A DNA stretch of 64,000 nucleotides from Arcticibacterium luteifluviistationis (GTDB lineage Bacteria > Bacteroidota > Bacteroidia > Cytophagales > Spirosomataceae), in the NCBI RefSeq assembly GCF_003258705.1, contig NZ_CP029480.1, forward strand, positions 4,526,001 to 4,590,000, written 5' to 3'. The notes beneath the pieces were generated by a model. It was not told the origin of the DNA and ran no database searches. It was given only the letters and a program-made list of their open reading frames with translations. Every line of letters begins with the position of its first letter. The stretch's first letter is position 1. Shown piece by piece: positions 1 through 64,000 of this stretch. The translations under genes were made by a program, and so were the position numbers.

Positions 1-2
1 CT

Positions 3-596
3 TATGGAGCAGACTTAGGAACGGTCTTAAAAATCAACAAGCGTATACTTTTAAATGCTACTTTATGGGCACTTAATTTAGACCAAGAGTTTGTTTATGT
101 AGGAGATGAAGGTATAGTGGAGCCTAGCGGCAAAACCAATAGATTAGGTGCGGACTTAGGTCTTAGGGCTCAAATCACAGACAGGTTGTTTTTTGATTCT
201 GACATTACCTATTCTTATGCTCGAAGTAGTGAAGAGCCAAAAGGTGAAAATTATATTCCATTAGCACCAGCACTAACATTTACGGGAGGTTTGGCTATTA
301 CAAATTGGAAAGGTTTCTCTGGAGGAATCAAAACAAGAGTTTTGGGTAAGAGACCTGCCAATGAAGATTATTCTATCACGGCAGAAGGTTACTTTATTAC
401 TGACGCAAATGTCAATTACGAATTTGGAAAATGGCGACTAGGATTTAATATCCAAAATCTTTTTAATTCATCTTGGAATGAAACACAGTTTGCCACCACA
501 TCTAAACTTTTCAATGAGGTTAATCCAGTAGAAGAAATTCATTTTACGCCAGGTGCACCGTTCTCTTTAAGAACCAGCATTTCTTTAAGATTTTAA
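3..596 (+). CDS. TonB-dependent receptor, C-terminal beta-barrel (partial)
   Basis: The reading frame is open from the left edge (first full codon at 3), so the N-terminus, plug domain and most of the barrel lie outside the window. About 197 residues are visible. They show alternating hydrophobic/polar beta-strands, a YEFGKWRLGFNIQNLFNSSW-type segment and a final strand ending in phenylalanine, as in TonB-dependent receptors. Members sit in the outer membrane and import siderophores, glycans or peptides using ExbBD-TonB energy. The substrate cannot be inferred from the barrel end. A GTG at 117 is internal, not the start. A strong terminator follows. Confidence 0.8.
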   Translation, partial: YGADLGTVLKINKRILLNATLWALNLDQEFVYVGDEGIVEPSGKTNRLGADLGLRAQITDRLFFDSDITYSYARSSEEPKGENYIPLAPALTFTGGLAITNWKGFSGGIKTRVLGKRPANEDYSITAEGYFITDANVNYEFGKWRLGFNIQNLFNSSWNETQFATTSKLFNEVNPVEEIHFTPGAPFSLRTSISLRF

Positions 597-613
597 AACC
601 CCGATTAGTATAC

Positions 614-645
614 GAAAGCTTCCCCAAAACGGGGAAGCTTTTTCC
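614..645 (+). terminator. Rho-independent terminator of the TonB receptor gene
   Basis: An 11-bp perfect stem (615-625 paired with 631-641, AAAGCTTCCCC/GGGGAAGCTTT) with a 5-nt loop runs into a T-rich stretch 18 bp after the receptor stop codon. It separates the receptor from the downstream lipoprotein gene. Confidence 0.85.
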
Positions 646-752
646 ATTTTTTACTTTTCCGACTAATTGAACAATAGGGAATGGTTGTTTTAATAACAGC
701 CTAACAAGGAGTGTTTCCTATTTATAAATTATAACGAAAAAGTAAAATTAGA

Positions 753-1727
753 ATGAGAAAGCAAAGTAGAATTTTAGCTTTAGGAGTGTTGGCTTTATCA
801 ATGTTCGCATTTTCTTGCGATGATAATGATTCTACACCAAAAGGTGACATCAATGACCCAGACCAAGCTCAAGGGAGCTTAAGTTTCGGTATTACAGATG
901 CCCCTATTGACCAAGCAGATGTTTCGGCGGCTTTCATAACCGTGACAGAAATCAAAGTAGACGGACAGACTTTTAGTGGATTTCAAGGGCCACAAACCTT
1001 CAATCTTCTTGAACTTCAAAATGGTAATTCACTTGACTTAGGTCAGGGCAATGTGGCAGCGGGTTCATATTCAAGCCTTGAGTTAGTTATTGATGCAGAA
1101 AGTGACGCTACTGGTTCAGGACCGGGATGTTACATTCTTAAAACAGATGGTACTAAAGAGAAACTAGAATTAGCTTCTGGAACGGCTACATCCATCACCA
1201 TGGCTCCTAGCGATTTTAAAGTTGAAGAAAACGCCAATACAGAAATTATCATGGATTTTGACTTGAGAAAGTCTGTCAAATCTTCGGGTGATGACTATTC
1301 TTTTGTGACAAATAATGAGTTAAACGCGGCAGTTAGGGCGGAGAATAAGGCTATGACTGGTGCCATTAAAGGTCAAATTGATAATGCAGCAGCAGCCAGC
1401 GGAAAAGTAGTGGTTTATGTTTACGAAAAAGGAACATTTGACGCGAGTACTGAAACTTCAGGTCAAGGAAGTAGTGATGTAATGTATGCCAATGCGGTAA
1501 GTAGTGCTAAAGTAAATGCAGATGGTACGTTTAATCTTTCTTTCCTATCAGAAGGAAACTATGAGATTCAGTGTGATATGCCAGAGGAAAATGATTCAGG
1601 ATTAGGTTTAAGTACACTTTTAGAGCTAGAGAGCAATGCAGACTTAAGTAATGTAGGTGTTAATGCAGGTGCAGAAACTAACCTAAACTTATCGTTAAAG
1701 CTTGAAGGCCTACTCGGAGCTAAGTAA
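753..1727 (+). CDS. DUF4382-domain lipoprotein
   Basis: The 324-residue protein starts with a lipoprotein signal peptide ending in FAFSC (Cys about residue 22), so it is probably anchored to a membrane facing the periplasm or surface. Residues about 40-190 have the DUF4382 pattern: a GSLSFGITDAPID strand, an alternation of short beta-strands and a FNLLELQNG motif. The remaining C-terminal part looks like a carboxypeptidase-regulatory or transthyretin-like beta-sandwich (GAIKGQIDNAAAASGKVVVYV). The function of DUF4382 is not known; an adhesive or carbohydrate-related role is only a guess. It is a single gene bounded by terminators on both sides. Confidence 0.75.
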   Translation: MRKQSRILALGVLALSMFAFSCDDNDSTPKGDINDPDQAQGSLSFGITDAPIDQADVSAAFITVTEIKVDGQTFSGFQGPQTFNLLELQNGNSLDLGQGNVAAGSYSSLELVIDAESDATGSGPGCYILKTDGTKEKLELASGTATSITMAPSDFKVEENANTEIIMDFDLRKSVKSSGDDYSFVTNNELNAAVRAENKAMTGAIKGQIDNAAAASGKVVVYVYEKGTFDASTETSGQGSSDVMYANAVSSAKVNADGTFNLSFLSEGNYEIQCDMPEENDSGLGLSTLLELESNADLSNVGVNAGAETNLNLSLKLEGLLGAK

Positions 1728-1762
1728 ATTTGTTAGGAAGTATATAAGCCTTAGGGCAAAAA

Positions 1763-1793
1763 GCGGCTGTCATTTCTGACAGTCGTTTTTTTT
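1763..1793 (+). terminator. Rho-independent terminator after DUF4382 gene
   Basis: A 10-bp stem (1763-1772 with 1777-1786, one or two G-T pairs) with a TTTC loop is followed directly by a run of eight Ts. It lies 36 bp past the stop codon. Confidence 0.85.
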
Positions 1794-1960
1794 GTTTATA
1801 GGTAAAAACGTGTTGGTTAGATGGTATTAAAATAAAGTAGTGTTTTACTAAATAGCTTTTGAAAGAAGGTACTGTCAGTTAGAAAATCGTATAAATAGGC
1901 TAATGATAGTAGGAAAATCTACGAAAGCCTGCTTTAGGTCTATGGAATAAAGAGATGCTT

Positions 1961-1977
1961 ATGCAACAATGTTGCAT
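1961..1977. promoter_or_regulatory. Upstream operator palindrome (probable Zur/Fur-family site)
   Basis: ATGCAACA-A-TGTTGCAT is a perfect 8+1+8 palindrome. It overlaps the TTG at 1972-1974 that serves as the likely -33 element of the aztD-like gene. A near-identical palindrome lies 40 bp further on, about four helical turns. The N7-1-N7 design is that of Fur-superfamily sites; Zur is inferred from the zinc-chaperone-like gene it precedes, not from a known consensus in this organism. Confidence 0.6.
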
Positions 1978-2003
1978 AAATGGTTTTTGAGATTCTATAT
2001 TTG
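1972..2003 (+). promoter_or_regulatory. Promoter of the aztD-like gene
   Basis: TTG at 1972-1974, a 21-bp spacer and TATATTTG at 1996-2003 fit the Bacteroidota sigma consensus TTG/TAnnTTTG. The predicted start of transcription near 2009 falls inside the second palindrome. Both elements overlap operator palindromes, which suggests repression by blocking polymerase. Confidence 0.65.
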
Positions 2004-2016
2004 CAACATTGTTGCA
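2002..2016. promoter_or_regulatory. Downstream operator palindrome (probable Zur/Fur-family site)
   Basis: TGCAACA-T-TGTTGCA is a perfect 7+1+7 palindrome overlapping the last bases of the -7 box TATATTTG and the expected transcription start. It matches the palindrome at 1961-1977 except for the central base and the outermost pair. Confidence 0.6.
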
Positions 2017-2032
2017 TTTATAAAATAATCAA

Positions 2033-3241
2033 ATGAAAAAAACACTTTACCATTTCTTATTGCTCTTTTCCACCACAGTATTTATTCTTTCCTGCGATGA
2101 CCATAACCATGATGTGGATCCAGAAGAAGAAGAAAAGGAGTACAAATACTTGAGGATTTTGGTGTCTGACGAAACGGACAATACTTTATCCTTGATAAAG
2201 CCTTATGACGGAACAGTTAGCGACCATACTGCCAAATTTGCTAATTCGGCTTTATATGTTACTGAGTCGGGGCGTTTTGCTGGGATTGTACATAGGGATA
2301 ATAACCTAACAGAAACTTTTGATACTGGTTTTGAGAATCATGGCGACCATGTGGATGTAAAAGGCACTCCAAAATTTGGAGCAATGGTGGGAGAGTCTGA
2401 GTCGCCCACGCATTTCAAAAGTAAAAGAGGAGAGCTTATGACATTTAATGATGGCGACGCCACACTTTCTGTGGGTAATGAATCTGACATACATACTGTT
2501 GGCATAAAAATGAAAACAATAAATGTCGGGTTAATTAAACATCACGGTGCTATGGCAACTTTTTCTAATGGAAATTATGCCATTACAGAAAAAGATAATT
2601 CAATATCAGGTTCATTGCCAGAGCGAGTTAAAGTTATTGACAGTAATGGTCAAACAGTACATGCATCCACACTAGCTACAGCTGGTATACATGGAAATGC
2701 TACTGATGGTACTTATGCGATATTTGGTTCGTCCTCAGGTATTTTGGTGGTTCAAAGTAATGGCGATCAAAAACTTATAGATCATCCTGAGGACTTTGGA
2801 ACAGCCTGGTTTGGTACAATTTTGGAAACAGCCACGCCGGGTGAATTTGTAGGTTATACATCAGCTAAAGGAGCGTATTTGATTGATGTGGTGGCTAATA
2901 CAGTAAAACCAATTTTAGAAAATACAGAGATTATGCAGTGTAAGGTAAGTTATAATGCATCTAAAATTGGAATACTTTTATATTCAGGAGAATTTAAACT
3001 ATTTGATCTAAGTACGTTAAGCTTAGTAAAAGAAGGAGGAATTATAGCAGCCACGGAAACGGCATCTACTCAAAAACCTCAAATGGTACTTGCTGAGAAA
3101 TTTGTTTACGTAACTCAGCCAGAATCTGGTGAAGTTATTCAGATTTTGCTTTCAAATTTGTCAAATAAAGCTTCCTTTAAAGTAGGAGATTCCCCTTATG
3201 GAATTGCTATTATTGGCCATGAAAGTAGTGCAGACCATTAA
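2033..3241 (+). CDS. AztD-like zinc metallochaperone, beta-propeller lipoprotein
   Basis: The 402-residue protein has a lipoprotein signal peptide (FILSC, Cys about 21) and an acidic/His linker (DDHNHD, EEEEKE). The body shows repeated four-stranded propeller-like units such as YLRILVSDETDNTLSLI and EKFVYVTQPESGEVIQI. His-rich motifs ENHGDHVDV, KHHGAMATF and GIHGNA occur at spacings I recall from AztD, the periplasmic zinc chaperone that loads the AztC binding protein of AztABC importers. Known AztD proteins are soluble; here a lipid anchor is predicted. No aztABC genes are in the window. The double palindrome over its promoter fits zinc-dependent repression. Alternative: a generic WD40-like surface protein. 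Confidence 0.7.
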   Translation: MKKTLYHFLLLFSTTVFILSCDDHNHDVDPEEEEKEYKYLRILVSDETDNTLSLIKPYDGTVSDHTAKFANSALYVTESGRFAGIVHRDNNLTETFDTGFENHGDHVDVKGTPKFGAMVGESESPTHFKSKRGELMTFNDGDATLSVGNESDIHTVGIKMKTINVGLIKHHGAMATFSNGNYAITEKDNSISGSLPERVKVIDSNGQTVHASTLATAGIHGNATDGTYAIFGSSSGILVVQSNGDQKLIDHPEDFGTAWFGTILETATPGEFVGYTSAKGAYLIDVVANTVKPILENTEIMQCKVSYNASKIGILLYSGEFKLFDLSTLSLVKEGGIIAATETASTQKPQMVLAEKFVYVTQPESGEVIQILLSNLSNKASFKVGDSPYGIAIIGHESSADH

Positions 3242-3253
3242 TTTTTAATAGAA

Positions 3254-3287
3254 AAAAGCAGCTACCGATATTTCAGTAGCTGCTTTT
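3254..3287. terminator. Bidirectional terminator between convergent genes
   Basis: A 12-bp perfect stem (3254-3265 with 3276-3287, AAAAGCAGCTAC/GTAGCTGCTTTT) lies between the aztD-like gene and the convergent beta-helix/cytochrome gene. Runs of A on the left and T on the right allow it to work on both strands. Confidence 0.85.
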
Positions 3288-3308
3288 ATTAAATCAAGAA
3301 AGAAGTTT

Positions 3309-4835
3309 CTACTTCACTTCTTTTTTAAAACCTTCTTCAATATCAATGGATAAAATGAATTCTGCAACTGCCATTTTGGCGTCTTCAGATAAGTAATCTT
3401 GAGGAGGCATTTCTGGATAATCGTCTCTGAGGTTTAAAGGCTTGTTAATATAATCTACTATGCCTTGTGGGTTTCCTTTATGTATGGCTTGAATGTATTC
3501 GGTAGGTACACCAATTAATCTAGTTCCCACTGCATGGCAGCCAGCACAAACACCGTAATACGTTAACTCACCTAACTCTTCTTTTGAAACAGAACGAGGA
3601 GCCACAGGAGTTGGCGTTCTCATGGTAGGTATATTCTTTGTATCACTTATTTGGGCTATACCGTAGCTCTCTATACCAAAAGTGCGATACTTGTTTTTGT
3701 CTCTTATAGTACTACCAACCCCACCACCAAAAGCAAAAATGTCTGGCCCTTTTGTGTCCATTTTTGTAAGCATAACAGCTTTTATTTCTCCAATAGGGTC
3801 GTTTCCGTTGTCATACATGATGTTATCTAAAATCACCAAACGGTCTGGGTTTCCTTCAGAGTTTGGGTCATTGGCCTTTGGGTCGCCATTGGCTAAATCC
3901 ACAACCGTAATTCCTGTGTTATTGTTGCCTGTAATAATGTTGTTCTCTATTATTACATCATCCGCCGCCATAACTAAGATTCCCGTTCCTTTCGGAATTC
4001 CGGCTACTGTAGAGCCAGGAGCTCCAAAGTTTTCATGATTGTTATTAATCACAAAATTGTTTCTAAGAATGACATCAAAAGTTGTTTTGATAGGTAAGCC
4101 GGGTGTTACAAAAGTTAATAAACCACCTGTGTTATCATGAGCATAGTTGTTTTCCACCAAACAGTGCCTTGAATTTTCAATCTCAATACCAGCCACATTG
4201 TTAAAAACCTCATTGTGCAGAACGTCTACATTATCGCACATGCCTACGTAAATGGCAGCATCAGCTATCTCGCTTACTATGTTGTGCTCAATTAGACCAT
4301 TCTTACCATACTGTGGAAAAATGCCGTACACACCAGTGTCAATAATCCAGTTATTTCTAATAACAAAGTTGTTCCCGGCCTGCCCCATGATTCCATTTCC
4401 CTTATAATTGATGATTTTGAAGTTCTCTATCAATATGCCGTTTCCAGAATAAAGAAACGCGTCGTTTATTTTTTTCTTACCATCTAAAGTTGGCCATTTA
4501 CCTTTAATTACTACACCTTGCATGCTGATATCATCTTTGTCAATAAAGACATTCTCAGAATAAGTGCCTGGGAAAACTCGGATTAAGTCTCCAGGGATGG
4601 CTCTCTCCACAGCTTTTTGAATAGAGCTTCCATCTTTTACTTCTATAATGTTTCCAGTAAATTCCTTGCTTTGAGTCACATTTGTGTCTTCACCTGAAGT
4701 GCCCACATTTCTATATTGCATTCCGGTAGGCACTGGTACAGATTCTCCGCCAGAAGAAAAGAAAGATTTGCCTAAGAATACACCAAGTATCAAAAGGGCT
4801 AATCCGCCAATAATTTTAAATAAGGTTGATTTCAT
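3309..4835 (-). CDS. Parallel beta-helix protein with C-terminal cytochrome c domain
   Basis: The 508-residue protein has an N-terminal membrane anchor or uncleaved signal (IIGGLALLILGVFLGKSFF). Residues about 60-370 form a right-handed parallel beta-helix with repeated N-x-I/V and NNF/NNI turns, similar to NosD/CASH and PbH1 domains. The C-terminal ~90 residues form a monohaem cytochrome c with CAGCH and a likely Met ligand in EMPPQDYL. It should face the periplasm. I recall beta-helix proteins (TIGR03805) that travel with di-haem cytochromes; the haem fusion fits that association. It lies 16 bp after a di-haem peroxidase gene, so the two are probably one operon. The substrate is unknown. 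Confidence 0.75.
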   Translation of the reverse strand: MKSTLFKIIGGLALLILGVFLGKSFFSSGGESVPVPTGMQYRNVGTSGEDTNVTQSKEFTGNIIEVKDGSSIQKAVERAIPGDLIRVFPGTYSENVFIDKDDISMQGVVIKGKWPTLDGKKKINDAFLYSGNGILIENFKIINYKGNGIMGQAGNNFVIRNNWIIDTGVYGIFPQYGKNGLIEHNIVSEIADAAIYVGMCDNVDVLHNEVFNNVAGIEIENSRHCLVENNYAHDNTGGLLTFVTPGLPIKTTFDVILRNNFVINNNHENFGAPGSTVAGIPKGTGILVMAADDVIIENNIITGNNNTGITVVDLANGDPKANDPNSEGNPDRLVILDNIMYDNGNDPIGEIKAVMLTKMDTKGPDIFAFGGGVGSTIRDKNKYRTFGIESYGIAQISDTKNIPTMRTPTPVAPRSVSKEELGELTYYGVCAGCHAVGTRLIGVPTEYIQAIHKGNPQGIVDYINKPLNLRDDYPEMPPQDYLSEDAKMAVAEFILSIDIEEGFKKEVK

Positions 4836-4851
4836 TTTGTTTTAGTTTTTG

Positions 4852-6060
4852 TTAAACAGAAGGTTTTAAGCCAGAAGGTACCTTTTCTGGTATTTTTGGA
4901 GTGAAAGATTCATCGGTTAATGTTTTTAGAAAATCTACAAGTCGGTCTAGCTCATAATCGCTCAAATCAGGCTCCCAAATATGCCAATGAATAAGAAGGT
5001 TTTCGCCTTTGGGAACTGCATGGCCGCGGCCTTTTGTATAAAATTCAACAGTCTCTCTCAAGGTACCAAAGTTTCCTGAATGCATATAAGGAGCTGTTTT
5101 TTCAATATTTCTTAAACTAGGCACTTTGAAAGCACCCCTTAAAGTGCTATCATTTTTTGGTATTTGAGCCCCTGGGTCTAATGGCAGGCCTTCGGGTTCT
5201 GGACTTCCTATTATGGCAAACTCCTGATTTGTAAAAAGTGGAGGAGTATGGCATTCTGCACATCTAGCCACAAAAGACCTGAAAATATTCATGCCTTCTT
5301 TTTCTTTGCTACTTAAAGCATTATGATAGCCATGTGCATATTTGTCATATTTGCTATTTAAAGAGATTAATGAGCTTTGAAAAGCTGTTATTGCAGTATA
5401 AATCTCATCAAGCTCTATTTCTGGATTATCCTTTTGTGGGAATGTTTCGGCAAATAGTATCTTGTAGGTTTCTATCTCATTTATAGTTTTCAAAAGGTTT
5501 TCTGGAGTATTGTTCATTTCCTCCTTTGCAAACAATGGACCCTCAATCTGCTGCTCTAAGGAATCTGAGCGACCATCCCAAAAGAGCTTTCTTAAATATC
5601 CCACATTCCAAAGCGTGGGTGTAGCTCTTGTCAGTTTCAAGTCTCCATTTCCTATCCCCGTCGCCATTCCATCACTAAAACCCTTGTCGGGCTGATGACA
5701 AGTAGCACATGACATGGTGCCATTGCCAGATAGTACAGGGTCAAAAAATAATAGACGCCCTAAATCTATTTCTTGCGGCGAAAAACCTTCTCTTAATTCC
5801 GGAAGCCCAGTTTGAAGTCCGCCTAGACCTTTATTGTTTGGCGAATCATATTGAAGATATAAATTCTGAGAAATACATTCGTTTTCCCCATTGAGCTTAA
5901 AGCCCGGTGGGCAACTTTTGTTTAAGGAAAAGCCAGCGTCAGGGTTCTCGGAAAGGATATCACCTAGGGCCGTTGGGTTATCTGGCCATAAAAAAAACAT
6001 TGCAAAGGCAAATAATAGCCCCACAATACTTGATTTCAATAGGATGTCTCGCTTGTTCAT
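4852..6060 (-). CDS. Di-haem cytochrome c peroxidase (MauG/CcpA family)
   Basis: The 402-residue exported protein has an N-terminal hydrophobic anchor (SSIVGLLFAFAMFFLWP) and two c-haem sites, CATCHQP (about residue 118) and CAECHTPP (about residue 267), typical of di-haem peroxidases. The segment LGRLLFFDPVLSGNGTMSC before haem 1 is a strong family signature. Such enzymes reduce hydrogen peroxide with electrons from small c-cytochromes, or oxidise protein side chains (MauG type). A stretch of about 70 residues before the domain carries CPPGFKLNGENEC, an unusual pair of extra cysteines. It is the first gene of a likely two-gene unit with the beta-helix cytochrome. Confidence 0.85.
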   Translation of the reverse strand: MNKRDILLKSSIVGLLFAFAMFFLWPDNPTALGDILSENPDAGFSLNKSCPPGFKLNGENECISQNLYLQYDSPNNKGLGGLQTGLPELREGFSPQEIDLGRLLFFDPVLSGNGTMSCATCHQPDKGFSDGMATGIGNGDLKLTRATPTLWNVGYLRKLFWDGRSDSLEQQIEGPLFAKEEMNNTPENLLKTINEIETYKILFAETFPQKDNPEIELDEIYTAITAFQSSLISLNSKYDKYAHGYHNALSSKEKEGMNIFRSFVARCAECHTPPLFTNQEFAIIGSPEPEGLPLDPGAQIPKNDSTLRGAFKVPSLRNIEKTAPYMHSGNFGTLRETVEFYTKGRGHAVPKGENLLIHWHIWEPDLSDYELDRLVDFLKTLTDESFTPKIPEKVPSGLKPSV

Positions 6061-6161
6061 CTAATAAATAGTAGTTCCTTTTCGAAATACTAATTAAAAG
6101 ATAATATCTAGCTGAGGCTTAATTTTATAGAGTTTTGTTACAAAAAGTAGCTATGCTGTGA

Positions 6162-6998
6162 CTAATGGGACAGCTTTAGAGCTAAGGCTTCTTCAAAACT
6201 TTCCTTATATCCAGATGAAACAGGAACGGCATCTTCTGGAATGTGTTTTATTATAAGGTCATATCCTTTCCGTGTTTTTTTGAAAGAAGAAATCATGTGC
6301 TTGTTTACTAAATATGACCTGTGGATCCTTAGAATACCTGTATTTTGAATAATTGATTCTAATTCTTTCAGGCTAATACGTACCAGTTCTTTAGTTACTT
6401 TTTCGCCTTTTAAATAATAAATATCCACGTAGTTTCCAGACGATTTGAGAAGGAGGATTTGGTCATACCTGATGGCCAAAAGCACTTTGTTTGTGTCTGA
6501 TTTTATACTTAACAGTGCGGGGTTTTTACCAAGGTCATTGTTTACGGATAGCTCATTTGATAAAACTGGTTTTTGCCTTCCGGCCAAAAACCAAACAGAC
6601 AATAAATATGGACCCATCAAAATCAAACATACGAATTTTAGTGTCACTAAGAATTCTCCTATTTTTTTGCCAATAGTTAAGTATTCTACCCCGTAAATAA
6701 GATAGAGTAGGAGGGTAATTAAGGTAAGCTCAAAACCAGCTAAAAATATCAATTGGTATAACCGCAAGTGTTTTAATCCTAGAAGATACCTTAATAGAAA
6801 CTGAGATGTAAATGACACGAAAGTGCCTATTAGCACATATCCTAATATGCTTCCGCCCCATTCACTCATGTTAAAGGGGGAATAAACGCTTAAGAAAATG
6901 GCAGTAAAGATGCTTAGAAAACCAATATGGAAAAGCTTGTTTCTGGTTGAATCCAGATAAGGGGCTTTTTGGTAGAGTATGTTGATTATTGCCTTCAT
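6162..6998 (-). CDS. Membrane-bound LytTR-family transcriptional regulator
   Basis: The 278-residue protein has about four predicted membrane helices in residues 20-145 (for example LFHIGFLSIFTAIFLSVY and FVCLILMGPYLLSVWFL) and a C-terminal LytTR DNA-binding domain (about 175-270) with the motifs LLKSSGNYVDIYYLKGE and RIHRSYLVNK. It lacks a receiver domain, so the membrane part is probably the sensor. It sits just downstream of nosY on the same strand and upstream of the peroxidase genes, suggesting regulation of the nos or peroxidase units. A 13-bp inverted repeat lies 43-71 bp upstream of its start and may be its promoter operator. Confidence 0.8.
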   Translation of the reverse strand: MKAIINILYQKAPYLDSTRNKLFHIGFLSIFTAIFLSVYSPFNMSEWGGSILGYVLIGTFVSFTSQFLLRYLLGLKHLRLYQLIFLAGFELTLITLLLYLIYGVEYLTIGKKIGEFLVTLKFVCLILMGPYLLSVWFLAGRQKPVLSNELSVNNDLGKNPALLSIKSDTNKVLLAIRYDQILLLKSSGNYVDIYYLKGEKVTKELVRISLKELESIIQNTGILRIHRSYLVNKHMISSFKKTRKGYDLIIKHIPEDAVPVSSGYKESFEEALALKLSH

Positions 6999-7040
6999 TT
7001 AGTATAACTAAACTAAAGGTAATATAAATGCCAATATTTT

Positions 7041-7069
7041 AAATGTCAATCACAGAGTGATTGACATTT
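7041..7069. promoter_or_regulatory. 13-bp inverted repeat upstream of the LytTR gene
   Basis: AAATGTCAATCAC and its exact reverse complement (7057-7069) are separated by three bases. No T-run follows on either strand, so it is not a good Rho-independent terminator. A possible -7 box (TACCTTTA on the minus strand, 7014-7021) lies between it and the LytTR start codon. That placement favours an operator, or an mRNA 3'-end stabiliser for nosY. Confidence 0.5.
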
Positions 7070-7096
7070 TGGAAAAAGGGGTTTTGAATAATTAGA

Positions 7097-7879
7097 TTAA
7101 AAATCCTTCTTTTTTGCTTTGCGTATAATAAACCAAGCAGGAATAACGACCCACAAGGTTAAAATAAGGGTAGAGGCAAACATCCCTAGGTTTGTCCCTA
7201 AAAACATTTTGAAGGTAGCTCCAGTGTATCCAAATAAGGCGGAAATGTCGAGCTTTAGCAAAATCAGGATTCGTGACAAGTCAATGGGGTTAAATACTGT
7301 GGCTATCAAAGCAAACTTGTCAATAGGGTAGTCGTCAAAAACCAGAAGAGTGATAAGGAAAAGGCCATCATAAATCACTGCTAAAAACAGCCAAAGCAAA
7401 ATCGCATAGCCAAAGCCTTTAATTTTGTTTTCGTTAGAGAGGGCTATAAGGTATGCCAAGGCCACGAAAATGAAAGTCAGAAAAGCTCCAATAAGTAGGA
7501 GTGAACTGAAATTCCAGATAGCAGCGGATTCTAAGACGCCATAGGCTAAGAATGGAATACCCAGTCCTAAAACTAAACTCAGCGTAAGTGAGAGCGAAAG
7601 TCCGATGTATTGTCCTAAAAAGAGCGTGGAGCGTTTGATAGGTTGAGCTAGCAACAGTTCTGTAAATTCTTTAGAATCATAATAATGCATTACGCCAAAC
7701 ACGGTACCGACCAAAGGGGTAAGTACTACAATGATATTCATCAAGGTAATGATGGCTTTGGAGACATCATTATTTAGAAACAGCATTACAAAACCTAATG
7801 CTAAGTAAAACAGAAAGTATACATAGCTCCACCGGCTACGCATCAAATCTGAAAAGATGTATTTGAATATTTTAAACAT
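7097..7879 (-). CDS. nosY: Nitrous-oxide reductase maturation ABC permease NosY
   Basis: The 260-residue protein has six predicted membrane helices and the ABC-2 permease style of NosY, with the early motif HYYDSKEFTELLLAQPIKRS. NosDFY works in periplasmic maturation of the CuZ centre of NosZ; in known systems NosF and NosY power NosD, which passes copper or sulfur species. Its start overlaps the end of nosF by 8 bp, which indicates translational coupling. It is the last clear nos gene in the operon. Confidence 0.85.
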   Translation of the reverse strand: MFKIFKYIFSDLMRSRWSYVYFLFYLALGFVMLFLNNDVSKAIITLMNIIVVLTPLVGTVFGVMHYYDSKEFTELLLAQPIKRSTLFLGQYIGLSLSLTLSLVLGLGIPFLAYGVLESAAIWNFSSLLLIGAFLTFIFVALAYLIALSNENKIKGFGYAILLWLFLAVIYDGLFLITLLVFDDYPIDKFALIATVFNPIDLSRILILLKLDISALFGYTGATFKMFLGTNLGMFASTLILTLWVVIPAWFIIRKAKKKDF

Positions 7880-8579
7880 TTTTTGGAGTCAATATTTTAG
7901 CAATGGCATGTTCTAGGTTGGCTTGTCCTGTCTTTTCTCTTAGTTCATCAATAGTGCCTTTAAAATAGATTTTACCATCTAAAATGAAGACAATTTTATC
8001 CGCAACCTCTTCCACAAAACTGATGATGTGAGAAGTGATAAGAATGGTTTTTCCTTTTTCCTTCTCTTTTTTGATAATGTCTTTGAGCTGAATCATCGAA
8101 TAAGGGTCTAAGCCAGAAGTAGGCTCATCTAAGATTATCAGATTACTGTCAAACATAAAAGTTAGTAATATGTTCACCTTTTGGCGAGTACCTCCAGAAA
8201 GGTGGCCAAGTTTTTTATTTAAAAAAGGCTCCAGACCAAACTGTTGAATAAGCGACCGATACGAAGACGCTTTACCTCGTAAATCGCCAATCATCTTAAT
8301 AAGTTCTTCTACAGAGAGATTACTTGGAAAGTTAGCTATTTGTGGAAGGTAGTTGATGTTTTTACGATGCTCATATTTGCCAATGACACTATCTCCATCT
8401 ATTTCAATGGTTCCTTTATTAGGAATAACCATGCCTAGCATACTCTTTATTAATGTAGTTTTTCCTGAGCCATTTGGGCCTAAAATAGCAAAAATACCAC
8501 CCATGCTTATTTCTAAGTTGAGGTCGTCCAGCACCTGAACTTTCCCAAATTTCTTATGTAAGCCTTCTATCTTTATCAT
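7872..8579 (-). CDS. nosF: Nitrous-oxide reductase maturation ABC ATPase NosF
   Basis: The 235-residue ATPase has Walker A GPNGSGKTT (about residues 34-42), the signature LSGGTRQKV (about 130), Walker B LIILDEPTSGLDP and the switch His in ITSHI. It overlaps nosD by 4 bp upstream and nosY by 8 bp downstream, so the three subunits are tightly coupled. Family assignment to NosF rather than another ABC-2 ATPase comes from this context. Confidence 0.9.
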   Translation of the reverse strand: MIKIEGLHKKFGKVQVLDDLNLEISMGGIFAILGPNGSGKTTLIKSMLGMVIPNKGTIEIDGDSVIGKYEHRKNINYLPQIANFPSNLSVEELIKMIGDLRGKASSYRSLIQQFGLEPFLNKKLGHLSGGTRQKVNILLTFMFDSNLIILDEPTSGLDPYSMIQLKDIIKKEKEKGKTILITSHIISFVEEVADKIVFILDGKIYFKGTIDELREKTGQANLEHAIAKILTPKNV

Positions 8580-9811
8580 ATAATTTTCTTCATTAAGGGC
8601 TTATTGTCCATTAAATTATCCGGGGTAAAAACCGGCGATACTTTTTCAGAAAAGTCAAGTATTTCCATAAAAAGACTACGTAAAAGCAGTATCGTCTCTG
8701 GAGTACGATTAACTATATACGAGAATAGTTTCACTGGCCTAAAGGGCACATCGCCAAAACCATCTTTGTCTAAGTCGTACCCTGTATACGAACTCCAGTA
8801 ATTTCCTTCAAAACTATTATCGTTCATTTTGCTGTTATAAGACACATCAAAGGAATTGTTAAGGAAATTGTTTCTTTGGAAAACATTGGAGTAGCATGCT
8901 CCAGATATTTTGATAGCCCAGCCGTTGCTAATAAAACTGTTGTTGTTATAATTGATTCTGGTGCAACCTTCAGCGTTTATACCCACTGTGTTTTTCTCAA
9001 TAATGTTGTCTTCAATTTCTGCATCGTAAATCTCTTTCAATAATAAACCATAAGAAGCCGAACCCCAGTTTTCGTGAAACCTATTATGCGTCATTTTAAT
9101 ATACTTTGAAAACATAACTGCTACACCAGCACCATTTTTTGTGAATGTATTGTAATGGTATTCATCGTTGTTTGAAAACATAAAATGTAAGCCATACCGT
9201 AGGTTATCATAAGACTGGTTATGCGTGACTTTACTATGAGTCACAAATTCAAAGTAAATTCCATCTCTTAAATTATGAAGTTCGTTTTTGTCAATGGTCA
9301 GACTGTCGCAATTCCATGCGTGAATACCATTTCCAGAGGCCGCTTCTAAAACGGCACTGCTAGATATGTGATTGTTTCTGACAATTCCATGGTTAGATTT
9401 TTCAATGAGAACACCAAAGAAAACATCTTCAAGCCTAACGTTCTCAATCAAAAAGTCCTTAGATTTTGAAATATAAATAGCCGCAAAATCCTTTGTGAAG
9501 CTCTTCCCAATATTCGAGATCCTAAGGTTCTTAATTTTTACCTTATCAGATTTAATCAAAATGCCGTAACCTTTGGTTTCAACGTCAATTTGTGGATTTC
9601 CTATTCCTACAAGGGAGATGGCTTTGTCAATTAGGATATCATGCTCGAGATATTTACCAGCCTGAATTTCAAGAATATCTCCATCTTGAGCCATATCGAT
9701 TCCTTTTTGAATAGACTTTACGGAGCATTCATGACAGATTTTGATGGTTTCTGCATGCAGGCCTATCTGAGCAAATAGAACTAAAAAAAATAGGATGGGG
9801 ATTCTAGACAT
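8576..9811 (-). CDS. nosD: Periplasmic nitrous-oxide reductase maturation protein NosD
   Basis: The 411-residue protein has a cleavable signal peptide (IPILFFLVLFAQIGLHA) and a long right-handed parallel beta-helix of CASH/PbH1 repeats, with recurring NxI and GI/GL turns. It contains the NosD-typical segment FEGNYWSSYTGYDLDKDGFGD near residue 340, a calcium-binding-like loop. NosD delivers copper/sulfur to apo-NosZ with NosFY. CHECSVK just after the signal peptide supplies two cysteines. It lies 3 bp after the NosL-barrel gene. Confidence 0.9.
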   Translation of the reverse strand: MSRIPILFFLVLFAQIGLHAETIKICHECSVKSIQKGIDMAQDGDILEIQAGKYLEHDILIDKAISLVGIGNPQIDVETKGYGILIKSDKVKIKNLRISNIGKSFTKDFAAIYISKSKDFLIENVRLEDVFFGVLIEKSNHGIVRNNHISSSAVLEAASGNGIHAWNCDSLTIDKNELHNLRDGIYFEFVTHSKVTHNQSYDNLRYGLHFMFSNNDEYHYNTFTKNGAGVAVMFSKYIKMTHNRFHENWGSASYGLLLKEIYDAEIEDNIIEKNTVGINAEGCTRINYNNNSFISNGWAIKISGACYSNVFQRNNFLNNSFDVSYNSKMNDNSFEGNYWSSYTGYDLDKDGFGDVPFRPVKLFSYIVNRTPETILLLRSLFMEILDFSEKVSPVFTPDNLMDNKPLMKKII

Positions 9812-9814
9812 AGT

Positions 9815-11188
9815 TTATAAAATAAATCTTAGTCCAGTATTTAAAGTGAAGGTTTCATCCATAAAGACTCCTGCACTATGTTGAAAAACGGGCAGACCTA
9901 TTTCAGCAGAGGCTAGGATGCCTTTGGTAAGGGTAAATGAATTAATACCAGCGAAAGCTCTGATGATTTGTCGTTCATAGTTGGAACCCTTTGCGGTAGG
10001 AACCATCATTGGCATAAGTTCGTCGTCTTTGCCATTGATTGCACCGCTAACTGTTGCATTAATTCTTAATGAAGTACTAAGCTTACTGGTCAATGAATGG
10101 GTAGTCCAAAGATTCATTTGATGTAAATCTCCAAGATTGTAGTCATACTGATTCTTGCCCATTCTGAAAGTACTTAAATGTTGTATGCCCCAAGAAGACT
10201 TCTCACGGCTTCCCCGTAAAGTACCGCCAATAGTAGCATCATAAGTACCAGAACCTAGCTGCATGGCATAAGGTAATTTGGCACTTTCGCTCATGGGTGT
10301 TTTATCTCTGTTTGAAATACTTCCCAAGGGTACACTAAGCCCTGTATTTAAATGAAAAGAGTAGTTTTCTTTTGAAATTAGACCAATTAATGTATTCAGA
10401 TTTAGGTCGCCAAAACCAGTGGCTTTTGTCTCAAAATCATGGTACATAGGCATGCCTTCCATCACCATCTTATGAGTGAGTGTCATGTTATTAATCCTGA
10501 AGTTTTGCATGGCCATTAAGGTCACTTTGTCTGAAATAGCATACATGCCACTAATCATAAACATTTGCATGTTCATTTGCTGTGGACTTACCATGTAATT
10601 AGCAAAAACGGCTTCGTCTTCTATTAATTTACTAGAAGACCTGTTCCCATTCATGGGCATGGTCATATATTTAACAGAGAGCATTTTCCCACCTTTTCCA
10701 TGAAGGTGGTCACCCATAATACCAGTAGGTCCATAGATATCTGGCCGGGACGAGTGATGATGATGAGATTCTGTATTGCTACCAAATTTGGAGCTTTTGA
10801 AACGCTTTTGAAGCGTGTCCCAATTCATTACTTCGCCGCCTTTTTGTTTTTGCATGGATTGAGCAGCTTTTTCTGTAGCGTATGCTGAAATATTGGCACC
10901 CATTGGGCTTGGTATGTCAGCACTTTTTAAATAGAAAGCAGAAGTTGCCTCGATTAGATTTCCTGTTTGATAGTCTGTGACTTGTAGGTTCTTTGCTTCA
11001 GTGTTAAGCTTTATATAATTGACCAGACACTCTGCGGCGTCAAAGGAGAGTTTGGTGTTTTTGATTTCAGCAAAAGCCATAAATCTGACATCGGAGATGT
11101 CCATTTTGCATAAAGAACAAGCCGACTGTTTTTGACCGAAGGCACCTAAGGAGAAAAGTAAGAGGTAAAGGATATTTGTTGCTTTCAT
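9815..11188 (-). CDS. NosL-like copper-binding domain fused to an outer-membrane beta-barrel
   Basis: The ATG at 11188 is chosen because it is followed by a signal peptide (ATNILYLLLFSLGAFG) and leaves a 10-bp gap to nosL; an earlier in-frame ATG at 11245 would add a charged, non-signal extension inside nosL. About 457 residues result. Residues 20-135 resemble NosL, with the metal motif CSLCKM and a SPMGANISAY segment. A His cluster (HHHH) follows, then a Met/His-rich region (MGDHLHGKGGKM, MTMPMNG). The C-terminal ~300 residues form a beta-barrel of the type annotated as transporter / phenol-MetA-degradation family and often found near copper genes. Copper handling across the outer membrane is inferred. 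Confidence 0.7.
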   Translation of the reverse strand: MKATNILYLLLFSLGAFGQKQSACSLCKMDISDVRFMAFAEIKNTKLSFDAAECLVNYIKLNTEAKNLQVTDYQTGNLIEATSAFYLKSADIPSPMGANISAYATEKAAQSMQKQKGGEVMNWDTLQKRFKSSKFGSNTESHHHHSSRPDIYGPTGIMGDHLHGKGGKMLSVKYMTMPMNGNRSSSKLIEDEAVFANYMVSPQQMNMQMFMISGMYAISDKVTLMAMQNFRINNMTLTHKMVMEGMPMYHDFETKATGFGDLNLNTLIGLISKENYSFHLNTGLSVPLGSISNRDKTPMSESAKLPYAMQLGSGTYDATIGGTLRGSREKSSWGIQHLSTFRMGKNQYDYNLGDLHQMNLWTTHSLTSKLSTSLRINATVSGAINGKDDELMPMMVPTAKGSNYERQIIRAFAGINSFTLTKGILASAEIGLPVFQHSAGVFMDETFTLNTGLRFIL

Positions 11189-11198
11189 GACAACTGGT

Positions 11199-11621
11199 TT
11201 AAAATTGTTTTTGAATTTCTTCCCAATTATGGAGTGAACCATCATGTTGGCTCTGGAGTTTTTCTGCTTCCACTTCAGAACTCAAAGCTGACAGAAATCC
11301 ACCCATTGGGCTTGGAATATTGTTGCTAATTAAGAATGTTGCCTCTGAAGCGTTAAGGAAAGTATTAGGCTTATTGTAATCCATAACTAAATACATCGCA
11401 ATCTCTTCTGGTTGATTGTTTTTGTTGTCACGAATCATGCACTCAATGGAATCATACTTATATACTTTCCCTTTTTTGCTGACTATTTCAGCGGCATGCT
11501 GTTGGTCCACTATGTTCATTTTGCATGAGTGACATGCATCTTTTCCGTAGCTTATTTCTTGTGGCTCTATGGCACAAGAAATAAGAAAGACTGCTAGTAT
11601 AATGCTTAGTAGATTTCTCAT
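11199..11621 (-). CDS. nosL: NosL copper chaperone lipoprotein
   Basis: The 140-residue lipoprotein (LISCA lipobox, Cys about 16) carries the NosL metal motif CHSCKM (about residues 30-35) and the conserved block IPSPMGGFLSALSS. NosL binds copper(I) and helps assemble the NosZ copper centres in the periplasm. The start overlaps the preceding membrane-protein gene by 4 bp. The next gene contains a second, divergent NosL-like module. Confidence 0.9.
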   Translation of the reverse strand: MRNLLSIILAVFLISCAIEPQEISYGKDACHSCKMNIVDQQHAAEIVSKKGKVYKYDSIECMIRDNKNNQPEEIAMYLVMDYNKPNTFLNASEATFLISNNIPSPMGGFLSALSSEVEAEKLQSQHDGSLHNWEEIQKQF

Positions 11622-12199
11622 GACCCTTTTTTGCCTTGGAAAAATGCGATAAGTGAAAGAAGCATTCCTGTAAATAGTAAGTAAGCTCCAGAACGAGGAT
11701 ATGAGTGTGCCACAAAATTCAGGATGGTTTTGGTACCTAAAAGAGGAGGCTGATAAGCTAAAGGAGTTCCGTCTGGATTTTGAAATTTAATAGCCGCATT
11801 TTCTCTAAGCGTATGTCCATAGTCGTACTCCCACAGATAGAAGTCATACATACCGGCAGTACCTAACAAACACATAACTATAAACCAGGCCAAATACCAT
11901 TTGTAGTTTAATTTGAAGGCAATAATTAACCCTAAAATCATCATTGCGATGATTACGTAAGGGAAAATTTTAAACTCTGGTAACACTTCAGGAATGTCTT
12001 TCATGCCCACGTAATGGTTCATGATATTGATGTTCTTGATGTCGCTAGGGTTCATATCCGCTATTTTATTGATATGAATATTCATACCTATGGCTTCTGG
12101 ATATTGCGGAGCTTCTAAAGAAATGTTCCAAAGTGGTAATACAAAAAGACTACCAAGCAGGAGTACACCCACGAACATTAAAATCTTTGATTTTTTCAT
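11618..12199 (-). CDS. Conserved nos-cluster integral membrane protein
   Basis: The 193-residue protein has about four membrane helices: an N-terminal one (ILMFVGVLLLGSLFVLPLW), two in the middle (VIIAMMILGLIIAFKL and YLAWFIVMCLLGTAGMYDFYLW) and a last one (YLLFTGMLLSLIAFF). The loop after the first helix carries NIHINKI and NIMNHYVGM, with His and Met residues facing the periplasm. I recall similar proteins between nosZ and nosL in Bacteroidota nos clusters, but no function is established. It overlaps nosL by 4 bp. A role in metal or electron delivery to NosZ is inference from position. Confidence 0.7.
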   Translation of the reverse strand: MKKSKILMFVGVLLLGSLFVLPLWNISLEAPQYPEAIGMNIHINKIADMNPSDIKNINIMNHYVGMKDIPEVLPEFKIFPYVIIAMMILGLIIAFKLNYKWYLAWFIVMCLLGTAGMYDFYLWEYDYGHTLRENAAIKFQNPDGTPLAYQPPLLGTKTILNFVAHSYPRSGAYLLFTGMLLSLIAFFQGKKGS

Positions 12200-12262
12200 T
12201 GCTTTGTTTTTAGATTGAAAATGGAGGGGAATGCTTAGCTACTCCCCTCCGTTATTTTCATT

Positions 12263-14242
12263 TTATTCTATATCCTCGCCTAAAGACCAAGACAGTTTGG
12301 TGTTGGAGCCACTTGGAGAGACTCTTACATATCCTTGCATTTCTTGGTGAAGTGCAGAGCAGAAGTCTGTACAGTAAAACGGCCATACACCTACTTTTTT
12401 AGGTTCCCAGGTAAAGGTTTCTGTTTGCCCGGGCATAATTAACAATTCTGAAGTGTTGGCTCCAATCATGCTTATTCCATGGGGTACGTCATAATCCTGT
12501 TCTAAGTTGGTAACGTGGAAGTACACTTTGTCGCCCACTTTTATACCTTCTATATTATCAGGAGCAAAGTGACTTCTAATTGTAGTCATATAAATATGAA
12601 CATCATTGCCTTTTCTTTCCACTCTGGTGTCAGCTTCGCTTTTTACGGCATATGGGTGCTTATTGTCTTCCAAAGCATAGAATTTCTTAGATTTTGGTGC
12701 AATTAAATTAGCTGGAATACCAGCAGCATAGTGCGGCTCGCCAATAGTTGGGAAGTCTAAAAGAAGCTCCATTTTATCACCACTGATATCAAATAACTGA
12801 GCGGACTGAGTAACTTCAGGTCCAGTAGGTAGGTAGCGGTCTTTTGTGATTTTGTTCATCGCTAATGCGTACTTACCGAATGGTTTTCTAGAGTTACCTC
12901 CTGGAATCATTAAGTGACCTACAGAATAATAGGTTGGTTTTCTATCAATTACCTCCCAAGTTTTCAATTTCCATTTGACTACTTCCGAAGAGATAAAGAA
13001 TGTAGTATAGGCATTTCCTTCTCCATCAAACTCTGTGTGCAATGGTCCTAAGCCTGCTTGCTGTACAGTACCAGCGTTTATAGCTTCAAAGTTCAAAATT
13101 GGAATGCCGTAAGCGTCACCGTCAAAGTTTTTAGCTTCAATCGCTTTTATCATTTTACTAAACGAGTGAACCGTTAGGTTTGATGACAATTTACCGTTTC
13201 CTACTATATACTCACCACTTGGGTCTACATCACAGCCGTGTGGAGATTTTGGTGTTGGTAATAGATATACAGCTCCTGGAATATCCCTAGGGTCTACTAC
13301 GGTAACTTCTTTTCTCATGGTAGAAGTAGCGGAGTGAGTTTCATCACTATACACGTTATGGGCATAGTTAGTGGCCATTTTTTTGCCGCCACCGCCGTTT
13401 ACAAAAGCTTCAACTTTTTTCCAGTTTATGGCTGCAATAAAGTCTTTGTCGTTTTGTGAAGCGTTTACTTCTAACAGTGTGCTTGCTTCCTCTGTATTAT
13501 ATGTAGTGAAGAAGAACCAACCATGAGAATCTCCGCGACCTGGGTGAGATAGGTCATAGTTAAAACCTGGCATAATAATCTGGAACTTTATATCCATGGC
13601 ACCATCTTTAGGGTCTACAGAGATAAAAGACAAAGAACCTTTAAAGTTTCCTTTGTAGTCTTTAATAGGCATATCCTTTTGTGGTATTGGCACAGAAAAA
13701 CGTGTTCCGGCTACTACATATTCCGTGTTCTCTGTTACAAAAGAGGAAGAGTGGTTTCCTGCACTATTTGGGATTTCGAGTATTTCGGTTGTCTCAAAAG
13801 TGGTTAAGTCAATCTTAGCAATTCGTGGGGTGTTATTTCCATTGATAAAGAGAAATCTACCATCTAATTCACCCGCTGTTTGGGAAATGTCTGGGTGGTG
13901 AGCGTCATCCCATGGTACAAATCCAAAGGAGGTGTTAAGCATTGGCTTGGTTTCTTCGTTGTAACCATATGCCTTTTCTGCATCCTGAGAAAAAACTGGA
14001 ATTACTTTAAATAACCTACCAGAAGGTAAGCCGTAAACCGCTAACTGTCCACTAAAACCTCCAGAGACAAAAGCATAGAACTCGTCATGATCCCCTGGTT
14101 TTACATATACTTTTTCTGCGGCACCTTCTGCTAATGCAGAGTTTGATTTACTGTTATTTGTACCACAGGCTGTGAAAATGCCGAGAGGCAATAGAAACAG
14201 GAGGGCCTTTTTGAATATATTTTTCATGATTTTATACATCAT
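12263..14242 (-). CDS. nosZ: Nitrous-oxide reductase, clade II (Sec-dependent)
   Basis: The 659-residue protein reduces N2O to N2 in the periplasm. It has a Sec-type or lipoprotein signal (LLFLLPLGIFTAC) with no twin-arginine motif, the hallmark of clade II NosZ. The N-terminal seven-bladed propeller carries CuZ-ligand candidates in DDAHHPD, HGWFFF, PHGCDVD and GPLHTEF. The C-terminal cupredoxin domain has the CuA motif CTDFCSALHQEM about 35 residues from the end. An ATG at 14227 would give a cleaner signal peptide and is an equally good start. It is flanked by a cytochrome c and fasciclin gene upstream and nosLDFY downstream, making a complete cluster. Confidence 0.95.
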   Translation of the reverse strand: MMYKIMKNIFKKALLFLLPLGIFTACGTNNSKSNSALAEGAAEKVYVKPGDHDEFYAFVSGGFSGQLAVYGLPSGRLFKVIPVFSQDAEKAYGYNEETKPMLNTSFGFVPWDDAHHPDISQTAGELDGRFLFINGNNTPRIAKIDLTTFETTEILEIPNSAGNHSSSFVTENTEYVVAGTRFSVPIPQKDMPIKDYKGNFKGSLSFISVDPKDGAMDIKFQIIMPGFNYDLSHPGRGDSHGWFFFTTYNTEEASTLLEVNASQNDKDFIAAINWKKVEAFVNGGGGKKMATNYAHNVYSDETHSATSTMRKEVTVVDPRDIPGAVYLLPTPKSPHGCDVDPSGEYIVGNGKLSSNLTVHSFSKMIKAIEAKNFDGDAYGIPILNFEAINAGTVQQAGLGPLHTEFDGEGNAYTTFFISSEVVKWKLKTWEVIDRKPTYYSVGHLMIPGGNSRKPFGKYALAMNKITKDRYLPTGPEVTQSAQLFDISGDKMELLLDFPTIGEPHYAAGIPANLIAPKSKKFYALEDNKHPYAVKSEADTRVERKGNDVHIYMTTIRSHFAPDNIEGIKVGDKVYFHVTNLEQDYDVPHGISMIGANTSELLIMPGQTETFTWEPKKVGVWPFYCTDFCSALHQEMQGYVRVSPSGSNTKLSWSLGEDIE

Positions 14243-14263
14243 ATGTTTAATTAAAGTTTGTAA

Positions 14264-14824
14264 TTATTCTTTGGTAGGAGGAAGAAGAACTGCGTCAATA
14301 ACATGAACTATTCCGTTACTTGCTGGTATACTAGCTATGATATTAGCTCCGCCAATCACAGCTTTCCCGTCTACAATTTTCACCTCCAGATTTTGATTAT
14401 TCGCCTGACCTATTTTTTTAAATTTGGTGAGAAAATCGGCTTTCAAATTTCCGGGAGTAACATGGTATTTTAGAATATCTGCCAAAGCAGCTTTGTTCTC
14501 TGGCTTTAGCAAGTTCTCAACAGTTCCTTCAGGCAATGCATCGAAAGCGGCATTGGTAGGAGCAAAAACTGTTAAGGGACCTACATTAACAAGAGCGTTT
14601 TCTACTTGAGCTGCTTGAACTGCCGCTACCAAGGTAGAGTGGTCAGAAGAGCCAATAGCTATCTGTAAGCAATTTGGAGTAGCATTTTCGTCTTCAATAA
14701 ACGCCTGCCCAGTTCGTTCGGTAGCTTGGGAATCATCAGACGAGCTGGATTCTGTGGTACTGCTGGTACATGCGAGTATAGTGAACGAAATAGCAAGAAT
14801 AACAATTAGGTTTAAGTGTTTCAT
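14264..14824 (-). CDS. Fasciclin (FAS1) domain lipoprotein
   Basis: The 186-residue protein has a lipoprotein signal (ISFTILACTS) and a single FAS1 domain at about residues 50-183. The FAS1 H1 motif is LTVFAPTNAAFDALPEG and the H2 region is NGIVHVIDAVLLPP. FAS1 domains mediate binding or adhesion. In this operon, between a cytochrome c and nosZ, its role is unknown. It lies 11 bp after the cytochrome gene and 21 bp before nosZ, so it is clearly co-transcribed. Confidence 0.85.
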   Translation of the reverse strand: MKHLNLIVILAISFTILACTSSTTESSSSDDSQATERTGQAFIEDENATPNCLQIAIGSSDHSTLVAAVQAAQVENALVNVGPLTVFAPTNAAFDALPEGTVENLLKPENKAALADILKYHVTPGNLKADFLTKFKKIGQANNQNLEVKIVDGKAVIGGANIIASIPASNGIVHVIDAVLLPPTKE

Positions 14825-14835
14825 CTTTAGTTTAT

Positions 14836-15297
14836 TTATAGGGTTCTGAAGTATTCTAATACCGATCTAGCCTCATCTTCTGTAAGATTTTGATTGGCCA
14901 TTGGGGCACCGTTAAATTCCATCATGAGTGCTTTGGCGTCTGGGTCTTCTACTATCATGACTTCTGGATTTAAGATCATGTTCATTATCCATTCTGGTTC
15001 TCTTCGTTCCAGAACTCCTTTAGGCGATGGTCCAATAAACTTTTTATCCAGTCTGTGACAGGCAGAGCACTTTGCTTTGAAAATCTCTTCACCCTTTTTG
15101 GCTAGTTCTGTGTCAATTTCAGCTGCAAGTGTTATCGACTTAATGGGCCCAACACCTTTGTTTTTTGCGGCGGGAGCTGCTTCCGCTTCAGTAGTAGCTA
15201 CTGCTTTCTGGCTTTCTGTTTTAGATTCGCTACCCCCACAGCTTGCAATTAGCAAGCTTAAGAATAGCATAAAGGTTAATTTAGAGGTGTTTTTCAT
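14836..15297 (-). CDS. Monohaem cytochrome c lipoprotein, first gene of the nos operon
   Basis: The start at 15297 is chosen because it begins a lipoprotein signal (LTFMLFLSLLIASC); an upstream in-frame ATG at 15399 would add a basic leader of 34 residues before the signal peptide. The mature protein has an Ala/Glu-rich linker, haem site CSACHRLDKKFIGPS and a Met ligand probably in GAPMANQ. It is a plausible periplasmic electron donor to NosZ. A Bacteroidota-type promoter lies about 140 bp upstream. Confidence 0.85.
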   Translation of the reverse strand: MKNTSKLTFMLFLSLLIASCGGSESKTESQKAVATTEAEAAPAAKNKGVGPIKSITLAAEIDTELAKKGEEIFKAKCSACHRLDKKFIGPSPKGVLERREPEWIMNMILNPEVMIVEDPDAKALMMEFNGAPMANQNLTEDEARSVLEYFRTL

Positions 15298-15436
15298 TGT
15301 TGTTTTTATTTTAATCGTCTTTTTTAAGTTTCTGTTTTCTCCGGAGTTTTCATTGAATCGTTTAGAATGGCTGCTCTGTTTTACATTTGACTTCACCATT
15401 GTAATGCTTTACTTAAAACCATTATTTTTCATAGCA

Positions 15437-15466
15437 CAAAGTTACCTCGCTTCAGGTAGTGGACAA
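15437..15466 (-). promoter_or_regulatory. Promoter of the nos operon
   Basis: On the minus strand, TTG (15466-15464), a 19-bp spacer and TAACTTTG (15444-15437) match the Bacteroidota consensus. Transcription would begin near 15432 and leave a leader of about 135 nt before the cytochrome c gene. Confidence 0.65.
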
Positions 15467-15499
15467 TTTTATCCAATATGCAGATATCAGGTTTTCAAC

Positions 15500-15511
15500 T
15501 GATTATTGTCA
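15500..15511. promoter_or_regulatory. Possible Crp/Fnr-family site upstream of the nos promoter
   Basis: TGATTATTGTCA has the half-site layout TGA-N6-TCA shared by Crp/Fnr-type regulators. Its centre is about 70 bp upstream of the predicted start of transcription, a normal activator position. The palindrome is short and could occur by chance. Confidence 0.35.
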
Positions 15512-15840
15512 TATTTTTTAAGAAAATATTATTAAATGAGGTCTAGGAGATGAGGCTTTCTTCTGAGGAAAGGTACGTGTAAAGCCATACAGTGTGGTTC
15601 ACTTTGATATGGCATTTGGATTTGGTAGAGGATAGAGGTAGTACGTGGCCGGTGTTTATAAGGCAGCATAAATAGATTAAACTAGCCACTGAAGGAATTG
15701 TTAGCTCTTCGACTTCAACTTATACGTGGGGAAGGTCTTTTAAATTGAATCTTATTTCCAAGTGTGTCAAACATTCTTTTCTTTGAACCCACAAGTTCCT
15801 CCTGTATGGAGTCACTTTCCAACAATCATATATACCGGCT
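15512..15840. other. Intergenic region, no recognisable gene
   Basis: About 330 bp between the nos promoter region and the decayed gene. No open frame of useful length, RNA gene or repeat is evident on either strand. Base composition is less AT-rich than the nearby spacers, consistent with eroded former coding sequence. Confidence 0.4.
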
Positions 15841-16152
15841 TCAAAACAACTCCAATAGAAAATCGTGTATTTTAAAATCTTCAATAATTTTTAGTTTTAA
15901 ACGGTCCCAATCCTTATCAACTTCGTTCTGATTTTCAATATCAGTCAATGCTTGGATTAGCATTTCCATTAGACTAAACTTTTTGTCTTCGTCTTTTTAC
16001 TCGGTATAATGTTGAAAGTGGTTTTCTATTTCTTTTGATTCAGCAATTTTATAAGGCCAATCTTGCATCCAATCAGCATATGTATATTTGGCAACCAATT
16101 CTTTGATTGCATTTTCTGGTCCACACCTGAAGTTGGGTTCTTCTATTTTCGC
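15841..16152 (-). pseudogene. Decayed hypothetical protein gene
   Basis: One minus-strand frame reads for about 100 codons as plausible soluble protein (for example GPENAIKELVAKYTYADWMQ and FSLMEMLIQALTDIENQ) but is broken by an in-frame TAA at 15999-15997. It has a stop just upstream at 16155-16153 and no start codon. The final stop is at 15843-15841. This looks like the 3' part of a lost gene. The family is not recognised. Position next to a TRAP transporter cluster is probably coincidental. Confidence 0.6.
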
Positions 16153-16212
16153 TTAAAGAATGTACGAAAGCCTTTAAATAGAGACTAGTGGTATCTTCTA
16201 AGAAACAAAAGC

Positions 16213-17523
16213 CTACTCAATCAATCCGAAAAATCTTGGCAACCAAAGTGATATTGCTGGCACATAAGTAATGATTAAAAGTACGATAGTCATTACTCCG
16301 AGAATAGGCATGAGTTTCTTTATAACTTTGGTAACTGGCACTTTTGCCACGCCACTCCCCACAAATAAAAGAGTACCAACTGGTGGTGTACAAATACCAA
16401 TGCAAAGATTCAGTACCATCACCATACCGAACTGAACAGGGTGCATACCCAAGGCCATAACTACTGGTAAAAAGATAGGTGTAAAAATAAGTACGGCCGG
16501 TGTCATGTCCATAAAGGTACCGACAACTAGTAGCGTTATATTAATAACCAAAAGAACCAGAAAGGGATTCTTTACAGATTCTATGAGAAAATCGGTAAAC
16601 ATTTGTGGAATGCTCTCAAATGAGAACAACCATGACATCGCCATGGATGTACAAATCAAAAACATAACTATGGCAGTTGTTTTAGCACTTGTAAGTAAAA
16701 TGGATTTAAAATCTTTTAGTTTTAATTCTCGATTTACAAAGCCTAAAATAACGGCATAAACTACAGCAATTGCAGCAGCTTCAGTTGCTGTGAAAATTCC
16801 ACCAACTATACCACCTACAACGATAAAAAGCAACGAAAGGCTAAGGATGGCACTTTTGAAGTCAATAAATAATTGTTTCATACTTACACGCTCACCCATC
16901 GGCAATCCTTTGCGTTTACCATATAGGTAAATCATAAACATGATAGAAGCACCGACTAATAAGCCTGGGATGTAACCCGCTATAAATAAGGCTGCAACAG
17001 AAGCCGTACCGCCACTAGCTAAAGCGAAAATAATAAAGACATTACTCGGTGGAATTAGTAAACCAGTGGTAGAAGAGGTAATATTTACAGCAGCACTAAA
17101 GTCTCGTGGATAGCCGTCTTTTGCCATTTTTTCTGTGAGTGTACTACCAATAGCTGATGCTGCTGCAATAGCTGAACCCGAAATGGCTCCAAAAAGCATT
17201 GCAGCAAGAGTATTCACATAAAGCATTCCTCCAGGAAGGCTTCCAATCAAAGATTTTGCAAAGGCAATTAGTCGATTGGCAATCCCTCCTCGATTCATTA
17301 CCTCTCCTGCCAATATAAAAAACGGAATAGCTAGTAGGGCAAAATTATCAATACCCGTTGTCATGCGTTGGCAAGCCGTGGTTATGGCTGGCATAAACGC
17401 TATGTTTAGTAGAAGTGTTAAGGTTGTCGAAATTCCGATGGAGTACGCCACTGGAACGCCGTAGGCCAATAGTCCAAAAAACGTAATAAATAGCAAAATA
17501 ATGCTGATAGTTTCGATACTCAT
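16213..17523 (-). CDS. TRAP transporter large permease (DctM family)
   Basis: The 436-residue protein is almost entirely hydrophobic with about 12 membrane helices, the normal DctM length and pattern. Diagnostic segments include PFFILAGEVMNRGG, SSTTGLLIPPSNVFIIFAL and the C-terminal CIGICTPPVGTLLFVG. It forms the sodium-driven channel of a tripartite ATP-independent periplasmic transporter for organic acids. It lies 52 bp after the small permease gene. No catabolic gene is adjacent, so the substrate is open. Confidence 0.92.
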   Translation of the reverse strand: MSIETISIILLFITFFGLLAYGVPVAYSIGISTTLTLLLNIAFMPAITTACQRMTTGIDNFALLAIPFFILAGEVMNRGGIANRLIAFAKSLIGSLPGGMLYVNTLAAMLFGAISGSAIAAASAIGSTLTEKMAKDGYPRDFSAAVNITSSTTGLLIPPSNVFIIFALASGGTASVAALFIAGYIPGLLVGASIMFMIYLYGKRKGLPMGERVSMKQLFIDFKSAILSLSLLFIVVGGIVGGIFTATEAAAIAVVYAVILGFVNRELKLKDFKSILLTSAKTTAIVMFLICTSMAMSWLFSFESIPQMFTDFLIESVKNPFLVLLVINITLLVVGTFMDMTPAVLIFTPIFLPVVMALGMHPVQFGMVMVLNLCIGICTPPVGTLLFVGSGVAKVPVTKVIKKLMPILGVMTIVLLIITYVPAISLWLPRFFGLIE

Positions 17524-17575
17524 ATTTCTGTTTCTTTTCAGTAAACTGTAATTGGAGGAAATGATTTATTGAACT

Positions 17576-18046
17576 TTATTCTTCGTTTTCTAAAATTCGA
17601 TGAATGCAAAAGAAAATAATAAGTAGGCCACTGACTGGAACAATAGCATAAACATAACCCAAAGGAATATGTAGAGCTGGCGATGTTTGTCCAAGTTTTA
17701 GAGTGATATAAACGAGGTTGCCACCGCCAATAATCATAACAACAAGGGCAAATAATATCATAAATAGTTGAATGTATTTCTTGCGAGCCACTTGCTTCTT
17801 AGGTGGTAATTTGGTGACAAGAAAATCCATGGATAAGTGTCCTTCTTTTTGTCCGTTTATATATGCTGCACCTAATACGGCAAGCCAGATCAATGAAAAA
17901 CGGGCAAATTCTTCAGTAAAAGAGCTCGACTGTCCAATGATATAACGAGAAGCCACTTGCCAAACTACGTCTATGACAAGCAAACCGAAGATGGCAACGA
18001 GTATATTTTCGATAGATTTACTAAGAAAAGTATATGTTTTTTGCAT
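17576..18046 (-). CDS. TRAP transporter small permease (DctQ family)
   Basis: The 156-residue protein has four membrane helices and the DctQ signature FTEEFARFSLIWLAVLGAAY (about residues 42-61). It pairs with DctM. The linker between helices 2 and 3 carries a basic cluster (PPKKQVARKKY). It lies between dctP and dctM in the usual order P-Q-M. Confidence 0.9.
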   Translation of the reverse strand: MQKTYTFLSKSIENILVAIFGLLVIDVVWQVASRYIIGQSSSFTEEFARFSLIWLAVLGAAYINGQKEGHLSMDFLVTKLPPKKQVARKKYIQLFMILFALVVMIIGGGNLVYITLKLGQTSPALHIPLGYVYAIVPVSGLLIIFFCIHRILENEE

Positions 18047-18084
18047 TTTGAATGGGTGAATTAAATAATGATAATTGGCTATTG

Positions 18085-19110
18085 TTAATTAGCACCAACC
18101 GCTCTGATACGCTCAATCATTGCTTTCTTTTTAGGATCTTGCATCAAGGTTTTAGTAAGAGCATCCGCTTGATTTGAAAACAAGGTTTTATCAGGATAGA
18201 TAAATTGAACATTAGCCTCTTCAAGCACCTTCATGTTTTCCTCTACGGTTTCTTTCCAGTATTGTTTTTCTTTAACTACACTTTCGTTGGCAGCATCTTG
18301 TACCCATTTTTTTTCTGTTTCACTTAATGTTTTCCAGAAAGTAGAACTCATAACCACCACGTCGGGTATCATGCTATGCTCATCAAAAGTATAGTACTTA
18401 CAAATTTCATAATGGTTTGAAGTCACGAACGAGGGGATGTTGTTTTCTGCTCCATCAACAACTTTTTGTTGCAGTGCCGTGTACAACTCTCCGTAGGCCA
18501 TTGGGGTGGCAGAACCTCCTAATGTATTCACCATGTCGACTGACATTTTATCGTTCATCACCCTTATCTTCATGCCTTTTAAATCGCTAGGTGTTTGAAT
18601 AGCCCTTTCTTTCGCATAAAAGCTGCGGCTCCCTGCATCATAGAAACATATGCCTCGTAGTAAGTATTCGCTTCCTGCGGCTAAGAGTTCTTTTCCTATG
18701 TCACCTTCTAATACATTGAATAAATGCTCCGAATCTTTGAATAAATAGGGGATTCCTAAAACTTCATATTCTGGTGCAAAGCTTGACATAGAAGCTGCAC
18801 TTACTTTGGTCATAGCTACACTACCAATTTGCAGTAATTCAAGAGTTTCACGTTCACTTCCTAACTGAGCATCTGGGAATATTTTTAATTGGAGCTTGCC
18901 CTCTGATTTTTCATTCAACGATTCTTGAAATGCAAGAATCCCTTTATGCACAGGGTGCGTAATAGGTAACGAATGAGCAAAATAAAGTACTTTTTTGTCC
19001 TTGATTTCGGAACAAGAGGAAGCTCCGAGAAATAAGAAAGTTACCACAAAAGGTAGCAATACAGAGCGGCGAAATTTAGATTTCGTCATAGATTTATTCT
19101 TAGGTATCAT
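18085..19110 (-). CDS. TRAP transporter substrate-binding lipoprotein (DctP family)
   Basis: The 341-residue protein has a signal ending in LGASSCSE, so it is a lipoprotein instead of the usual soluble binding protein. The DctP fold is shown by AHSLPITHPVHKGILAF, FPDAQLGSERETLELLQIG, the Arg-containing ligand motif PSDLKGMKIRVMN and QQKVVDGAENNIPSF. The conserved Arg and Asn support a carboxylate ligand such as a sugar acid or dicarboxylate. An ATG at 19089 gives a shorter, equally good start. It is the first gene of the three-gene operon. Confidence 0.9.
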   Translation of the reverse strand: MIPKNKSMTKSKFRRSVLLPFVVTFLFLGASSCSEIKDKKVLYFAHSLPITHPVHKGILAFQESLNEKSEGKLQLKIFPDAQLGSERETLELLQIGSVAMTKVSAASMSSFAPEYEVLGIPYLFKDSEHLFNVLEGDIGKELLAAGSEYLLRGICFYDAGSRSFYAKERAIQTPSDLKGMKIRVMNDKMSVDMVNTLGGSATPMAYGELYTALQQKVVDGAENNIPSFVTSNHYEICKYYTFDEHSMIPDVVVMSSTFWKTLSETEKKWVQDAANESVVKEKQYWKETVEENMKVLEEANVQFIYPDKTLFSNQADALTKTLMQDPKKKAMIERIRAVGAN

Positions 19111-19471
19111 TTCAATAGTGGGCTAATTTATTCGGAAAGTATGAGCATTGCAAACCTTATGACAAGCTACTTTCCAAAATGGTCAAATAAGTATCTGCTG
19201 GTTATGGGCATAATATCAGAAATGCACGGATTTTTGCATTATACTTGAAATTCAAAGAGCAGTATCTCTTGGCAGGGCTTAATTGTGATAGTAACAGCGA
19301 TCGGTGTATAGAAGTCACGGGAAGGGTTGAGTGATGAAGGATTAATTCATAAACCAGATGTGCTTTTGATTTCTATTTAGGCTTAACAGAATTATGATAG
19401 GGCTACTAATTTGTTATCCAATAGCAATAATCTAACATACTGGAGATAAGGAAAGAGATTGCGGTAACAGT
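19111..19471. other. Intergenic region upstream of the TRAP operon
   Basis: About 360 bp that should contain the TRAP operon promoter on the minus strand. No perfect TAnnTTTG element, inverted repeat or small gene stands out. Confidence 0.4.
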
Positions 19472-19541
19472 AGCCCCGCTAGGAATCGAACCTAGATCTA
19501 AAGTTTAGGAAACTTCTATTCTATCCATTGAACTACGGGGC
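19472..19541 (-). tRNA. tRNA-Arg (anticodon CCU)
   Basis: Read on the minus strand, the acceptor stem GCCCCGT pairs with GCGGGGC. The T-arm contains GTTCGAT. The anticodon loop is TTCCTAA with CCT at positions 34-36, which reads AGG. CCA is not encoded at the 3' end. It stands alone. Confidence 0.9.
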
Positions 19542-19553
19542 TGAATTCACTGG

Positions 19554-19561
19554 CAAAAGTA
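19554..19561 (-). promoter_or_regulatory. -7 box of tRNA-Arg
   Basis: TACTTTTG on the minus strand, 12 bp before the tRNA 5' end, matches TAnnTTTG. No TTG lies at the expected upstream spacing. Confidence 0.5.
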
Positions 19562-19754
19562 TAAATTTCCTTAAGGTAGCGGTATTAAATCAGGCATAAC
19601 TTTAAAGGTTTTCCGCATTTCTGAAAAGTTTACCGTTTATTAATATGTGTTCTCTTTTTGTTAAGGTATACGTTGCCAGTGACTAAGAGGTGTACTTTTT
19701 TAAGCGATTAGCAAAAGGGAAGAAGCTTGTTTCCAAAGTATTTAGTAAATTTAG

Positions 19755-19796
19755 TTCTTAAGAAACCGTTTTGCCTTCAATACCGTTTCTTAAGAA
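19755..19796. promoter_or_regulatory. Paired palindromes upstream of egtB
   Basis: TTCTTAAGAAAC (19755-19766) and its exact inverse GTTTCTTAAGAA (19785-19796) form a 12-bp inverted repeat. Each arm itself contains the 10-bp palindrome TTCTTAAGAA, with centres 32 bp apart (about three turns). The second copy ends 22 bp before the egtB start codon. The layout suggests two dimers of a repressor, or a hairpin in the mRNA leader. No T-run follows, so it is not a terminator. Confidence 0.5.
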
Positions 19797-19818
19797 AATT
19801 TAAAGAATTCCCCTTTTC

Positions 19819-20967
19819 ATGAGCCCTGTTTTAGAAAAGTTTTTAAAAATTAGAAACCACACCGAAAAGATTTGTGTCAATCTAGAAATAGAAGATTACT
19901 TACCACAAAGTGCAGAGTTTGCTAGTCCTCCTAAATGGCATCTGGCCCATACTACTTGGTTTTTTGAAGAAATGATTCTTCAGAAATTTGTTAAGGACTA
20001 TACGGTTTTTGATAAGAGTTACAGGTTCTTGTTTAACAGTTATTATAATTCCATAGGCGAACGATTAAATAGGGGAGAGCGAGGGCTAATCACAAGACCA
20101 AGCGTAGAGATGGTTTATAAATATAGAGCCGTCGTAAATAAACAAATGGAGCTATTACTTCAGGAGAATGATTCAGAGGAAGTAATGGAATTAGTCATTC
20201 TTGGTATTAACCACGAGCAGCAGCATCAAGAGTTATTGTTGACAGATTTAAAATACACTTTCTCCAGAAATCCAACCTATCCTGAATGGCAAAAAGAACC
20301 TTTAGTTAGTTCTAATAACCAATCTGAATCTTGGCTTAAGGTCTCAGAAGGCGTTTATGAGATAGGTTTTGATGGCAGTGGCTTCTCTTTCGATAATGAA
20401 TTAGGAAGACATAAAGTATATCTTAATGATTTTGAGATTGCGAATAGTTTAGTGACCAATGGGGACTTTATTGAGTTTATAAATGATGGAGGATATCAAA
20501 AATCAGAATTTTGGCTTTACGAAGGTTGGGCATGGGTAAATGCTAATAAAGTTGAAAAACCACTTTATTGGTATAAGGCAGAGGGCAAATGGTTAAACTA
20601 TACCTTGGCAGGTTTAAAAGAAGTTAATTCGGATGATGTATTAGCTCATGTATCTTTTTATGAAGCGGCAGCCTATGCTCTTTGGAAAGGCTGTAGGTTA
20701 CCTACAGAATTTGAATGGGAAATCGCCTCGGAAGCTTTTGAGTGGGGCACACGATGGGAATGGACTAACTCGGCTTATTTGCCGTATCCTAAATATGAAA
20801 TTGCAGCAGGTGCAGTAGGAGAATACAATGGAAAGTTCATGATAAATCAAATGGTCTTAAAAGGAGCTTCGGTTGCTACTTCTGAGGGGCATAGCAGAAA
20901 AACCTACCGTAATTTCTTTCATCCTCAAATGCAATGGCAGTTTTCAGGAATTAGATTAGCTAAATAA
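19819..20967 (+). CDS. egtB: Ergothioneine biosynthesis sulfoxide synthase EgtB
   Basis: The 382-residue protein has an N-terminal DinB-like domain with the early motif PPKWHLAHTTWFFEE and the iron-binding HEQQHQE (HxxxHxE, about residues 132-138), then an FGE-sulfatase domain ending in RKTYRNFFHPQMQWQFSGIR. EgtB uses oxygen and iron(II) to join trimethylhistidine (hercynine) to a thiol, gamma-glutamylcysteine or cysteine. No egtC or egtA is nearby, so direct use of cysteine is possible but not proven. It is followed 4 bp later by egtD. Confidence 0.9.
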   Translation: MSPVLEKFLKIRNHTEKICVNLEIEDYLPQSAEFASPPKWHLAHTTWFFEEMILQKFVKDYTVFDKSYRFLFNSYYNSIGERLNRGERGLITRPSVEMVYKYRAVVNKQMELLLQENDSEEVMELVILGINHEQQHQELLLTDLKYTFSRNPTYPEWQKEPLVSSNNQSESWLKVSEGVYEIGFDGSGFSFDNELGRHKVYLNDFEIANSLVTNGDFIEFINDGGYQKSEFWLYEGWAWVNANKVEKPLYWYKAEGKWLNYTLAGLKEVNSDDVLAHVSFYEAAAYALWKGCRLPTEFEWEIASEAFEWGTRWEWTNSAYLPYPKYEIAAGAVGEYNGKFMINQMVLKGASVATSEGHSRKTYRNFFHPQMQWQFSGIRLAK

Positions 20968-20971
20968 CACA

Positions 20972-21913
20972 ATGAGTCAATTCGAAAAAGATGTGAAAGA
21001 TGGACTTTCACGTTCTCCTAAGTATTTATCGTCAAAATATTTTTACGATAAAAAGGGTGACGAACTATTTGTTCAAATTATGAATATGCCGGAGTATTAT
21101 TTAACTCGGGCAGAATTTGAAATCTTTAAAGAGCAAACCACAGAAATTATTGAATCACTTGGAGTAAGACCTGATTCTTATTTTGAGCTGGTGGAGCTAG
21201 GTGCTGGAGATGGTACCAAAACCAAAGAGCTGTTAAAAGTGTTGGTCAATCAGGGTTTTAAATTTGATTATGTCCCTGTTGATATTTCTTCAAACGCTCT
21301 TAATCAATTGCAAAGTTCTCTTAAAGAAGAAATGGAGGAGTTGTCTGTGAAGATTAGAAAGGGTGATTATTTTGAAGTTTTGGAATCACTTAAATTCACG
21401 AACACACCTAAGGTGATACTTTTCCTTGGTTCAAACATTGGAAATTTAGAGGATGAGCAGGCTCATCAATTTATGAACGAGCTGGCAGCCGTATTAAATT
21501 CTGGAGATAAGCTTCTACTTGGAGTTGACCTTATAAAGGCAGAAGAAGTGGTTTTGCCTGCGTATAATGATAAGGCAGGCATTACAAAAGCTTTTAATTT
21601 AAATTTATTGTCTCGAATTAATAATGAACTTGACGCTAATTTTGACATCGAAAATTTTACGCATCAGCCGGAATATTCAGAGACTACTGGTATAGCCAAA
21701 AGTTTTTTAGTTAGCACCAAAGCCCAATCGGTTAAAATTAATGGCTCTGGTACTTTCGAGTTTAAAGCTGGAGAAAAGATTCATACCGAAATATCTAGGA
21801 AGTATAGTGATGAAATCATTGTTAAGATAACAAAGAATACAAAGTTCCGCCTTCAGGAAAAACTACAAGATAGCAAAGGCTATTTTGCAGATTACATCTT
21901 GGTGAGAGACTAG
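20972..21913 (+). CDS. egtD: L-histidine N-alpha-methyltransferase EgtD
   Basis: The 313-residue SAM-dependent enzyme trimethylates histidine to hercynine. Key EgtD features are KYFYDKKGDELFVQIMNMPEYYLTRAE near the start (substrate-binding), the SAM motif VELGAGDGTKTKELL (about residues 72-86), LGSNIGNL and the C-terminal HTEISRKY. It forms a two-gene operon with egtB, which is enough for the core of ergothioneine synthesis if a C-S lyase is encoded elsewhere. Confidence 0.93.
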   Translation: MSQFEKDVKDGLSRSPKYLSSKYFYDKKGDELFVQIMNMPEYYLTRAEFEIFKEQTTEIIESLGVRPDSYFELVELGAGDGTKTKELLKVLVNQGFKFDYVPVDISSNALNQLQSSLKEEMEELSVKIRKGDYFEVLESLKFTNTPKVILFLGSNIGNLEDEQAHQFMNELAAVLNSGDKLLLGVDLIKAEEVVLPAYNDKAGITKAFNLNLLSRINNELDANFDIENFTHQPEYSETTGIAKSFLVSTKAQSVKINGSGTFEFKAGEKIHTEISRKYSDEIIVKITKNTKFRLQEKLQDSKGYFADYILVRD

Positions 21914-21917
21914 TTTT

Positions 21918-23174
21918 CTATTCTTCTTCTTCAGCAGCTTGATGCCCTTGCCAGTCGTAAAGAGGGTTCTGTTTTGGATCCCAGTTAGGGTATATAGCAA
22001 AGTGCTTACTAGTAAGTAGTTCCAAAAGGTTATCTCTTAACTCTTTCAAGTTCTCTTTTTTATGTGCAGAGACAAAAACCACGTTTTCCATGTTTTTGGC
22101 AAGGTAACTTGATTTTAGTTTTGCTAAGTTTTTCTCTAAATCTTCTTCGGTGGCCAAATGTGCATCTAAACCTTCTTCAGACTCTGCTTGATATAAATCG
22201 AGTTTATTAAAAACTAGTATAGTTGGCTTGTCTGAAGCTCCTATGTCAGCTAAGGTAGCATTTACCACATCTATTTGTTCTTCAAAAGATTTGTGCGAAA
22301 TGTCTACTACATGAAGTAATATGTCTGCCTCTCTTATCTCATCCAAGGTAGACTTAAATGAAGCTACGAGCGTAGTTGGTAGTTTTCTGATAAATCCAAC
22401 TGTATCTGTTAATAAGAATGGGATATTCCCCAATACCATCTTTCTAACGGTAGAGTCTATTGTGGCAAAAAGCTTGTTTTCAGCAAAAACATCGGTTTTA
22501 GCTAACACTCGCATTAATGTTGATTTGCCAACATTGGTATAACCTACTAAAGCTACTCTAACCAATCTATTTCTCTCTTTTCTTCTTGTAAGAGATTGCT
22601 TGTCTATTTTTTCAAGCTTCTTTTTTAAGAAGGAAATCCTGTCTTTAACTATTCTTTTATCAGTCTCAAGCTCTTTTTCACCAGGTCCACGCATACCTAC
22701 GCCACCTTTTTGTTTACTAAGGTGAGTCCACATTCTAGTTAACCTCGGATATACATATTGGTATTGAGCTAGCTCTACTTGCCTTTTCGCCTGGTCTGAT
22801 TTTGCTCTTTGAGAAAAGATATTTAATATGAGAAGACTTCGGTCTAATACCTTGGTCTCACTAAAACTGGCCTCCAAGTTCCTTACTTGAGAAGGAGTGA
22901 GGTCGTCATCAAATATAATAGAGTCTACAGGGTTGTCTAGAAGCCACGTTTGAATTTCTTCAAGTTTCCCCTTCCCTACAAAGGTCTTATTGTCTGGTTT
23001 TGGCAGTTTTTGAACAAAGGTTTTTTTGCAAATCACCCCAGCTGTACTGGCCAAAAAAGCCAATTCATCCAGGTATTCTTTAGTTTTTTCGGCGTTTTGA
23101 TCTTTATTTATTACACCAACAATGATGCATTTCTCTTTTTCTTTTGAAGTAGAAAATAGCGGTTTGTCTAACAA
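21918..23174 (-). CDS. hflX: Ribosome-associated GTPase HflX
   Basis: The 418-residue protein has the HflX N-terminal domain with the glycine-rich motif GVGMRGPGEKELETDKR (about residues 160-176), then a GTPase domain: G1 GYTNVGKST, G3 DTVGF, G4 NKLD. HflX splits stalled ribosomes and aids stress recovery. The start is a TTG at 23174; no in-frame ATG lies between the upstream stop and the conserved core. The TTG overlaps a TAAATTTG box (23179-23172), an odd arrangement that leaves the true start unsure. It is convergent with egtD with a 4-bp gap. Confidence 0.92.
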   Translation of the reverse strand: MLDKPLFSTSKEKEKCIIVGVINKDQNAEKTKEYLDELAFLASTAGVICKKTFVQKLPKPDNKTFVGKGKLEEIQTWLLDNPVDSIIFDDDLTPSQVRNLEASFSETKVLDRSLLILNIFSQRAKSDQAKRQVELAQYQYVYPRLTRMWTHLSKQKGGVGMRGPGEKELETDKRIVKDRISFLKKKLEKIDKQSLTRRKERNRLVRVALVGYTNVGKSTLMRVLAKTDVFAENKLFATIDSTVRKMVLGNIPFLLTDTVGFIRKLPTTLVASFKSTLDEIREADILLHVVDISHKSFEEQIDVVNATLADIGASDKPTILVFNKLDLYQAESEEGLDAHLATEEDLEKNLAKLKSSYLAKNMENVVFVSAHKKENLKELRDNLLELLTSKHFAIYPNWDPKQNPLYDWQGHQAAEEEE

Positions 23175-23438
23175 ATTTATTATTCGGTTTGATGTTGTCT
23201 AAGTTGACATGCCAAAATTAATTATAAGAAATAGAAAAACATAGTTGTATTTCGTAATCATCTGGTTTTTAGGCTTAAATATTAGATAATTTATTTGAAT
23301 AGTTTTTTTTAAGTTTAAAAAAAATGAAGGAAACCATATTGGCACAGTATTCGTAACTAGTCTATTCGAATCTGACAATATGCTATATGGATGACCTTTA
23401 AAGCATTACAGATAAATAAAATTGAAATTTTAAAAGTG

Positions 23439-23469
23439 TTGGAAAATAGGTGAGTTGTTTTTACATTTG
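23439..23469 (+). promoter_or_regulatory. Promoter of a candidate small RNA
   Basis: TTG (23439-23441), a 20-bp spacer and TACATTTG (23462-23469) match the Bacteroidota consensus. No start codon with a useful frame follows before the next terminator. The 264 bp between hflX and this promoter are very AT-rich and otherwise empty. Confidence 0.65.
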
Positions 23470-23473
23470 TTGC

Positions 23474-23625
23474 CTAGACGCCACACACTAAAAAATATTT
23501 GAGTTTTAAAACTCATGAAAGTTTAATCCGCTTTGTTTCACGTTCGCGTGATGCACATGGATTATTAGGAAAGCACGTAAGTCGGAATCCCTGTCACTAA
23601 AATTGAGGCAGGGATTTTATTTTTA
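23474..23625 (+). ncRNA. Candidate small RNA of about 150 nt upstream of smpB
   Basis: The predicted transcript runs from a good promoter to a terminator hairpin. It holds a GAGTT-TTAA-AACTC hairpin (23501-23514), and a longer arm closed by TAATCC/GGATTA (23524-23529 with 23559-23564). Inside that arm is a perfect TCACG-TTCG-CGTGA hairpin capped by a UUCG tetraloop (23538-23551). The last hairpin is followed by a T-rich tail. No protein of useful length is encoded. I do not recognise it as 6S, SRP, tmRNA or a riboswitch. Its next neighbour is smpB. Confidence 0.5.
23586..23625 (+). terminator. Terminator of the candidate small RNA
   Basis: AATCCCTG (23586-23593) pairs with CAGGGATT (23609-23616) across a 15-nt loop, and a T-rich stretch TTATTTTTAT follows. 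The smpB promoter overlaps it. Confidence 0.6.
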
Positions 23626-23633
23626 TAGCTTTG
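23603..23633 (+). promoter_or_regulatory. Promoter of smpB
   Basis: TTG (23603-23605), a 20-bp spacer and TAGCTTTG (23626-23633) match the consensus. Transcription would start near 23639, about 12 nt before the smpB ATG at 23651. This rules out a longer smpB frame starting at 23603. Confidence 0.7.
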
Positions 23634-23650
23634 CAAAATTTCCCAGAACT

Positions 23651-24106
23651 ATGGCAAGTAACATTTCGAACAAAGTTGAGATTAAAAACAGGAAGGCATC
23701 TTATGAATATCAGTTCATAGATACTTTTACTGCTGGTATTGTATTAAGGGGTACCGAGATGAAGTCCATACGAATGGGCAAGGCTAACATTTCTGATGCT
23801 CACTGTTATATTACCAATGGAGAGCTTTTTATTAAGAATCTTCATATTTCGCCCTATGAGTTTGGTACCCATTATAACCATGAACCTCTAAGAGAAAGAA
23901 AGCTATTATTACAGCGTAAAGAGCTAAAGAAGCTAGAGAATAAGCTAAAGGATGTGGGCCTTACTATTATTCCAACTAGGCTTTTTATTAGTGATAAAGG
24001 TTTAGCTAAGTTGAATATCGCTTTGGCTAAAGGAAAGAAGCTTTATGACAAAAGAGAGAGTATTAAGTCTAAAGACACTGAAAGGCAGGAAAGTAGAAAG
24101 TTTTAG
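23651..24106 (+). CDS. smpB: SsrA-binding protein SmpB
   Basis: The 151-residue protein binds tmRNA and brings it to stalled ribosomes. It has the SmpB landmarks NRKASYEYQF, GTEMKSIRMGKANISDAHCYI, HNHEPLRERKLLL-like segment and the basic C-terminal tail. The start at 23651 fits the promoter at 23603-23633 and gives the normal length. No tmRNA gene is seen nearby. Confidence 0.95.
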   Translation: MASNISNKVEIKNRKASYEYQFIDTFTAGIVLRGTEMKSIRMGKANISDAHCYITNGELFIKNLHISPYEFGTHYNHEPLRERKLLLQRKELKKLENKLKDVGLTIIPTRLFISDKGLAKLNIALAKGKKLYDKRESIKSKDTERQESRKF

Positions 24107-24146
24107 CGTTACTATTATTTTTAAGTAAAGACTTGAGGCAGCTTCT

Positions 24147-24175
24147 TTGATTTTTCGTTAAAATCAGTAACTTCG
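24147..24175 (+). promoter_or_regulatory. Possible promoter of the HNH gene
   Basis: TTG (24147-24149), an 18-bp spacer and TAACTTCG (24168-24175, one mismatch to TAnnTTTG) lie 30 bp before the start codon. Confidence 0.4.
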
Positions 24176-24204
24176 TTGCATCATTTTCAATTACTTACAA
24201 GCTA

Positions 24205-24714
24205 ATGGGCAGGAAAGTACTGGTTTTAAATGCAGATTTTAGTGCTATCACTGTTTGCACCGTCCCAAAAGCTTTTTTGCTTGTTTACCTCAACAAGGCA
24301 GAGTTAGTTAAAGATGATGATAAGGCTCAACTCAGAACCGTATCTGTTTCGTATCCTCTACCATCTGTTATCAAACTAAATAATTACGTTAAAGTGCCTT
24401 ACAAGGGTGTTGTCCTTAATAGGCAAAATGTTTTCAAAAGGGATGGTAACGAATGTGTTTATTGTGGAAGGAGAAAAGATTTAACCTTAGACCATGTGAT
24501 TCCTAAATCACGCGGAGGTAAAACTAACTGGGCAAATTTGGTGGCAGCCTGTAAGTCTTGCAATGGCCGTAAAGGTGATAATACACCAGAGGAGGCTGGT
24601 ATGGCACTTAGTAAAAAGCCCTTCAAGCCTACATTTGTTATGTTTTTAAGGAACTTCTCGGGCAAAGTGGGGGAGAATTGGGCTCCGTATTTGGGTGCAA
24701 GTAAATCTGCGTAA
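24205..24714 (+). CDS. HNH endonuclease family protein
   Basis: The 169-residue protein has a conserved N-terminal part (KVLVLNADFSAITVCTVPKAF) and a zinc-binding HNH domain at about residues 85-125: CVYCG, then DHVIPKSRGG with the catalytic His, an Asn in TNWANLV and CKSCNGRKG. This single-domain family is widespread and conserved in Bacteroidota and is usually chromosomal, not tied to restriction or phage. Its cellular role is not established. Confidence 0.88.
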   Translation: MGRKVLVLNADFSAITVCTVPKAFLLVYLNKAELVKDDDKAQLRTVSVSYPLPSVIKLNNYVKVPYKGVVLNRQNVFKRDGNECVYCGRRKDLTLDHVIPKSRGGKTNWANLVAACKSCNGRKGDNTPEEAGMALSKKPFKPTFVMFLRNFSGKVGENWAPYLGASKSA

Positions 24715-24733
24715 GTTTATTCCTCTAACCTTT

Positions 24734-24763
24734 TTGATTATCAATCACAAATTCTTACTTTTG
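24734..24763 (+). promoter_or_regulatory. Promoter of rpsA
   Basis: TTG (24734-24736), a 19-bp spacer and TACTTTTG (24756-24763) match the consensus. The predicted start near 24769 leaves a leader of about 85 nt. Confidence 0.7.
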
Positions 24764-24765
24764 CA

Positions 24766-24855
24766 GTCCTTTTTAAAAGGACGTTTATCATTTAATTAAT
24801 TTTAGCAACATGAGGCCTGTGTTGTTGATGTAGCAAAAGGCTGAGAATAAGATAT
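24766..24855 (+). promoter_or_regulatory. rpsA mRNA leader with hairpin and mini-ORF
   Basis: GTCCTTTT and AAAAGGAC (24766-24782) form an 8-bp inverted repeat at the predicted transcript start. A seven-codon frame MRPVLLM with stop TAG runs 24810-24833, and CAACA/TGTTG can pair around it. S1 synthesis is autoregulated through the leader in other bacteria; a similar role here is only inferred. Confidence 0.35.
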
Positions 24856-26673
24856 ATGGATAATCAAGAATTTCCAGAATTCGATTGGGACAGAGTCTCA
24901 AAAAAAGGTATTGGTAGTGGCTATTCGGCTGAAGAAACTGCAGAGCTTTCAAAAGTATATGAGGAGACTCTAACTACTATTGAAGAAAAAGATGTGGTTA
25001 CAGCTACAGTAGTAGGTGTAACAGCTCGTGAAGTTTTATTAAATATTGGTTTTAAGTCTGACGGTATAGTTTCTAGATCTGAATTTAGAGATTTACCAGA
25101 TTTGAAAGCTGGTGATACTGTTCAGGTATTTATAGAGAAGCAAGAAGATGCTTTAGGTCAGTTAGTGATTTCTCGTAAGAAAGCGAGAATACTTACAGCT
25201 TGGAGTAACATCGAGAAAGCTTTCGAAAATGATGAAATCATGGACGCTTTGGTAAAAAGACGTACCAAAGGTGGTCTTATTGTTGATATTCATGGTATTG
25301 AGGCGTTCTTGCCAGGTTCACAAATTGATGTGAAGCCAATTAGAGACTTTGACGTATTTGTTAATAAGCAAATGGAAGTTAAAGTTGTTAAGATTAATCA
25401 TACTAATGATAATGTGGTTGTTTCTCATAAAGTACTTATTGAGAAAGACCTTGAAAAACAACGTCAGCAAATCTTGACTAATCTTGAAAAAGGTCAGGTA
25501 TTAGAAGGTGTTGTTAAAAATATTACAAACTTCGGTGTATTTATTGACCTTGGTGGCGTTGATGGCTTATTGCACATCACTGACATTTCTTGGGGTCGTG
25601 TTAATCACCCGAATGAAGTACTTAACCTTGATGAGAAAATCAACGTTGTTGTTCTTGACTTTGATGAAGACAAGAAACGTATTTCTCTAGGTATGAAACA
25701 ACTTCAAAGTCATCCATGGGATGCACTTGAAACAAGTCTTGAAGTTGGTTCTGCTGTTAAAGGTAAAATTGTTAATCTTGCAGATTACGGAGCGTTCCTA
25801 GAAATACACCCAGGTGTAGAAGGTTTGATTCACGTTTCTGAAATGTCTTGGTCTCAGCATTTACGTAACCCTTCTGATTTCCTTCAAATTGGAGATGAGA
25901 TTGATGCAGTAATCTTGACAATGGACAAAGAAGAAAGAAAAATGTCGTTGGGTATTAAGCAACTAGCTGAAGATCCTTGGACTAAGCAAGACTTACTAAG
26001 CAAATATGCTGTAGGTACTACACATAAAGGAACAGTTCGTAACCTTACTAACTTCGGTCTATTCTTAGAATTAGAAGAAGGTATTGATGGTTTAGTTCAC
26101 GTTTCTGACCTTTCTTGGACTAAGAAAATCAAGCACCCATCTGACTTTGTTAAGATAGGAGACGAGCTTGAGGTTATCGTTCTTGAATTAGACGGTGATA
26201 ACAGAAGACTAGCTCTTTCTCATAAGCACTTAGAAGAGAATCCTTGGGATGCTTTTGAAGGTACTTTTGATGTAGGAACTAAGCATGAGTGTACTATCAT
26301 TTCTAAATCTGATAAGCTAGCCGCTTTAGAACTTCCTTACGGAATCGAAGGTGCTGCTGGATTGAAGAATCTTGCGAAAGAAGATGGCTCTATTGGAGAA
26401 GTAGGTGATAAACTTACTTTTGTAGTGACTGAGTTTAATAAAGACGAGAAGAAGATTATTCTTTCTCATTCTAAGACTTGGGATGGTTCTGCTGACGAAG
26501 TAGTAGCTAAGCCAAAGAAAAAGGCTAGCCAATCTAAGGCTTCTTCGTCTCAGTCTTCAGAGAAGTCTACTTTGGGTGATTTATCAGCCTTAGCAGCTTT
26601 GAAGGAAGAAATGGAAGCTCCTAAGAAAGCTAAAGCAGCTCCAAAAGCGAAGAAAGAAGACGCTGCAGAGTAA
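24856..26673 (+). CDS. rpsA: 30S ribosomal protein S1
   Basis: The 605-residue protein has repeated S1 (OB-fold) RNA-binding domains, of which four are very clear: DIHGIEAFLPGSQID, NFGVFIDLGGVDGLLHITD, ADYGAFLEIHPGVEGLIHVSE and NFGLFLELEEGIDGLVHVSD, each followed by a D-x-D-x-x-R/K-x-x-S/L-G-x-K linker. The C-terminal tail is Lys/Ala/Ser-rich and low complexity. S1 binds mRNA on the 30S subunit. It is important in Bacteroidota, where Shine-Dalgarno sequences are weak. Strong terminator downstream. Confidence 0.96.
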   Translation: MDNQEFPEFDWDRVSKKGIGSGYSAEETAELSKVYEETLTTIEEKDVVTATVVGVTAREVLLNIGFKSDGIVSRSEFRDLPDLKAGDTVQVFIEKQEDALGQLVISRKKARILTAWSNIEKAFENDEIMDALVKRRTKGGLIVDIHGIEAFLPGSQIDVKPIRDFDVFVNKQMEVKVVKINHTNDNVVVSHKVLIEKDLEKQRQQILTNLEKGQVLEGVVKNITNFGVFIDLGGVDGLLHITDISWGRVNHPNEVLNLDEKINVVVLDFDEDKKRISLGMKQLQSHPWDALETSLEVGSAVKGKIVNLADYGAFLEIHPGVEGLIHVSEMSWSQHLRNPSDFLQIGDEIDAVILTMDKEERKMSLGIKQLAEDPWTKQDLLSKYAVGTTHKGTVRNLTNFGLFLELEEGIDGLVHVSDLSWTKKIKHPSDFVKIGDELEVIVLELDGDNRRLALSHKHLEENPWDAFEGTFDVGTKHECTIISKSDKLAALELPYGIEGAAGLKNLAKEDGSIGEVGDKLTFVVTEFNKDEKKIILSHSKTWDGSADEVVAKPKKKASQSKASSSQSSEKSTLGDLSALAALKEEMEAPKKAKAAPKAKKEDAAE

Positions 26674-26687
26674 TCTTTTAGATATAG

Positions 26688-26722
26688 AAAATAAGGCTGG
26701 AAAATTTCCAGCCTTATTTTTC
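26688..26722 (+). terminator. Rho-independent terminator of rpsA
   Basis: A 16-base arm (26688-26703) is followed almost at once by its exact inverse (26705-26720), giving a long stem around GGCTGGAAA/TTTCCAGCC with a T-rich end. Confidence 0.9.
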
Positions 26723-26730
26723 AAAAATAA

Positions 26731-26761
26731 TTGGCAATTTGGCACGTCAATTGTAGTTTTG
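26731..26761 (+). promoter_or_regulatory. Promoter of tRNA-Cys
   Basis: TTG (26731-26733), a 20-bp spacer and TAGTTTTG (26754-26761) match the consensus, 25 bp before the tRNA. Confidence 0.7.
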
Positions 26762-26786
26762 TAGCGAGTTAGAAATAACAAAATAT

Positions 26787-26857
26787 GGTCTCGTGGCCGA
26801 GTGGCTAGGCAGTGGTCTGCAAAACCATGTACAGCGGTTCGAATCCGCTCGAGACCT
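26787..26857 (+). tRNA. tRNA-Cys (anticodon GCA)
   Basis: The acceptor stem GGTCTCG pairs with CGAGACC. The anticodon loop CTGCAAA has GCA at positions 34-36. The T-loop contains TTCGAAT. CCA is not encoded. Confidence 0.93.
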
Positions 26858-26903
26858 CTTGAATTCAGTTAGATAGCATATTACTTGCTTTTAACATCTT
26901 TCT

Positions 26904-26955
26904 AAAATACCATTCCTAAAGTTCTGATACACAGAGTTTTTGGAATGGTATTTTT
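26904..26955 (+). terminator. Terminator after tRNA-Cys
   Basis: AAAATACCATTCC (26904-26916) pairs with GGAATGGTATTTT (26942-26954) across a 25-nt loop, ending in a T-rich run. Confidence 0.65.
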
Positions 26956-27043
26956 ATTTAATAGACTTATTTTCAATCAACTAGCCATTTGTTTATAATT
27001 GTTCTAAATTGGTGCAAGCCATAGAAAAAAACAAAATTCTTTT

Positions 27044-27073
27044 TTGATGGAACTCTTTACGTGGCTAGATTTG
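27044..27073 (+). promoter_or_regulatory. Promoter of the act-cox operon
   Basis: TTG (27044-27046), a 19-bp spacer and TAGATTTG (27066-27073) match the consensus. Transcription would begin near 27079, about 30 nt before actA. Confidence 0.75.
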
Positions 27074-27109
27074 CACTCTCAAAAACAAATACACCGTCAA
27101 TAATAGAAT

Positions 27110-28315
27110 ATGTTCAAAACGCATATAAGACCGCTTCTTCTATTATTTATTTCTTTATCTACCGTTACCCTTTCGTTTGGGCAAGAGGGCGATGCTGCCT
27201 TGGGTGAGAAAATATTTAAGAATAACTGTGCTGCATGTCACTCTTTTGGTGCAGATGTAGTAGTAGGTCCTGGCCTTAAAGGTATCGATGAAAGAAAAGA
27301 TTACGATTGGATAAAGTCATGGATTAATAATCCTGCTGCCGTAATAGCAAGTGGAGATAAGTACGCAGTTGATTTGTATGAAGAATACAATAAGACTCAG
27401 ATGACAGCCTTTCCTGGTTTTGGTGATGCCGAAATTCAAGGCTTATTAACTTATATAAAAGAAGCTAACGCTGCTGCACCTGTGGTAGCTGCTGCTGTAG
27501 GCGGTGCAGCCACTGCCGGAACTGAAGATTCACAACAAGGTAGCTTCTTCAATATTATTTTAGTTACGCTATTGTTGTTAATGGGGCTTGTTCTTGTGGC
27601 TTTGATAGCTATTTTGAACTTGTTATCTAAATTGTCGAAAGGTGAAGGTGCCGAAATTGACAATAGAGGAATTGGAGAGCAGGTTGGAGATTCACTGAAA
27701 GCTATCTTTCAAAATTCAACAGTTAAAAGTGCTATCATTGTTTTGTTCCTTCTTTTTGGAGCTAAGGCAACGTTTGATGGTCTTTATGGTATTGGCGTTC
27801 ATCAAGGTTATGCTCCTACGCAACCTATCCCGTTTTCTCACAAGCTACATGCTGGTGATATGGAAATAGATTGTTCGTATTGTCATACTGGTGTTTACAA
27901 AGGAAAGCAAGCAGGTATTCCTTCGGCAAGTATTTGTATGAATTGTCATAATACCATTAAGCAAGGTTCTCCAGAAATTCAAAAGATATATACAGCTCTT
28001 GAAACTGACCAACCGATTGAATGGGTAAGAGTTCATAATTTACCAGACTTGGCTTACTTTAATCACTCTCAGCATACTAATGTTGCTGGTTTAGATTGTG
28101 AAAATTGCCATGGTGAAGTAAATACGATGGAAGTGGTAGAGCAAAGACATACTTTGACTATGGGTTGGTGTATTGATTGCCACAGGCAAACAGATGTTAA
28201 CTCAAAAGGAAATGAGTACTATGACAAGCTGGTAGAAGCTCATGATGCTACCTCAGTAGGAGGTATGAAAGTGGAAGATATTGGTGGTCTGGAATGTGCC
28301 AGATGTCATTATTAA
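27110..28315 (+). CDS. actA: Alternative complex III subunit ActA (hexahaem cytochrome c)
   Basis: The 401-residue protein has a signal peptide, an N-terminal monohaem domain (CAACH, about residues 40-44), a membrane helix near 140-165 (IILVTLLLLMGLVLVALIAIL), a second hydrophobic stretch near 205-225 and a C-terminal pentahaem part with CSYCH, CMNCH, CENCH, CIDCH and CARCH. ActA carries electrons within alternative complex III, which oxidises menaquinol and passes electrons to ActE and the oxidase. An N-terminal extra c-domain before the pentahaem part is usual in Bacteroidota. First gene of the operon. Confidence 0.93.
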   Translation: MFKTHIRPLLLLFISLSTVTLSFGQEGDAALGEKIFKNNCAACHSFGADVVVGPGLKGIDERKDYDWIKSWINNPAAVIASGDKYAVDLYEEYNKTQMTAFPGFGDAEIQGLLTYIKEANAAAPVVAAAVGGAATAGTEDSQQGSFFNIILVTLLLLMGLVLVALIAILNLLSKLSKGEGAEIDNRGIGEQVGDSLKAIFQNSTVKSAIIVLFLLFGAKATFDGLYGIGVHQGYAPTQPIPFSHKLHAGDMEIDCSYCHTGVYKGKQAGIPSASICMNCHNTIKQGSPEIQKIYTALETDQPIEWVRVHNLPDLAYFNHSQHTNVAGLDCENCHGEVNTMEVVEQRHTLTMGWCIDCHRQTDVNSKGNEYYDKLVEAHDATSVGGMKVEDIGGLECARCHY

Positions 28316-28372
28316 AATATTAATCTAATAAGATTACTTTAGATAAACCTGTAAGGGGAAATACAAAGACTA

Positions 28373-31300
28373 ATGGAAAATACTACTAAAAGGTATTGGA
28401 AAGGGATAGAAGAGTATCGTAATGATATCGAAGTAGTTAAAAACGCAGATAGCGAGTTTAACTTAGAAGATATTGAAGGCGGAACGCATAGAAGAGATTT
28501 CTTGAAAATGCTTGGCTTTGGTGTTGCTGCAGTTTCTTTGGCTGCTTGTGACGCTCCAGTTAGAAAGACTATTCCTTATTTAAAAAAGCCGGAATCTGTA
28601 GAGCCAGGAATTCCTAATTACTTTGCCTCTACTTATGCTCAAGGTGGAGATTATGCAAGTATTCTTGTAAAGACAGTTGAGGGTAGACCGATAAAGATTG
28701 AAGGAAATAAACTTTCAAAGGTTACTCGTGGTGGAATGAGTGCTCGCGTTCACGCTTCTGTATTGTCTTTATATGATAATGATAAGTTACGTGGACCTCA
28801 AAAAGGTGGTGCTGATATTACATGGGAAGATTTGGACAAAGAAGTTATGACAGGTTTGTCGTCGGCTTCTAATGTGAGAATTGTTTCGTCCACAGTAGTT
28901 TCGCCTACAGCAAAAAAAGTTATAGCTGATTTCTCTGCAAAATATCCTTCGACAAAGCATGTAGCATATGATGTTACTTCAGTGTCTGGTTTGATAGATG
29001 CGAATAGCAAGTCTTTCGGCAAAGCGATTGTGCCAACATATGACTTTTCAAAAGCAAAAGTTATTGTAGGTGTTAATTGTGATTTCTTAGGTAACTGGGT
29101 TTCTTCTATTCAACACGCTGCTCAATGGGCAGAAGGGCGTAGACTTAAAAGTGGTAAAGATGGCAAGCAAACAATGTCACGTCATTATCAGTTTGAAACA
29201 GGTTTAAGTATCACTGGAGCGGCTGCGGATTATAGAGATATGATTAAGCCATCTGAAGAAGGTGCTTTACTTGTAGCCTTATATAGCAAATTGACAGGAA
29301 ATTCCATTGGTAATTCGACGGTTTCTTCTGAAGTGTTAGATAAATGTGTTGCTGATTTAAAAGCAGCGAATGGTGCAGCTTTAGTTGTTTCAGGTTCTAA
29401 TGACGTTGCTATTCAAACTGTAGTTAATGGAATTAATGATTTCTTAGGTAGCTACGGTAATACCATTAGTCTTGCAAAAGGTGATAACACACGTCAAGGT
29501 AATGACGCAGATGTGGCTTCTTTTGTTTCTGACTTGAAGTCTGGAAATGTAGATGCGGTTATCTTTTTAGATGCTAATCCAGTATTCAACTTGCCAAATG
29601 GTACAGAACTGGCAACTTTGATAGGTAAGGTTAAGACTTCTGTTTCTTTTGCAAGTAATGTAGATGAGACTGCGGCAGTTTGTAAGTATGTGGCACCAGC
29701 TCCTCACTTCTTGGAGTCTTGGGGTGACGCTTCTCCTAAAACTGGTTCTTATTCTCTACAGCAACCAACTATTTCTTTGATTTTTAATACACGTCAAGCC
29801 GAATCAAGTTTATTAACTTGGTCAGGTTTAGATGCTGATTACCATAAATACTTAAAAGCTAACTGGAAGAATAGTATTCTTAGCGGTAAGTCATGGGTTT
29901 CTGCTCTTCATGATGGAGTATTGGAAACTGATGAGGTTTTAAGTGCTGAAAATATAACTTTCGCTGGCGATCTTGCAGCTTCTGCTACAAGCATAGCGTC
30001 TAAGAAAGCTTCTGGTTTAGAAGTTTGTGTTTTCGAGTCTATTTCAATGGGTGATGGTTCGCAAGCGAACAACCCATGGTTACTAGAATTGCCAGATCCA
30101 ATTACAAAAGTTACTTGGGAGAATACGTTAAATGTATCTCAAAAAACAGCCAACGAACAAGGTCTTGAAAAAGGCGATTGGGCGAAGTTGACAGTTGGAG
30201 ATTATAGTATTGAGTTACCTGTGTTGATACAGCCAGGCCAAGCTCACGAAACAATATCTGTAGCAAAAGGTTTTGGTAGAACAGCAGCTGGTAAATGTGG
30301 GAATGTTGGAGCTAATCCAATTCCATTTACAAATGGTGTTAACTGGACTTCAAATGCTACAATAGAAAAAACTAAAACAGGTTATACATTAGCTCAAACG
30401 CAGACACACGAAACCGTAATGGGTCGTAAGGCTGTAGTACAGGAGTCTGTTCTTAGCGAGTATGTTAAGAGCAACAAGGCTGGAAGGTTTGAGCCGATGA
30501 TTGAGACTTCTGAAGGAAAGGTTAAACCATATACTATAAGTTTATGGGATGGTCACGAAAAGAAGAACCATAGCTGGGGAATGGTGATTGACCTTAATAC
30601 TTGTACTGGTTGTTCAGCTTGTTTGATTTCTTGTCAAGCAGAGAACAACGTTTCAGTTGTAGGTAAGAAGGAAGTTGCTAGAGCTCGTGAAATGCATTGG
30701 ATTCGTATAGACCGCTATTATAGCACAGATGCGGATACTACTTATAATATTAATCCATCGCACATAAGAAAGATGGAAGATGCTTCTGAGAATCCAGAGG
30801 TAGTTTTCCAACCGATGATGTGTCAGCATTGTAATAATGCACCTTGTGAAACTGTATGTCCAGTATTGGCTACTACTCATAGTTCGGAAGGTTTAAATCA
30901 AATGACTTATAACAGATGTGTTGGTACAAGGTATTGTGCTAATAACTGTCCTTATAAAGTACGTAGATTTAACTGGTGGAAGTATTATGAAAATGAGCAA
31001 TTTGATTTCCATACGAATAATGAACTAGGTAGAATGGTTCTTAATCCTGAAGTAACCGTAAGGTCAAGAGGGGTTATTGAGAAATGTTCTATGTGTGTTC
31101 AGAAAATTCAAGCTGGTAAATTGGTTGCAAAGAAAGAAAAGAGAAGACCAGTTGATGGTGAGATTGAAACAGCTTGTTCTCAATCGTGTCCTACTGGTGC
31201 AATCACTTTTGGTGACATGATGGACTCGGAATCAAGGATTTCTAAAACTTTGGCTACGGAGAAAGAAGGAAGAGCTTTTCATGTACTAGAAGAGATTAAT

Positions 31301-31426
31301 GTTCAGCCTCAGGTTAGTTATTTGACTAAAATCAGGAATAAGGACTTAGGAGATGCAAAAGTATCTTTACATCATGGAGAATCCCTTGAAACGGAGGCAC
31401 ATGCTGAAGAAGAGCATAACGGATAA
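28373..31426 (+). CDS. actB: Alternative complex III subunit ActB (molybdopterin-like/Fe-S)
   Basis: The 1017-residue subunit starts with a twin-arginine-like segment (HRRDFLKMLGFGVAAVSLAAC). Residues about 60-720 resemble a molybdopterin oxidoreductase domain that has lost its cofactor in known ActB proteins. The C-terminal ferredoxin-like part has CTGCSACLISC, CQHCNNAPCETVCP, CVGTRYCANNCP, CSMC and CSQSCPTGAI for up to four Fe-S clusters. It is the peripheral electron-transfer subunit of alternative complex III, exposed to the periplasm. Confidence 0.95.
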   Translation: MENTTKRYWKGIEEYRNDIEVVKNADSEFNLEDIEGGTHRRDFLKMLGFGVAAVSLAACDAPVRKTIPYLKKPESVEPGIPNYFASTYAQGGDYASILVKTVEGRPIKIEGNKLSKVTRGGMSARVHASVLSLYDNDKLRGPQKGGADITWEDLDKEVMTGLSSASNVRIVSSTVVSPTAKKVIADFSAKYPSTKHVAYDVTSVSGLIDANSKSFGKAIVPTYDFSKAKVIVGVNCDFLGNWVSSIQHAAQWAEGRRLKSGKDGKQTMSRHYQFETGLSITGAAADYRDMIKPSEEGALLVALYSKLTGNSIGNSTVSSEVLDKCVADLKAANGAALVVSGSNDVAIQTVVNGINDFLGSYGNTISLAKGDNTRQGNDADVASFVSDLKSGNVDAVIFLDANPVFNLPNGTELATLIGKVKTSVSFASNVDETAAVCKYVAPAPHFLESWGDASPKTGSYSLQQPTISLIFNTRQAESSLLTWSGLDADYHKYLKANWKNSILSGKSWVSALHDGVLETDEVLSAENITFAGDLAASATSIASKKASGLEVCVFESISMGDGSQANNPWLLELPDPITKVTWENTLNVSQKTANEQGLEKGDWAKLTVGDYSIELPVLIQPGQAHETISVAKGFGRTAAGKCGNVGANPIPFTNGVNWTSNATIEKTKTGYTLAQTQTHETVMGRKAVVQESVLSEYVKSNKAGRFEPMIETSEGKVKPYTISLWDGHEKKNHSWGMVIDLNTCTGCSACLISCQAENNVSVVGKKEVARAREMHWIRIDRYYSTDADTTYNINPSHIRKMEDASENPEVVFQPMMCQHCNNAPCETVCPVLATTHSSEGLNQMTYNRCVGTRYCANNCPYKVRRFNWWKYYENEQFDFHTNNELGRMVLNPEVTVRSRGVIEKCSMCVQKIQAGKLVAKKEKRRPVDGEIETACSQSCPTGAITFGDMMDSESRISKTLATEKEGRAFHVLEEINVQPQVSYLTKIRNKDLGDAKVSLHHGESLETEAHAEEEHNG

Positions 31427-31481
31427 TAAAGAATTTTTTAAACGAAAATAATAGGAACTCTTTTTATAAAGGGTAGCAATT

Positions 31482-32846
31482 ATGCAAGTAGTTTCGCCAA
31501 TCAGAGAACATTTAGTAACGGGAGGGAAGACCCTTCATGATATTACTGAAGACATAAGCAGACACGTAGAAGGAAACCCTACTAAGGAGTGGAAGATGGT
31601 TTTTGGTATATCCTTAGCTGTCTTAGCTTACGGTGGATATTGGGCTTACCAAACATGGTTTCATGGCCTTGGTAACTGGGGCTTGAATAAAACTGTAGGT
31701 TGGGCATGGGATATCACTAACTTCGTATGGTGGGTTGGTATCGGTCATGCTGGTACACTTATTTCTGCTATTCTTTTGTTGTTCCGCCAAAAATGGAGAA
31801 CATCCATTAATAGAGCAGCGGAGGCAATGACTATTTTCGCTGTACTCTGTGCAGGAACATTCATTTTCTTTCACATGGGTAGACCATGGTTGGCTTATTG
31901 GGCATTACCACTTCCAAATACATTTGGTTCTTTATGGATAAACTTTAACTCTCCATTAGTTTGGGATGTTTTTGCCATATCTACATACTTATCTGTTTCT
32001 CTTTTGTTCTGGTATATAGGTCTTGTTCCAGATTTAGCTACTATTAGAGATAGAGCTACTGGGCTAAGAAAAACCATTTACGGAGCTTTGGCAATGGGAT
32101 GGACTGGTGGAGCAAGATCGTGGGCAAGATATGAAGATGTTTCTTTAATACTTGCTGGTTTATCAACACCACTTGTACTTTCTGTACACACTATTGTATC
32201 CATGGACTTTGCAACTTCTGTAATTCCAGGATGGCACACTACTATTTTCCCTCCATATTTCGTAGCAGGAGCAATTTTCTCCGGTTTTGCAATGGTTCAA
32301 AACCTTATGCTTATTGTAAGGGTAGTTTACAAATTGGAAGACTACATTACTATTGAGCATATTTCTTTAATGAATAAGATTATTACCGTTACAGGTTCTA
32401 TTGTAGGGGTAGCATATATAACAGAGTTTTTCATTGCAGCTTATTCAGGAGTTCAATATGAAAGTTACGCTTTCGTCAATAGAGCTACTGGTCCATTATG
32501 GTGGTCATATATGGCTATGATGACTTGTAATGTTCTTTCTCCTCAGATATTCTGGTTTAAGAAAATGAGAGAAAGTATTGTTGTGTCTTTTGTAATCGCA
32601 GTGGTTGTTAATATAGGTATGTGGTTTGAGCGTTTCGTTATTATTGTAACATCGCTTCACAGAGATTACCTACCATCCAGTTGGACGTATTTCACGCCGC
32701 GAATGGGTGATATAGGTGATTACTTATTTACCTTTGGTTTCTTCTTTGTTTGCTTTTTATTGTTTGCCAAATTCTTACCAGTTATTAATATGGCAGAGGT
32801 GAAAGCTGTGTTGAAATCATCATCAGAAAAGAAATCTAATAAATAG
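31482..32846 (+). CDS. actC: Alternative complex III subunit ActC (NrfD-like quinol-binding)
   Basis: The 454-residue polytopic protein has about ten membrane helices and the NrfD/PsrC fold. Landmarks include VWWVGIGHAGTLISAILLL, FFHMGRPWLAYW and SPLVWDVFAISTYLSVSLLFW. It holds the menaquinol site of the complex. ActF is a related, second copy of the fold further down the operon. Confidence 0.95.
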   Translation: MQVVSPIREHLVTGGKTLHDITEDISRHVEGNPTKEWKMVFGISLAVLAYGGYWAYQTWFHGLGNWGLNKTVGWAWDITNFVWWVGIGHAGTLISAILLLFRQKWRTSINRAAEAMTIFAVLCAGTFIFFHMGRPWLAYWALPLPNTFGSLWINFNSPLVWDVFAISTYLSVSLLFWYIGLVPDLATIRDRATGLRKTIYGALAMGWTGGARSWARYEDVSLILAGLSTPLVLSVHTIVSMDFATSVIPGWHTTIFPPYFVAGAIFSGFAMVQNLMLIVRVVYKLEDYITIEHISLMNKIITVTGSIVGVAYITEFFIAAYSGVQYESYAFVNRATGPLWWSYMAMMTCNVLSPQIFWFKKMRESIVVSFVIAVVVNIGMWFERFVIIVTSLHRDYLPSSWTYFTPRMGDIGDYLFTFGFFFVCFLLFAKFLPVINMAEVKAVLKSSSEKKSNK

Positions 32847-32870
32847 TTAAGCATAATTTTTAAGTCAATA

Positions 32871-33392
32871 ATGGCAAGTAAAAAATTTATATTGGGTGTT
32901 TACGAGGATGATGAGGACGTATTAAATGCGGTTTCTGATGTTCGTGAAAAAGGAATTAAGATTCACGAAGTGTACTCACCATTTGCAATTCATGGTTTGG
33001 ATACGGCTTTAGGGTATCCAAGAGCAAGAATGGGTGTTCCAGCGTTTCTATTCGGTATCACTGGTACTTCGTTAGCTTTCTTATTAACCTTTTGGACTAT
33101 GGGTTGGGATTGGCCAATGATTGTAGGTGGAAAGAACTTTGTTCCTTTTCCTACTAATATTCCAATTGTGTTCGAATTAACAGTCTTGCTTGCCGCTTAT
33201 GGTATGTCATTTGTGTTTTTTGGAATGGAAGGTTTATATCCAGGTTCGAAGCCGGTGATTTTTGATGAGAGAATTACAGATGACAAGTTTGTAATGGCAA
33301 TAGACTTAGATAAAAGTGGAGCTTCGGAAGAAGATATTAAGAATGCTTTGGAGGCATCAGGTGCTTCTGAAGTGAATGTTAAAGAGATATAA
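32871..33392 (+). CDS. actD: Alternative complex III subunit ActD (DUF3341)
   Basis: The 173-residue protein opens with a short soluble region (KFILGVYEDDEDVLNAVSDVREKG), then YSPFAIHGLDTALGYPRARMG and two membrane helices (residues about 60-80 and 100-120), followed by the DUF3341 segment and an acidic, alpha/beta C-terminus (DKSGASEEDIKNALEASGA). It anchors the peripheral subunits. It lies 24 bp after actC and 8 bp before actE. Confidence 0.93.
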   Translation: MASKKFILGVYEDDEDVLNAVSDVREKGIKIHEVYSPFAIHGLDTALGYPRARMGVPAFLFGITGTSLAFLLTFWTMGWDWPMIVGGKNFVPFPTNIPIVFELTVLLAAYGMSFVFFGMEGLYPGSKPVIFDERITDDKFVMAIDLDKSGASEEDIKNALEASGASEVNVKEI

Positions 33393-33400
33393 TTGAAGAA

Positions 33401-34015
33401 ATGAATATTTTGAAAAATAAACTTTCGATTTCCTTAGTAGGCTGTGTGCTTTTAGGTTTAGCGTTGGTCTCTTGTAGTGATACTGAGAGTACAGGTTGGG
33501 AGTATGCTCCTAATATGTATAATTCGCCTGCTTATGAAGCTCAGACTCAATACAGGTCAAACGATATTAATCCGCATGGCATGAACATGAGGGAGCCAGT
33601 TGAAGGAACTGTAGCTAGAACTAATTATCAAACATCTTTTTTGCAAGATGATGGTACTGTGTTAGACGATCTTATGATGTATAATATGACTGCGGACAGT
33701 CTTGCATGGGCTTCAAGCAACTTGGTTAATCCTATTCCATGGTCTGAGAATGCAGAAGATGAAGGGAAAGTATTGTATGAAAGAAATTGTATGCATTGTC
33801 ATGGTTCTAAAGGAGCTGGTGATGGTAATGTAGCTGAAAAATATAAAGGTGTTCCTAATTATGCATCTGACGCTTTGAGTAGTGTAAGTGGTGGACATAT
33901 TTATCACGTAATTACTTTTGGTAAAGGAAGAATGTGGCCACATGCGTCGCAGGTAACTCCAGAAGAAAGATGGAAGATTGTACACTATGTACAACGTTTA
34001 CAGTTAGGAATTTAA
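33401..34015 (+). CDS. actE: Alternative complex III subunit ActE (monohaem cytochrome c lipoprotein)
   Basis: The 204-residue lipoprotein (ALVSCSD lipobox) has the ActE N-terminal region YAPNMYNSPAYEAQ and a C-terminal cytochrome c with CMHCH (about residues 130-134) and a likely Met ligand in GRMWPHASQ. It is the exit electron carrier of the complex, reducing the oxidase. Confidence 0.93.
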   Translation: MNILKNKLSISLVGCVLLGLALVSCSDTESTGWEYAPNMYNSPAYEAQTQYRSNDINPHGMNMREPVEGTVARTNYQTSFLQDDGTVLDDLMMYNMTADSLAWASSNLVNPIPWSENAEDEGKVLYERNCMHCHGSKGAGDGNVAEKYKGVPNYASDALSSVSGGHIYHVITFGKGRMWPHASQVTPEERWKIVHYVQRLQLGI

Positions 34016-34067
34016 TTTAAGAATTTAACAAGTTTTTCCGTAAAAGGAATAATAATAAGAATTAGAC

Positions 34068-35429
34068 ATGGCTCATAAGCACGAAACTCCTTCAGTAGAA
34101 GAATCTTATGATTTCTCCCCAGAACTTAAGCGTAAGCTGGTAATTGGCGGTGTGATTGGCGTAGCTCTAGTGGCTATCGGAGTATTTTTGATAAATATGG
34201 GATGGTGGGGACCTGATGGGTTTGCCGGTGGAGCTCATGAAGCACACGGAGCTGTAGATGCCCATGGTGCTGCTGAAGCCGCTCATGGAGCAGGAGAGCA
34301 TGCGGCAGAAGGACATCACGAAGCCACCTTAATGAATAGAATTGTTGGTAACCTATGGATGAATTCTATTTACTTTTTAGGATTATCAGTTATAGGTGTA
34401 TTTTTCATCTCTTATAATTATGTAGCAAAGGCTGGTTGGTATACGTCTTTTAAAAGAGTACCTGAAGCACTTCCTGCTTTCTTAATTGTTCCTGCAGCTG
34501 TAATCTTAATACTATTTGCAATACCGGGTTCTAGACATATTATCATGCACTGGACACATGAAGGTATAATGGATCCATTAAGCAATAATTATGATGCTAT
34601 TATAGCGGGGAAATCATGGTGGTTAAATGTCCCTTTCTATGTTTTTAGACTTGTATCGTATTTTGTTGTGTGGTGGTATTTATGGAAGCAAATTAGAAAA
34701 TATTCTTTACTGGAGGATGTTTCTGGAAGCTTAGAGGATTATAACAAAAGTAGATTATATGCTAAGTTCTTTTTGATATTCTTTGCAGTTACTAGTTCTA
34801 CTGCGGCTTGGGATTTATCTATGGCTGTTGATGCTCACTGGTTCTCTACAATGTTCGGTTGGTATCATTTGTCTAGCTGGCACGTATCAGGTCTTGCAGC
34901 TATTATGTTGATTATAATAACCTTGAAAGACCAGGGCTATCTGAAAGGAGTGAATGATTCAGCTATTCAAGATTTGGGTAAACTAATATTTGGTTTCTCA
35001 ATATTCTGGACATATGTATGGTTTAGCCAGTTCTTCTTGATTTTCTATGCTCACTTACCAGAGGAGACAATATACTTTAGAGAGCGTTTACATGGTTATG
35101 AAGGAAGGTACTTAGCACCGTTTTATATAAGCTTGGTACTTAACTTTGTGTTCCCTTTACTAATATTGATGGCAAGAGGATCGAAAAGAAACTATACTTT
35201 CTTGAAGTTGGCTTGTTGGGCAATACTTATAGGGCACTGGTTTGATTTTTATCAAATGCTTATGCCAGCTATCGCCAAGAATCAAGGTGGTATTGGTTTA
35301 ATTGAGGTTGGAATTACAACGGTATTTGCTTGTAGTTTTATATATGTGATTTATTCGCAATTGAGTAAAGCAAATATGTATGCGAAGAATCACCCGTTCT
35401 TAGAAGAAAGTTTACATCACGATATTTAA
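34068..35429 (+). CDS. actF: Alternative complex III subunit ActF (NrfD-like)
   Basis: The 453-residue membrane protein has about ten helices and belongs to the same fold as ActC. Between the first and second helices lies a His/Ala-rich segment with seven HG or AHG units (EAHGAVDAHGAAEAAHGAGE). This His-rich loop could bind metal or simply be a low-complexity insertion. Features such as WFSTMFGWYHLSSWHVSG and FYQMLMPAI are conserved in ActF. Confidence 0.93.
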   Translation: MAHKHETPSVEESYDFSPELKRKLVIGGVIGVALVAIGVFLINMGWWGPDGFAGGAHEAHGAVDAHGAAEAAHGAGEHAAEGHHEATLMNRIVGNLWMNSIYFLGLSVIGVFFISYNYVAKAGWYTSFKRVPEALPAFLIVPAAVILILFAIPGSRHIIMHWTHEGIMDPLSNNYDAIIAGKSWWLNVPFYVFRLVSYFVVWWYLWKQIRKYSLLEDVSGSLEDYNKSRLYAKFFLIFFAVTSSTAAWDLSMAVDAHWFSTMFGWYHLSSWHVSGLAAIMLIIITLKDQGYLKGVNDSAIQDLGKLIFGFSIFWTYVWFSQFFLIFYAHLPEETIYFRERLHGYEGRYLAPFYISLVLNFVFPLLILMARGSKRNYTFLKLACWAILIGHWFDFYQMLMPAIAKNQGGIGLIEVGITTVFACSFIYVIYSQLSKANMYAKNHPFLEESLHHDI

Positions 35430-35484
35430 TCATTAAAAAGATTAATTGAATTTATTTCTGAAAGGAGATTGAATAGTTAATTAT

Positions 35485-36591
35485 ATGACAATTATAATAG
35501 GAATTTTAGCTCTTGTGTTCATAGCCTTAACGGTTATCGTGATTGGAAAAACACAGGACTTATTGAAAGGTGTTCAGGGTAAAGCTGAACAAGAAGAGGA
35601 TCACCATTTAGATAGCTCAAACGATTGGAATGCAATTGGTTTGTTTGTTTTCTGGATTGTATGTGTAATAGGTACAGTTTGGTCTTTCCTTGATGCAAGA
35701 AAGGATTTCTTGCCAGAAGCTTCATCTATTCATGGACGTGAAACTGATTTTTGGTTTTGGGTATCTATGAGTGTTATTATGGTTGCTTTTTTTATTGTTA
35801 ACTCTTTATTATTTTACTTTCCTATTAAGTATAAATTTAAGGCAGGACAGAAAGCAACTTTTTACCCTCATAATAACAAACTAGAGGTTATTTGGACAGT
35901 TATACCAGCCATTGTTATGGCAGGTTTAGTGTTCTCTGGACTTAGAGTTTGGAACAAAATAATGGACGATGCTCCTGAGGACGCTGAGGTTATTGAGATA
36001 ATGGGGCGTCAGTTTGCTTGGGAGGTCAGATACCCTGGTGTAGACGATAATAAGTTAGGCGATTACGATTACCGACTTATAGATGATGCGAAGTCCAATT
36101 CTTTTGGTATTGACTTTTCGGATCCTAATTCATTTGATGACTTTACTAGTGCTACAGAAATTCATATTCCAAAAGGAAAGCCGGTATTGTTGAAAATTAG
36201 GGCAAGGGATGTTTTACACTCTGTATTTATTCCTCACATGAGGGTAAAAATGGATGCTGTTCCTGGGATGCCAACTAAGTTTTGGTTTGAGGCTGATAAG
36301 TCTACCGAAGACATGAGAAAGGAGCTAAACAATCCTGACTTTAATTATGAAATAGCTTGTACTGAAATTTGTGGAAGAGGACACTTTAGTATGAGGTTGC
36401 TATTAATTGTTGATGAACTTGATGATTATGAAGCTTGGAAGAAGGAGCAAACGCCATTTTTGTCTATGAATCCTGATTTTATCGAGAAGGTGCCAGACAA
36501 TTTAAAGGCAAGAGCATTAAAATATATTGAGTCTGACAATTCGGAAGCAATGGTAGAAGTAATAGAGGTTACTGAGGAGTCAGCAGAATAA
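35485..36591 (+). CDS. coxB: Cytochrome c oxidase subunit II
   Basis: The 368-residue protein has three membrane helices (one N-terminal, then the two of the subunit II hairpin, about residues 50-75 and 90-115) and a cupredoxin domain. The CuA site is present: VLHSVFIPHMRVKMDAVPGMP with its His and CTEICGRGHFSM with two Cys, a His and a Met. It receives electrons at CuA. No C-terminal cytochrome c is fused, so ActE probably donates directly. It lies 55 bp after actF in the same operon. Confidence 0.93.
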   Translation: MTIIIGILALVFIALTVIVIGKTQDLLKGVQGKAEQEEDHHLDSSNDWNAIGLFVFWIVCVIGTVWSFLDARKDFLPEASSIHGRETDFWFWVSMSVIMVAFFIVNSLLFYFPIKYKFKAGQKATFYPHNNKLEVIWTVIPAIVMAGLVFSGLRVWNKIMDDAPEDAEVIEIMGRQFAWEVRYPGVDDNKLGDYDYRLIDDAKSNSFGIDFSDPNSFDDFTSATEIHIPKGKPVLLKIRARDVLHSVFIPHMRVKMDAVPGMPTKFWFEADKSTEDMRKELNNPDFNYEIACTEICGRGHFSMRLLLIVDELDDYEAWKKEQTPFLSMNPDFIEKVPDNLKARALKYIESDNSEAMVEVIEVTEESAE

Positions 36592-36622
36592 TTTGAAAAT
36601 TTGATTTAATTCAATAAGATAT

Positions 36623-38494
36623 ATGTCAACGGTTTTATCACATACAGATGCTCATGACGACGGTCACGAAGAACACCATGAGCTTGGTTTTATTAGAAAA
36701 TACATATTTTCAGAAGATCATAAAATAATTGCTAAGCAATATCTTATTTCAGGTATAGTTTGGGCTGTTATTGGAGGTTTGATGTCTTTAGTTTTTCGTC
36801 TTCAGTTAGGCTTTCCTGACATGGACATGACTTTCCTAAAGCCTTTCTTAGGACAATGGATAGATGCTCAAGGTAAGTTGGATCCTAACTTCTATTTAGC
36901 ACTAGTGACAATGCATGGTACTATTATGGTATTCTTTGTATTGACAGCTGGTTTGAGTGGTACGTTTTCAAATTTCTTGATTCCACTTCAGATTGGTGCT
37001 AGAGATATGGCATCGGGGTTCTTAAATATGCTTTCGTACTGGTTCTTCTTTGCTTCTAGTATTATCATGTTTTGGTCTATATTCCTAGAGACGGGTCCTG
37101 CAGGTGGTAGCTGGGTTATATACCCACCGTTAAGTGCATTACCAGAAGCAAACCCTGGTTCAGGTGCGGGTATGACGTTATGGCTTGTTGCTATGGCTCT
37201 CTTTATTATTTCTCAATTGTTGGGTGGTGTAAATTATGTTTCTACCATTATTAACTTGAGAACAAAGGGAATGACCTTTGATAAGTTGCCGTTAACAGTT
37301 TGGGCATTTATGTTTACAGCAATTTTGGGATTACTTTCTTTTCCTGTGCTGCTTTCTGCTGCCTTACTTTTGATATTTGATAGAAGTTTTGGTACAAGTT
37401 TCTTCCTTTCTGATATTTATATTAATGGACATGCTTTACCAAATCAAGGAGGTAGCCCAATATTGTTCCAACACCTTTTCTGGTTCTTAGGGCACCCAGA
37501 GGTATATATTGTTATTTTGCCAGCTTTAGGTTTGGCATCTGAAGTTATAGCAACCAACTCTCGTAAACCGATATTTGGTTACAAGGCAATGATTTTTTCA
37601 ATGGCTGGTATTATGTTCCTTGCATTTATTGTTTGGGCTCACCATATGTTTATGACTGGAATGAATCCTTTCTTAGGCTCGGTGTTTATGCTTTTGACTT
37701 TAATTATTGCAGTACCTTCTGCGGTAAAAGCGTTTAATTATATAACAACTTTATGGAGAGGAAATATAATCTTCACTCCTGCTATGTTGTTTGCTATTGG
37801 TTTGGTTTCTTTCTTCGTTTCTGGAGGATTAACAGGTATTATCTTAGGAAATGCAGCATTAGATATTCAACTGCATGACACCTATTTCGTGGTGGCTCAC
37901 TTTCACTTGGTGATGGGTTCTGCTGCTATTTTTGGTATGGTGGCTGGTGTTTATCACTGGTTCCCTAAAATGTTTGGAAGAATGATGAATAAGACTTTAG
38001 GGTATGTTCATTTCTGGATCACGTTCGCCGGAGTTTATGCAGTATTCTTTCCAATGCACTATGTCGGTATAGCTGGTTTCCCAAGAAGATATTATGCTTG
38101 GTCTGGTTTTGATACATTTGACATTTATGCTGACTTGAATACATTTATGACGGTGGCTGCTATAATAACATTCACTGCTCAGTTGATATTTATATTTAAC
38201 TTTATTTATTCTATTTTCTGGGGTAAGAAGGCGAGTGCTAATCCATGGAATTCAAATACTTTGGAATGGACAACACCAATCAATCCAGGTCACGGTAACT
38301 GGCCAGGAGAGCTTCCAACTGTTTACAGATGGCCTTATGATTATAGTAAGCCAGGTCAGGAAGATGGAGATTTTATTCCTCAGAATATTCCTTTTTCAGC
38401 TACTCCTGAGTCGAATTTGCCTGAAGAGAATGAGCTGATAGCGGAGGAAAAGGTAATTGAAGCTTTGGAATTTGATAAGAATGTTCCTGATTAA
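36623..38494 (+). CDS. coxA: Cytochrome c oxidase subunit I
   Basis: The 623-residue haem-copper oxidase subunit has about 12-14 helices and all key motifs: MHGTIMVFFV, WFLGHPEVYIVILPALG with the His-Tyr crosslink, the HH pair in WAHHMF, and HDTYFVVAHFHLVMG holding the haem a and a3 ligands. It reduces oxygen and pumps protons. The N-terminus has a His/Asp-rich stretch (HTDAHDDGHEEHHE). The C-terminus has a hydrophilic tail of about 70 residues. It is the last gene before the terminator at 38520. Confidence 0.95.
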   Translation: MSTVLSHTDAHDDGHEEHHELGFIRKYIFSEDHKIIAKQYLISGIVWAVIGGLMSLVFRLQLGFPDMDMTFLKPFLGQWIDAQGKLDPNFYLALVTMHGTIMVFFVLTAGLSGTFSNFLIPLQIGARDMASGFLNMLSYWFFFASSIIMFWSIFLETGPAGGSWVIYPPLSALPEANPGSGAGMTLWLVAMALFIISQLLGGVNYVSTIINLRTKGMTFDKLPLTVWAFMFTAILGLLSFPVLLSAALLLIFDRSFGTSFFLSDIYINGHALPNQGGSPILFQHLFWFLGHPEVYIVILPALGLASEVIATNSRKPIFGYKAMIFSMAGIMFLAFIVWAHHMFMTGMNPFLGSVFMLLTLIIAVPSAVKAFNYITTLWRGNIIFTPAMLFAIGLVSFFVSGGLTGIILGNAALDIQLHDTYFVVAHFHLVMGSAAIFGMVAGVYHWFPKMFGRMMNKTLGYVHFWITFAGVYAVFFPMHYVGIAGFPRRYYAWSGFDTFDIYADLNTFMTVAAIITFTAQLIFIFNFIYSIFWGKKASANPWNSNTLEWTTPINPGHGNWPGELPTVYRWPYDYSKPGQEDGDFIPQNIPFSATPESNLPEENELIAEEKVIEALEFDKNVPD

Positions 38495-38519
38495 TAGCTA
38501 GGTATTAATTATAAAACCA

Positions 38520-38564
38520 AGCACGAAGTATTGGGATAGAGTACCAAATACTTCGTGCTTTTTT
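38520..38564 (+). terminator. Terminator of the act-cox operon
   Basis: A 13-bp perfect stem (38520-38532 with 38547-38559, AGCACGAAGTATT/AATACTTCGTGCT) is followed by TTTTTTG. A GTG at 38555 falls inside the stem, which shows that the ctaA start must be further downstream. Confidence 0.92.
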
Positions 38565-38572
38565 GTTTTAAG

Positions 38573-39511
38573 ATGTATAAGAGTTTTGCCATTATCACTA
38601 TAGTAGCTGTTTATATCCTCATTCTAGTAGGGGGGATTGTTAGAGCTACTGGTTCAGGGATGGGATGCCCGGATTGGCCAAAGTGCTTTGGAACATGGAT
38701 ACCTCCAACTAGTGTGGAACAATTACCGGGTAATTATCAAGAGGTTTTTGGAGAAAAGTTAAAAGGTGAAGTTGAATTTAGTGCTGTTAAAACTTGGACT
38801 GAGTACATCAATAGGCTGCTGGGAGTACTAATAGGATTTTTTATTTTTATTACTCTTGTATTGTCCTTTAAAGAATATAGAGGACGTGGAACGGGAGTAA
38901 TTAAATATTCTCTTATTGCTTTTTTTTTGGTGGGTGCACAGGGATTTTTAGGTTCTATTGTGGTTTCTACTGAATTACATCCTGGTTTGGTGTCGGTGCA
39001 TATGCTAGTGGCTATAGTAATAGTTTTATGTTTGATTTATGCTCTTTTTCTTGCCTATAGAAACGATTCTAAGGTTGTTATGGCGGAGAATAGGTCACTG
39101 CGTTTCTTGGCTTTGATATTATTGATATTAAGTGTAGGTCAGTTGGTTTTAGGAACACAAATTCGAGAGATGGTGGATAAGCTTTCTTTCGGTCATCAGC
39201 CAAGGTCAGAATGGGTTGATTCGTTACTGGGTGGACAGTTTTTTATACATATTTTTTTAGGAATAGTTTTGCTGGGTGTCCACGTTGTTTTTTATAGAGG
39301 AGGAAGAAAAGTATTGAGTTCTTGGGGGCTTGGAATATTGAAGACACTTTTAGCGGTTGTGATTTTGGAATTTATTTTTGGTGCGATATTAGGTGTATTT
39401 AATATACCGGCTTTTGCCCAGCCAATTCATTTGACTTTTGCAACGTTAATAATTGGATTGCAGTTTGCTTTATTTTTAGTTTTTGGAAAATCAAAAGTAT
39501 CGCTTAATTGA
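38573..39511 (+). CDS. ctaA: Haem A synthase CtaA (COX15 family)
   Basis: The ATG at 38573 is chosen since the earlier GTG lies in the terminator stem. About 312 residues with eight predicted helices. CtaA oxidises haem O to haem A. Landmarks are VGGIVRATGSGMGCPDWPKCFG near the start with two cysteines, EYINRLLG, the haem-ligand His in ELHPGLVSVHML and a repeated second half (PIHLTFATLIIG). It lies 1 bp before ctaB. Confidence 0.92.
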   Translation: MYKSFAIITIVAVYILILVGGIVRATGSGMGCPDWPKCFGTWIPPTSVEQLPGNYQEVFGEKLKGEVEFSAVKTWTEYINRLLGVLIGFFIFITLVLSFKEYRGRGTGVIKYSLIAFFLVGAQGFLGSIVVSTELHPGLVSVHMLVAIVIVLCLIYALFLAYRNDSKVVMAENRSLRFLALILLILSVGQLVLGTQIREMVDKLSFGHQPRSEWVDSLLGGQFFIHIFLGIVLLGVHVVFYRGGRKVLSSWGLGILKTLLAVVILEFIFGAILGVFNIPAFAQPIHLTFATLIIGLQFALFLVFGKSKVSLN

Positions 39512-39512
39512 A

Positions 39513-40394
39513 ATGGAAGAGTTAGTAATTTCTAGGAGTATGAATAGTAAGGCTAGAGCTTTTTTTGAGTTGACTAAGTTTAGACTGTCTGCTACCGTGG
39601 TTTTCTCTAGTGCCATTGGTTTTATGCTAGGTGCTACTGTTATTAACTATGGTACCTTAGCTTTGTTTGCTTTGGCAGCATTTCTAACAACTGTTGCTGC
39701 TAATGTGGTGAATCAAATCTGGGAAAAGGATTTGGATAAGTTAATGACAAGAACAGAAGGGAGACCTTTACCAACTGGTAGACTAAGTATAAACGAGGCA
39801 GCTGTGTTCGCTGGAATTTGTCTAGTAGTGGCTATGTTTCTTCTGATGTATTTCTTTAATATAAAGGCTGCTGGCATATCGCTTCTGTCCTTTGTTCTAT
39901 ATGGTTTTGTATATACTCCGTTAAAAAGAAAAGGTCCGATTGCTGTTGCGGTAGGAGCCTTACCAGGAGCATTTCCTCCAATGATAGGTTGGCTAGCGGC
40001 AACTAATCAGTTTGGCTTAGAGCCTGGAATACTTTTCGGGATTCAATTCTTTTGGCAATTTCCTCATTTTTGGGCTATTGCATGGGTATTAGATGATGAC
40101 TATAAAAAAGCTGGTTTTAAATTGCTGCCATCTACGGGAGGAAGGAATATAAACTCGGCAATTCAAATAATGATTTATACAGTGGTTTTGTTGCCACTTT
40201 GCTGGGTGCCTATGTACCTTGGAATGACTGGAATAAATTCCGCTATGATAGCTATGTTATTCGGAGTTTTATTTTTGATTCAAACTTTTCATTTAATGAG
40301 GAAAATGAATAATAAGGCGGCATTGCAATTAATGTTTGGCTCTTTTATTTATTTGCCTGTAGTTCAAATCGCATTTTTATTAGATAAAATATGA
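39513..40394 (+). CDS. ctaB: Protohaem IX farnesyltransferase CtaB (haem O synthase)
   Basis: The ATG at 39513 follows the ctaA stop by one base and is preferred to a TTG at 39483 inside ctaA. About 293 residues with eight or nine helices. UbiA-family signature NVVNQIWEKDLDKLMTRTEGRPLPTG (N-D-x-x-x-D type prenyl binding) is present, along with YTPLKRKGPIAVAVGALPGAFPP. It adds the farnesyl tail to haem B. It overlaps the next gene by 4 bp (ATGA). Confidence 0.95.
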   Translation: MEELVISRSMNSKARAFFELTKFRLSATVVFSSAIGFMLGATVINYGTLALFALAAFLTTVAANVVNQIWEKDLDKLMTRTEGRPLPTGRLSINEAAVFAGICLVVAMFLLMYFFNIKAAGISLLSFVLYGFVYTPLKRKGPIAVAVGALPGAFPPMIGWLAATNQFGLEPGILFGIQFFWQFPHFWAIAWVLDDDYKKAGFKLLPSTGGRNINSAIQIMIYTVVLLPLCWVPMYLGMTGINSAMIAMLFGVLFLIQTFHLMRKMNNKAALQLMFGSFIYLPVVQIAFLLDKI

Positions 40395-40966
40395 TGGCAA
40401 TTTCAAAACAAGAAGCAAGGCCAGTTTTAAGTGTCAATAAATGGAAGTTTATTACATGGCTTTTTATAATTACTATTTTGATGCTTTTCGCATCGCAAAC
40501 TTCGGCCTATTTGGTTAGAAGGGCAGAAGGAAATTGGGTAGAGTTTGCACTACCAGCAGTTTTTTATTGGAGCACAGGAGTACTACTTATTAGTAGTGTT
40601 TTAATGCACTTGTCGGTGAGAGCTGCTAAGAAGGATGAATTCTCTAAGTTAAGATTAATGATTTCTGGGACATTCATTCTCGGAATGATTTTCTTGGTGA
40701 TGCAGTATATGGGATGGCAAGAGCTTCAGGTGGCAGGAGTGTATTTGAAAGGTAACCCATCAGGTTCGTTTCTTTATATTCTTACAGGACTGCACGCATT
40801 TCATTTGATTAGTGGGTTATTTGTTCTAGTGTTCTCTTTACTAGCAGCATTTAAATTGCATATAAATGCTAAGAATTTAGTTCAAATTGAAGTTTGTGCT
40901 ACTTATTGGCATTTTTTAGATATTCTTTGGATTTACCTATTTGTATTTTTATTGTATTTCAGATAA
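40391..40966 (+). CDS. Haem-copper oxidase subunit III family protein, first copy
   Basis: The 191-residue protein has five predicted helices in a subunit III/CyoC-type arrangement. Markers are FASQTSAYLVRRAEGNW, GMIFLVMQYMGWQEL, LTGLHAFHLISGLFVLVFSL and the C-terminal ATYWHFLDILWIYLFVFLL. It overlaps ctaB. A second, longer subunit III gene follows 88 bp downstream, so the oxidase may use both or this copy may serve assembly. Confidence 0.85.
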   Translation: MMAISKQEARPVLSVNKWKFITWLFIITILMLFASQTSAYLVRRAEGNWVEFALPAVFYWSTGVLLISSVLMHLSVRAAKKDEFSKLRLMISGTFILGMIFLVMQYMGWQELQVAGVYLKGNPSGSFLYILTGLHAFHLISGLFVLVFSLLAAFKLHINAKNLVQIEVCATYWHFLDILWIYLFVFLLYFR

Positions 40967-41013
40967 TTTTTTAACCATTACTCTATTCCCAAGGCATTTT
41001 TACAAAAGATGAT

Positions 41014-41021
41014 TAAATTTG
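41014..41021 (+). promoter_or_regulatory. Internal -7 box before the second subunit III gene
   Basis: TAAATTTG matches TAnnTTTG, 34 bp before the start codon, in the only sizeable gap of the cox assembly block. No TTG is found at the right spacing. Confidence 0.4.
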
Positions 41022-41054
41022 CCTCTGTATAATAGAAAAAATTAAGAACGTTTT

Positions 41055-41783
41055 ATGTCAAGTCATGCTTCTTCTACGCCAGATAATCTTCTTTGGAAGG
41101 GTGGTGTACAACCAATGAGAGTTGGATATGGTAAACTGATGATGTGGATTTTCCTTTTATCGGATACATTTACCTTTTCTGCTTTATTGATTTCTTACGG
41201 ATTAGTAAGATTTAGTTATCCTACTTTTAAGGATCTTAATCCAGGTCAATCTATAGCGGATTTTGTTCCGTCTACAGAATGGTGGCCAACTCCTGAAAAG
41301 GTTTTTGAAGCGGTGCCTCTACTTCATGGTTTAAGTTTACCATTAGTTTTTGTAGGTATCATGACTTTTATCTTGATATTTAGCTCTGTTACTATGGTTT
41401 TGGCTGTTGAGGCTGGACATAGAATGGACAAGGCTGATGTAGAAAAATGGATGCTTTGGACTATTTTAGGTGGTGTTACTTTCTTGGGCTCTCAAGCTTG
41501 GGAATGGTCTCACTTTATTCATGGAACAGGAGCAGGTGGAGCCAACTTAATTCATAACGAATATGGTCCTACGGCATTTGCTGACTTTTTCTTCTTTATA
41601 ACTGGATTTCACGGAACTCACGTACTCTCTGGAGTAATACTTAATATTCTCATATTTTATAATGCCACAAACGGCGTTTATCAAAAAAGAGGACATTATG
41701 AAATGGTAGAGAAAGTAGGGCTTTACTGGCACTTTGTAGACCTTGTTTGGGTGTTCGTATTTACTTTCTTTTACCTAGTTTGA
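41055..41783 (+). CDS. coxC: Cytochrome c oxidase subunit III, second copy
   Basis: The 242-residue protein has about five to six helices with MMWIFLLSDTFTFSALLISYGLVR near the start, FLGSQAWEWSHFIHG, FFITGFHGTHVLSGVILNI and the end YWHFVDLVWVFVFTFFY. It stabilises subunit I. It shares the terminal YWHF-LD/VD-W motif with the upstream shorter copy. Confidence 0.92.
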   Translation: MSSHASSTPDNLLWKGGVQPMRVGYGKLMMWIFLLSDTFTFSALLISYGLVRFSYPTFKDLNPGQSIADFVPSTEWWPTPEKVFEAVPLLHGLSLPLVFVGIMTFILIFSSVTMVLAVEAGHRMDKADVEKWMLWTILGGVTFLGSQAWEWSHFIHGTGAGGANLIHNEYGPTAFADFFFFITGFHGTHVLSGVILNILIFYNATNGVYQKRGHYEMVEKVGLYWHFVDLVWVFVFTFFYLV

Positions 41784-41807
41784 TCACATTTTAACGCATA
41801 TTAAGAG

Positions 41808-42143
41808 ATGGCAGAACACATAGAAAATATTGATGCAGAAAAACAAAAACCACAAACAAAGGAACTTTGGAAGGTGTTTTGGATTTTGTTATTGATTACC
41901 GCAGTAGAATTTGTGATAGCATTCCAAATTAGCTCCGATAGCGATTTTGGGAAATGGTTGAAAATATCACTTTTCATAATTCTAACATTCGTGAAATCGT
42001 TTTATATAGTGGGTACATTTATGCACTTGAAACATGAAGTGAAAGCTTTAATTTGGACAGTGGTTTTACCTATTATCTTTATCTTATGGTTTATTTTGGC
42101 ACTGGTGTATTATGAAGGTGGCTATATAGGATCAGTTAGATAA
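41808..42143 (+). CDS. Cytochrome c oxidase subunit IV-type protein
   Basis: The 111-residue protein has three helices (LWKVFWILLLITAVEFVIAF, ISLFIILTFVKSFYIVGTFM, VVLPIIFILWFILALVYY) with the prokaryotic subunit IV motif KSFYIVGTFMHLKHE. It lies 24 bp after coxC and 1 bp before the SCO gene. Confidence 0.9.
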   Translation: MAEHIENIDAEKQKPQTKELWKVFWILLLITAVEFVIAFQISSDSDFGKWLKISLFIILTFVKSFYIVGTFMHLKHEVKALIWTVVLPIIFILWFILALVYYEGGYIGSVR

Positions 42144-42144
42144 G

Positions 42145-42834
42145 ATGAATAGAACTTATTTTAAAGCCGGGATTCTAATTGTATTATTAGTGATTCCGGC
42201 TTTGTTTTTTGTATTCCTTAAAACATTCGGCGATAACCAGTTTAGCTTACCTAAATATTTCCCAGTTTTAGACGAGTCAGGGCATGTTCTAATTACTGAA
42301 GGAGATACCGTTTTTAACACGATCAGTGACTTTAACTTAACCAACCAGTTTGGTGATGATTTAGCTTTTGCAGAATTGGGTGGAGATATTAAAGTTGTTA
42401 GCTTTTTTTTTACTCGCTGTGGTACCATTTGTCCTATATTGAATCGAAACTTAGCAAGGGTACAGGAGTCTTTTAAAGCTGATAGCACGGTTAAGTTTTT
42501 AAGTATTAGCATTGATCCGGAGTTTGATACTCCTGCTGTTCTTTTGAAATATGCTTCTGAATTTAATCCAGAATTTAAGAATTGGCAGCTACTAACAGGA
42601 GAAAAGGAATATATATATAAGCTTGTTATTAATGAGTTTAAACTGCCTGTTGCAGATTATTCAGGAATGGACTCTTCTGGGAATTTGGACATTGACAAGG
42701 CTTTCATACATTCCGAAAAAGCACTTTTATTAGATCATGACAATTTTGTCCGTGGTATTTATGACGCCACTGATGTGTTGGAAATAGATAGGTTAAAGGC
42801 GGAAATTAAGGTTTTAATAGATATGAATAAATGA
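42145..42834 (+). CDS. SCO1/SenC-family copper chaperone
   Basis: The 229-residue protein has an N-terminal membrane anchor (AGILIVLLVIPALFFVFL) and a thioredoxin fold with the copper site CGTICP (CxxxC, about residues 92-96) and a conserved His in FIHSEKALLLD. SCO proteins insert copper into CuA of subunit II. The context with cox genes supports this. It overlaps the DUF420 gene by 4 bp. Confidence 0.93.
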   Translation: MNRTYFKAGILIVLLVIPALFFVFLKTFGDNQFSLPKYFPVLDESGHVLITEGDTVFNTISDFNLTNQFGDDLAFAELGGDIKVVSFFFTRCGTICPILNRNLARVQESFKADSTVKFLSISIDPEFDTPAVLLKYASEFNPEFKNWQLLTGEKEYIYKLVINEFKLPVADYSGMDSSGNLDIDKAFIHSEKALLLDHDNFVRGIYDATDVLEIDRLKAEIKVLIDMNK

Positions 42835-43352
42835 AAAAGGAATATTCACTAAGAACAATTAATATCATATCGGTAGTGGTACCGGTGGCGGTAGCTGTTT
42901 TGCTAGGAATTAGAACAAAACCTTACTTAGGTGAATGGACTAAGGCGTTGCCACATGTTATTGCTGGTATAAATAGCCTTACTTCCCTCTTATTGGTTAT
43001 AGGCCTGGTGTTGATTAAGAAAAAGAAACAGTTAACTCACAGAAGGGTTATGACAGCTGCTTTTACTTTAGGTGGCCTTTTTCTAGTGTTCTATATTCTT
43101 TACCATTTGACTAACCCTTCAACTAGTTTTGGCGGAGAGGGAGCAGTAAGATACTTCTATTACTTTGTTTTGCTTAGTCATATAGCTTTATCGCTGGTAG
43201 TACTGCCTTTGGTTCTGAGGGCATTTTATTTTGCATGGGTTCAAGACTTTCAAAGGCATAAAAAACTGGTTAAATTTGCATATCCAATCTGGTTATACGT
43301 TTCTATAACAGGTGTAATAGCCTATTTAATGATATCACCTTATTATGTTTAA
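42831..43352 (+). CDS. DUF420 membrane protein
   Basis: The 173-residue protein has five helices and the DUF420 pattern: INSLTSLLLVIGLVLIK, HRRVMTAAFTLGGLFLVFYI, YHLTNPSTSFGGEG and LSHIALSLVVLPLVLRAF with conserved His residues that could bind haem or copper. DUF420 proteins resemble CtaG-type assembly factors and commonly occur beside SCO and cox genes. An exact role is not known. It overlaps the next gene by 8 bp. Confidence 0.88.
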   Translation: MKKEYSLRTINIISVVVPVAVAVLLGIRTKPYLGEWTKALPHVIAGINSLTSLLLVIGLVLIKKKKQLTHRRVMTAAFTLGGLFLVFYILYHLTNPSTSFGGEGAVRYFYYFVLLSHIALSLVVLPLVLRAFYFAWVQDFQRHKKLVKFAYPIWLYVSITGVIAYLMISPYYV

Positions 43353-43620
43353 CAAGAGTATTGTACTGAAAACCGTATTTGTATTGCTTACTATAATGTT
43401 GGTTTCCAACGTAAGCATGGCTCAGTGTGCTATGTGTAGAGCGACCGTAGGAAGCAATTTGAGTGAAGGAAGAGGTGTAATAGGTACAGGTCTAAATTTT
43501 GGGATTCTCTATTTACTTTTAGCCCCTTACTTATTAGCTGGTGGTGTGGCTTTTTTTTGGTTTAGGGCAGGTAAAAAAGAGCTTTTGAGAAAACTCTCTC
43601 TTACCAACCAAACCAACTAA
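43345..43620 (+). CDS. Small membrane protein with a periplasmic CxxC motif
   Basis: The 91-residue protein has an N-terminal signal-like helix (VLKTVFVLLTIMLVSNVSMA), then QCAMCRATVGSNL, a glycine-rich loop and a second helix (LYLLLAPYLLAGGVAFFWF). The CAMC pair would lie outside the inner membrane. It overlaps the DUF420 gene, so it is part of the oxidase assembly unit. The family is one I recall only as hypothetical downstream of cox genes. A thiol or copper role is inference. It ends directly against the convergent ftsZ stop, with no gap. Confidence 0.75.
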   Translation: MFNKSIVLKTVFVLLTIMLVSNVSMAQCAMCRATVGSNLSEGRGVIGTGLNFGILYLLLAPYLLAGGVAFFWFRAGKKELLRKLSLTNQTN

Positions 43621-44922
43621 TTATATCTTGTTAATAAGCCTGTTTTCTTCGGGAATATCATCTACTTCTACTAGTTCTAATCCAAATCTTAGATAGGCCG
43701 GTGTATTTTCAATATCCTGTTTGAGATTGTTGTCTTTGGTAAAACCGGTAACGCTTTCTCTAAGCTTCTCTTCTGCTTCAAAAAGCCCTACTTGGTTCTC
43801 TGGGGCGGCTTTTTTATTCTTACTTTTTTGACTTGAAATACCAGGCATTCCGAAAGTCTCAAATGGACTTCTTTCCTGATTTGATTCGCTTTCATTTTCA
43901 ATTTCTTTATTGCTTTCAGGAGTAATTGTGAAATCAGTAATTCCGGCAGCTACTATAGTGACTCTGATACGGTCTTCTAGGCTTCTATCAATGGAGTAAC
44001 CATGCTTGACAATTTTGGCCTTCGTTTTGATTTCATTTTCAATGAAACGCATAATCATCTTTTGGTCGCTCATTTTAATTTTGTATTCAGGCTTTTCGTC
44101 TGAGTAACAAATTGAGACGAGTAGTCTCTTAGAGCCTTTGATGTTATTGCTATGCAACAAGGGCGATTTTAAGGCCTCTTCTACGGCTATTTTTGCCCTG
44201 TCTACACCGGAAGCTTCCGCAGAACCCATTACTGCTTGTCCTGCGTTTTTAAGCACCGTTTTCACGTCAGCATAATCAAGGTTGATGATACCTGGTCTTG
44301 TTATCAATTCGGCAATACTTTTAACGCCGTTTGCGAGTATTCCATCGGCTTTCTCAAAAGCCTCTTGAATGTCCATGTCGTGAAAAAGACTTTCTAGCCT
44401 GTCATTTTTCACAATAAGAACGGTGTCGCAATACGTTTTCATTTTTTCAATACCTTCCAGAGCTTGTTCAATTTTCTCCGTGCCTTCCCAGCTAAAAGGG
44501 TCTGTCACCACACCAACGGTAAGCATGTTTTTCTCCTGAGCTATTCGGGCTATTACTGGAGCCGCACCGGTACCGGTGCCTCCACCCATACCAGCCGTAA
44601 TAAATACCATCTCTGTAGGTTCATTGAAAAGCTGATGAATAGAATCTTCACTTTCAAGAGCGGCTTGTTCTCCAACTTTAGGAATTGCACCTGCACCTAG
44701 TCCTTTTGTTAATTCAGCCCCAAGTTGGAGTCTTGTGATCTCTTTAGGTAGGTTTTTTAGCACCTGAAGATCTGTGTTTGCTGCTACAATGTTAACATCT
44801 TTGATGCCCATATTGTAAAGCGTTTTAACAGCATTGCCACCGGCACCACCTACACCTATTACGGTGATTATATTAGGCATATCAGATTGGAAATCTAATC
44901 CATAGTCTTGAGGGTATAACAT
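43621..44922 (-). CDS. ftsZ: Cell division protein FtsZ
   Basis: The 433-residue tubulin-like GTPase forms the division ring. Motifs: VIGVGGAGGNAVKTLYNMG, the tubulin signature GMGGGTGTGAAPVIA and the T7 loop region NLDYADVKTVL. After the core comes an acidic linker (NESESNQERSP), then a C-terminal tail LRFGLELVEVDDIPEENRL. It is the last gene of the division operon and lies 26 bp after ftsA. Confidence 0.97.
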   Translation of the reverse strand: MLYPQDYGLDFQSDMPNIITVIGVGGAGGNAVKTLYNMGIKDVNIVAANTDLQVLKNLPKEITRLQLGAELTKGLGAGAIPKVGEQAALESEDSIHQLFNEPTEMVFITAGMGGGTGTGAAPVIARIAQEKNMLTVGVVTDPFSWEGTEKIEQALEGIEKMKTYCDTVLIVKNDRLESLFHDMDIQEAFEKADGILANGVKSIAELITRPGIINLDYADVKTVLKNAGQAVMGSAEASGVDRAKIAVEEALKSPLLHSNNIKGSKRLLVSICYSDEKPEYKIKMSDQKMIMRFIENEIKTKAKIVKHGYSIDRSLEDRIRVTIVAAGITDFTITPESNKEIENESESNQERSPFETFGMPGISSQKSKNKKAAPENQVGLFEAEEKLRESVTGFTKDNNLKQDIENTPAYLRFGLELVEVDDIPEENRLINKI

Positions 44923-44948
44923 AATTTCTGTTTTTAATGTGAAAACTA

Positions 44949-46298
44949 TTAGCTATAGGTTTGTCTTAATTCGGGGTCTTCCAACCTTTCTAGAAAGGTA
45001 GTAATAGGGTTATTTTTTAAAAAGGAAGAAAGTGGTAGCTTTCTCTTTTCTTTCAACACATTGCTCATTGGCAGCCTATCGTCCGCTGACTTTAAGGTTG
45101 ATAGCATCAAACCTACGGCTGTGCTATATTTTGGGTGAGAGAGCTCAAAAAAGGAATTATTATCAATGTTTCTTACTGAATCAGCTACCCTTACGATCAA
45201 GGGTGAGAAAGACTTTTGAAATGTTCTTTTAACTAAGTCTAACCTGGCCACGGCCCCAGAAATGATAACACCATTTCCAAGTACACGGGCGTAATCACTT
45301 TCAATTATATTTGAAGCTATTAAGCCAACAATCTCTTTTAATCTGCTTTCTATTACAATAGCTACAGACCTTTGCAATAATTGTTTCGTTGGAAGGCCGT
45401 CTTTTCCCTCCAGCTCTAGCACTTCATTTATCTCAATTTCTTTGCTGCTTTTTTCAGAGCTAGCAATAAGTACCTCTTCTGCTTGCTTTTCGGTGATGTT
45501 AAAGGCCTGAGATAGATCTTTTATTACAGCCAAAGAACCAATCCCCAAAACAGCGGTATGTCTTAAACCAAAATCTTTATAAACAGTGATTTCTGTAAGT
45601 TGTGATCCTAAGTTAATTAGTAAAATTCCATTTTGCTTATCTTCAATAGAAAGGCTTGCTGCCGCATCAGCTACAGGCGTATAAATTAGCTGGTCTATAG
45701 CTACAGAATTAGGCCCTTTTTTACTCTCTAAAAAACCATAAGAAAGGTCATTAGTAGACTCTAAGAAGTTATCGATCTTGTCTTTAGGAGAAGCTATAAA
45801 ATTGAAATTACAGGTCAATTTATTACCAGTAGCTCCTTCTGGATATTTTTTTATTTTGTCACCATCAATAAAGAAGTCGGTTGGCATAGGGTGAAGGCAC
45901 TCCATCTTATTACGCTTTCTGAAGTTTTCCTTAGCGTTTCTAACTAGCTGAAATAAAGTGTTGTTATTTACCGTAAACTTATTTCCCGAGTTGGTGAATT
46001 CCTCCCGCTCTGCCTTTATGGTGATGAACTCGTTTGAGTAGTTACAGTTTACAGAACCAATATCTAGACTAGATTTATTAGCAAGTTTTTGCAAAACTCT
46101 GCTCGCTGTTTGTTCAAAATTCTGTGAGTTTTTTGAAAAACCTTTTGACATAGACTCATAATCTGAATCATATTTTTCTTCCGCGTAATGTAGGATACTT
46201 ATTTTCCCATTCAAGTCTCTTTTACCCGCTACAGCACACATTTTGGAGTTTCCGATATCTAGCCCTACGGAATACATTGGTTCTTTTTGTTCTTTCAT
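44949..46298 (-). CDS. ftsA: Cell division protein FtsA
   Basis: The 449-residue actin-like protein anchors FtsZ to the membrane. It has the phosphate-1 motif VGLDIGNSKMCAVAG, ILLINLGSQLTEITVYKD (phosphate-2 region), and NGVIISGAVARLDLV (adenosine region). The C-terminal tail LKNNPITTFLERLEDPELRQTYS may include the amphipathic membrane helix. It lies between ftsQ and ftsZ, 28 bp after ftsQ. Confidence 0.92.
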   Translation of the reverse strand: MKEQKEPMYSVGLDIGNSKMCAVAGKRDLNGKISILHYAEEKYDSDYESMSKGFSKNSQNFEQTASRVLQKLANKSSLDIGSVNCNYSNEFITIKAEREEFTNSGNKFTVNNNTLFQLVRNAKENFRKRNKMECLHPMPTDFFIDGDKIKKYPEGATGNKLTCNFNFIASPKDKIDNFLESTNDLSYGFLESKKGPNSVAIDQLIYTPVADAAASLSIEDKQNGILLINLGSQLTEITVYKDFGLRHTAVLGIGSLAVIKDLSQAFNITEKQAEEVLIASSEKSSKEIEINEVLELEGKDGLPTKQLLQRSVAIVIESRLKEIVGLIASNIIESDYARVLGNGVIISGAVARLDLVKRTFQKSFSPLIVRVADSVRNIDNNSFFELSHPKYSTAVGLMLSTLKSADDRLPMSNVLKEKRKLPLSSFLKNNPITTFLERLEDPELRQTYS

Positions 46299-46326
46299 TT
46301 TTCTGGATTATTAGGATTCACTTATT

Positions 46327-47088
46327 TTATTCGCACACAAGTTGGTTGGCATATTGTAATTTGACTTTTGAAAACGTATCCCAACCTTTGACTGTCATAA
46401 TCTGTTTATAAAACACTTTCAGCTTATGAAGTTTCTGTTCAATATTTTCAGCTTTCCCAAATTCAATAATATGATTTCCTAAAACGGGGACAAATTTGAT
46501 TTGTCCACTTTTACTGACATCCATTTGAGATATTTGAGCATCCCAAAAGTCGTCTGTCTTAATGACCTTTATAAGTTCCATTAATGAAGCGTCATCCTGT
46601 TTTTGAAGTGATTTCTTTTTATAAAAATAATCTCCAGAAAGTAAGAGGACCCTTTCTGCGTGATATTTAGATAGTGGGAAAAAGTGACCATTTTCATTTA
46701 AATATTGGTCATTTCTTGAAATGTAAGAGGTAAGTCTAGCATATGGAATGTAAGGCTTTACTTTAATGTGGAGCATTCCTTTAAGGTCGCCATAAACTTC
46801 GCAATACTCTATTTGGTTTATTTGTTGAACACGCTCTTCGAGTTTAGCTAAGTCAATTTCAGAAAGCACTTTTCCCTCAAGAGGCTCTAAACCATTTTTA
46901 GTAATATATTTCTTAACATCTTCTTTAGAGATATAAGACTGGTCATTGCTTTTTATCATCTTAATGTCAATTCCTTGGCATCGCTGTACCCTAGACTTCT
47001 CATTTACAAAAGCAATAAGTGATAACAAAACCACTAAGCCGATTCCTGCAAAACCGTATTCCTTGAAATTGTTTAATGCTCGTTTCAT
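46327..47088 (-). CDS. ftsQ: Cell division protein FtsQ/DivIB
   Basis: The 253-residue protein has a single N-terminal helix (YGFAGIGLVVLLSLIAFV) and a periplasmic part with a POTRA-like start (QRCQGIDIKMIKSNDQSYISKEDVKKYI), LPLEG-type loop and the FtsQ region IEYCEVYGDLKGMLHIKVKPY and FFPLSKYHAERVLLLSG. It joins the FtsBL complex. Position just before ftsA supports the call. Confidence 0.88.
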   Translation of the reverse strand: MKRALNNFKEYGFAGIGLVVLLSLIAFVNEKSRVQRCQGIDIKMIKSNDQSYISKEDVKKYITKNGLEPLEGKVLSEIDLAKLEERVQQINQIEYCEVYGDLKGMLHIKVKPYIPYARLTSYISRNDQYLNENGHFFPLSKYHAERVLLLSGDYFYKKKSLQKQDDASLMELIKVIKTDDFWDAQISQMDVSKSGQIKFVPVLGNHIIEFGKAENIEQKLHKLKVFYKQIMTVKGWDTFSKVKLQYANQLVCE

Positions 47089-47090
47089 TG

Positions 47091-47867
47091 TTATAGTTGG
47101 TTTAGAAAGCTATTCGGTTCTTCTAGACTTTTAAATCTATCAGCAGTTTTATTCTCCAAATCCGTCTTGCATAATTCTTTTAATAGTTTGACGTCCTGGT
47201 TCCATTGCTGACCATCCCAAAACTCTAAGCCTTTGTGGTCTCTGATTTTGTAAAGAGCTGCTGACTTATACGCAGTACCTAGATAAACGTAATCTAGCCC
47301 GTTTTCTTTAGACCAGTTAATGGCTCTCCACATCATCCATTTACCTAGTGAGTGGCTCTTCATATAGTCCGTGTCAAAAAAAGAGAACCAGTAATGAAGC
47401 ATACTATCTGTCAAACTAACCAGTATATATCCTAAGGTTTTCTCTGCATTTTTAAATTTCAAGATATGCGTACCAATGCTACTTTTTAGTATATAATTCC
47501 AGCGTTCTTGGGTCATGTTGGAGTCACCAATTCGCTCGGTGATATAAGCTTCGCAAAGTTCTTTAAAAGCAGGCTCTTCTAAATCAAAATCCTCTTTTTT
47601 AACCAGTTCTACACTTACACCAAGGGGTTCTATTTGGCGGCAAATTCTCCTGTTTTCAGAAGTGTCTACAAATCGAGCTAAATCTACACGTAAACTTCTA
47701 GCTAGATAAAACGTTTCAGACTCAAGTGTAATGTTTCCTGTGTATGGAAGAAAACCTTTATCATAAATGGGAGATACGTCTTCTTGACCTTCTCGCATAG
47801 CATAAATAGCATACGAAAAAGTATAGCTGCTGTAGTCCACGTTATTTTCTGAATAAAATATCTTCAT
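47091..47867 (-). CDS. GNAT-fold protein resembling arginyl-tRNA-protein transferase C-terminal domain
   Basis: The 258-residue cytoplasmic protein has a C-terminal half like the ATE/Bpt GNAT domain: LGYILVSLTDSMLHYWFSFFD, HSLGKWMMWRAINWSKENGLDYVYLG and KSAALYKIRDHKGLEFWDG. The N-terminal half has an ATE-like LPYTGN and LARSLRVDLARF but lacks the clustered cysteines of true ATE N-domains. It lies 2 bp from murG and 2 bp from ftsQ, exactly where murC usually sits in Bacteroidota. Aminoacyl transfer to protein or peptide is possible but not shown. Confidence 0.7.
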   Translation of the reverse strand: MKIFYSENNVDYSSYTFSYAIYAMREGQEDVSPIYDKGFLPYTGNITLESETFYLARSLRVDLARFVDTSENRRICRQIEPLGVSVELVKKEDFDLEEPAFKELCEAYITERIGDSNMTQERWNYILKSSIGTHILKFKNAEKTLGYILVSLTDSMLHYWFSFFDTDYMKSHSLGKWMMWRAINWSKENGLDYVYLGTAYKSAALYKIRDHKGLEFWDGQQWNQDVKLLKELCKTDLENKTADRFKSLEEPNSFLNQL

Positions 47868-47869
47868 TC

Positions 47870-48952
47870 CTATATTAGGCTTAAAATTTCGTTTACAATC
47901 TCTTCCGCTGCTTTTGGCTTCGCGAAAGCTTTAATATTATTACTAAGCTCACTTTGTAAGTCGCTGTTTCCTGCTAAATCAATGGTAGCCTTAACGAGTT
48001 CTTGACTTACGTCAACGTCTTTGACTAAAAGTGCGGCATTTTCATTTACCAAACTCATGGCGTTCATGGTTTGATGGTCTTCGGCAGCACTAGGAAGAGG
48101 AACTAAAATAGAGGGCTTATTGGTCAAACAAAGCTCCGAAACCGATAAGGCTCCAGCTCTTGAGATAGCAATATCGGCCGCTTTGTACGCCAAATCCATT
48201 TCATAAATAAACTCTGAAATACAGTTTTGTGAATCTGAAGAAAAGGCTGATTTAAAGTTTTTTCCTGTTTGCCATATTACTTGAAGTCCAGCTTTGTTTA
48301 GGTCGCTTAGTCCAGCTTCAATGGCTTTATTTATACTTCTAGCTCCTTGGCTTCCGCCAATTATCAATAGTGTCTTTTTATTCTCACTTAAACCGAAATG
48401 AGCTAATGCCTCTTTTCGAGTTTTATTACTTTCTATAATGTCTTTTCTTACTGGGTTTCCAGTGAAAACTATCTTTCCACTCGGGAAAAACGCTTCCATT
48501 TTAGGATAAGCCACACATATTTTTGAAGCTCTTTTAGATAGGAATTTGTTCGTGATTCCTGCGTATGAATTTTGCTCTTGGAGCAAGGTTTTTACCCCTT
48601 TAAAATTTGCCATCAAAAGAGTTGGCCCACTGGCATAACCACCCACGCCTATTGCAGCGTCTGGTTTAAACGTTGTTATTGTTTTATAAGCTAGTCGAAG
48701 GCTATTGATAAGTTTGAAAGGAAATTTTAAGTTAGCTAGCATGTTGGAACGGTTAATTCCCGCTATTGGTAGTCCAATAATCTCAAACCCTGCTTTAGGT
48801 ACCTTTTCCATTTCCATTTTACCCTCGGCTCCTACAAATAAGATCTCAATATTGGTAGACCTTGATTTTAATTCATTGGCGATAGCTATGGCAGGGTAAA
48901 TGTGCCCGCCAGTGCCGCCTCCGCTGATTATTATTTTGTAGGGCTTACTCAT
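47870..48952 (-). CDS. murG: UDP-GlcNAc:lipid I N-acetylglucosaminyltransferase MurG
   Basis: The 360-residue glycosyltransferase makes lipid II at the inner leaflet of the membrane. Motifs: IISGGGTGGHIYPAIAIANEL at the start, AAIGVGGYASGPTLL, LLIIGGSQGARSINKA and the UDP-GlcNAc region ISRAGALSVSELCLTNKPSILVPLP. It overlaps ftsW by 4 bp. Confidence 0.96.
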   Translation of the reverse strand: MSKPYKIIISGGGTGGHIYPAIAIANELKSRSTNIEILFVGAEGKMEMEKVPKAGFEIIGLPIAGINRSNMLANLKFPFKLINSLRLAYKTITTFKPDAAIGVGGYASGPTLLMANFKGVKTLLQEQNSYAGITNKFLSKRASKICVAYPKMEAFFPSGKIVFTGNPVRKDIIESNKTRKEALAHFGLSENKKTLLIIGGSQGARSINKAIEAGLSDLNKAGLQVIWQTGKNFKSAFSSDSQNCISEFIYEMDLAYKAADIAISRAGALSVSELCLTNKPSILVPLPSAAEDHQTMNAMSLVNENAALLVKDVDVSQELVKATIDLAGNSDLQSELSNNIKAFAKPKAAEEIVNEILSLI

Positions 48953-50133
48953 CTTAATTTGTTTGCGGCTTTAGCCTCATGATTTTTTGATACACTAAGA
49001 ACTATCCCTAGAGCAATAGAAGTGAATAGGATGGAGGTTCCTCCTTTACTTATTAAAGGTAAGGTTTGACCGGTAACGGGGCCTAAACCTACGTTGATAA
49101 ACATATGCGTTAATGCTTGAAAAACTATGCTTAGAGTTAAACCTATACTTAGCAATCCACCAAATGCGTGTGTGGTATTTTCAATATTCTTAAAGCCACG
49201 TGCTAAAAGCCAGAGGTATAGACCTAAAATAAAAATACCACCTATTAGCCCATACTCTTCAATAATTATGGCGTAAATGAAATCCGAATAAGATTCAGCC
49301 ATGCCGTGTTTAATAGCACTTCTACCTGGTCCTACACCAAAGATGCCTCCTCTTGCTACAGCAGCTAGAGCTTGATCTTGTTGAATACTCTGACTCCCTA
49401 CCATCCCACCAATAAGGCCATTGCTGTCTAGGTCGGTGTTTGTGAAGGCTTCTACCCTGTCAATCACGGTTTGGGTTCTTCCAAAGTCTTTTCCAAAAAT
49501 AACTTTCGACATCAAACCTGCCCCAAAGGCAAGTATCAAGCCTAGAAAAACGGAACCCGTAAGTCTGAAAATATACTTTCTAGGCACACGCCCAATAATC
49601 ATAATCATGAGACAAGTCAGGCCTAAAATTACTGATGTGGAGAAACTAGAGATAGCTAATAAGCCACATAAAACCCCACACCAAATGATGATGGGCCACA
49701 GGAATTTGAAATTATCAAGAGTGTTTTGCTTCCTTGCCAACATAGCTGATAAGTTCGTGATTAATACTAAACGAACTAAGTCGGAAGTTTGAAATGTCCA
49801 ACCAAAAACGGAAATCCATCTTTTGGCACCTCCTACTTCTTTTCCTGAGGAAAGTGTATAAATGAGAATCAATGGGGTTAACCAAAGAAGTATTTTAGCT
49901 AAAGGGGCTAGATTAATAAAGTCAAAGCGGTGCACAAAATAAGTGACGAAAAAACCTACAGCTACTAAAAAGGCATGTTTAAACAATACAATTTCAGGAG
50001 TAGCAGAGGTTCTATAAACCAATGCTGATATGGAGCTATAAACCGCAGCAATGCCAAAAAGAGACAGCAATATAGTGATGACCCAAATCTGCATGTCGCC
50101 TTGCAGATGGTCCTTCAGTTTGAACCTATTCAT
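48949..50133 (-). CDS. ftsW: Lipid II polymerase FtsW (SEDS family)
   Basis: The 394-residue protein has ten helices and SEDS motifs: GGAKRWISVFGWTFQTSDLVRL, GVGPGRSAIKHGMAESYSDFIYAIIIEEYGLIGG and GLGPVTGQTLPLISKGGTSIL. Clustering with murG and ftsQAZ favours FtsW over RodA. It is the first gene of the division operon in this window and has its own promoter. Confidence 0.93.
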   Translation of the reverse strand: MNRFKLKDHLQGDMQIWVITILLSLFGIAAVYSSISALVYRTSATPEIVLFKHAFLVAVGFFVTYFVHRFDFINLAPLAKILLWLTPLILIYTLSSGKEVGGAKRWISVFGWTFQTSDLVRLVLITNLSAMLARKQNTLDNFKFLWPIIIWCGVLCGLLAISSFSTSVILGLTCLMIMIIGRVPRKYIFRLTGSVFLGLILAFGAGLMSKVIFGKDFGRTQTVIDRVEAFTNTDLDSNGLIGGMVGSQSIQQDQALAAVARGGIFGVGPGRSAIKHGMAESYSDFIYAIIIEEYGLIGGIFILGLYLWLLARGFKNIENTTHAFGGLLSIGLTLSIVFQALTHMFINVGLGPVTGQTLPLISKGGTSILFTSIALGIVLSVSKNHEAKAANKLR

Positions 50134-50198
50134 TACACGTTTTATTAGAAAAGCTTGATATTAATCTAATTAGAGTTAGTAATTAGACCTTTGTTATT

Positions 50199-50227
50199 CA
50201 AATTTACGTTTAAAAAACGCTTTGCAA
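50199..50227 (-). promoter_or_regulatory. Promoter of the ftsW-murG-ftsQAZ operon
   Basis: On the minus strand, TTG (50227-50225), an 18-bp spacer and TAAATTTG (50206-50199) match the consensus, about 66 bp before ftsW. A promoter here means the cluster is independent of any mra/mur genes. Confidence 0.65.
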
Positions 50228-50262
50228 AAGATAATCTGAGTTTTTAATTTGGGTCAAAAGAT

Positions 50263-50295
50263 AAAAAGGGAGAAACGTCTCGTTCCTCCCTTTTT
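50263..50295 (-). terminator. Terminator downstream of mscL
   Basis: AAAAAGGGAG (50263-50272) pairs with CTCCCTTTTT (50286-50295), loop 13 nt. On the minus strand it ends in a T-run 24 bp past the mscL stop. Confidence 0.75.
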
Positions 50296-50318
50296 GGTTC
50301 TATACGTTCTAGAAAAAA

Positions 50319-50720
50319 TTACTTTTTCAGAGAGTCTCTGATTTCTTTTAGAATGTCTAACTCACTAGGTCCGGCTGGTGCTGGAGCAGCAACTGGTTCT
50401 TTAGTTTTATTGTAAGCTTTAACAATTACAAAAAGTACAAAACCTACAGTGATAAGGTTAATAATGCTATTAATCCAGATACCGTAATTGATGGCATTTT
50501 CAGGAGTAGTAACCGTACCGTCTGCTGCTAATACAGCTGGGTCTAATACTACTTTTAGGTCAGCAAAGTTAAGTCCACCAGCAAAATGACCAACTATTGG
50601 CATCATGATGTTACCTACAAAACCGCTAACTACTAGTCCTAAGGCTCCAGCTAAAATTACTGCAACTGCAAGGTCAATGACGTTTCCCGTCATTATGAAA
50701 TTCTTAAATTCTTTAAGCAT
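50319..50720 (-). CDS. mscL: Large-conductance mechanosensitive channel MscL
   Basis: The 133-residue protein has the two MscL helices, the first with FKNFIMTGNVIDLAVAVILAGALGLVVSGFV and the second GIWINSIINLITVGFVLFVIVKAYN, then the cytoplasmic helix SELDILKEIRDSLKK. A periplasmic loop with an acidic/Thr stretch (DPAVLAADGTVTTPENA) is longer than in E. coli. It releases solutes on sudden osmotic downshift. It sits 30 bp after a DUF3078 gene and ends an operon that begins with a sigma factor. Confidence 0.96.
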   Translation of the reverse strand: MLKEFKNFIMTGNVIDLAVAVILAGALGLVVSGFVGNIMMPIVGHFAGGLNFADLKVVLDPAVLAADGTVTTPENAINYGIWINSIINLITVGFVLFVIVKAYNKTKEPVAAPAPAGPSELDILKEIRDSLKK

Positions 50721-50750
50721 TTTAGTATATGTTATATGTTAGAAAATAAA

Positions 50751-51674
50751 TTAAAGGGCAAGAGAAAAGCCAGCGGATAAACCTTGGCTAAGTTGAAACT
50801 TCTTTACTTGGTCTTCGTCGTAAATACCTATTAAAGAGAAGTTAACATTAAAATATTTACCAATTTTAGAAGTAGCAATTAAGTTAATGTTATGGTCAAT
50901 AGGCTTAGTTTCGGGAGCGTATGCTACAAATGCTTGATACCTCCACTTCAGGTTAAAGTTCTCGGTAAGGTTTTTATCAAAGGATGCTACAGCCTGTACA
51001 CCAAACTCATTTAGAATATTTTTGCCTTCGTCTACTCCATAGGCTCTTCTAATAATCTCTCCATTTTTAGCTTCTACTTCAATAGCTTTATTTTGAAATA
51101 CTTCATCGTTGAAAACTAGCGTTTGCCTTACTGTAGCACCACCTAGCTGAACTGTAAAATAAGATTTTGGAACCCATTCAAGGCCTATGCCTTCTGAGAG
51201 AAATGCAGGGGCGAAAAAGTTAGAAATCATGTTTCCTCTGATTCCTTCATCGCTGAAATTATATCCTCCAGAAAGCTGAGAAAGTAGATTAACTCCTGCG
51301 AACCAGTTTAATTTGGGAGAAATGCTGCTAGCATATTTACTTTCAGCAAAAAGCCTATCAACACTTTTTCTTAAATCAATTCCTTTGTTTTTTAAGAAGC
51401 CATATTGAAGCTGAATGTCATTAGTCCAGACACCTTTCCCCTTATGTTTAACAGCAAGGTTATTGAAAAGAAGTCCTATTGCAAAGTTATTGACACCGCC
51501 GCCTTGCCAGTTATTGTTGAATGATGCTTGAGAGAAATTAACGGCTACTTGGGTGTTTCTATCCCACCAGCCCACTCTTAATGAATCCTCTAAATTTTCC
51601 ATAACTATTTCTTGTGCTGACGCACCAAAAGCCATTAAAGAAAAGAAGACTAAAGCTAAAATTTGTTTTTTCAT
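50751..51674 (-). CDS. DUF3078 outer-membrane protein
   Basis: The 307-residue protein has a signal peptide (ILALVFFSLMAFGASA) and a beta-barrel-like sequence matching DUF3078: NTQVAVNFSQASFNNNWQGGGVNN, WTNDIQLQYGFLKN, RKSVDRLFAESKYA and the final strand FQLSQGLSAGFSLAL. DUF3078 proteins are Bacteroidota-specific outer-membrane barrels of unknown role. It lies 21 bp after the MscS-like channel gene, hence in the sigma-factor operon. Confidence 0.85.
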   Translation of the reverse strand: MKKQILALVFFSLMAFGASAQEIVMENLEDSLRVGWWDRNTQVAVNFSQASFNNNWQGGGVNNFAIGLLFNNLAVKHKGKGVWTNDIQLQYGFLKNKGIDLRKSVDRLFAESKYASSISPKLNWFAGVNLLSQLSGGYNFSDEGIRGNMISNFFAPAFLSEGIGLEWVPKSYFTVQLGGATVRQTLVFNDEVFQNKAIEVEAKNGEIIRRAYGVDEGKNILNEFGVQAVASFDKNLTENFNLKWRYQAFVAYAPETKPIDHNINLIATSKIGKYFNVNFSLIGIYDEDQVKKFQLSQGLSAGFSLAL

Positions 51675-51695
51675 CGTGTTAAAAAAGGGGTTTGT

Positions 51696-52526
51696 TTATT
51701 GTTTGTGTATTGTTATTTTTTCTGATTGCAAAACTCTTAATGGGAAAACCGTTTTTGCTTCACCATGTTGAATAGTTATAGTGGTGTTATCTACTTTTAA
51801 AACTTCACCTTTAACACCATCTATCTCAATGATTTCTCCAGCGGCGTATTTGTTCTTTGAGTAGAATGAACTAATAATATTAAGCAAAATTTCTTTAGAT
51901 GCAAAACCGTAACCGATTGAGAATGAAAGAATAATGCCGGCTATTAGGATATTGAAACTGCTTTCTAAAAGAGCTGTGTTTATTCCCGCCTGGCCTAAAG
52001 CTGCTATGATAGTAATTACTAATAAGAAAAAGAAAACGCCTGTTCCTATAAGTTTTCCAGAAGCTATATTAAAGGATTCACATAGACCAACCACAAAAGA
52101 TTTTACAGCATCTGATAATAGTAAACCAGCGAATATCATGATAGTTGCCGAGATAACTTTTGGTATGTATTCCACTACCATGGCAAACATATTTGAAATA
52201 GCAGGAACGCCTAAGGTTTGTGCAGCTTGAATCAGAAATACTATTAAGATAAAGAAGTAGACTATTTTAGATACAACTAGGCTTAGTTTAATATTTAGGT
52301 CAAACTTCTTAAGAGCATCAATGTCGTTAATTTTCTCACCAAGTTTATCAAGGCCAATTTTGGAGATTACATTTTTGAGAACGGTACTTGCTATTTTCGC
52401 TGTAAGCCAACCTATTAAAAGTATTACTACTGCACCAATGAAATTGGAGGTGAATTCTCCAAATTGTGTGATTAGGTTTTGAAAGGTACTTATTAAGATA
52501 TCCTTAATGTTAGGTAATTTATTCAT
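51696..52526 (-). CDS. MscS-like channel of the CmpX type
   Basis: The 276-residue protein has about five helices, including two conserved-TM-helix repeats (FIGAVVILLIGWLTAKIASTVLKN and VISATIMIFAGLLLSDAVKSFV), a pore-like helix ending in SIGYGFASKEILLNIISSFY and a short MscS beta-domain (AAGEIIEIDGVKGEVLKVDNTTITI). This build fits CmpX, a channel linked in Pseudomonas to the neighbouring ECF factor SigX. Its ATG shares one base with the stop of the preceding 65-residue gene, and the sigma factor is one gene further up. Confidence 0.85.
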   Translation of the reverse strand: MNKLPNIKDILISTFQNLITQFGEFTSNFIGAVVILLIGWLTAKIASTVLKNVISKIGLDKLGEKINDIDALKKFDLNIKLSLVVSKIVYFFILIVFLIQAAQTLGVPAISNMFAMVVEYIPKVISATIMIFAGLLLSDAVKSFVVGLCESFNIASGKLIGTGVFFFLLVITIIAALGQAGINTALLESSFNILIAGIILSFSIGYGFASKEILLNIISSFYSKNKYAAGEIIEIDGVKGEVLKVDNTTITIQHGEAKTVFPLRVLQSEKITIHKQ

Positions 52527-52723
52527 TAGTGTTTTTTAGTGTTTTTATTGGCTTCTATTTCTTGAAGTAAAGTTGCTCCTACTCTAAAGGGTTCTCCTAT
52601 AAACATATTGACCATAAACATGGCCTCTCTTATAATATCAATTTCTGATACTAATTGGCCTTTAACCTTGTCCGAGCCTTCAAAAGCTTCATTTGTATTT
52701 ATGTCAAAATTGTTATTAGCCAT
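52526..52723 (-). CDS. Small hypothetical protein between sigma factor and channel
   Basis: The 65-residue protein has no signal or membrane helix. It reads as a partly helical acidic/hydrophobic peptide, with REAMFMVNMFIGEPFRVGATLLQEIEA as the only hydrophobic stretch. It lies 2 bp after the sigma-factor gene, and its stop overlaps the channel start (TAATG). Tight coupling suggests a real gene. A small regulatory role like that of CfrX in the Pseudomonas cmpX locus is only an analogy. Confidence 0.6.
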   Translation of the reverse strand: MANNNFDINTNEAFEGSDKVKGQLVSEIDIIREAMFMVNMFIGEPFRVGATLLQEIEANKNTKKH

Positions 52724-52725
52724 AT

Positions 52726-53328
52726 TTATTTTTTTAAGAATAACAGTATTTTGAGTGCAATAAGAGCAAATAAAGCAACGTGCTCAAGGTAGAGTTTTTT
52801 CATTTTCTCCTTTGTTCTCATTAACCTCATTTTGGTTGCACTTTCAGATAATTCAAAAGTTTGTGCAATCTCCTTGATGCTAAAATCGTCTTGATATTTC
52901 ATCAGAAGCATTGCCTTCTCTTGAGGTGATATTTGCTCCAAACTTTTATGTAAACCCTCTGATTTCATACCTAAAAGTTCGGTGTCCATTTCTTCCTCAG
53001 CAAACTCTAACCTATCATCCCAAGCTTCTTCTCTCATCTTCTTCTGCTTTCTAATATTATCCATACAATAGTTGTATGTAATAGAATAAAGCCAAGTAGA
53101 AAAACGGGCATTTTCTTTAAATGTTCCAATTTTCGTTATAACCTTCAAGAAGATGTCATGTGCTAAATCTTCTGCTTTAGCTGTGTCGCCAGTAAATGAA
53201 AAACACTTACGATAAACTTTTTCAGAATAGCGGTCATATATTTCTTCAAAATAAATATTCTGCTGGGTAGAAACATATTCCCGTACTAGTTCTTCGTCTT
53301 TCATCTTATCGTACAACTGACTACGCAT
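52726..53328 (-). CDS. ECF RNA polymerase sigma factor with C-terminal hydrophobic tail
   Basis: The 200-residue protein has region 2 (YFEEIYDRYSEKVYRKCFSFTGD, EDLAHDIFLKV, FSTWLYSITYNYCMDNIR) and region 4 (ISPQEKAMLLMKYQDDFSIKEIAQTFELSESATKMRLMRTKEKMKKL). The last ~22 residues (HVALFALIALKILLFLKK) form a hydrophobic segment that could attach to the membrane. No anti-sigma gene is recognised nearby. It heads an operon with two mechanosensitive channels, so an envelope or osmotic stress role is likely. Confidence 0.88.
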   Translation of the reverse strand: MRSQLYDKMKDEELVREYVSTQQNIYFEEIYDRYSEKVYRKCFSFTGDTAKAEDLAHDIFLKVITKIGTFKENARFSTWLYSITYNYCMDNIRKQKKMREEAWDDRLEFAEEEMDTELLGMKSEGLHKSLEQISPQEKAMLLMKYQDDFSIKEIAQTFELSESATKMRLMRTKEKMKKLYLEHVALFALIALKILLFLKK

Positions 53329-53544
53329 ATTAGACTAAGTAATTTGATTAGGTAACTAGAAATTAGGGAAAAGTTTGAGATTTTCGCTTTCAAAAGGCAA
53401 ATATCCTAAAAATATTAACGGTTTTGGTATGCTTAAGGCTAAAATGTATCTACAAGATAAGCTTTTGAGTCGTCTACCGTGAAGGCTAAATCATGATTGA
53501 ATAGTGTAAATTGTTATATTTACAGAATAAATAACAACAAACTA

Positions 53545-53853
53545 ATGAACGCTAGAGAGTTTTTAGAAAGAGTACCGAAAAAAGTAGATCCAGAGGAAAA
53601 CAAAGGGTTAAATACCGCTTTACATTTTGATTTTAAAGAGGAGCAGTATACGCTGGCTGTAAAAGATGGTGTTGCTGAGTTTTTAGAAGGATTGGTAGGC
53701 GAACCAGAGGTTACATTAAAGGCAAAAGCAGATGATTTTGCAAAAATTGCGTCTGGTGAGATGAATCCTATGACAGCTATGATGTTTGGTAAATTGAAAG
53801 TATCAAATCCAGGAGCTATGATGAAGTATGCAAAAATGCTAGGCTTCATGTAA
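53545..53853 (+). CDS. SCP2 sterol-binding domain protein
   Basis: The ATG at 53545 is chosen since it gives the normal N-terminus NAREFLERVP; an earlier start at 53497 would add 16 residues with no relation to the family. The 102-residue protein matches the SCP2 lipid-binding fold: HFDFKEEQYTLAVKDGVAEFLEG, PEVTLKAKADDFAKIASGEMNPMTAMMFGKLKVSNPGAMMKYAKML. It binds acyl-CoA or other lipids. The acyl-CoA dehydrogenase gene 36 bp downstream suggests a shared pathway. Confidence 0.88.
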   Translation: MNAREFLERVPKKVDPEENKGLNTALHFDFKEEQYTLAVKDGVAEFLEGLVGEPEVTLKAKADDFAKIASGEMNPMTAMMFGKLKVSNPGAMMKYAKMLGFM

Positions 53854-53889
53854 GAACGTTTTTTAACTATAACTTCATCAAACATAAAA

Positions 53890-55692
53890 ATGGCAAGTAA
53901 ATATTTTGACAGAAAAACTCTAGATTTTATTCTGGAGGATGTACATACTGCATCATCTTTAAGTTCTTTACCTTATTTTGAAGATCATGATGCCGAAACA
54001 TTTAAAATGGTTCTTGATTCGGCAGAGCATATTGGAGACACCATCATGTTTCCTAATCTTTCTGCAGTAGACAAAAACCAACCTGAGCTGGTAGATGGAG
54101 AAGTAAAAGTGCATCCATCTATAAAGAGTTATTTGAATGCTATAGGGGAGGCAGGGCTTTTATCAGCAGATTTTTCCTATGAGGATGGCGGCTCTCAGTT
54201 GCCACTAACTGTATCGAGTGCGGTTGGTTTTACTTTAGTTTCGGCAAACAACGGAATGCTCTATAGCGGATTGACTGCTGGTTCGGCGAGGTTGATTGCA
54301 ACCTTTGGCTCGGAAGAATTAAAGAAAACCTATGTAGAGAAAATGCTTTCAGGAAAGTGGCAGGGTACTATGTGCCTTACAGAACCTCAGGCCGGTTCGT
54401 CTTTATCTGATATTAATGCTACGGCTACTAGAGAAGATGATGGCACTTTTAAACTTACAGGCCAGAAAATATTCATATCTGCGGGCGATCACGACTGCTG
54501 TGATAACGTGGTGCATTTGGTTATTGCCAGAATTAAAGGAGCCCCTTCGGGGTCAAAGGGTATTTCTTTATTTGTGGTACCGAAGATTTTACCTAACGGC
54601 GAACTTAATGATGTGACCAATGTGGGTATTTTCCACAAGCTTGGTCAAAAAGGCGTTCCAGCTATGCATTTGGGTTTTGGTGATAAGTCAAACAACTGTG
54701 TGGCGTATTTGATTGGTCAAGAAAATAAAGGATTGGGTTACATGTTCAAAATGATGAACGAGGCTCGAATAGGTGTGGGTGTAACAGGAGCAGCTATTGC
54801 CTCTGCGGCCTATCAGGCTTCACTAGAGTATGCCAAAGAACGTCCTCAAAGCAGAAGACTTAATGAAAAGTCGGCTGTGGATTCACCACAAATACCAATT
54901 ATTCAGCATCCAGACGTAAGAAGGATGTTATTTTTCCAAAAAGCTGTGGTAGAGGGTTCTATGTCACTTTTGACAGAAGTTTCTAAGTATTATGATTTGT
55001 CGCATAGTTTGGAAGATGTTAATGAGAAGGCAAAGTATCACTTGCTTTTAGAGTTGCTCACTCCAATTGCCAAAACATATCCTTGTGAGGCTGGTGTCAA
55101 GTCAATTTCTGACGCTGTTCAAGTTTTTGGAGGTTACGGTTTTACAGAGGACTTTTCTGTTGAGCAATATTATCGAGACATTAGGATTACGCCTATTTAT
55201 GAAGGAACTACTGGCATTCAGTCTTTAGACTTATTAGGCCGTAAGGTTTTAATGGCAGATGGAAAAGCGATGTTCCTTTTGGCAGAAGAAATAACAAAGA
55301 CCATAAAAGAGGCAAGTCAAACAGAAAAACTGCAACCTTATGCAGGAAAATTAGGAGATGCTGTTAAGAGGCTTTCCGAAGTTACTCAACATCTGATGAA
55401 GGTAGCTGGCACTGGTGATGTAGAACTGTTCCTTTCAGATGCCTCTCTTTATATGGAAGTTTTCAGTTTAGTAACCATTTCATGGCAATGGTTAAAGGTT
55501 GCAAACGCTGCCGAGAAAGGCTTGAAAGTGGCTGGAATTAATGCCGAACAAAAAGCATTTTTAGAAAGTAAGACTAAAACCATGCAGTTTTTCTTCCATT
55601 ATGAACTCCCTAAAGCAGAAGGGTTTATCACACGTCTAATGGATAGTGAGGTGATTACCGTTTTAAGAGGAGAGGAGAAAATGGTTTTCTAG
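53890..55692 (+). CDS. Acyl-CoA dehydrogenase, long form
   Basis: The 600-residue protein has the acyl-CoA dehydrogenase domains in order: helical N-domain, beta-domain (GTMCLTEPQAGSSLSDI, FAD-contact region) and C-domain (VFGGYGFTEDFSVEQYYRDIRITPIYEGTTGIQ, which contains the catalytic Glu in YEGT). The extra ~150-residue C-terminal extension is typical of the 600-residue class. It oxidises acyl-CoA to enoyl-CoA and passes electrons to ETF. Confidence 0.93.
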   Translation: MASKYFDRKTLDFILEDVHTASSLSSLPYFEDHDAETFKMVLDSAEHIGDTIMFPNLSAVDKNQPELVDGEVKVHPSIKSYLNAIGEAGLLSADFSYEDGGSQLPLTVSSAVGFTLVSANNGMLYSGLTAGSARLIATFGSEELKKTYVEKMLSGKWQGTMCLTEPQAGSSLSDINATATREDDGTFKLTGQKIFISAGDHDCCDNVVHLVIARIKGAPSGSKGISLFVVPKILPNGELNDVTNVGIFHKLGQKGVPAMHLGFGDKSNNCVAYLIGQENKGLGYMFKMMNEARIGVGVTGAAIASAAYQASLEYAKERPQSRRLNEKSAVDSPQIPIIQHPDVRRMLFFQKAVVEGSMSLLTEVSKYYDLSHSLEDVNEKAKYHLLLELLTPIAKTYPCEAGVKSISDAVQVFGGYGFTEDFSVEQYYRDIRITPIYEGTTGIQSLDLLGRKVLMADGKAMFLLAEEITKTIKEASQTEKLQPYAGKLGDAVKRLSEVTQHLMKVAGTGDVELFLSDASLYMEVFSLVTISWQWLKVANAAEKGLKVAGINAEQKAFLESKTKTMQFFFHYELPKAEGFITRLMDSEVITVLRGEEKMVF

Positions 55693-55712
55693 ATAAAAGG
55701 ACTATTGAAATT

Positions 55713-55760
55713 AAAAGGCGAAGTGTTTATTCTTTAATAGAATTAAGCGTTTCGCCTTTT
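55713..55760. terminator. Bidirectional terminator between acyl-CoA dehydrogenase and nuoB
   Basis: AAAAGGCGAA (55713-55722) pairs with TTCGCCTTTT (55751-55760), with A and T runs that suit both strands. The right arm lies inside the nuoB 3' end. Confidence 0.7.
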
Positions 55761-56236
55761 ATTTTGTCCTGAAGTTTCAAAATTCCACCTATTAACGCTT
55801 CTGGTCTTGGAGGGCATCCGGGTACATATACATCTACGGGAATAATTCTGTCAACACCTTTTACTACATGATACCCATGTTCCCAGTATGGGCCACCGCA
55901 GTTTGAACAGCTTCCCATTGAAATTACATATTTAGGCTCTGCCATTTGCTCATAAAGCCTTTTGATTCTATCCGCCATTTTGAAGGTGACAGTTCCTGAA
56001 ATTATAATAAGGTCAGATTGACGTGGTGAGTTTCTTGGGAAAATACCGAAACGTTCCAAATCGTAATTTGACGCCATAGAAGCCATCATCTCAATAGCAC
56101 AGCAAGCCAAACCAAAGCCAAGAGGCCAAAGGGAGTTTGCTCTAGCCCAGTTGGCTAGTTCGTCTAGGTTAGTCAAAATAACTTCACCTTGACCATCTTT
56201 TATTCTATCGCTATTTTCTAATGAATCAAAATTCAT
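55727..56236 (-). CDS. nuoB: NADH-quinone oxidoreductase subunit B
   Basis: The 169-residue subunit holds the N2 iron-sulfur cluster. All four ligand cysteines are present: the CC pair in [22 protein letters not shown] and [12 protein letters not shown]. It is full length. It overlaps nuoA by 4 bp. No nuoC follows: the next gene is convergent. The rest of complex I must lie elsewhere, so nuoA-nuoB here are separated from it or form a second copy. Confidence 0.96.
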
Positions 56237-56697
56237 TTATATTTTTCATTTATAGATTCATAGGCAGACATTGGCACTTTGGCTTTAAATTCTGTTTTGG
56301 TTACAGTGGATTTGATCCAATCCAAATGTCCTTCTTTCCAAGCATAAACTAAGCCAAGCGTCAGTAAGAATATAAAGACAAACATTTCGCTAATGGCGTA
56401 CCAAGCCCAGGTTCCTCCCGTTTCATTTATTAGGTTGGCATTTCCGAAAACTGTAGCCCAAGGAAATAATAGAACCAATTCAACCTCAAAAAGCAGGAAT
56501 ATAATGGCTATTACGTAAAACTTAATATTAAAACTTACAACCGCATCTCCTTCCGTTTGTTCGCCAGATTCGTAAGAAGCATTTTTTTCTGGGTTAGGTT
56601 TGTCAGGTCTTAGTAGTTTTGCAACGCCTAAAAGAACGGACAGCATTAAAAATGCACCGAGAATAAAGAGAAAGATGATAGTGAAGTTTTGAGCCAT
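56233..56697 (-). CDS. nuoA: NADH-quinone oxidoreductase subunit A
   Basis: The 154-residue subunit has three helices with the NuoA motifs [31 protein letters not shown] and [16 protein letters not shown] longer C-terminal tail after the third helix ([28 protein letters not shown]) is typical in Bacteroidota. It overlaps nuoB by 4 bp. Confidence 0.95.
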
Positions 56698-56714
56698 TTT
56701 TAGTCCTTAGAGTA

Positions 56715-56722
56715 CAAACCTA
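56715..56722 (-). promoter_or_regulatory. -7 box of nuoAB
   Basis: TAGGTTTG on the minus strand matches TAnnTTTG, 18 bp before the nuoA start. No TTG is at the expected distance. Confidence 0.45.
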
Positions 56723-56836
56723 GTTATTTAATTTAAAAAGTGGCATATGGTTTCAATCTCATTAAAAAAAATGGTGCAAAATTTGTTACTCTTCCGTTGA
56801 TAATAGCGTATTAAGATTATAGTTGATTTAAAATTT

Positions 56837-58090
56837 ATGTTTTTTACTCGTGGTGTAATTTTGTTTTTTGTTCTATTGCCTGCTTTATGCTTTAGTCAAG
56901 AATCTGCCGTACCTGAACCTGTGGTTTGCCACGCAGAAGAGCATGATGCTTTCTTTCAAGATTTGAGGGAAGAATCGGATAAAACAAGAAGAGTACCTAC
57001 CAGTACCATTGATGTTACTTATACTAATTTTCCTGATGTGGCTAAAACGGCCTTTGAAGAGGCTGTTAGGATTTGGGAAAGTCTTTTAATCTCTAATTTA
57101 CCAATTAGGATTAATGCAAAATGGGAAGCTATTGGAGGTAGTACTACGCTGGCTTTTTCTGGAGCTACTAGAATTTATCGAAATGTTGATAATGTTCCTT
57201 ATAGAGATGTTTGGTACGTTGGTCCATTGGCTGAGGCCATTTCTGGGAAAGATTTAAATGACGGTGATTTTGATATTAATATAACTTTAAACAGCAACAC
57301 AAATTGGTCTTACAGTACTGACGGAACTACTTTTTCAGGTAAATATGATTTGGTTACAATTGGCTTGCATGAAATAGCTCATGGGCTTGGTTTTTCTTCA
57401 TCTATGAAGCTCATTAATAATGAGTCTGAGGGGCAATGGGGGCAGTCCAGTTTTCCTTATATTTTTGACACTTTCGTTCAAACAGAACAAGGGGAGTTAC
57501 TTATTGATAAAAGTACTTACCTAAACCCTTCTCAAGATTTAAAAGAAGAGATGGTAAGTAATTCCTTAGTGTTCAATGTAACTAACGCCGCCTATTCTGG
57601 AAGAAAACCAGAAATATATTCTCCAGAAGATTATAAAGAAGGGGCAAGTTTGTCGCACATTGATTTTAGAGAGGCTAATTCTAGCACAGATACGCCTAAA
57701 GCATATTCTTTGATGTCACCCTCCATATTATCGGCATTGGCTATTCATCAGCCAAGCGGTGAAATTTTGACCATTCTGAATGAGATAGGTTGGCCAGTAA
57801 ATAATCTAGAGACTTTTGTGGTCTTAGGAGAAGAACCGAAACCCAAAGTATTGGTTTTTCCGAATCCTGTTCATAACAAAATAGCCATAGCCTTACCAGA
57901 AGAGTTAAGGTCTAAAAGCACGGAAGTTTCAATACTCGGCAACAGTGGTAGAGTTTTATTCCAATATCAAAAAGACACTATTTTAGAGCCTACTTTCTAT
58001 ATCAACTTTAATAATTATTCTCCTGGAATTTACTTCTTGAAGTTAAAGTCTGAGAAAGGTCAATTTACTAAGAAGCTGGTGAAACGTTAG
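56837..58090 (+). CDS. Secreted zinc metalloprotease with type IX secretion C-terminal domain
   Basis: The 417-residue protein has a signal peptide (VILFFVLLPALCFS), a catalytic part with the extended zinc motif HEIAHGLGFSSSM (HExxHxxGF) about residue 180 and a C-terminal domain of about 75 residues. That domain begins VLVFPNPVHNKIAI and ends GIYFLKLKSEKGQFTKKLVKR, the type A signature of the type IX system. It is therefore exported and probably anchored or released outside the cell. The substrate is unknown. The last 23 bp overlap the convergent symporter gene. Confidence 0.85.
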   Translation: MFFTRGVILFFVLLPALCFSQESAVPEPVVCHAEEHDAFFQDLREESDKTRRVPTSTIDVTYTNFPDVAKTAFEEAVRIWESLLISNLPIRINAKWEAIGGSTTLAFSGATRIYRNVDNVPYRDVWYVGPLAEAISGKDLNDGDFDINITLNSNTNWSYSTDGTTFSGKYDLVTIGLHEIAHGLGFSSSMKLINNESEGQWGQSSFPYIFDTFVQTEQGELLIDKSTYLNPSQDLKEEMVSNSLVFNVTNAAYSGRKPEIYSPEDYKEGASLSHIDFREANSSTDTPKAYSLMSPSILSALAIHQPSGEILTILNEIGWPVNNLETFVVLGEEPKPKVLVFPNPVHNKIAIALPEELRSKSTEVSILGNSGRVLFQYQKDTILEPTFYINFNNYSPGIYFLKLKSEKGQFTKKLVKR

Positions 58091-59555
58091 TTTCAGAAGT
58101 TCTAAGAGCAAATAAGCCTGCGATAGTGAAAAGTCCGTTTATAAGTAGGTTTTCAAAACCAAAGCGATATGATGTTTGCGTTTCAATTACTTGTACCAAA
58201 ACGTAGGTAAGAATAGGAGCAGCAATACATACATAAGGTACAAATTTGTCTTTCACACCTCTGTTTGTATAAATACCGTAGGCAAATAAACCTAGCAATG
58301 GCCCATAAGTATAACTGGCTATCTGAAAAGTGGCGGAAATAACGTCGGTACTATTTAAGGCATGGAAAGCCATAATTACCACAAAAAACAGTAGAGAAAA
58401 ACCTATGTGCGTAATGTTTTTTAATCGTCTTCTTACGGGTTCTGGTTTGCCTTCCACACTTAAGAAATCAATACAAAAGGCAGTAGTAAGAGCTGTTAAA
58501 GCAGAATCTGAACTGGCATAAGTGGCAGCCGTAATCCCAATCAAAAACATTACAGCCACTAGCATACCGCTAACACCGAAGTCTAAGCTGCCGAAGTGCT
58601 GTAAAGCCATCATAGGGTAGAGGTCATCCGTTTTTACTGGAATATCAAGACCTTGCTGCTGTGCATAGATATACATTAATGCACCTAGCCCTAAAAACAT
58701 CAGGTTGACAAAAACTAGAACCACCGTAAACCAAAGCATGTTCTTTTTGGCTTCGCCAATGTTTTTACAAACTAGATTTTTTTGCATTAAGTCTTGGTCA
58801 AGACCAGTCATTACAATGGCAATAAGTGCACCTGAGAAAAACTGTTTAAAGAAGTTTTGGGGGTCTGACCAGCCTCCTTCAAAAAAGAAAATGTCAGAAT
58901 AAGAACTTGCTGAAACGGTTTCCAGCATTCCGCCGAAGTCTAAACCCATTTCTGTAGTTATCAAATAAATAGTTAAAGCTACTGCCGATACCAAAAAGGT
59001 GGTTTGCAGTGTATCTGTAATGACGATGGTTTTAATTCCGCCTTTAAAAGTGTATATCCAGATGAGAGCAATAGTGATTAATACTGAAAGCCAAAAAGGA
59101 ACACCTAGTGGGTCATAAATTACAATTTGAAGTACTTGTGCAGCTATATAAAGTCTAACTGCTGAGCCAAGGGTTCTACTTAAAAGGAAAAAAGCCGATC
59201 CTGTTTTATAAGACCAAAAGCCAAAACGTTTCTCTAAATAGGTATAAATAGAGATTAGGTTTAGTTTGTAGTAAATGGGCATAAGTACCGTGGCTATAAA
59301 AAGATAACCTAAGGTATAACCCAAAACCATTTGAAAATATGAAAAGTCTTTAGTACCAACTGCTCCCGGAACCGAAATGAAAGTAACACCCGAAAGGGAG
59401 GTTCCTATCATACCAAAGGCTACTAAATACCATGGGACTTCTTTATTGGCATTGAAAAATGAGTTGGTATCAGCACCTTTAGATGTTTTAATTGAAATCA
59501 AAACTAAGACTGCGAAGTAAACTAAAAGGATGGTGATGGCTAATCCGGGGCTCAT
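58068..59555 (-). CDS. Sodium:solute symporter (SSS family)
   Basis: The 495-residue protein has about 13 helices. SSS features: GMIGTSLSGVTFISVPGAVG near the start, TFKGGIKTIVITDTLQTTFLV, and FLIGITAATYASSDSALTALTTAFCIDFL with conserved Ser/Thr residues. The substrate could be a sugar, amino acid or similar. Its 3' end overlaps the metalloprotease gene on the other strand by 23 bp. Confidence 0.9.
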   Translation of the reverse strand: MSPGLAITILLVYFAVLVLISIKTSKGADTNSFFNANKEVPWYLVAFGMIGTSLSGVTFISVPGAVGTKDFSYFQMVLGYTLGYLFIATVLMPIYYKLNLISIYTYLEKRFGFWSYKTGSAFFLLSRTLGSAVRLYIAAQVLQIVIYDPLGVPFWLSVLITIALIWIYTFKGGIKTIVITDTLQTTFLVSAVALTIYLITTEMGLDFGGMLETVSASSYSDIFFFEGGWSDPQNFFKQFFSGALIAIVMTGLDQDLMQKNLVCKNIGEAKKNMLWFTVVLVFVNLMFLGLGALMYIYAQQQGLDIPVKTDDLYPMMALQHFGSLDFGVSGMLVAVMFLIGITAATYASSDSALTALTTAFCIDFLSVEGKPEPVRRRLKNITHIGFSLLFFVVIMAFHALNSTDVISATFQIASYTYGPLLGLFAYGIYTNRGVKDKFVPYVCIAAPILTYVLVQVIETQTSYRFGFENLLINGLFTIAGLFALRTSETNVSPAS

Positions 59556-59583
59556 ATTTAAGGCTTGGTTATTAAGAAAGGCT

Positions 59584-59591
59584 CAAAGATA
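59584..59591 (-). promoter_or_regulatory. -7 box of the symporter gene
   Basis: TATCTTTG on the minus strand matches TAnnTTTG, 28 bp before the start codon and back to back with the clpS -7 box. Confidence 0.45.
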
Positions 59592-59616
59592 AGCATAAGA
59601 AAACAGCTTTTTTTGA

Positions 59617-59624
59617 TATTTTTG
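59617..59624 (+). promoter_or_regulatory. -7 box of clpS
   Basis: TATTTTTG matches TAnnTTTG, 22 bp before the clpS start codon. The upstream TTG element is not evident. Confidence 0.45.
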
Positions 59625-59646
59625 TGTCGCTGTAATTGATAAGCAA

Positions 59647-59940
59647 ATGAAACCAGAAGAAAGTCCGGAAATAGAAATAGTAACAGCCTTAGATGAAGAG
59701 GTAGAAAATGTTAAACTATGGAGTCTAGTCCTGTTTAATGACGACGTCAATACTTTTGACCACGTGATTGATACATTGGTGGATGTTTGTGATCATGAGC
59801 TTACTCAAGCAGAGCAATGTGCTATGATTATTCATTTGAAAGGGAAGTGTGCGGTGAACTCTGGAGAGTATGAAGAACTAGTAGGCCAGCGAAACGAAAT
59901 ATGTAAGAGAGGTATTTCTGCCGAAGTCATGGTTAAGTAA
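59647..59940 (+). CDS. clpS: ClpS adaptor for ATP-dependent Clp protease
   Basis: The 97-residue protein has the N-degron pocket and ClpA/C-binding motifs: WSLVLFNDDVNTFDHVIDTLVDVCDHE and AMIIHLKGKCAVNSG. It delivers proteins with bulky N-terminal residues to the Clp protease. The next gene, recR, begins 24 bp later. Confidence 0.93.
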   Translation: MKPEESPEIEIVTALDEEVENVKLWSLVLFNDDVNTFDHVIDTLVDVCDHELTQAEQCAMIIHLKGKCAVNSGEYEELVGQRNEICKRGISAEVMVK

Positions 59941-59964
59941 AAGCGAATAGCTCAAAAACAACAA

Positions 59965-60576
59965 GTGAATTACCCTTCCAAATTTATTGAAAATGCAATT
60001 GAAGAGATTTCTAAACTTCCTGGGATAGGGAAGAAGTCTGCCTTGCGTTTGGCCTTGCATTTGCTGAAAGCCGATGAATCAAAAACAATGGCTCTTTCCA
60101 AAGCGTTGATTGATTTAAGGACAAAAACTACGTATTGCCGTCGGTGTCATAATATTTCTGATGATGAGTTGTGCCAAATTTGCACCTCTGTTAACAGGGA
60201 TGAACAAATGATTTGCGTGGTGCAAGACACACGAGATGTACTCGCTATAGAAAACACAGCTCAGTATCAGGGTCATTATCATGTTTTGGGTGGTATTATC
60301 TCACCTATTGCAGGCATCGGCCCAAACGATTTGAATATTGATACGCTGATAAAAAGGATTTCAGAAAATGGTCAGGTGAAGGAGATTATTTTAGCACTTT
60401 CACCAACTATGGAGGGTGATACCACTGCATTTTATCTTCAAAAGAAATTAACAGAATTCAATTTACAGATTAGTACCATTGCGAGAGGAATACCTATAGG
60501 TGGTGATTTAGAATATGCCGATGAAATAACTTTAGGAAGAAGTATAGCGAGCCGTACAAGGTCTGACCTTCAATAG
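59965..60576 (+). CDS. recR: Recombination protein RecR
   Basis: The 203-residue protein begins with GTG at 59965; the frame upstream is out of clpS. It has the helix-hairpin-helix part (LPGIGKKSALRLALHLL), the zinc finger CRRCHNISDDELCQIC and the Toprim domain (CVVQDTRDVLAIENT, ALSPTMEGDTTAFYL). It works with RecO and RecF in single-strand gap repair. Confidence 0.95.
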   Translation: MNYPSKFIENAIEEISKLPGIGKKSALRLALHLLKADESKTMALSKALIDLRTKTTYCRRCHNISDDELCQICTSVNRDEQMICVVQDTRDVLAIENTAQYQGHYHVLGGIISPIAGIGPNDLNIDTLIKRISENGQVKEIILALSPTMEGDTTAFYLQKKLTEFNLQISTIARGIPIGGDLEYADEITLGRSIASRTRSDLQ

Positions 60577-60642
60577 GAAAGTTAATAGGTCGAAGAATTC
60601 AACGCTTTTAACACACTTCAAATTAGATTCTAGGTAGGTTCA

Positions 60643-60674
60643 TTGATAAAGCAGCAATTAATCTCGTATTTTTG
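60643..60674 (+). promoter_or_regulatory. Promoter of the 2-oxoglutarate oxygenase gene
   Basis: TTG (60643-60645), a 21-bp spacer and TATTTTTG (60667-60674) match the consensus. The predicted start near 60680 lies 16 bp before the ATG at 60696, which excludes a TTG start at 60672. Confidence 0.65.
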
Positions 60675-60695
60675 AATAACAATTTTCACAAGAAT

Positions 60696-61655
60696 ATGTC
60701 TCAACAAACACTTTTAGACACTATCCCTTCAATAGACTTAGCTGAGTTTACTTCAAGAGACCCTAAACTCAAAAGTAAATTTGTAGGTGAGCTAGGGGCG
60801 GCCTTTACCAATATAGGTTTTGTGGCCTTAAAAAATCATGGTTTATCGGACGAACTTAGGGAGAAGCTATATACTGCAGTGCAAAAGTTCTTTTACCAAG
60901 ACGATGCTTTAAAAACTAAGTATGAGTTTGCTGAGTTAGCTGGTCAAAGAGGGTATATTGGTAAAAATAAAGAAACTGCAAAGGGTTTTAAAAAGCCTGA
61001 TTTGAAAGAGTTTTATCACGTAGGGCAGTTGAATCCTAGACCAGAAATGGCGGAGAATATTTTTCCGGAAGAGATTCCTGAATTTGAGGAATTCACAAAA
61101 GAGACGTTTCGCATCTTTGAAAATACTGGGCGTACACTTTTAAAAGCGATAGCTCTTTATTTAGAGTTGCCAGAAGACTATTTTGAAGATAAGGTGTATC
61201 AGGGCGATAGTATTCTTAGAGCCTTGCATTATTTCCCTATTGAAAACCCAGAATTATTAGAAGAGGGTGCGGTAAGAGCAGCCGCTCATGGAGATATAAA
61301 TTTGATAACACTTTTAATGGGAGCATCTGCAGATGGTCTTCAGGTATTAAGAGCAGATGGCGAGTGGATTTCTGTTACGGCTTTGCCTGACCAAATAGTA
61401 ATAAATGTAGGTGATATGTTAGACAGGCTAACAAATCACAAACTGAAATCAACCATTCATAGGGTTATAAACCCACCGGTTGAAAAAATGAAGACGTCTA
61501 GGTTCTCAATTCCATTTTTTATGCATCCACGCGGCGAAATGGATTTGACCTCATTAGATTCTTGTATTTCTGAAGCTTCTCCTAAAGTGTATGTTGACAT
61601 GACTGCAGGAGAGTTTTTAGAAGAAAGATTAAGGGAATTAGGACTCAAAAAATAA
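60696..61655 (+). CDS. 2-oxoglutarate/Fe(II)-dependent oxygenase, isopenicillin N synthase-like
   Basis: The ATG at 60696 fits the promoter. About 319 residues. The N-terminal DIOX_N domain has IPSIDLAEFTS and FTNIGFVALKNHGL. The catalytic domain has the iron triad: AHGDINLITLL (HxD), HRVINPP (second His) and RFSIPFFMHP (RxS for 2-oxoglutarate). Members act on small molecules such as amino acids or plant-like hormones. The substrate is not known here. It lies 12 bp before the YceI-like gene, so the two may be co-transcribed. Confidence 0.88.
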   Translation: MSQQTLLDTIPSIDLAEFTSRDPKLKSKFVGELGAAFTNIGFVALKNHGLSDELREKLYTAVQKFFYQDDALKTKYEFAELAGQRGYIGKNKETAKGFKKPDLKEFYHVGQLNPRPEMAENIFPEEIPEFEEFTKETFRIFENTGRTLLKAIALYLELPEDYFEDKVYQGDSILRALHYFPIENPELLEEGAVRAAAHGDINLITLLMGASADGLQVLRADGEWISVTALPDQIVINVGDMLDRLTNHKLKSTIHRVINPPVEKMKTSRFSIPFFMHPRGEMDLTSLDSCISEASPKVYVDMTAGEFLEERLRELGLKK

Positions 61656-61667
61656 ATAACAATTAGA

Positions 61668-62225
61668 ATGAAAAAAGTACTTTTAGCCATGTTGGTGACA
61701 TCTGTAATGGTGTCTTGTAATTCTTCAGCAAACACAGAAGAAACAGAGGAGACGGAAATGAATGAGGCTACGGCTTATAACTTTGATTTGGCAAAAACGA
61801 CCTTAACTTGGACGGCTTTCAAAACGCCAGATAAAGTAGGTGTACCAGGAAGTTTTGATGAAATAAGCCTTCAGGGAAATGCTTTTACGATCAATGCAAA
61901 AAGCGTAAATACTAACAACGAACCACGTGATGCTAAATTGGTAACGTTTTTCTTCGATAATCTTTCTGATTCATTAATTACAGGCTCTTACGGAGCTGCG
62001 GCAGATGGTCGTATTCCAGTAACTTTGAAAATGAATGGTGTTGAGAAAACTTTCGATTTTGCAATTGCAGAAAATGATACTGCTACTATTGTAACAGGAA
62101 GCATCGATATTCTTTCTGACTTTAGTGGAAACGCAGCTTTAGAAGCCGTTTCTGAGGCGTGTAAAGAACTACATTTGAATAAAACTTGGTCAGATGTTAG
62201 CCTTCAGGTTGTAGAAATGAAGTAA
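61668..62225 (+). CDS. YceI-family lipoprotein
   Basis: The 185-residue protein has a lipoprotein signal (VTSVMVSCNS) and an acidic linker (EETEETEMNE). The YceI lipocalin-like domain follows: DLAKTTLTWTAFKTPDKVGVPGSFDEI, VTLKMNGVEKTFDFAI and a C-terminal strand. YceI proteins bind isoprenoid or other lipids. A very strong terminator follows. Confidence 0.85.
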   Translation: MKKVLLAMLVTSVMVSCNSSANTEETEETEMNEATAYNFDLAKTTLTWTAFKTPDKVGVPGSFDEISLQGNAFTINAKSVNTNNEPRDAKLVTFFFDNLSDSLITGSYGAAADGRIPVTLKMNGVEKTFDFAIAENDTATIVTGSIDILSDFSGNAALEAVSEACKELHLNKTWSDVSLQVVEMK

Positions 62226-62250
62226 GGTTAGATTACATATTGAACATGTA

Positions 62251-62286
62251 AAAAAATAAATCGGTGCATGCACCGATTTATTTTTT
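62251..62286. terminator. Terminator after the YceI-like gene
   Basis: A perfect 36-base palindrome, 18-base arms AAAAAATAAATCGGTGCA and inverse, with A and T runs at its ends. It can end transcription on both strands and isolates chrA from the upstream genes. Confidence 0.9.
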
Positions 62287-62328
62287 TAGTAGATTGTAGT
62301 TCCAAGCTAGAAGGGCTCTTTGTAAAAT

Positions 62329-63504
62329 ATGCGTAAAATAAGATATTTTATATTCTTAAGGGATGTGCTGACCATAGCACTGACCGGTTTTGGTGGACCA
62401 AATGTTCACTTAACTTTGTTTATAAAGTATTTTGTAATTCGCCATAAATACCTGTCGGAGGCAGAATTAATGGAGCTTCAGGCTCTCTGTCAAATACTCC
62501 CTGGTCCCACTTCTACACAAACTTTAACAGCCATTGGTTTTAAGCTAGGCGGGCCTGTTTTGGCCATCATCACGCTTTTCGTTTGGATATTACCTGCCAC
62601 CATAATAATGGCCGGAGCAGCACTTGGGGTATCTTTTATTGATAAAGATTTATTGCTAAAAATGACACGGTTTATAAAGCCGATGGGTATTGCGTTTATC
62701 TTTTATGCCGCGTATGTGATAGGGCGTAAGGTAATTCATTCTAAAACCAGTTGGGTTTTGATGGTTTTAGGAGCAGGGATGGCATTTTTATACCGCTCGC
62801 CTTACATTACACCGGCTCTTATTTTATTAGGAGGAATAGTAGCTTCTTTTAAATTTGAAGAACAAGAAATATTAGATAAAAGCCCAATAAAGATAGCGTG
62901 GAGAAACTTCATTTTATGGGCAGTGATTTTTGGAGCATCCATTACGGTAGGGTCTATTACGCAAAATCTACCAATAAGACTTTTTGAAAACTTTTATAGA
63001 AATGGTAGCCTTGCTTTTGGTGGAGGCCATATTATGAAACCACTTCTTTTTAATGAGTTTGTGGAGTTTAAACACTATTTGTCGGCAGATGAATTTCTTT
63101 CAGGAATTGCGATTGCGGAGCTGGTTCCTGGTCCTACATTTTCAATAGCCTCTTTTGTAGGTTCATTATCAATGCGTGATTGGGGCGTAAGTGGGCAAAT
63201 TTTGGGTGCTGGAGTAGCCGCTATAGGTATTTTTCTGCCAGGAATCTTGATGATATTTTTTGTGATTCGTTTTTGGAATCAGTTAAAGCAATATAGAGCA
63301 GTAAGAGCTTCTTTGGAAGGCATAAATGCATCAAGTACGGGGTTGACAATAGCTGCAGGGATTTCGCTCTTTGAAACCATGTCTGGTGATATGATGTCTG
63401 TATGGACTATAATTATTACGTTCTTGGTTTTGATTACTACCAAAGTTCCGTCTTACGTAATTATCATGGGTGGGCTTTTTCTGGGTCTGGTTATAAATTA
63501 TTAA
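62329..63504 (+). CDS. chrA: Chromate transporter family protein
   Basis: The 391-residue membrane protein has about ten helices in two homologous halves. Half one starts TIALTGFGGPNVHLTLF and carries ILPGPTSTQ; half two has GSLAFGGGHIMKPLLFNEF and IAELVPGPTFS. The FGGP/LPGP pairs are the ChrA signature. It may export chromate or transport sulfate. It stands alone. Confidence 0.9.
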   Translation: MRKIRYFIFLRDVLTIALTGFGGPNVHLTLFIKYFVIRHKYLSEAELMELQALCQILPGPTSTQTLTAIGFKLGGPVLAIITLFVWILPATIIMAGAALGVSFIDKDLLLKMTRFIKPMGIAFIFYAAYVIGRKVIHSKTSWVLMVLGAGMAFLYRSPYITPALILLGGIVASFKFEEQEILDKSPIKIAWRNFILWAVIFGASITVGSITQNLPIRLFENFYRNGSLAFGGGHIMKPLLFNEFVEFKHYLSADEFLSGIAIAELVPGPTFSIASFVGSLSMRDWGVSGQILGAGVAAIGIFLPGILMIFFVIRFWNQLKQYRAVRASLEGINASSTGLTIAAGISLFETMSGDMMSVWTIIITFLVLITTKVPSYVIIMGGLFLGLVINY

Positions 63505-63533
63505 TATTTAGCTTGCTTTAGCTAAACAGAATC

Positions 63534-64000
63534 TTAGACTATGATTAGTTGATTTTTTACAGCAAAAGCCACTAGACTAGCAGTGTTTTTGACACTTAAC
63601 TTTTCCATTATTCTTGTTCTGTGCCCTTCAACGGTTCTTGGGCTTAGGCAAACTTTGTCAGCTATTTCTACGGTAGTTTGCCCTTGACATATAAGCGTTA
63701 AGACTTCTGATTCTCTTTCAGACAAATCTTTCTTGTAGTTAAAGAATTTACCAGAGCGAGGGAGCTTTTTGAGAGTAGCCTTTCTCAGCATTACACGGCT
63801 CACAAAATCGGTAAAGTAAATCCCCTGTCCATTAACTTTCCTTATAGCGAGTTCCACCTCATCAGGTTCGGTATCTTTTAATAAATAGCCGTTTGCACCT
63901 ATTTCTAATAAATGAAGAATATACTGGTCTTCATTGTGCATGGATAAGATAATTATTTTGGGCTCTTCCTCATCTTTTTTTCTTAAATATTCTGTCACCT
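63534..64000 (-). CDS. LuxR/NarL-family response regulator (partial)
   Basis: The frame is open to the right edge, so the phosphorylation-site region and true start lie outside. The visible ~155 residues begin in the late receiver domain (KIIILSMHNEDQYILHLLEIGANGYLLKD, with the switch Ser and Lys), then a LuxR helix-turn-helix (LSERESEVLTLICQGQTTVEIADKVCLSPRTVEGHRTRIMEKL). It is a two-component regulator; its kinase is not in the window. Confidence 0.9.
   Translation of the reverse strand, partial: VTEYLRKKDEEEPKIIILSMHNEDQYILHLLEIGANGYLLKDTEPDEVELAIRKVNGQGIYFTDFVSRVMLRKATLKKLPRSGKFFNYKKDLSERESEVLTLICQGQTTVEIADKVCLSPRTVEGHRTRIMEKLSVKNTASLVAFAVKNQLIIV

Follow-up and report, generated by a model that had tools for sequence, protein, structure and literature searches.

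A putative trans-acting small RNA of Spirosomataceae with an invariant seed complementary to the start of an MltD-like LysM gene

We identified a small RNA gene at positions 23439–23620 (plus strand) of the analysed 64,000-nucleotide stretch of the Arcticibacterium luteifluviistationis genome (hereafter the window), which comprises a Bacteroidota-type promoter, an RNA of ~145 nt with three hairpins, and a terminator. Judged from sequence comparison, it is probably a trans-acting, GibS-like antisense sRNA that blocks translation initiation of an MltD-like LysM envelope gene. Its invariant seed is complementary to the start-codon region of this gene, the complementarity is conserved, and RNA and target gene co-occur among related genomes. 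We infer that the RNA is transcribed, that it represses the target, and that it thereby tunes envelope or peptidoglycan turnover. Trans-acting sRNAs with an extended seed at a start codon are already known as a kind; this RNA, its target, and its clade are new to the searched literature and to Rfam, in which we found no account of it.

Gene organization and structure of the RNA

The RNA is intergenic, in the order minus-strand GTPase gene, small RNA gene, smpB. The GTPase gene, on the other side of the RNA from smpB, has the domains GTP-bdg_N/M and MMR_HSR1 and is presumably hflX. The promoter of the RNA consists of a −33 element TTGG (23439–23442), a 19-nt spacer, and a −7 element TACATTTG (23462–23469), all on the plus strand, an arrangement (TTGG-N19-TACATTTG) that we take to be of the Bacteroidota −33/−7 type. 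A sigma-70 scan, which does not cover this type, listed no E. coli sigma-70 promoter at this place. Among the 28 relatives with upstream sequence (in the 29th, a contig end truncates the locus, and it was left out of this count), TAnnTTTG occurs 80–109 nt 5′ of TTAGG in the core in 25; the exceptions are CAnnTTTG in two genomes and only a more distant match in one. The RNA itself, as predicted from the promoter and terminator positions and the match to covariance model R1, spans approximately 23475–23620 (plus strand). Its intrinsic terminator, a hairpin followed by a T-run (23584–23618, plus strand), is supported by sequence, fold, and alignment and is kept in relatives; it was absent from the output of a simple terminator scan, presumably because its loop exceeds the 8 nt allowed. 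3′ of the terminator, a promoter-like TAGCTTTG (23626–23633, plus strand) precedes smpB (PF01668 by Pfam; 23651–24106, plus strand), which is apparently a separate transcription unit; an equivalent TAnnTTTG lies 50–110 nt 3′ of the core in 22 of 29 relatives.

No useful frame was found over the ~145 nt, and no frame is conserved in relatives, since lengths vary and only the seed and the structure are kept. A reading of the core as a peptide (ATGGATTATTAG, M-D-Y-stop) was rejected, the ATG being missing in two relatives (L035, L036). By its sequence, the gene thus shows the combination expected of a trans-encoded sRNA, namely its own promoter and terminator and no coding potential. The initial annotation had described a consensus promoter, ~150 nt without a useful frame, three hairpins, a terminator, and an smpB promoter starting only after them; these elements and their coordinates were recovered here, with the promoter assigned to the Bacteroidota type.

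The predicted fold is more stable than that of shuffled sequences (z −2.73; 3 of 200 shuffles equally good). Hairpin 1 (GAGTTTTAAAACTC, 23501–23514) and the inner part of hairpin 2 (TCACG-TTCG-CGTGA, 23538–23551) each have two-sided changes in 4 of 4 modelled pairs, with 91.2% and 82.4% of alignment cells paired, respectively. These two variable helices (helices 1 and 3) have two-sided compensatory changes in all eight pairs among 17 sequences, with a covariation score of 0.219 compared with 0.094 (sd 0.013) after shuffling (0 of 500 as high) and 0.028–0.049 in slid controls; the alignment was fitted to the model, so that the counts lean towards it. It contained 17 of the 29 sequences, leaving out eleven with another 5′ half (Emticicia-type genus) and one cut by a contig end. 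RNAalifold detected hardly any covariation in the raw alignment because the hairpins are misaligned there. The closing stem of hairpin 2 (TAATCC, 23524–23529; GGATTA, 23559–23564) is made of six invariant pairs, and in the terminator 2 of 12 pairs vary, on one side only (17 sequences). The UUCG-capped stem within TAATCC/GGATTA arms that had been annotated is present here, with a loop that is not conserved in relatives. The covariation proposed as a check on this element was found in the other two hairpins; the TAATCC/GGATTA arms never vary and speak neither for nor against pairing. In the eleven Emticicia-type sequences a different 5′ stem replaces hairpin 1, and closing stem, linker, and terminator are kept.

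A 35-nt stretch of the RNA (23558–23592, plus strand; TGGATTATTAGGAAAGCACGTAAGTCGGAATCCCT), composed of the 3′ arm of the closing stem, the linker, and the 5′ arm of the terminator, is identical in 29 of 29 relatives and has variable flanks. This identity and the eight compensated pairs exceed what chance would give. This stretch contains the 22-nt putative pairing seed UUAUUAGGAAAGCACGUAAGUC (23562–23583, plus strand), identified by pairing computations as complementary to the MltD-like mRNA start. We propose from the structure model that the seed is mostly single-stranded and presented by the two variable hairpins and the terminator. Within 23559–23593 an alternative pairing is conceivable, between GGAUU in the closing stem and AAUCC in the terminator arm; both segments are invariant.

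Distribution in the Spirosomataceae and relation to smpB

BLAST searches recovered the RNA from 29 of 222 genomes of the family, representing 8 of 36 genera. Covariance model R1, built from 17 of the 29 sequences, retrieved the same 29 genomes at E ≤ 8e-12 and gave weak matches in three more (E 0.004–0.017) as well as a second one in the genome of the window. Of 390 genomes of the order, 10 contain the 21-nt core without a mismatch, and each of these belongs to the same family; allowing up to three mismatches added nine genomes, each only at three mismatches. In a named genome collection, 25 stretches contain the exact core; they derive from Emticicia, Lacihabitans, Jiulongibacter, Leadbetterella, and one Spirosoma fluviale MAG, and include further Cytophagales, Cytophagaceae, Spirosomataceae, and Bacteroidetes records. 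Five weak matches of the covariance model among 395 genomes of the phylum (E 0.006–0.024, besides the genome of the window) were discarded as chance-like, the alignments of three of the five having been judged chance. Inspection by eye of the region before smpB in 25 relatives' loci for divergent copies found the core in 3 and no core in 22. Phage records had no match to the RNA. The conservation in sister genomes that had been suggested as a check was thus found for part of the family.

The RNA had initially been reported as belonging to no recognised family, and this holds. At the gathering threshold, Rfam returned two tRNAs for the whole window and no match to the RNA; at E ≤ 10, the 541 bases around it yielded eight matches far below gathering scores (best E 0.39), none of them meaningful. 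Membership in 6S RNA or another Rfam family was accordingly without a covariance-model match. Neither smpB nor the RNA-bearing genera are mentioned in the available part of PMC11109978.

An smpB motif lies within 300 nt downstream of the RNA in 28 of the 29 genomes. In the remaining one (G170), the RNA precedes a TonB-receptor-plug (SusC-like) gene, and it is therefore a gene of its own. These data bear on the reading that the RNA is a cis-acting leader or attenuator of smpB, in which GGAUU would pair with AAUCC of the terminator in a terminator/antiterminator switch that permits read-through into smpB. The segments AAUCC, GGAUU, AAUCCC, and GGGAUU are mutually complementary and invariant in the 17 aligned sequences, and smpB follows directly in 28 of 29 relatives, both in favour of this reading. 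A leader should always be located upstream of its gene, however, and the copy in G170 stands before an unrelated one; moreover, smpB has its own promoter-like element past the terminator in 22 of 29 relatives, and pairing with a target accounts better for the long invariant linker than an smpB attenuator does. We consider regulation of smpB in cis improbable.

Complementarity to the start of a LysM gene beside pgi

We searched the 222 family genomes with the pattern TTAGGAAAGCACGTAAGT, allowing up to two mismatches, and with the reversed pattern as control. Outside the sRNA itself, the 29 RNA-bearing genomes gave 18 matches (6 with the reversed control), and the 193 others gave 33. When the contexts of the 18 were read, several proved to oppose, on the antisense strand, the first codons of a single gene located behind pgi in several genera (ATG GAC TTA CGT GCT TTC/TTT), and five lay at the start of this gene or in its geneless leader; pattern search and gene contexts thus pointed to the target without a prior assumption. 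A further pattern search gave 33 non-sRNA matches among the 29 genomes with the RNA, compared with 13 among 32 without it; 13 of these 33 were at the target start or, in G014, at the place of the former ATG. Many of the pattern matches were set aside as chance, several being inside long open frames or antisense to them.

In the genome of the window, the putative target (G000:C1:745206, minus strand) has 604 codons and encodes two LysM domains. The adjacent pgi was confirmed by Pfam in all five loci tested (G000, G171, G170, G014, G134). The protein is 29% identical over 619 columns to an SLT- and LysM-containing (MltD-like) paralogue of the same genome and itself has no SLT domain match. It reads IYNKYQ opposite VQESAL of the paralogue, in which we take the catalytic glutamate to lie, and this residue thus seems to be lost. 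The target is read here as a degenerate, putatively secreted relative of the lytic transglycosylase MltD.

A close orthologue (E ≤ 7e-72) is encoded in 22 of the 29 RNA-bearing genomes compared with 0 of 32 tested among the 193 RNA-less genomes of the family, a co-occurrence that may reflect inheritance of both in one clade. Distant homologues are present in all 61 genomes (best E in the 32 RNA-less genomes, 2e-29). Two of the seven RNA-bearing genomes without the close orthologue are 63% and 81% complete. The other five (G137, G156, G019, G166, G171) are at least 95% complete and have an unchanged seed, so further targets should exist. Two candidates are a leader in G156 (−30.8) and, in G024, the beginning of a gene for a probably secreted protein (ATGAAAAACTTACGTGCTTTC).

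In duplex computations, the start regions of the 22 orthologues pair with the seed at a mean energy of −23.75 kcal/mol, and none of 300 dinucleotide shuffles of the seed was as low (mean −9.72, sd 1.65). In scans of ±1000 nt around the target, the best pairing windows cover the start codon. The best site in the window's own genome (−34.4 kcal/mol) lies right after the AUG, with 21 consecutive pairs, including G-U, just after it; the duplex of seed and site has an energy of −28.6, opening costs are 5.3 (RNA) and 5.7 (mRNA), and co-folding of seed and mRNA pieces retains the duplex. For comparison, the start regions of 60 ORFs of the window pair with the seed at −11.9 on average (sd 3.3, minimum −21.1). 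When both strands of the full 64 kb were scanned in 2556 windows, the lowest value besides the RNA's own complement was −29.1, so energy alone singles out no target. The site is degraded in G024 (−14.0) and weaker in six Lacihabitans-type genomes (−19.7 to −20.8).

Conservation of the site is at the nucleotide level. From −30 to +60, the 21 orthologues compared share a single conserved segment, ATG.acTTACGtgC.tT; G014, which lacks an ATG at that place, was excluded. All 21 have TTA as codon 3 and 20 of 21 have CGT as codon 4, in starts that were located by a pattern itself requiring TTACG; in the bodies of the same genes, TTA makes up 29.7% of leucine codons and CGT 11.7% of arginine codons. 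The pattern fits 21 of 22 orthologues, 17 of them at the homologous position and four in frame no more than 21 nt away from it; these genes are related and do not represent independent events. G014 fails it, its ATG being replaced by TAG, yet ACTTACGTGCTTTC is kept, and a second site a little downstream pairs at −35.3 kcal/mol. As the seed never varies, compensatory change between RNA and target cannot be seen. Taken together, an accessible conserved seed is complementary to a distant target, with conservation on both sides.

It is also unlikely that the linker instead binds a protein or another RNA and that the match to the MltD-like gene merely reflects a conserved N-terminal peptide, M-D/N-L-R-A-F. 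M1, L3, and R4 are indeed invariant and A5 is nearly so (19 proteins aligned of the 21), and the target gene is absent from seven RNA-bearing genomes. A conserved peptide would not account for synonymous positions whose fixation runs counter to codon usage in the gene bodies, for the nucleotides kept in G014 outside such a peptide frame, or for the site-bearing leader that survives without the gene in G171 (behind pgi) and G155. A possible link to ribosome rescue was initially raised from the position next to smpB, the sole point in its favour; a role of the RNA as a tmRNA fragment or as a partner acting with SmpB is most implausible. The tmRNA is encoded elsewhere in the genome (G000:C1:228455-228828), and the RNA has no tRNA-like domain, tag frame, or RF00023 match. 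Neither the rRNA operon nor tmRNA contains a 9-nt match to the core, exact or complementary, and the best duplex of the core with the rRNA operon (−17.6) does not surpass those with three shuffled operons (−15.3 to −17.5). Nor is the G170 copy next to smpB.

Several observations concern the flanks of the target gene. AGTATAGATTCACTC is located 3′ of the gene in 19 of 22 loci (L248–L269), followed by a terminator-like hairpin, and lies within 130 nt of the stop codon in 18 of 21. AGTGAAY is found 13–16 nt before the ATG in 15 of 21 target leaders and is partly complementary to AGTATAGATTCACTC. The AGTATAGATTCACTC region is possibly a 3′UTR-derived RNA. At two loci, L308 (G155:C200) and L241 (G171:C2), the anti-seed leader and a AGTATAGATTCACT-like 3′ part with a terminator-like hairpin persist and the target coding sequence is gone.

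Proposed mode of action and related antisense elements

According to the model that we favour, antisense control of the LysM gene in trans, the two variable hairpins and the terminator would expose the invariant seed UUAUUAGGAAAGCACGUAAGUC, which would pair with the first codons of the LysM protein's mRNA, deny the ribosome access to the start codon, and thereby repress the protein. As established in other bacteria, the first codons fall within the footprint of the initiating ribosome. Translational repression is therefore likely, as for GibS, and the complementarity of the invariant middle of the RNA to the message start suggests that it probably switches the message off.

GibS of Bacteroides thetaiotaomicron is described as the first RNA encoded in trans in the Bacteroidetes for which targets were identified, and Bacteroides is reported to have no obvious Hfq or ProQ homologues (PMC7366714). 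GibS resembles the RNA described here as an intergenic Bacteroidota sRNA of ~145 nt with a terminator and a long, conserved, single-stranded seed that pairs with a translation initiation region. The seed is in the 5′ portion of GibS and just before the terminator in this RNA, and GibS targets metabolic genes, whereas the target here is an envelope LysM gene (PMC7366714). The Rfam scan indicated no sequence relation, and the RNA described here is confined to some members of a single family. In the part of PMC12870237 available, Ern0160 of Enterococcus faecium, an sRNA of an unrelated organism, represses mRNAs of LysM-domain proteins by direct interaction; it was tested by experiment, while this RNA is known from comparative analysis. 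RNA–RNA pairing also controls a lytic transglycosylase gene in Staphylococcus aureus, in which, as far as the accessible text of PMC9217812 describes it, the vigR 3′UTR of an mRNA activates isaA by pairing within the 3′ part of its coding sequence. In the present case, by contrast, an independent sRNA would act at the start codon of a degenerate homologue. The case would tie an sRNA to a cell-wall protein, and its invariant seed, named target, and nucleotide-frozen start-codon site make it falsifiable in genera other than Bacteroides, of which cultured strains exist. It is also a hint that long seeds (about 20 nt) could be widespread in the phylum.

More tentatively, and with a lesser probability than the antisense function itself, the RNA could be the hub of a clade-specific antisense network, in which sibling sRNAs share UUAUUAGGAAAGCAYG, anti-seed RNA genes with terminators and also geneless leaders serve as decoys, and seed, envelope mRNA, and decoys titrate each other. 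Six further places, each in an RNA-bearing genome, carry the 16-mer TTATTAGGAAAGCAYG without a mismatch; the 193 others lack it. Two copies, one at 46742 in the genome of the window (L138, G000:C1:45800-47800, 943–995) and one in G156 (L177, G156:C1:3678131-3678146, minus strand), stand before terminator-like hairpins and are candidate sibling sRNAs; the other four, in three Emticicia-type genomes and one Lacihabitans-type genome, are inside another long stem. Anti-seed intergenic units with terminator-like hairpins were recognised by eye at six loci (L315, L317, L319, L310, L311, L312), and were found only with one mismatch allowed. In G019 and G167 they lie next to dapD-like and HTH_3 genes, and the G167 unit has a clear TTTGG / TTACATTTG promoter. 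The unit of G135 adjoins an HTH_3 gene, and those of G136, G141, and G143 adjoin a Band_7 gene (domain tested in G136). These units may serve as decoys for the RNA.

A second conserved intergenic element is present in Emticicia- and Lacihabitans-type genomes (L140, L174, L175, L176, L179, L180); an Rfam scan of four of these six loci gave no match. It has a long stem containing TTATTAGGAAAGCA(C/T), followed by ATTAYGATGTCCCA (GATGTTCCA in L179), and carries repeated TTGAGTGAA upstream; L140 also has a terminator-like hairpin.
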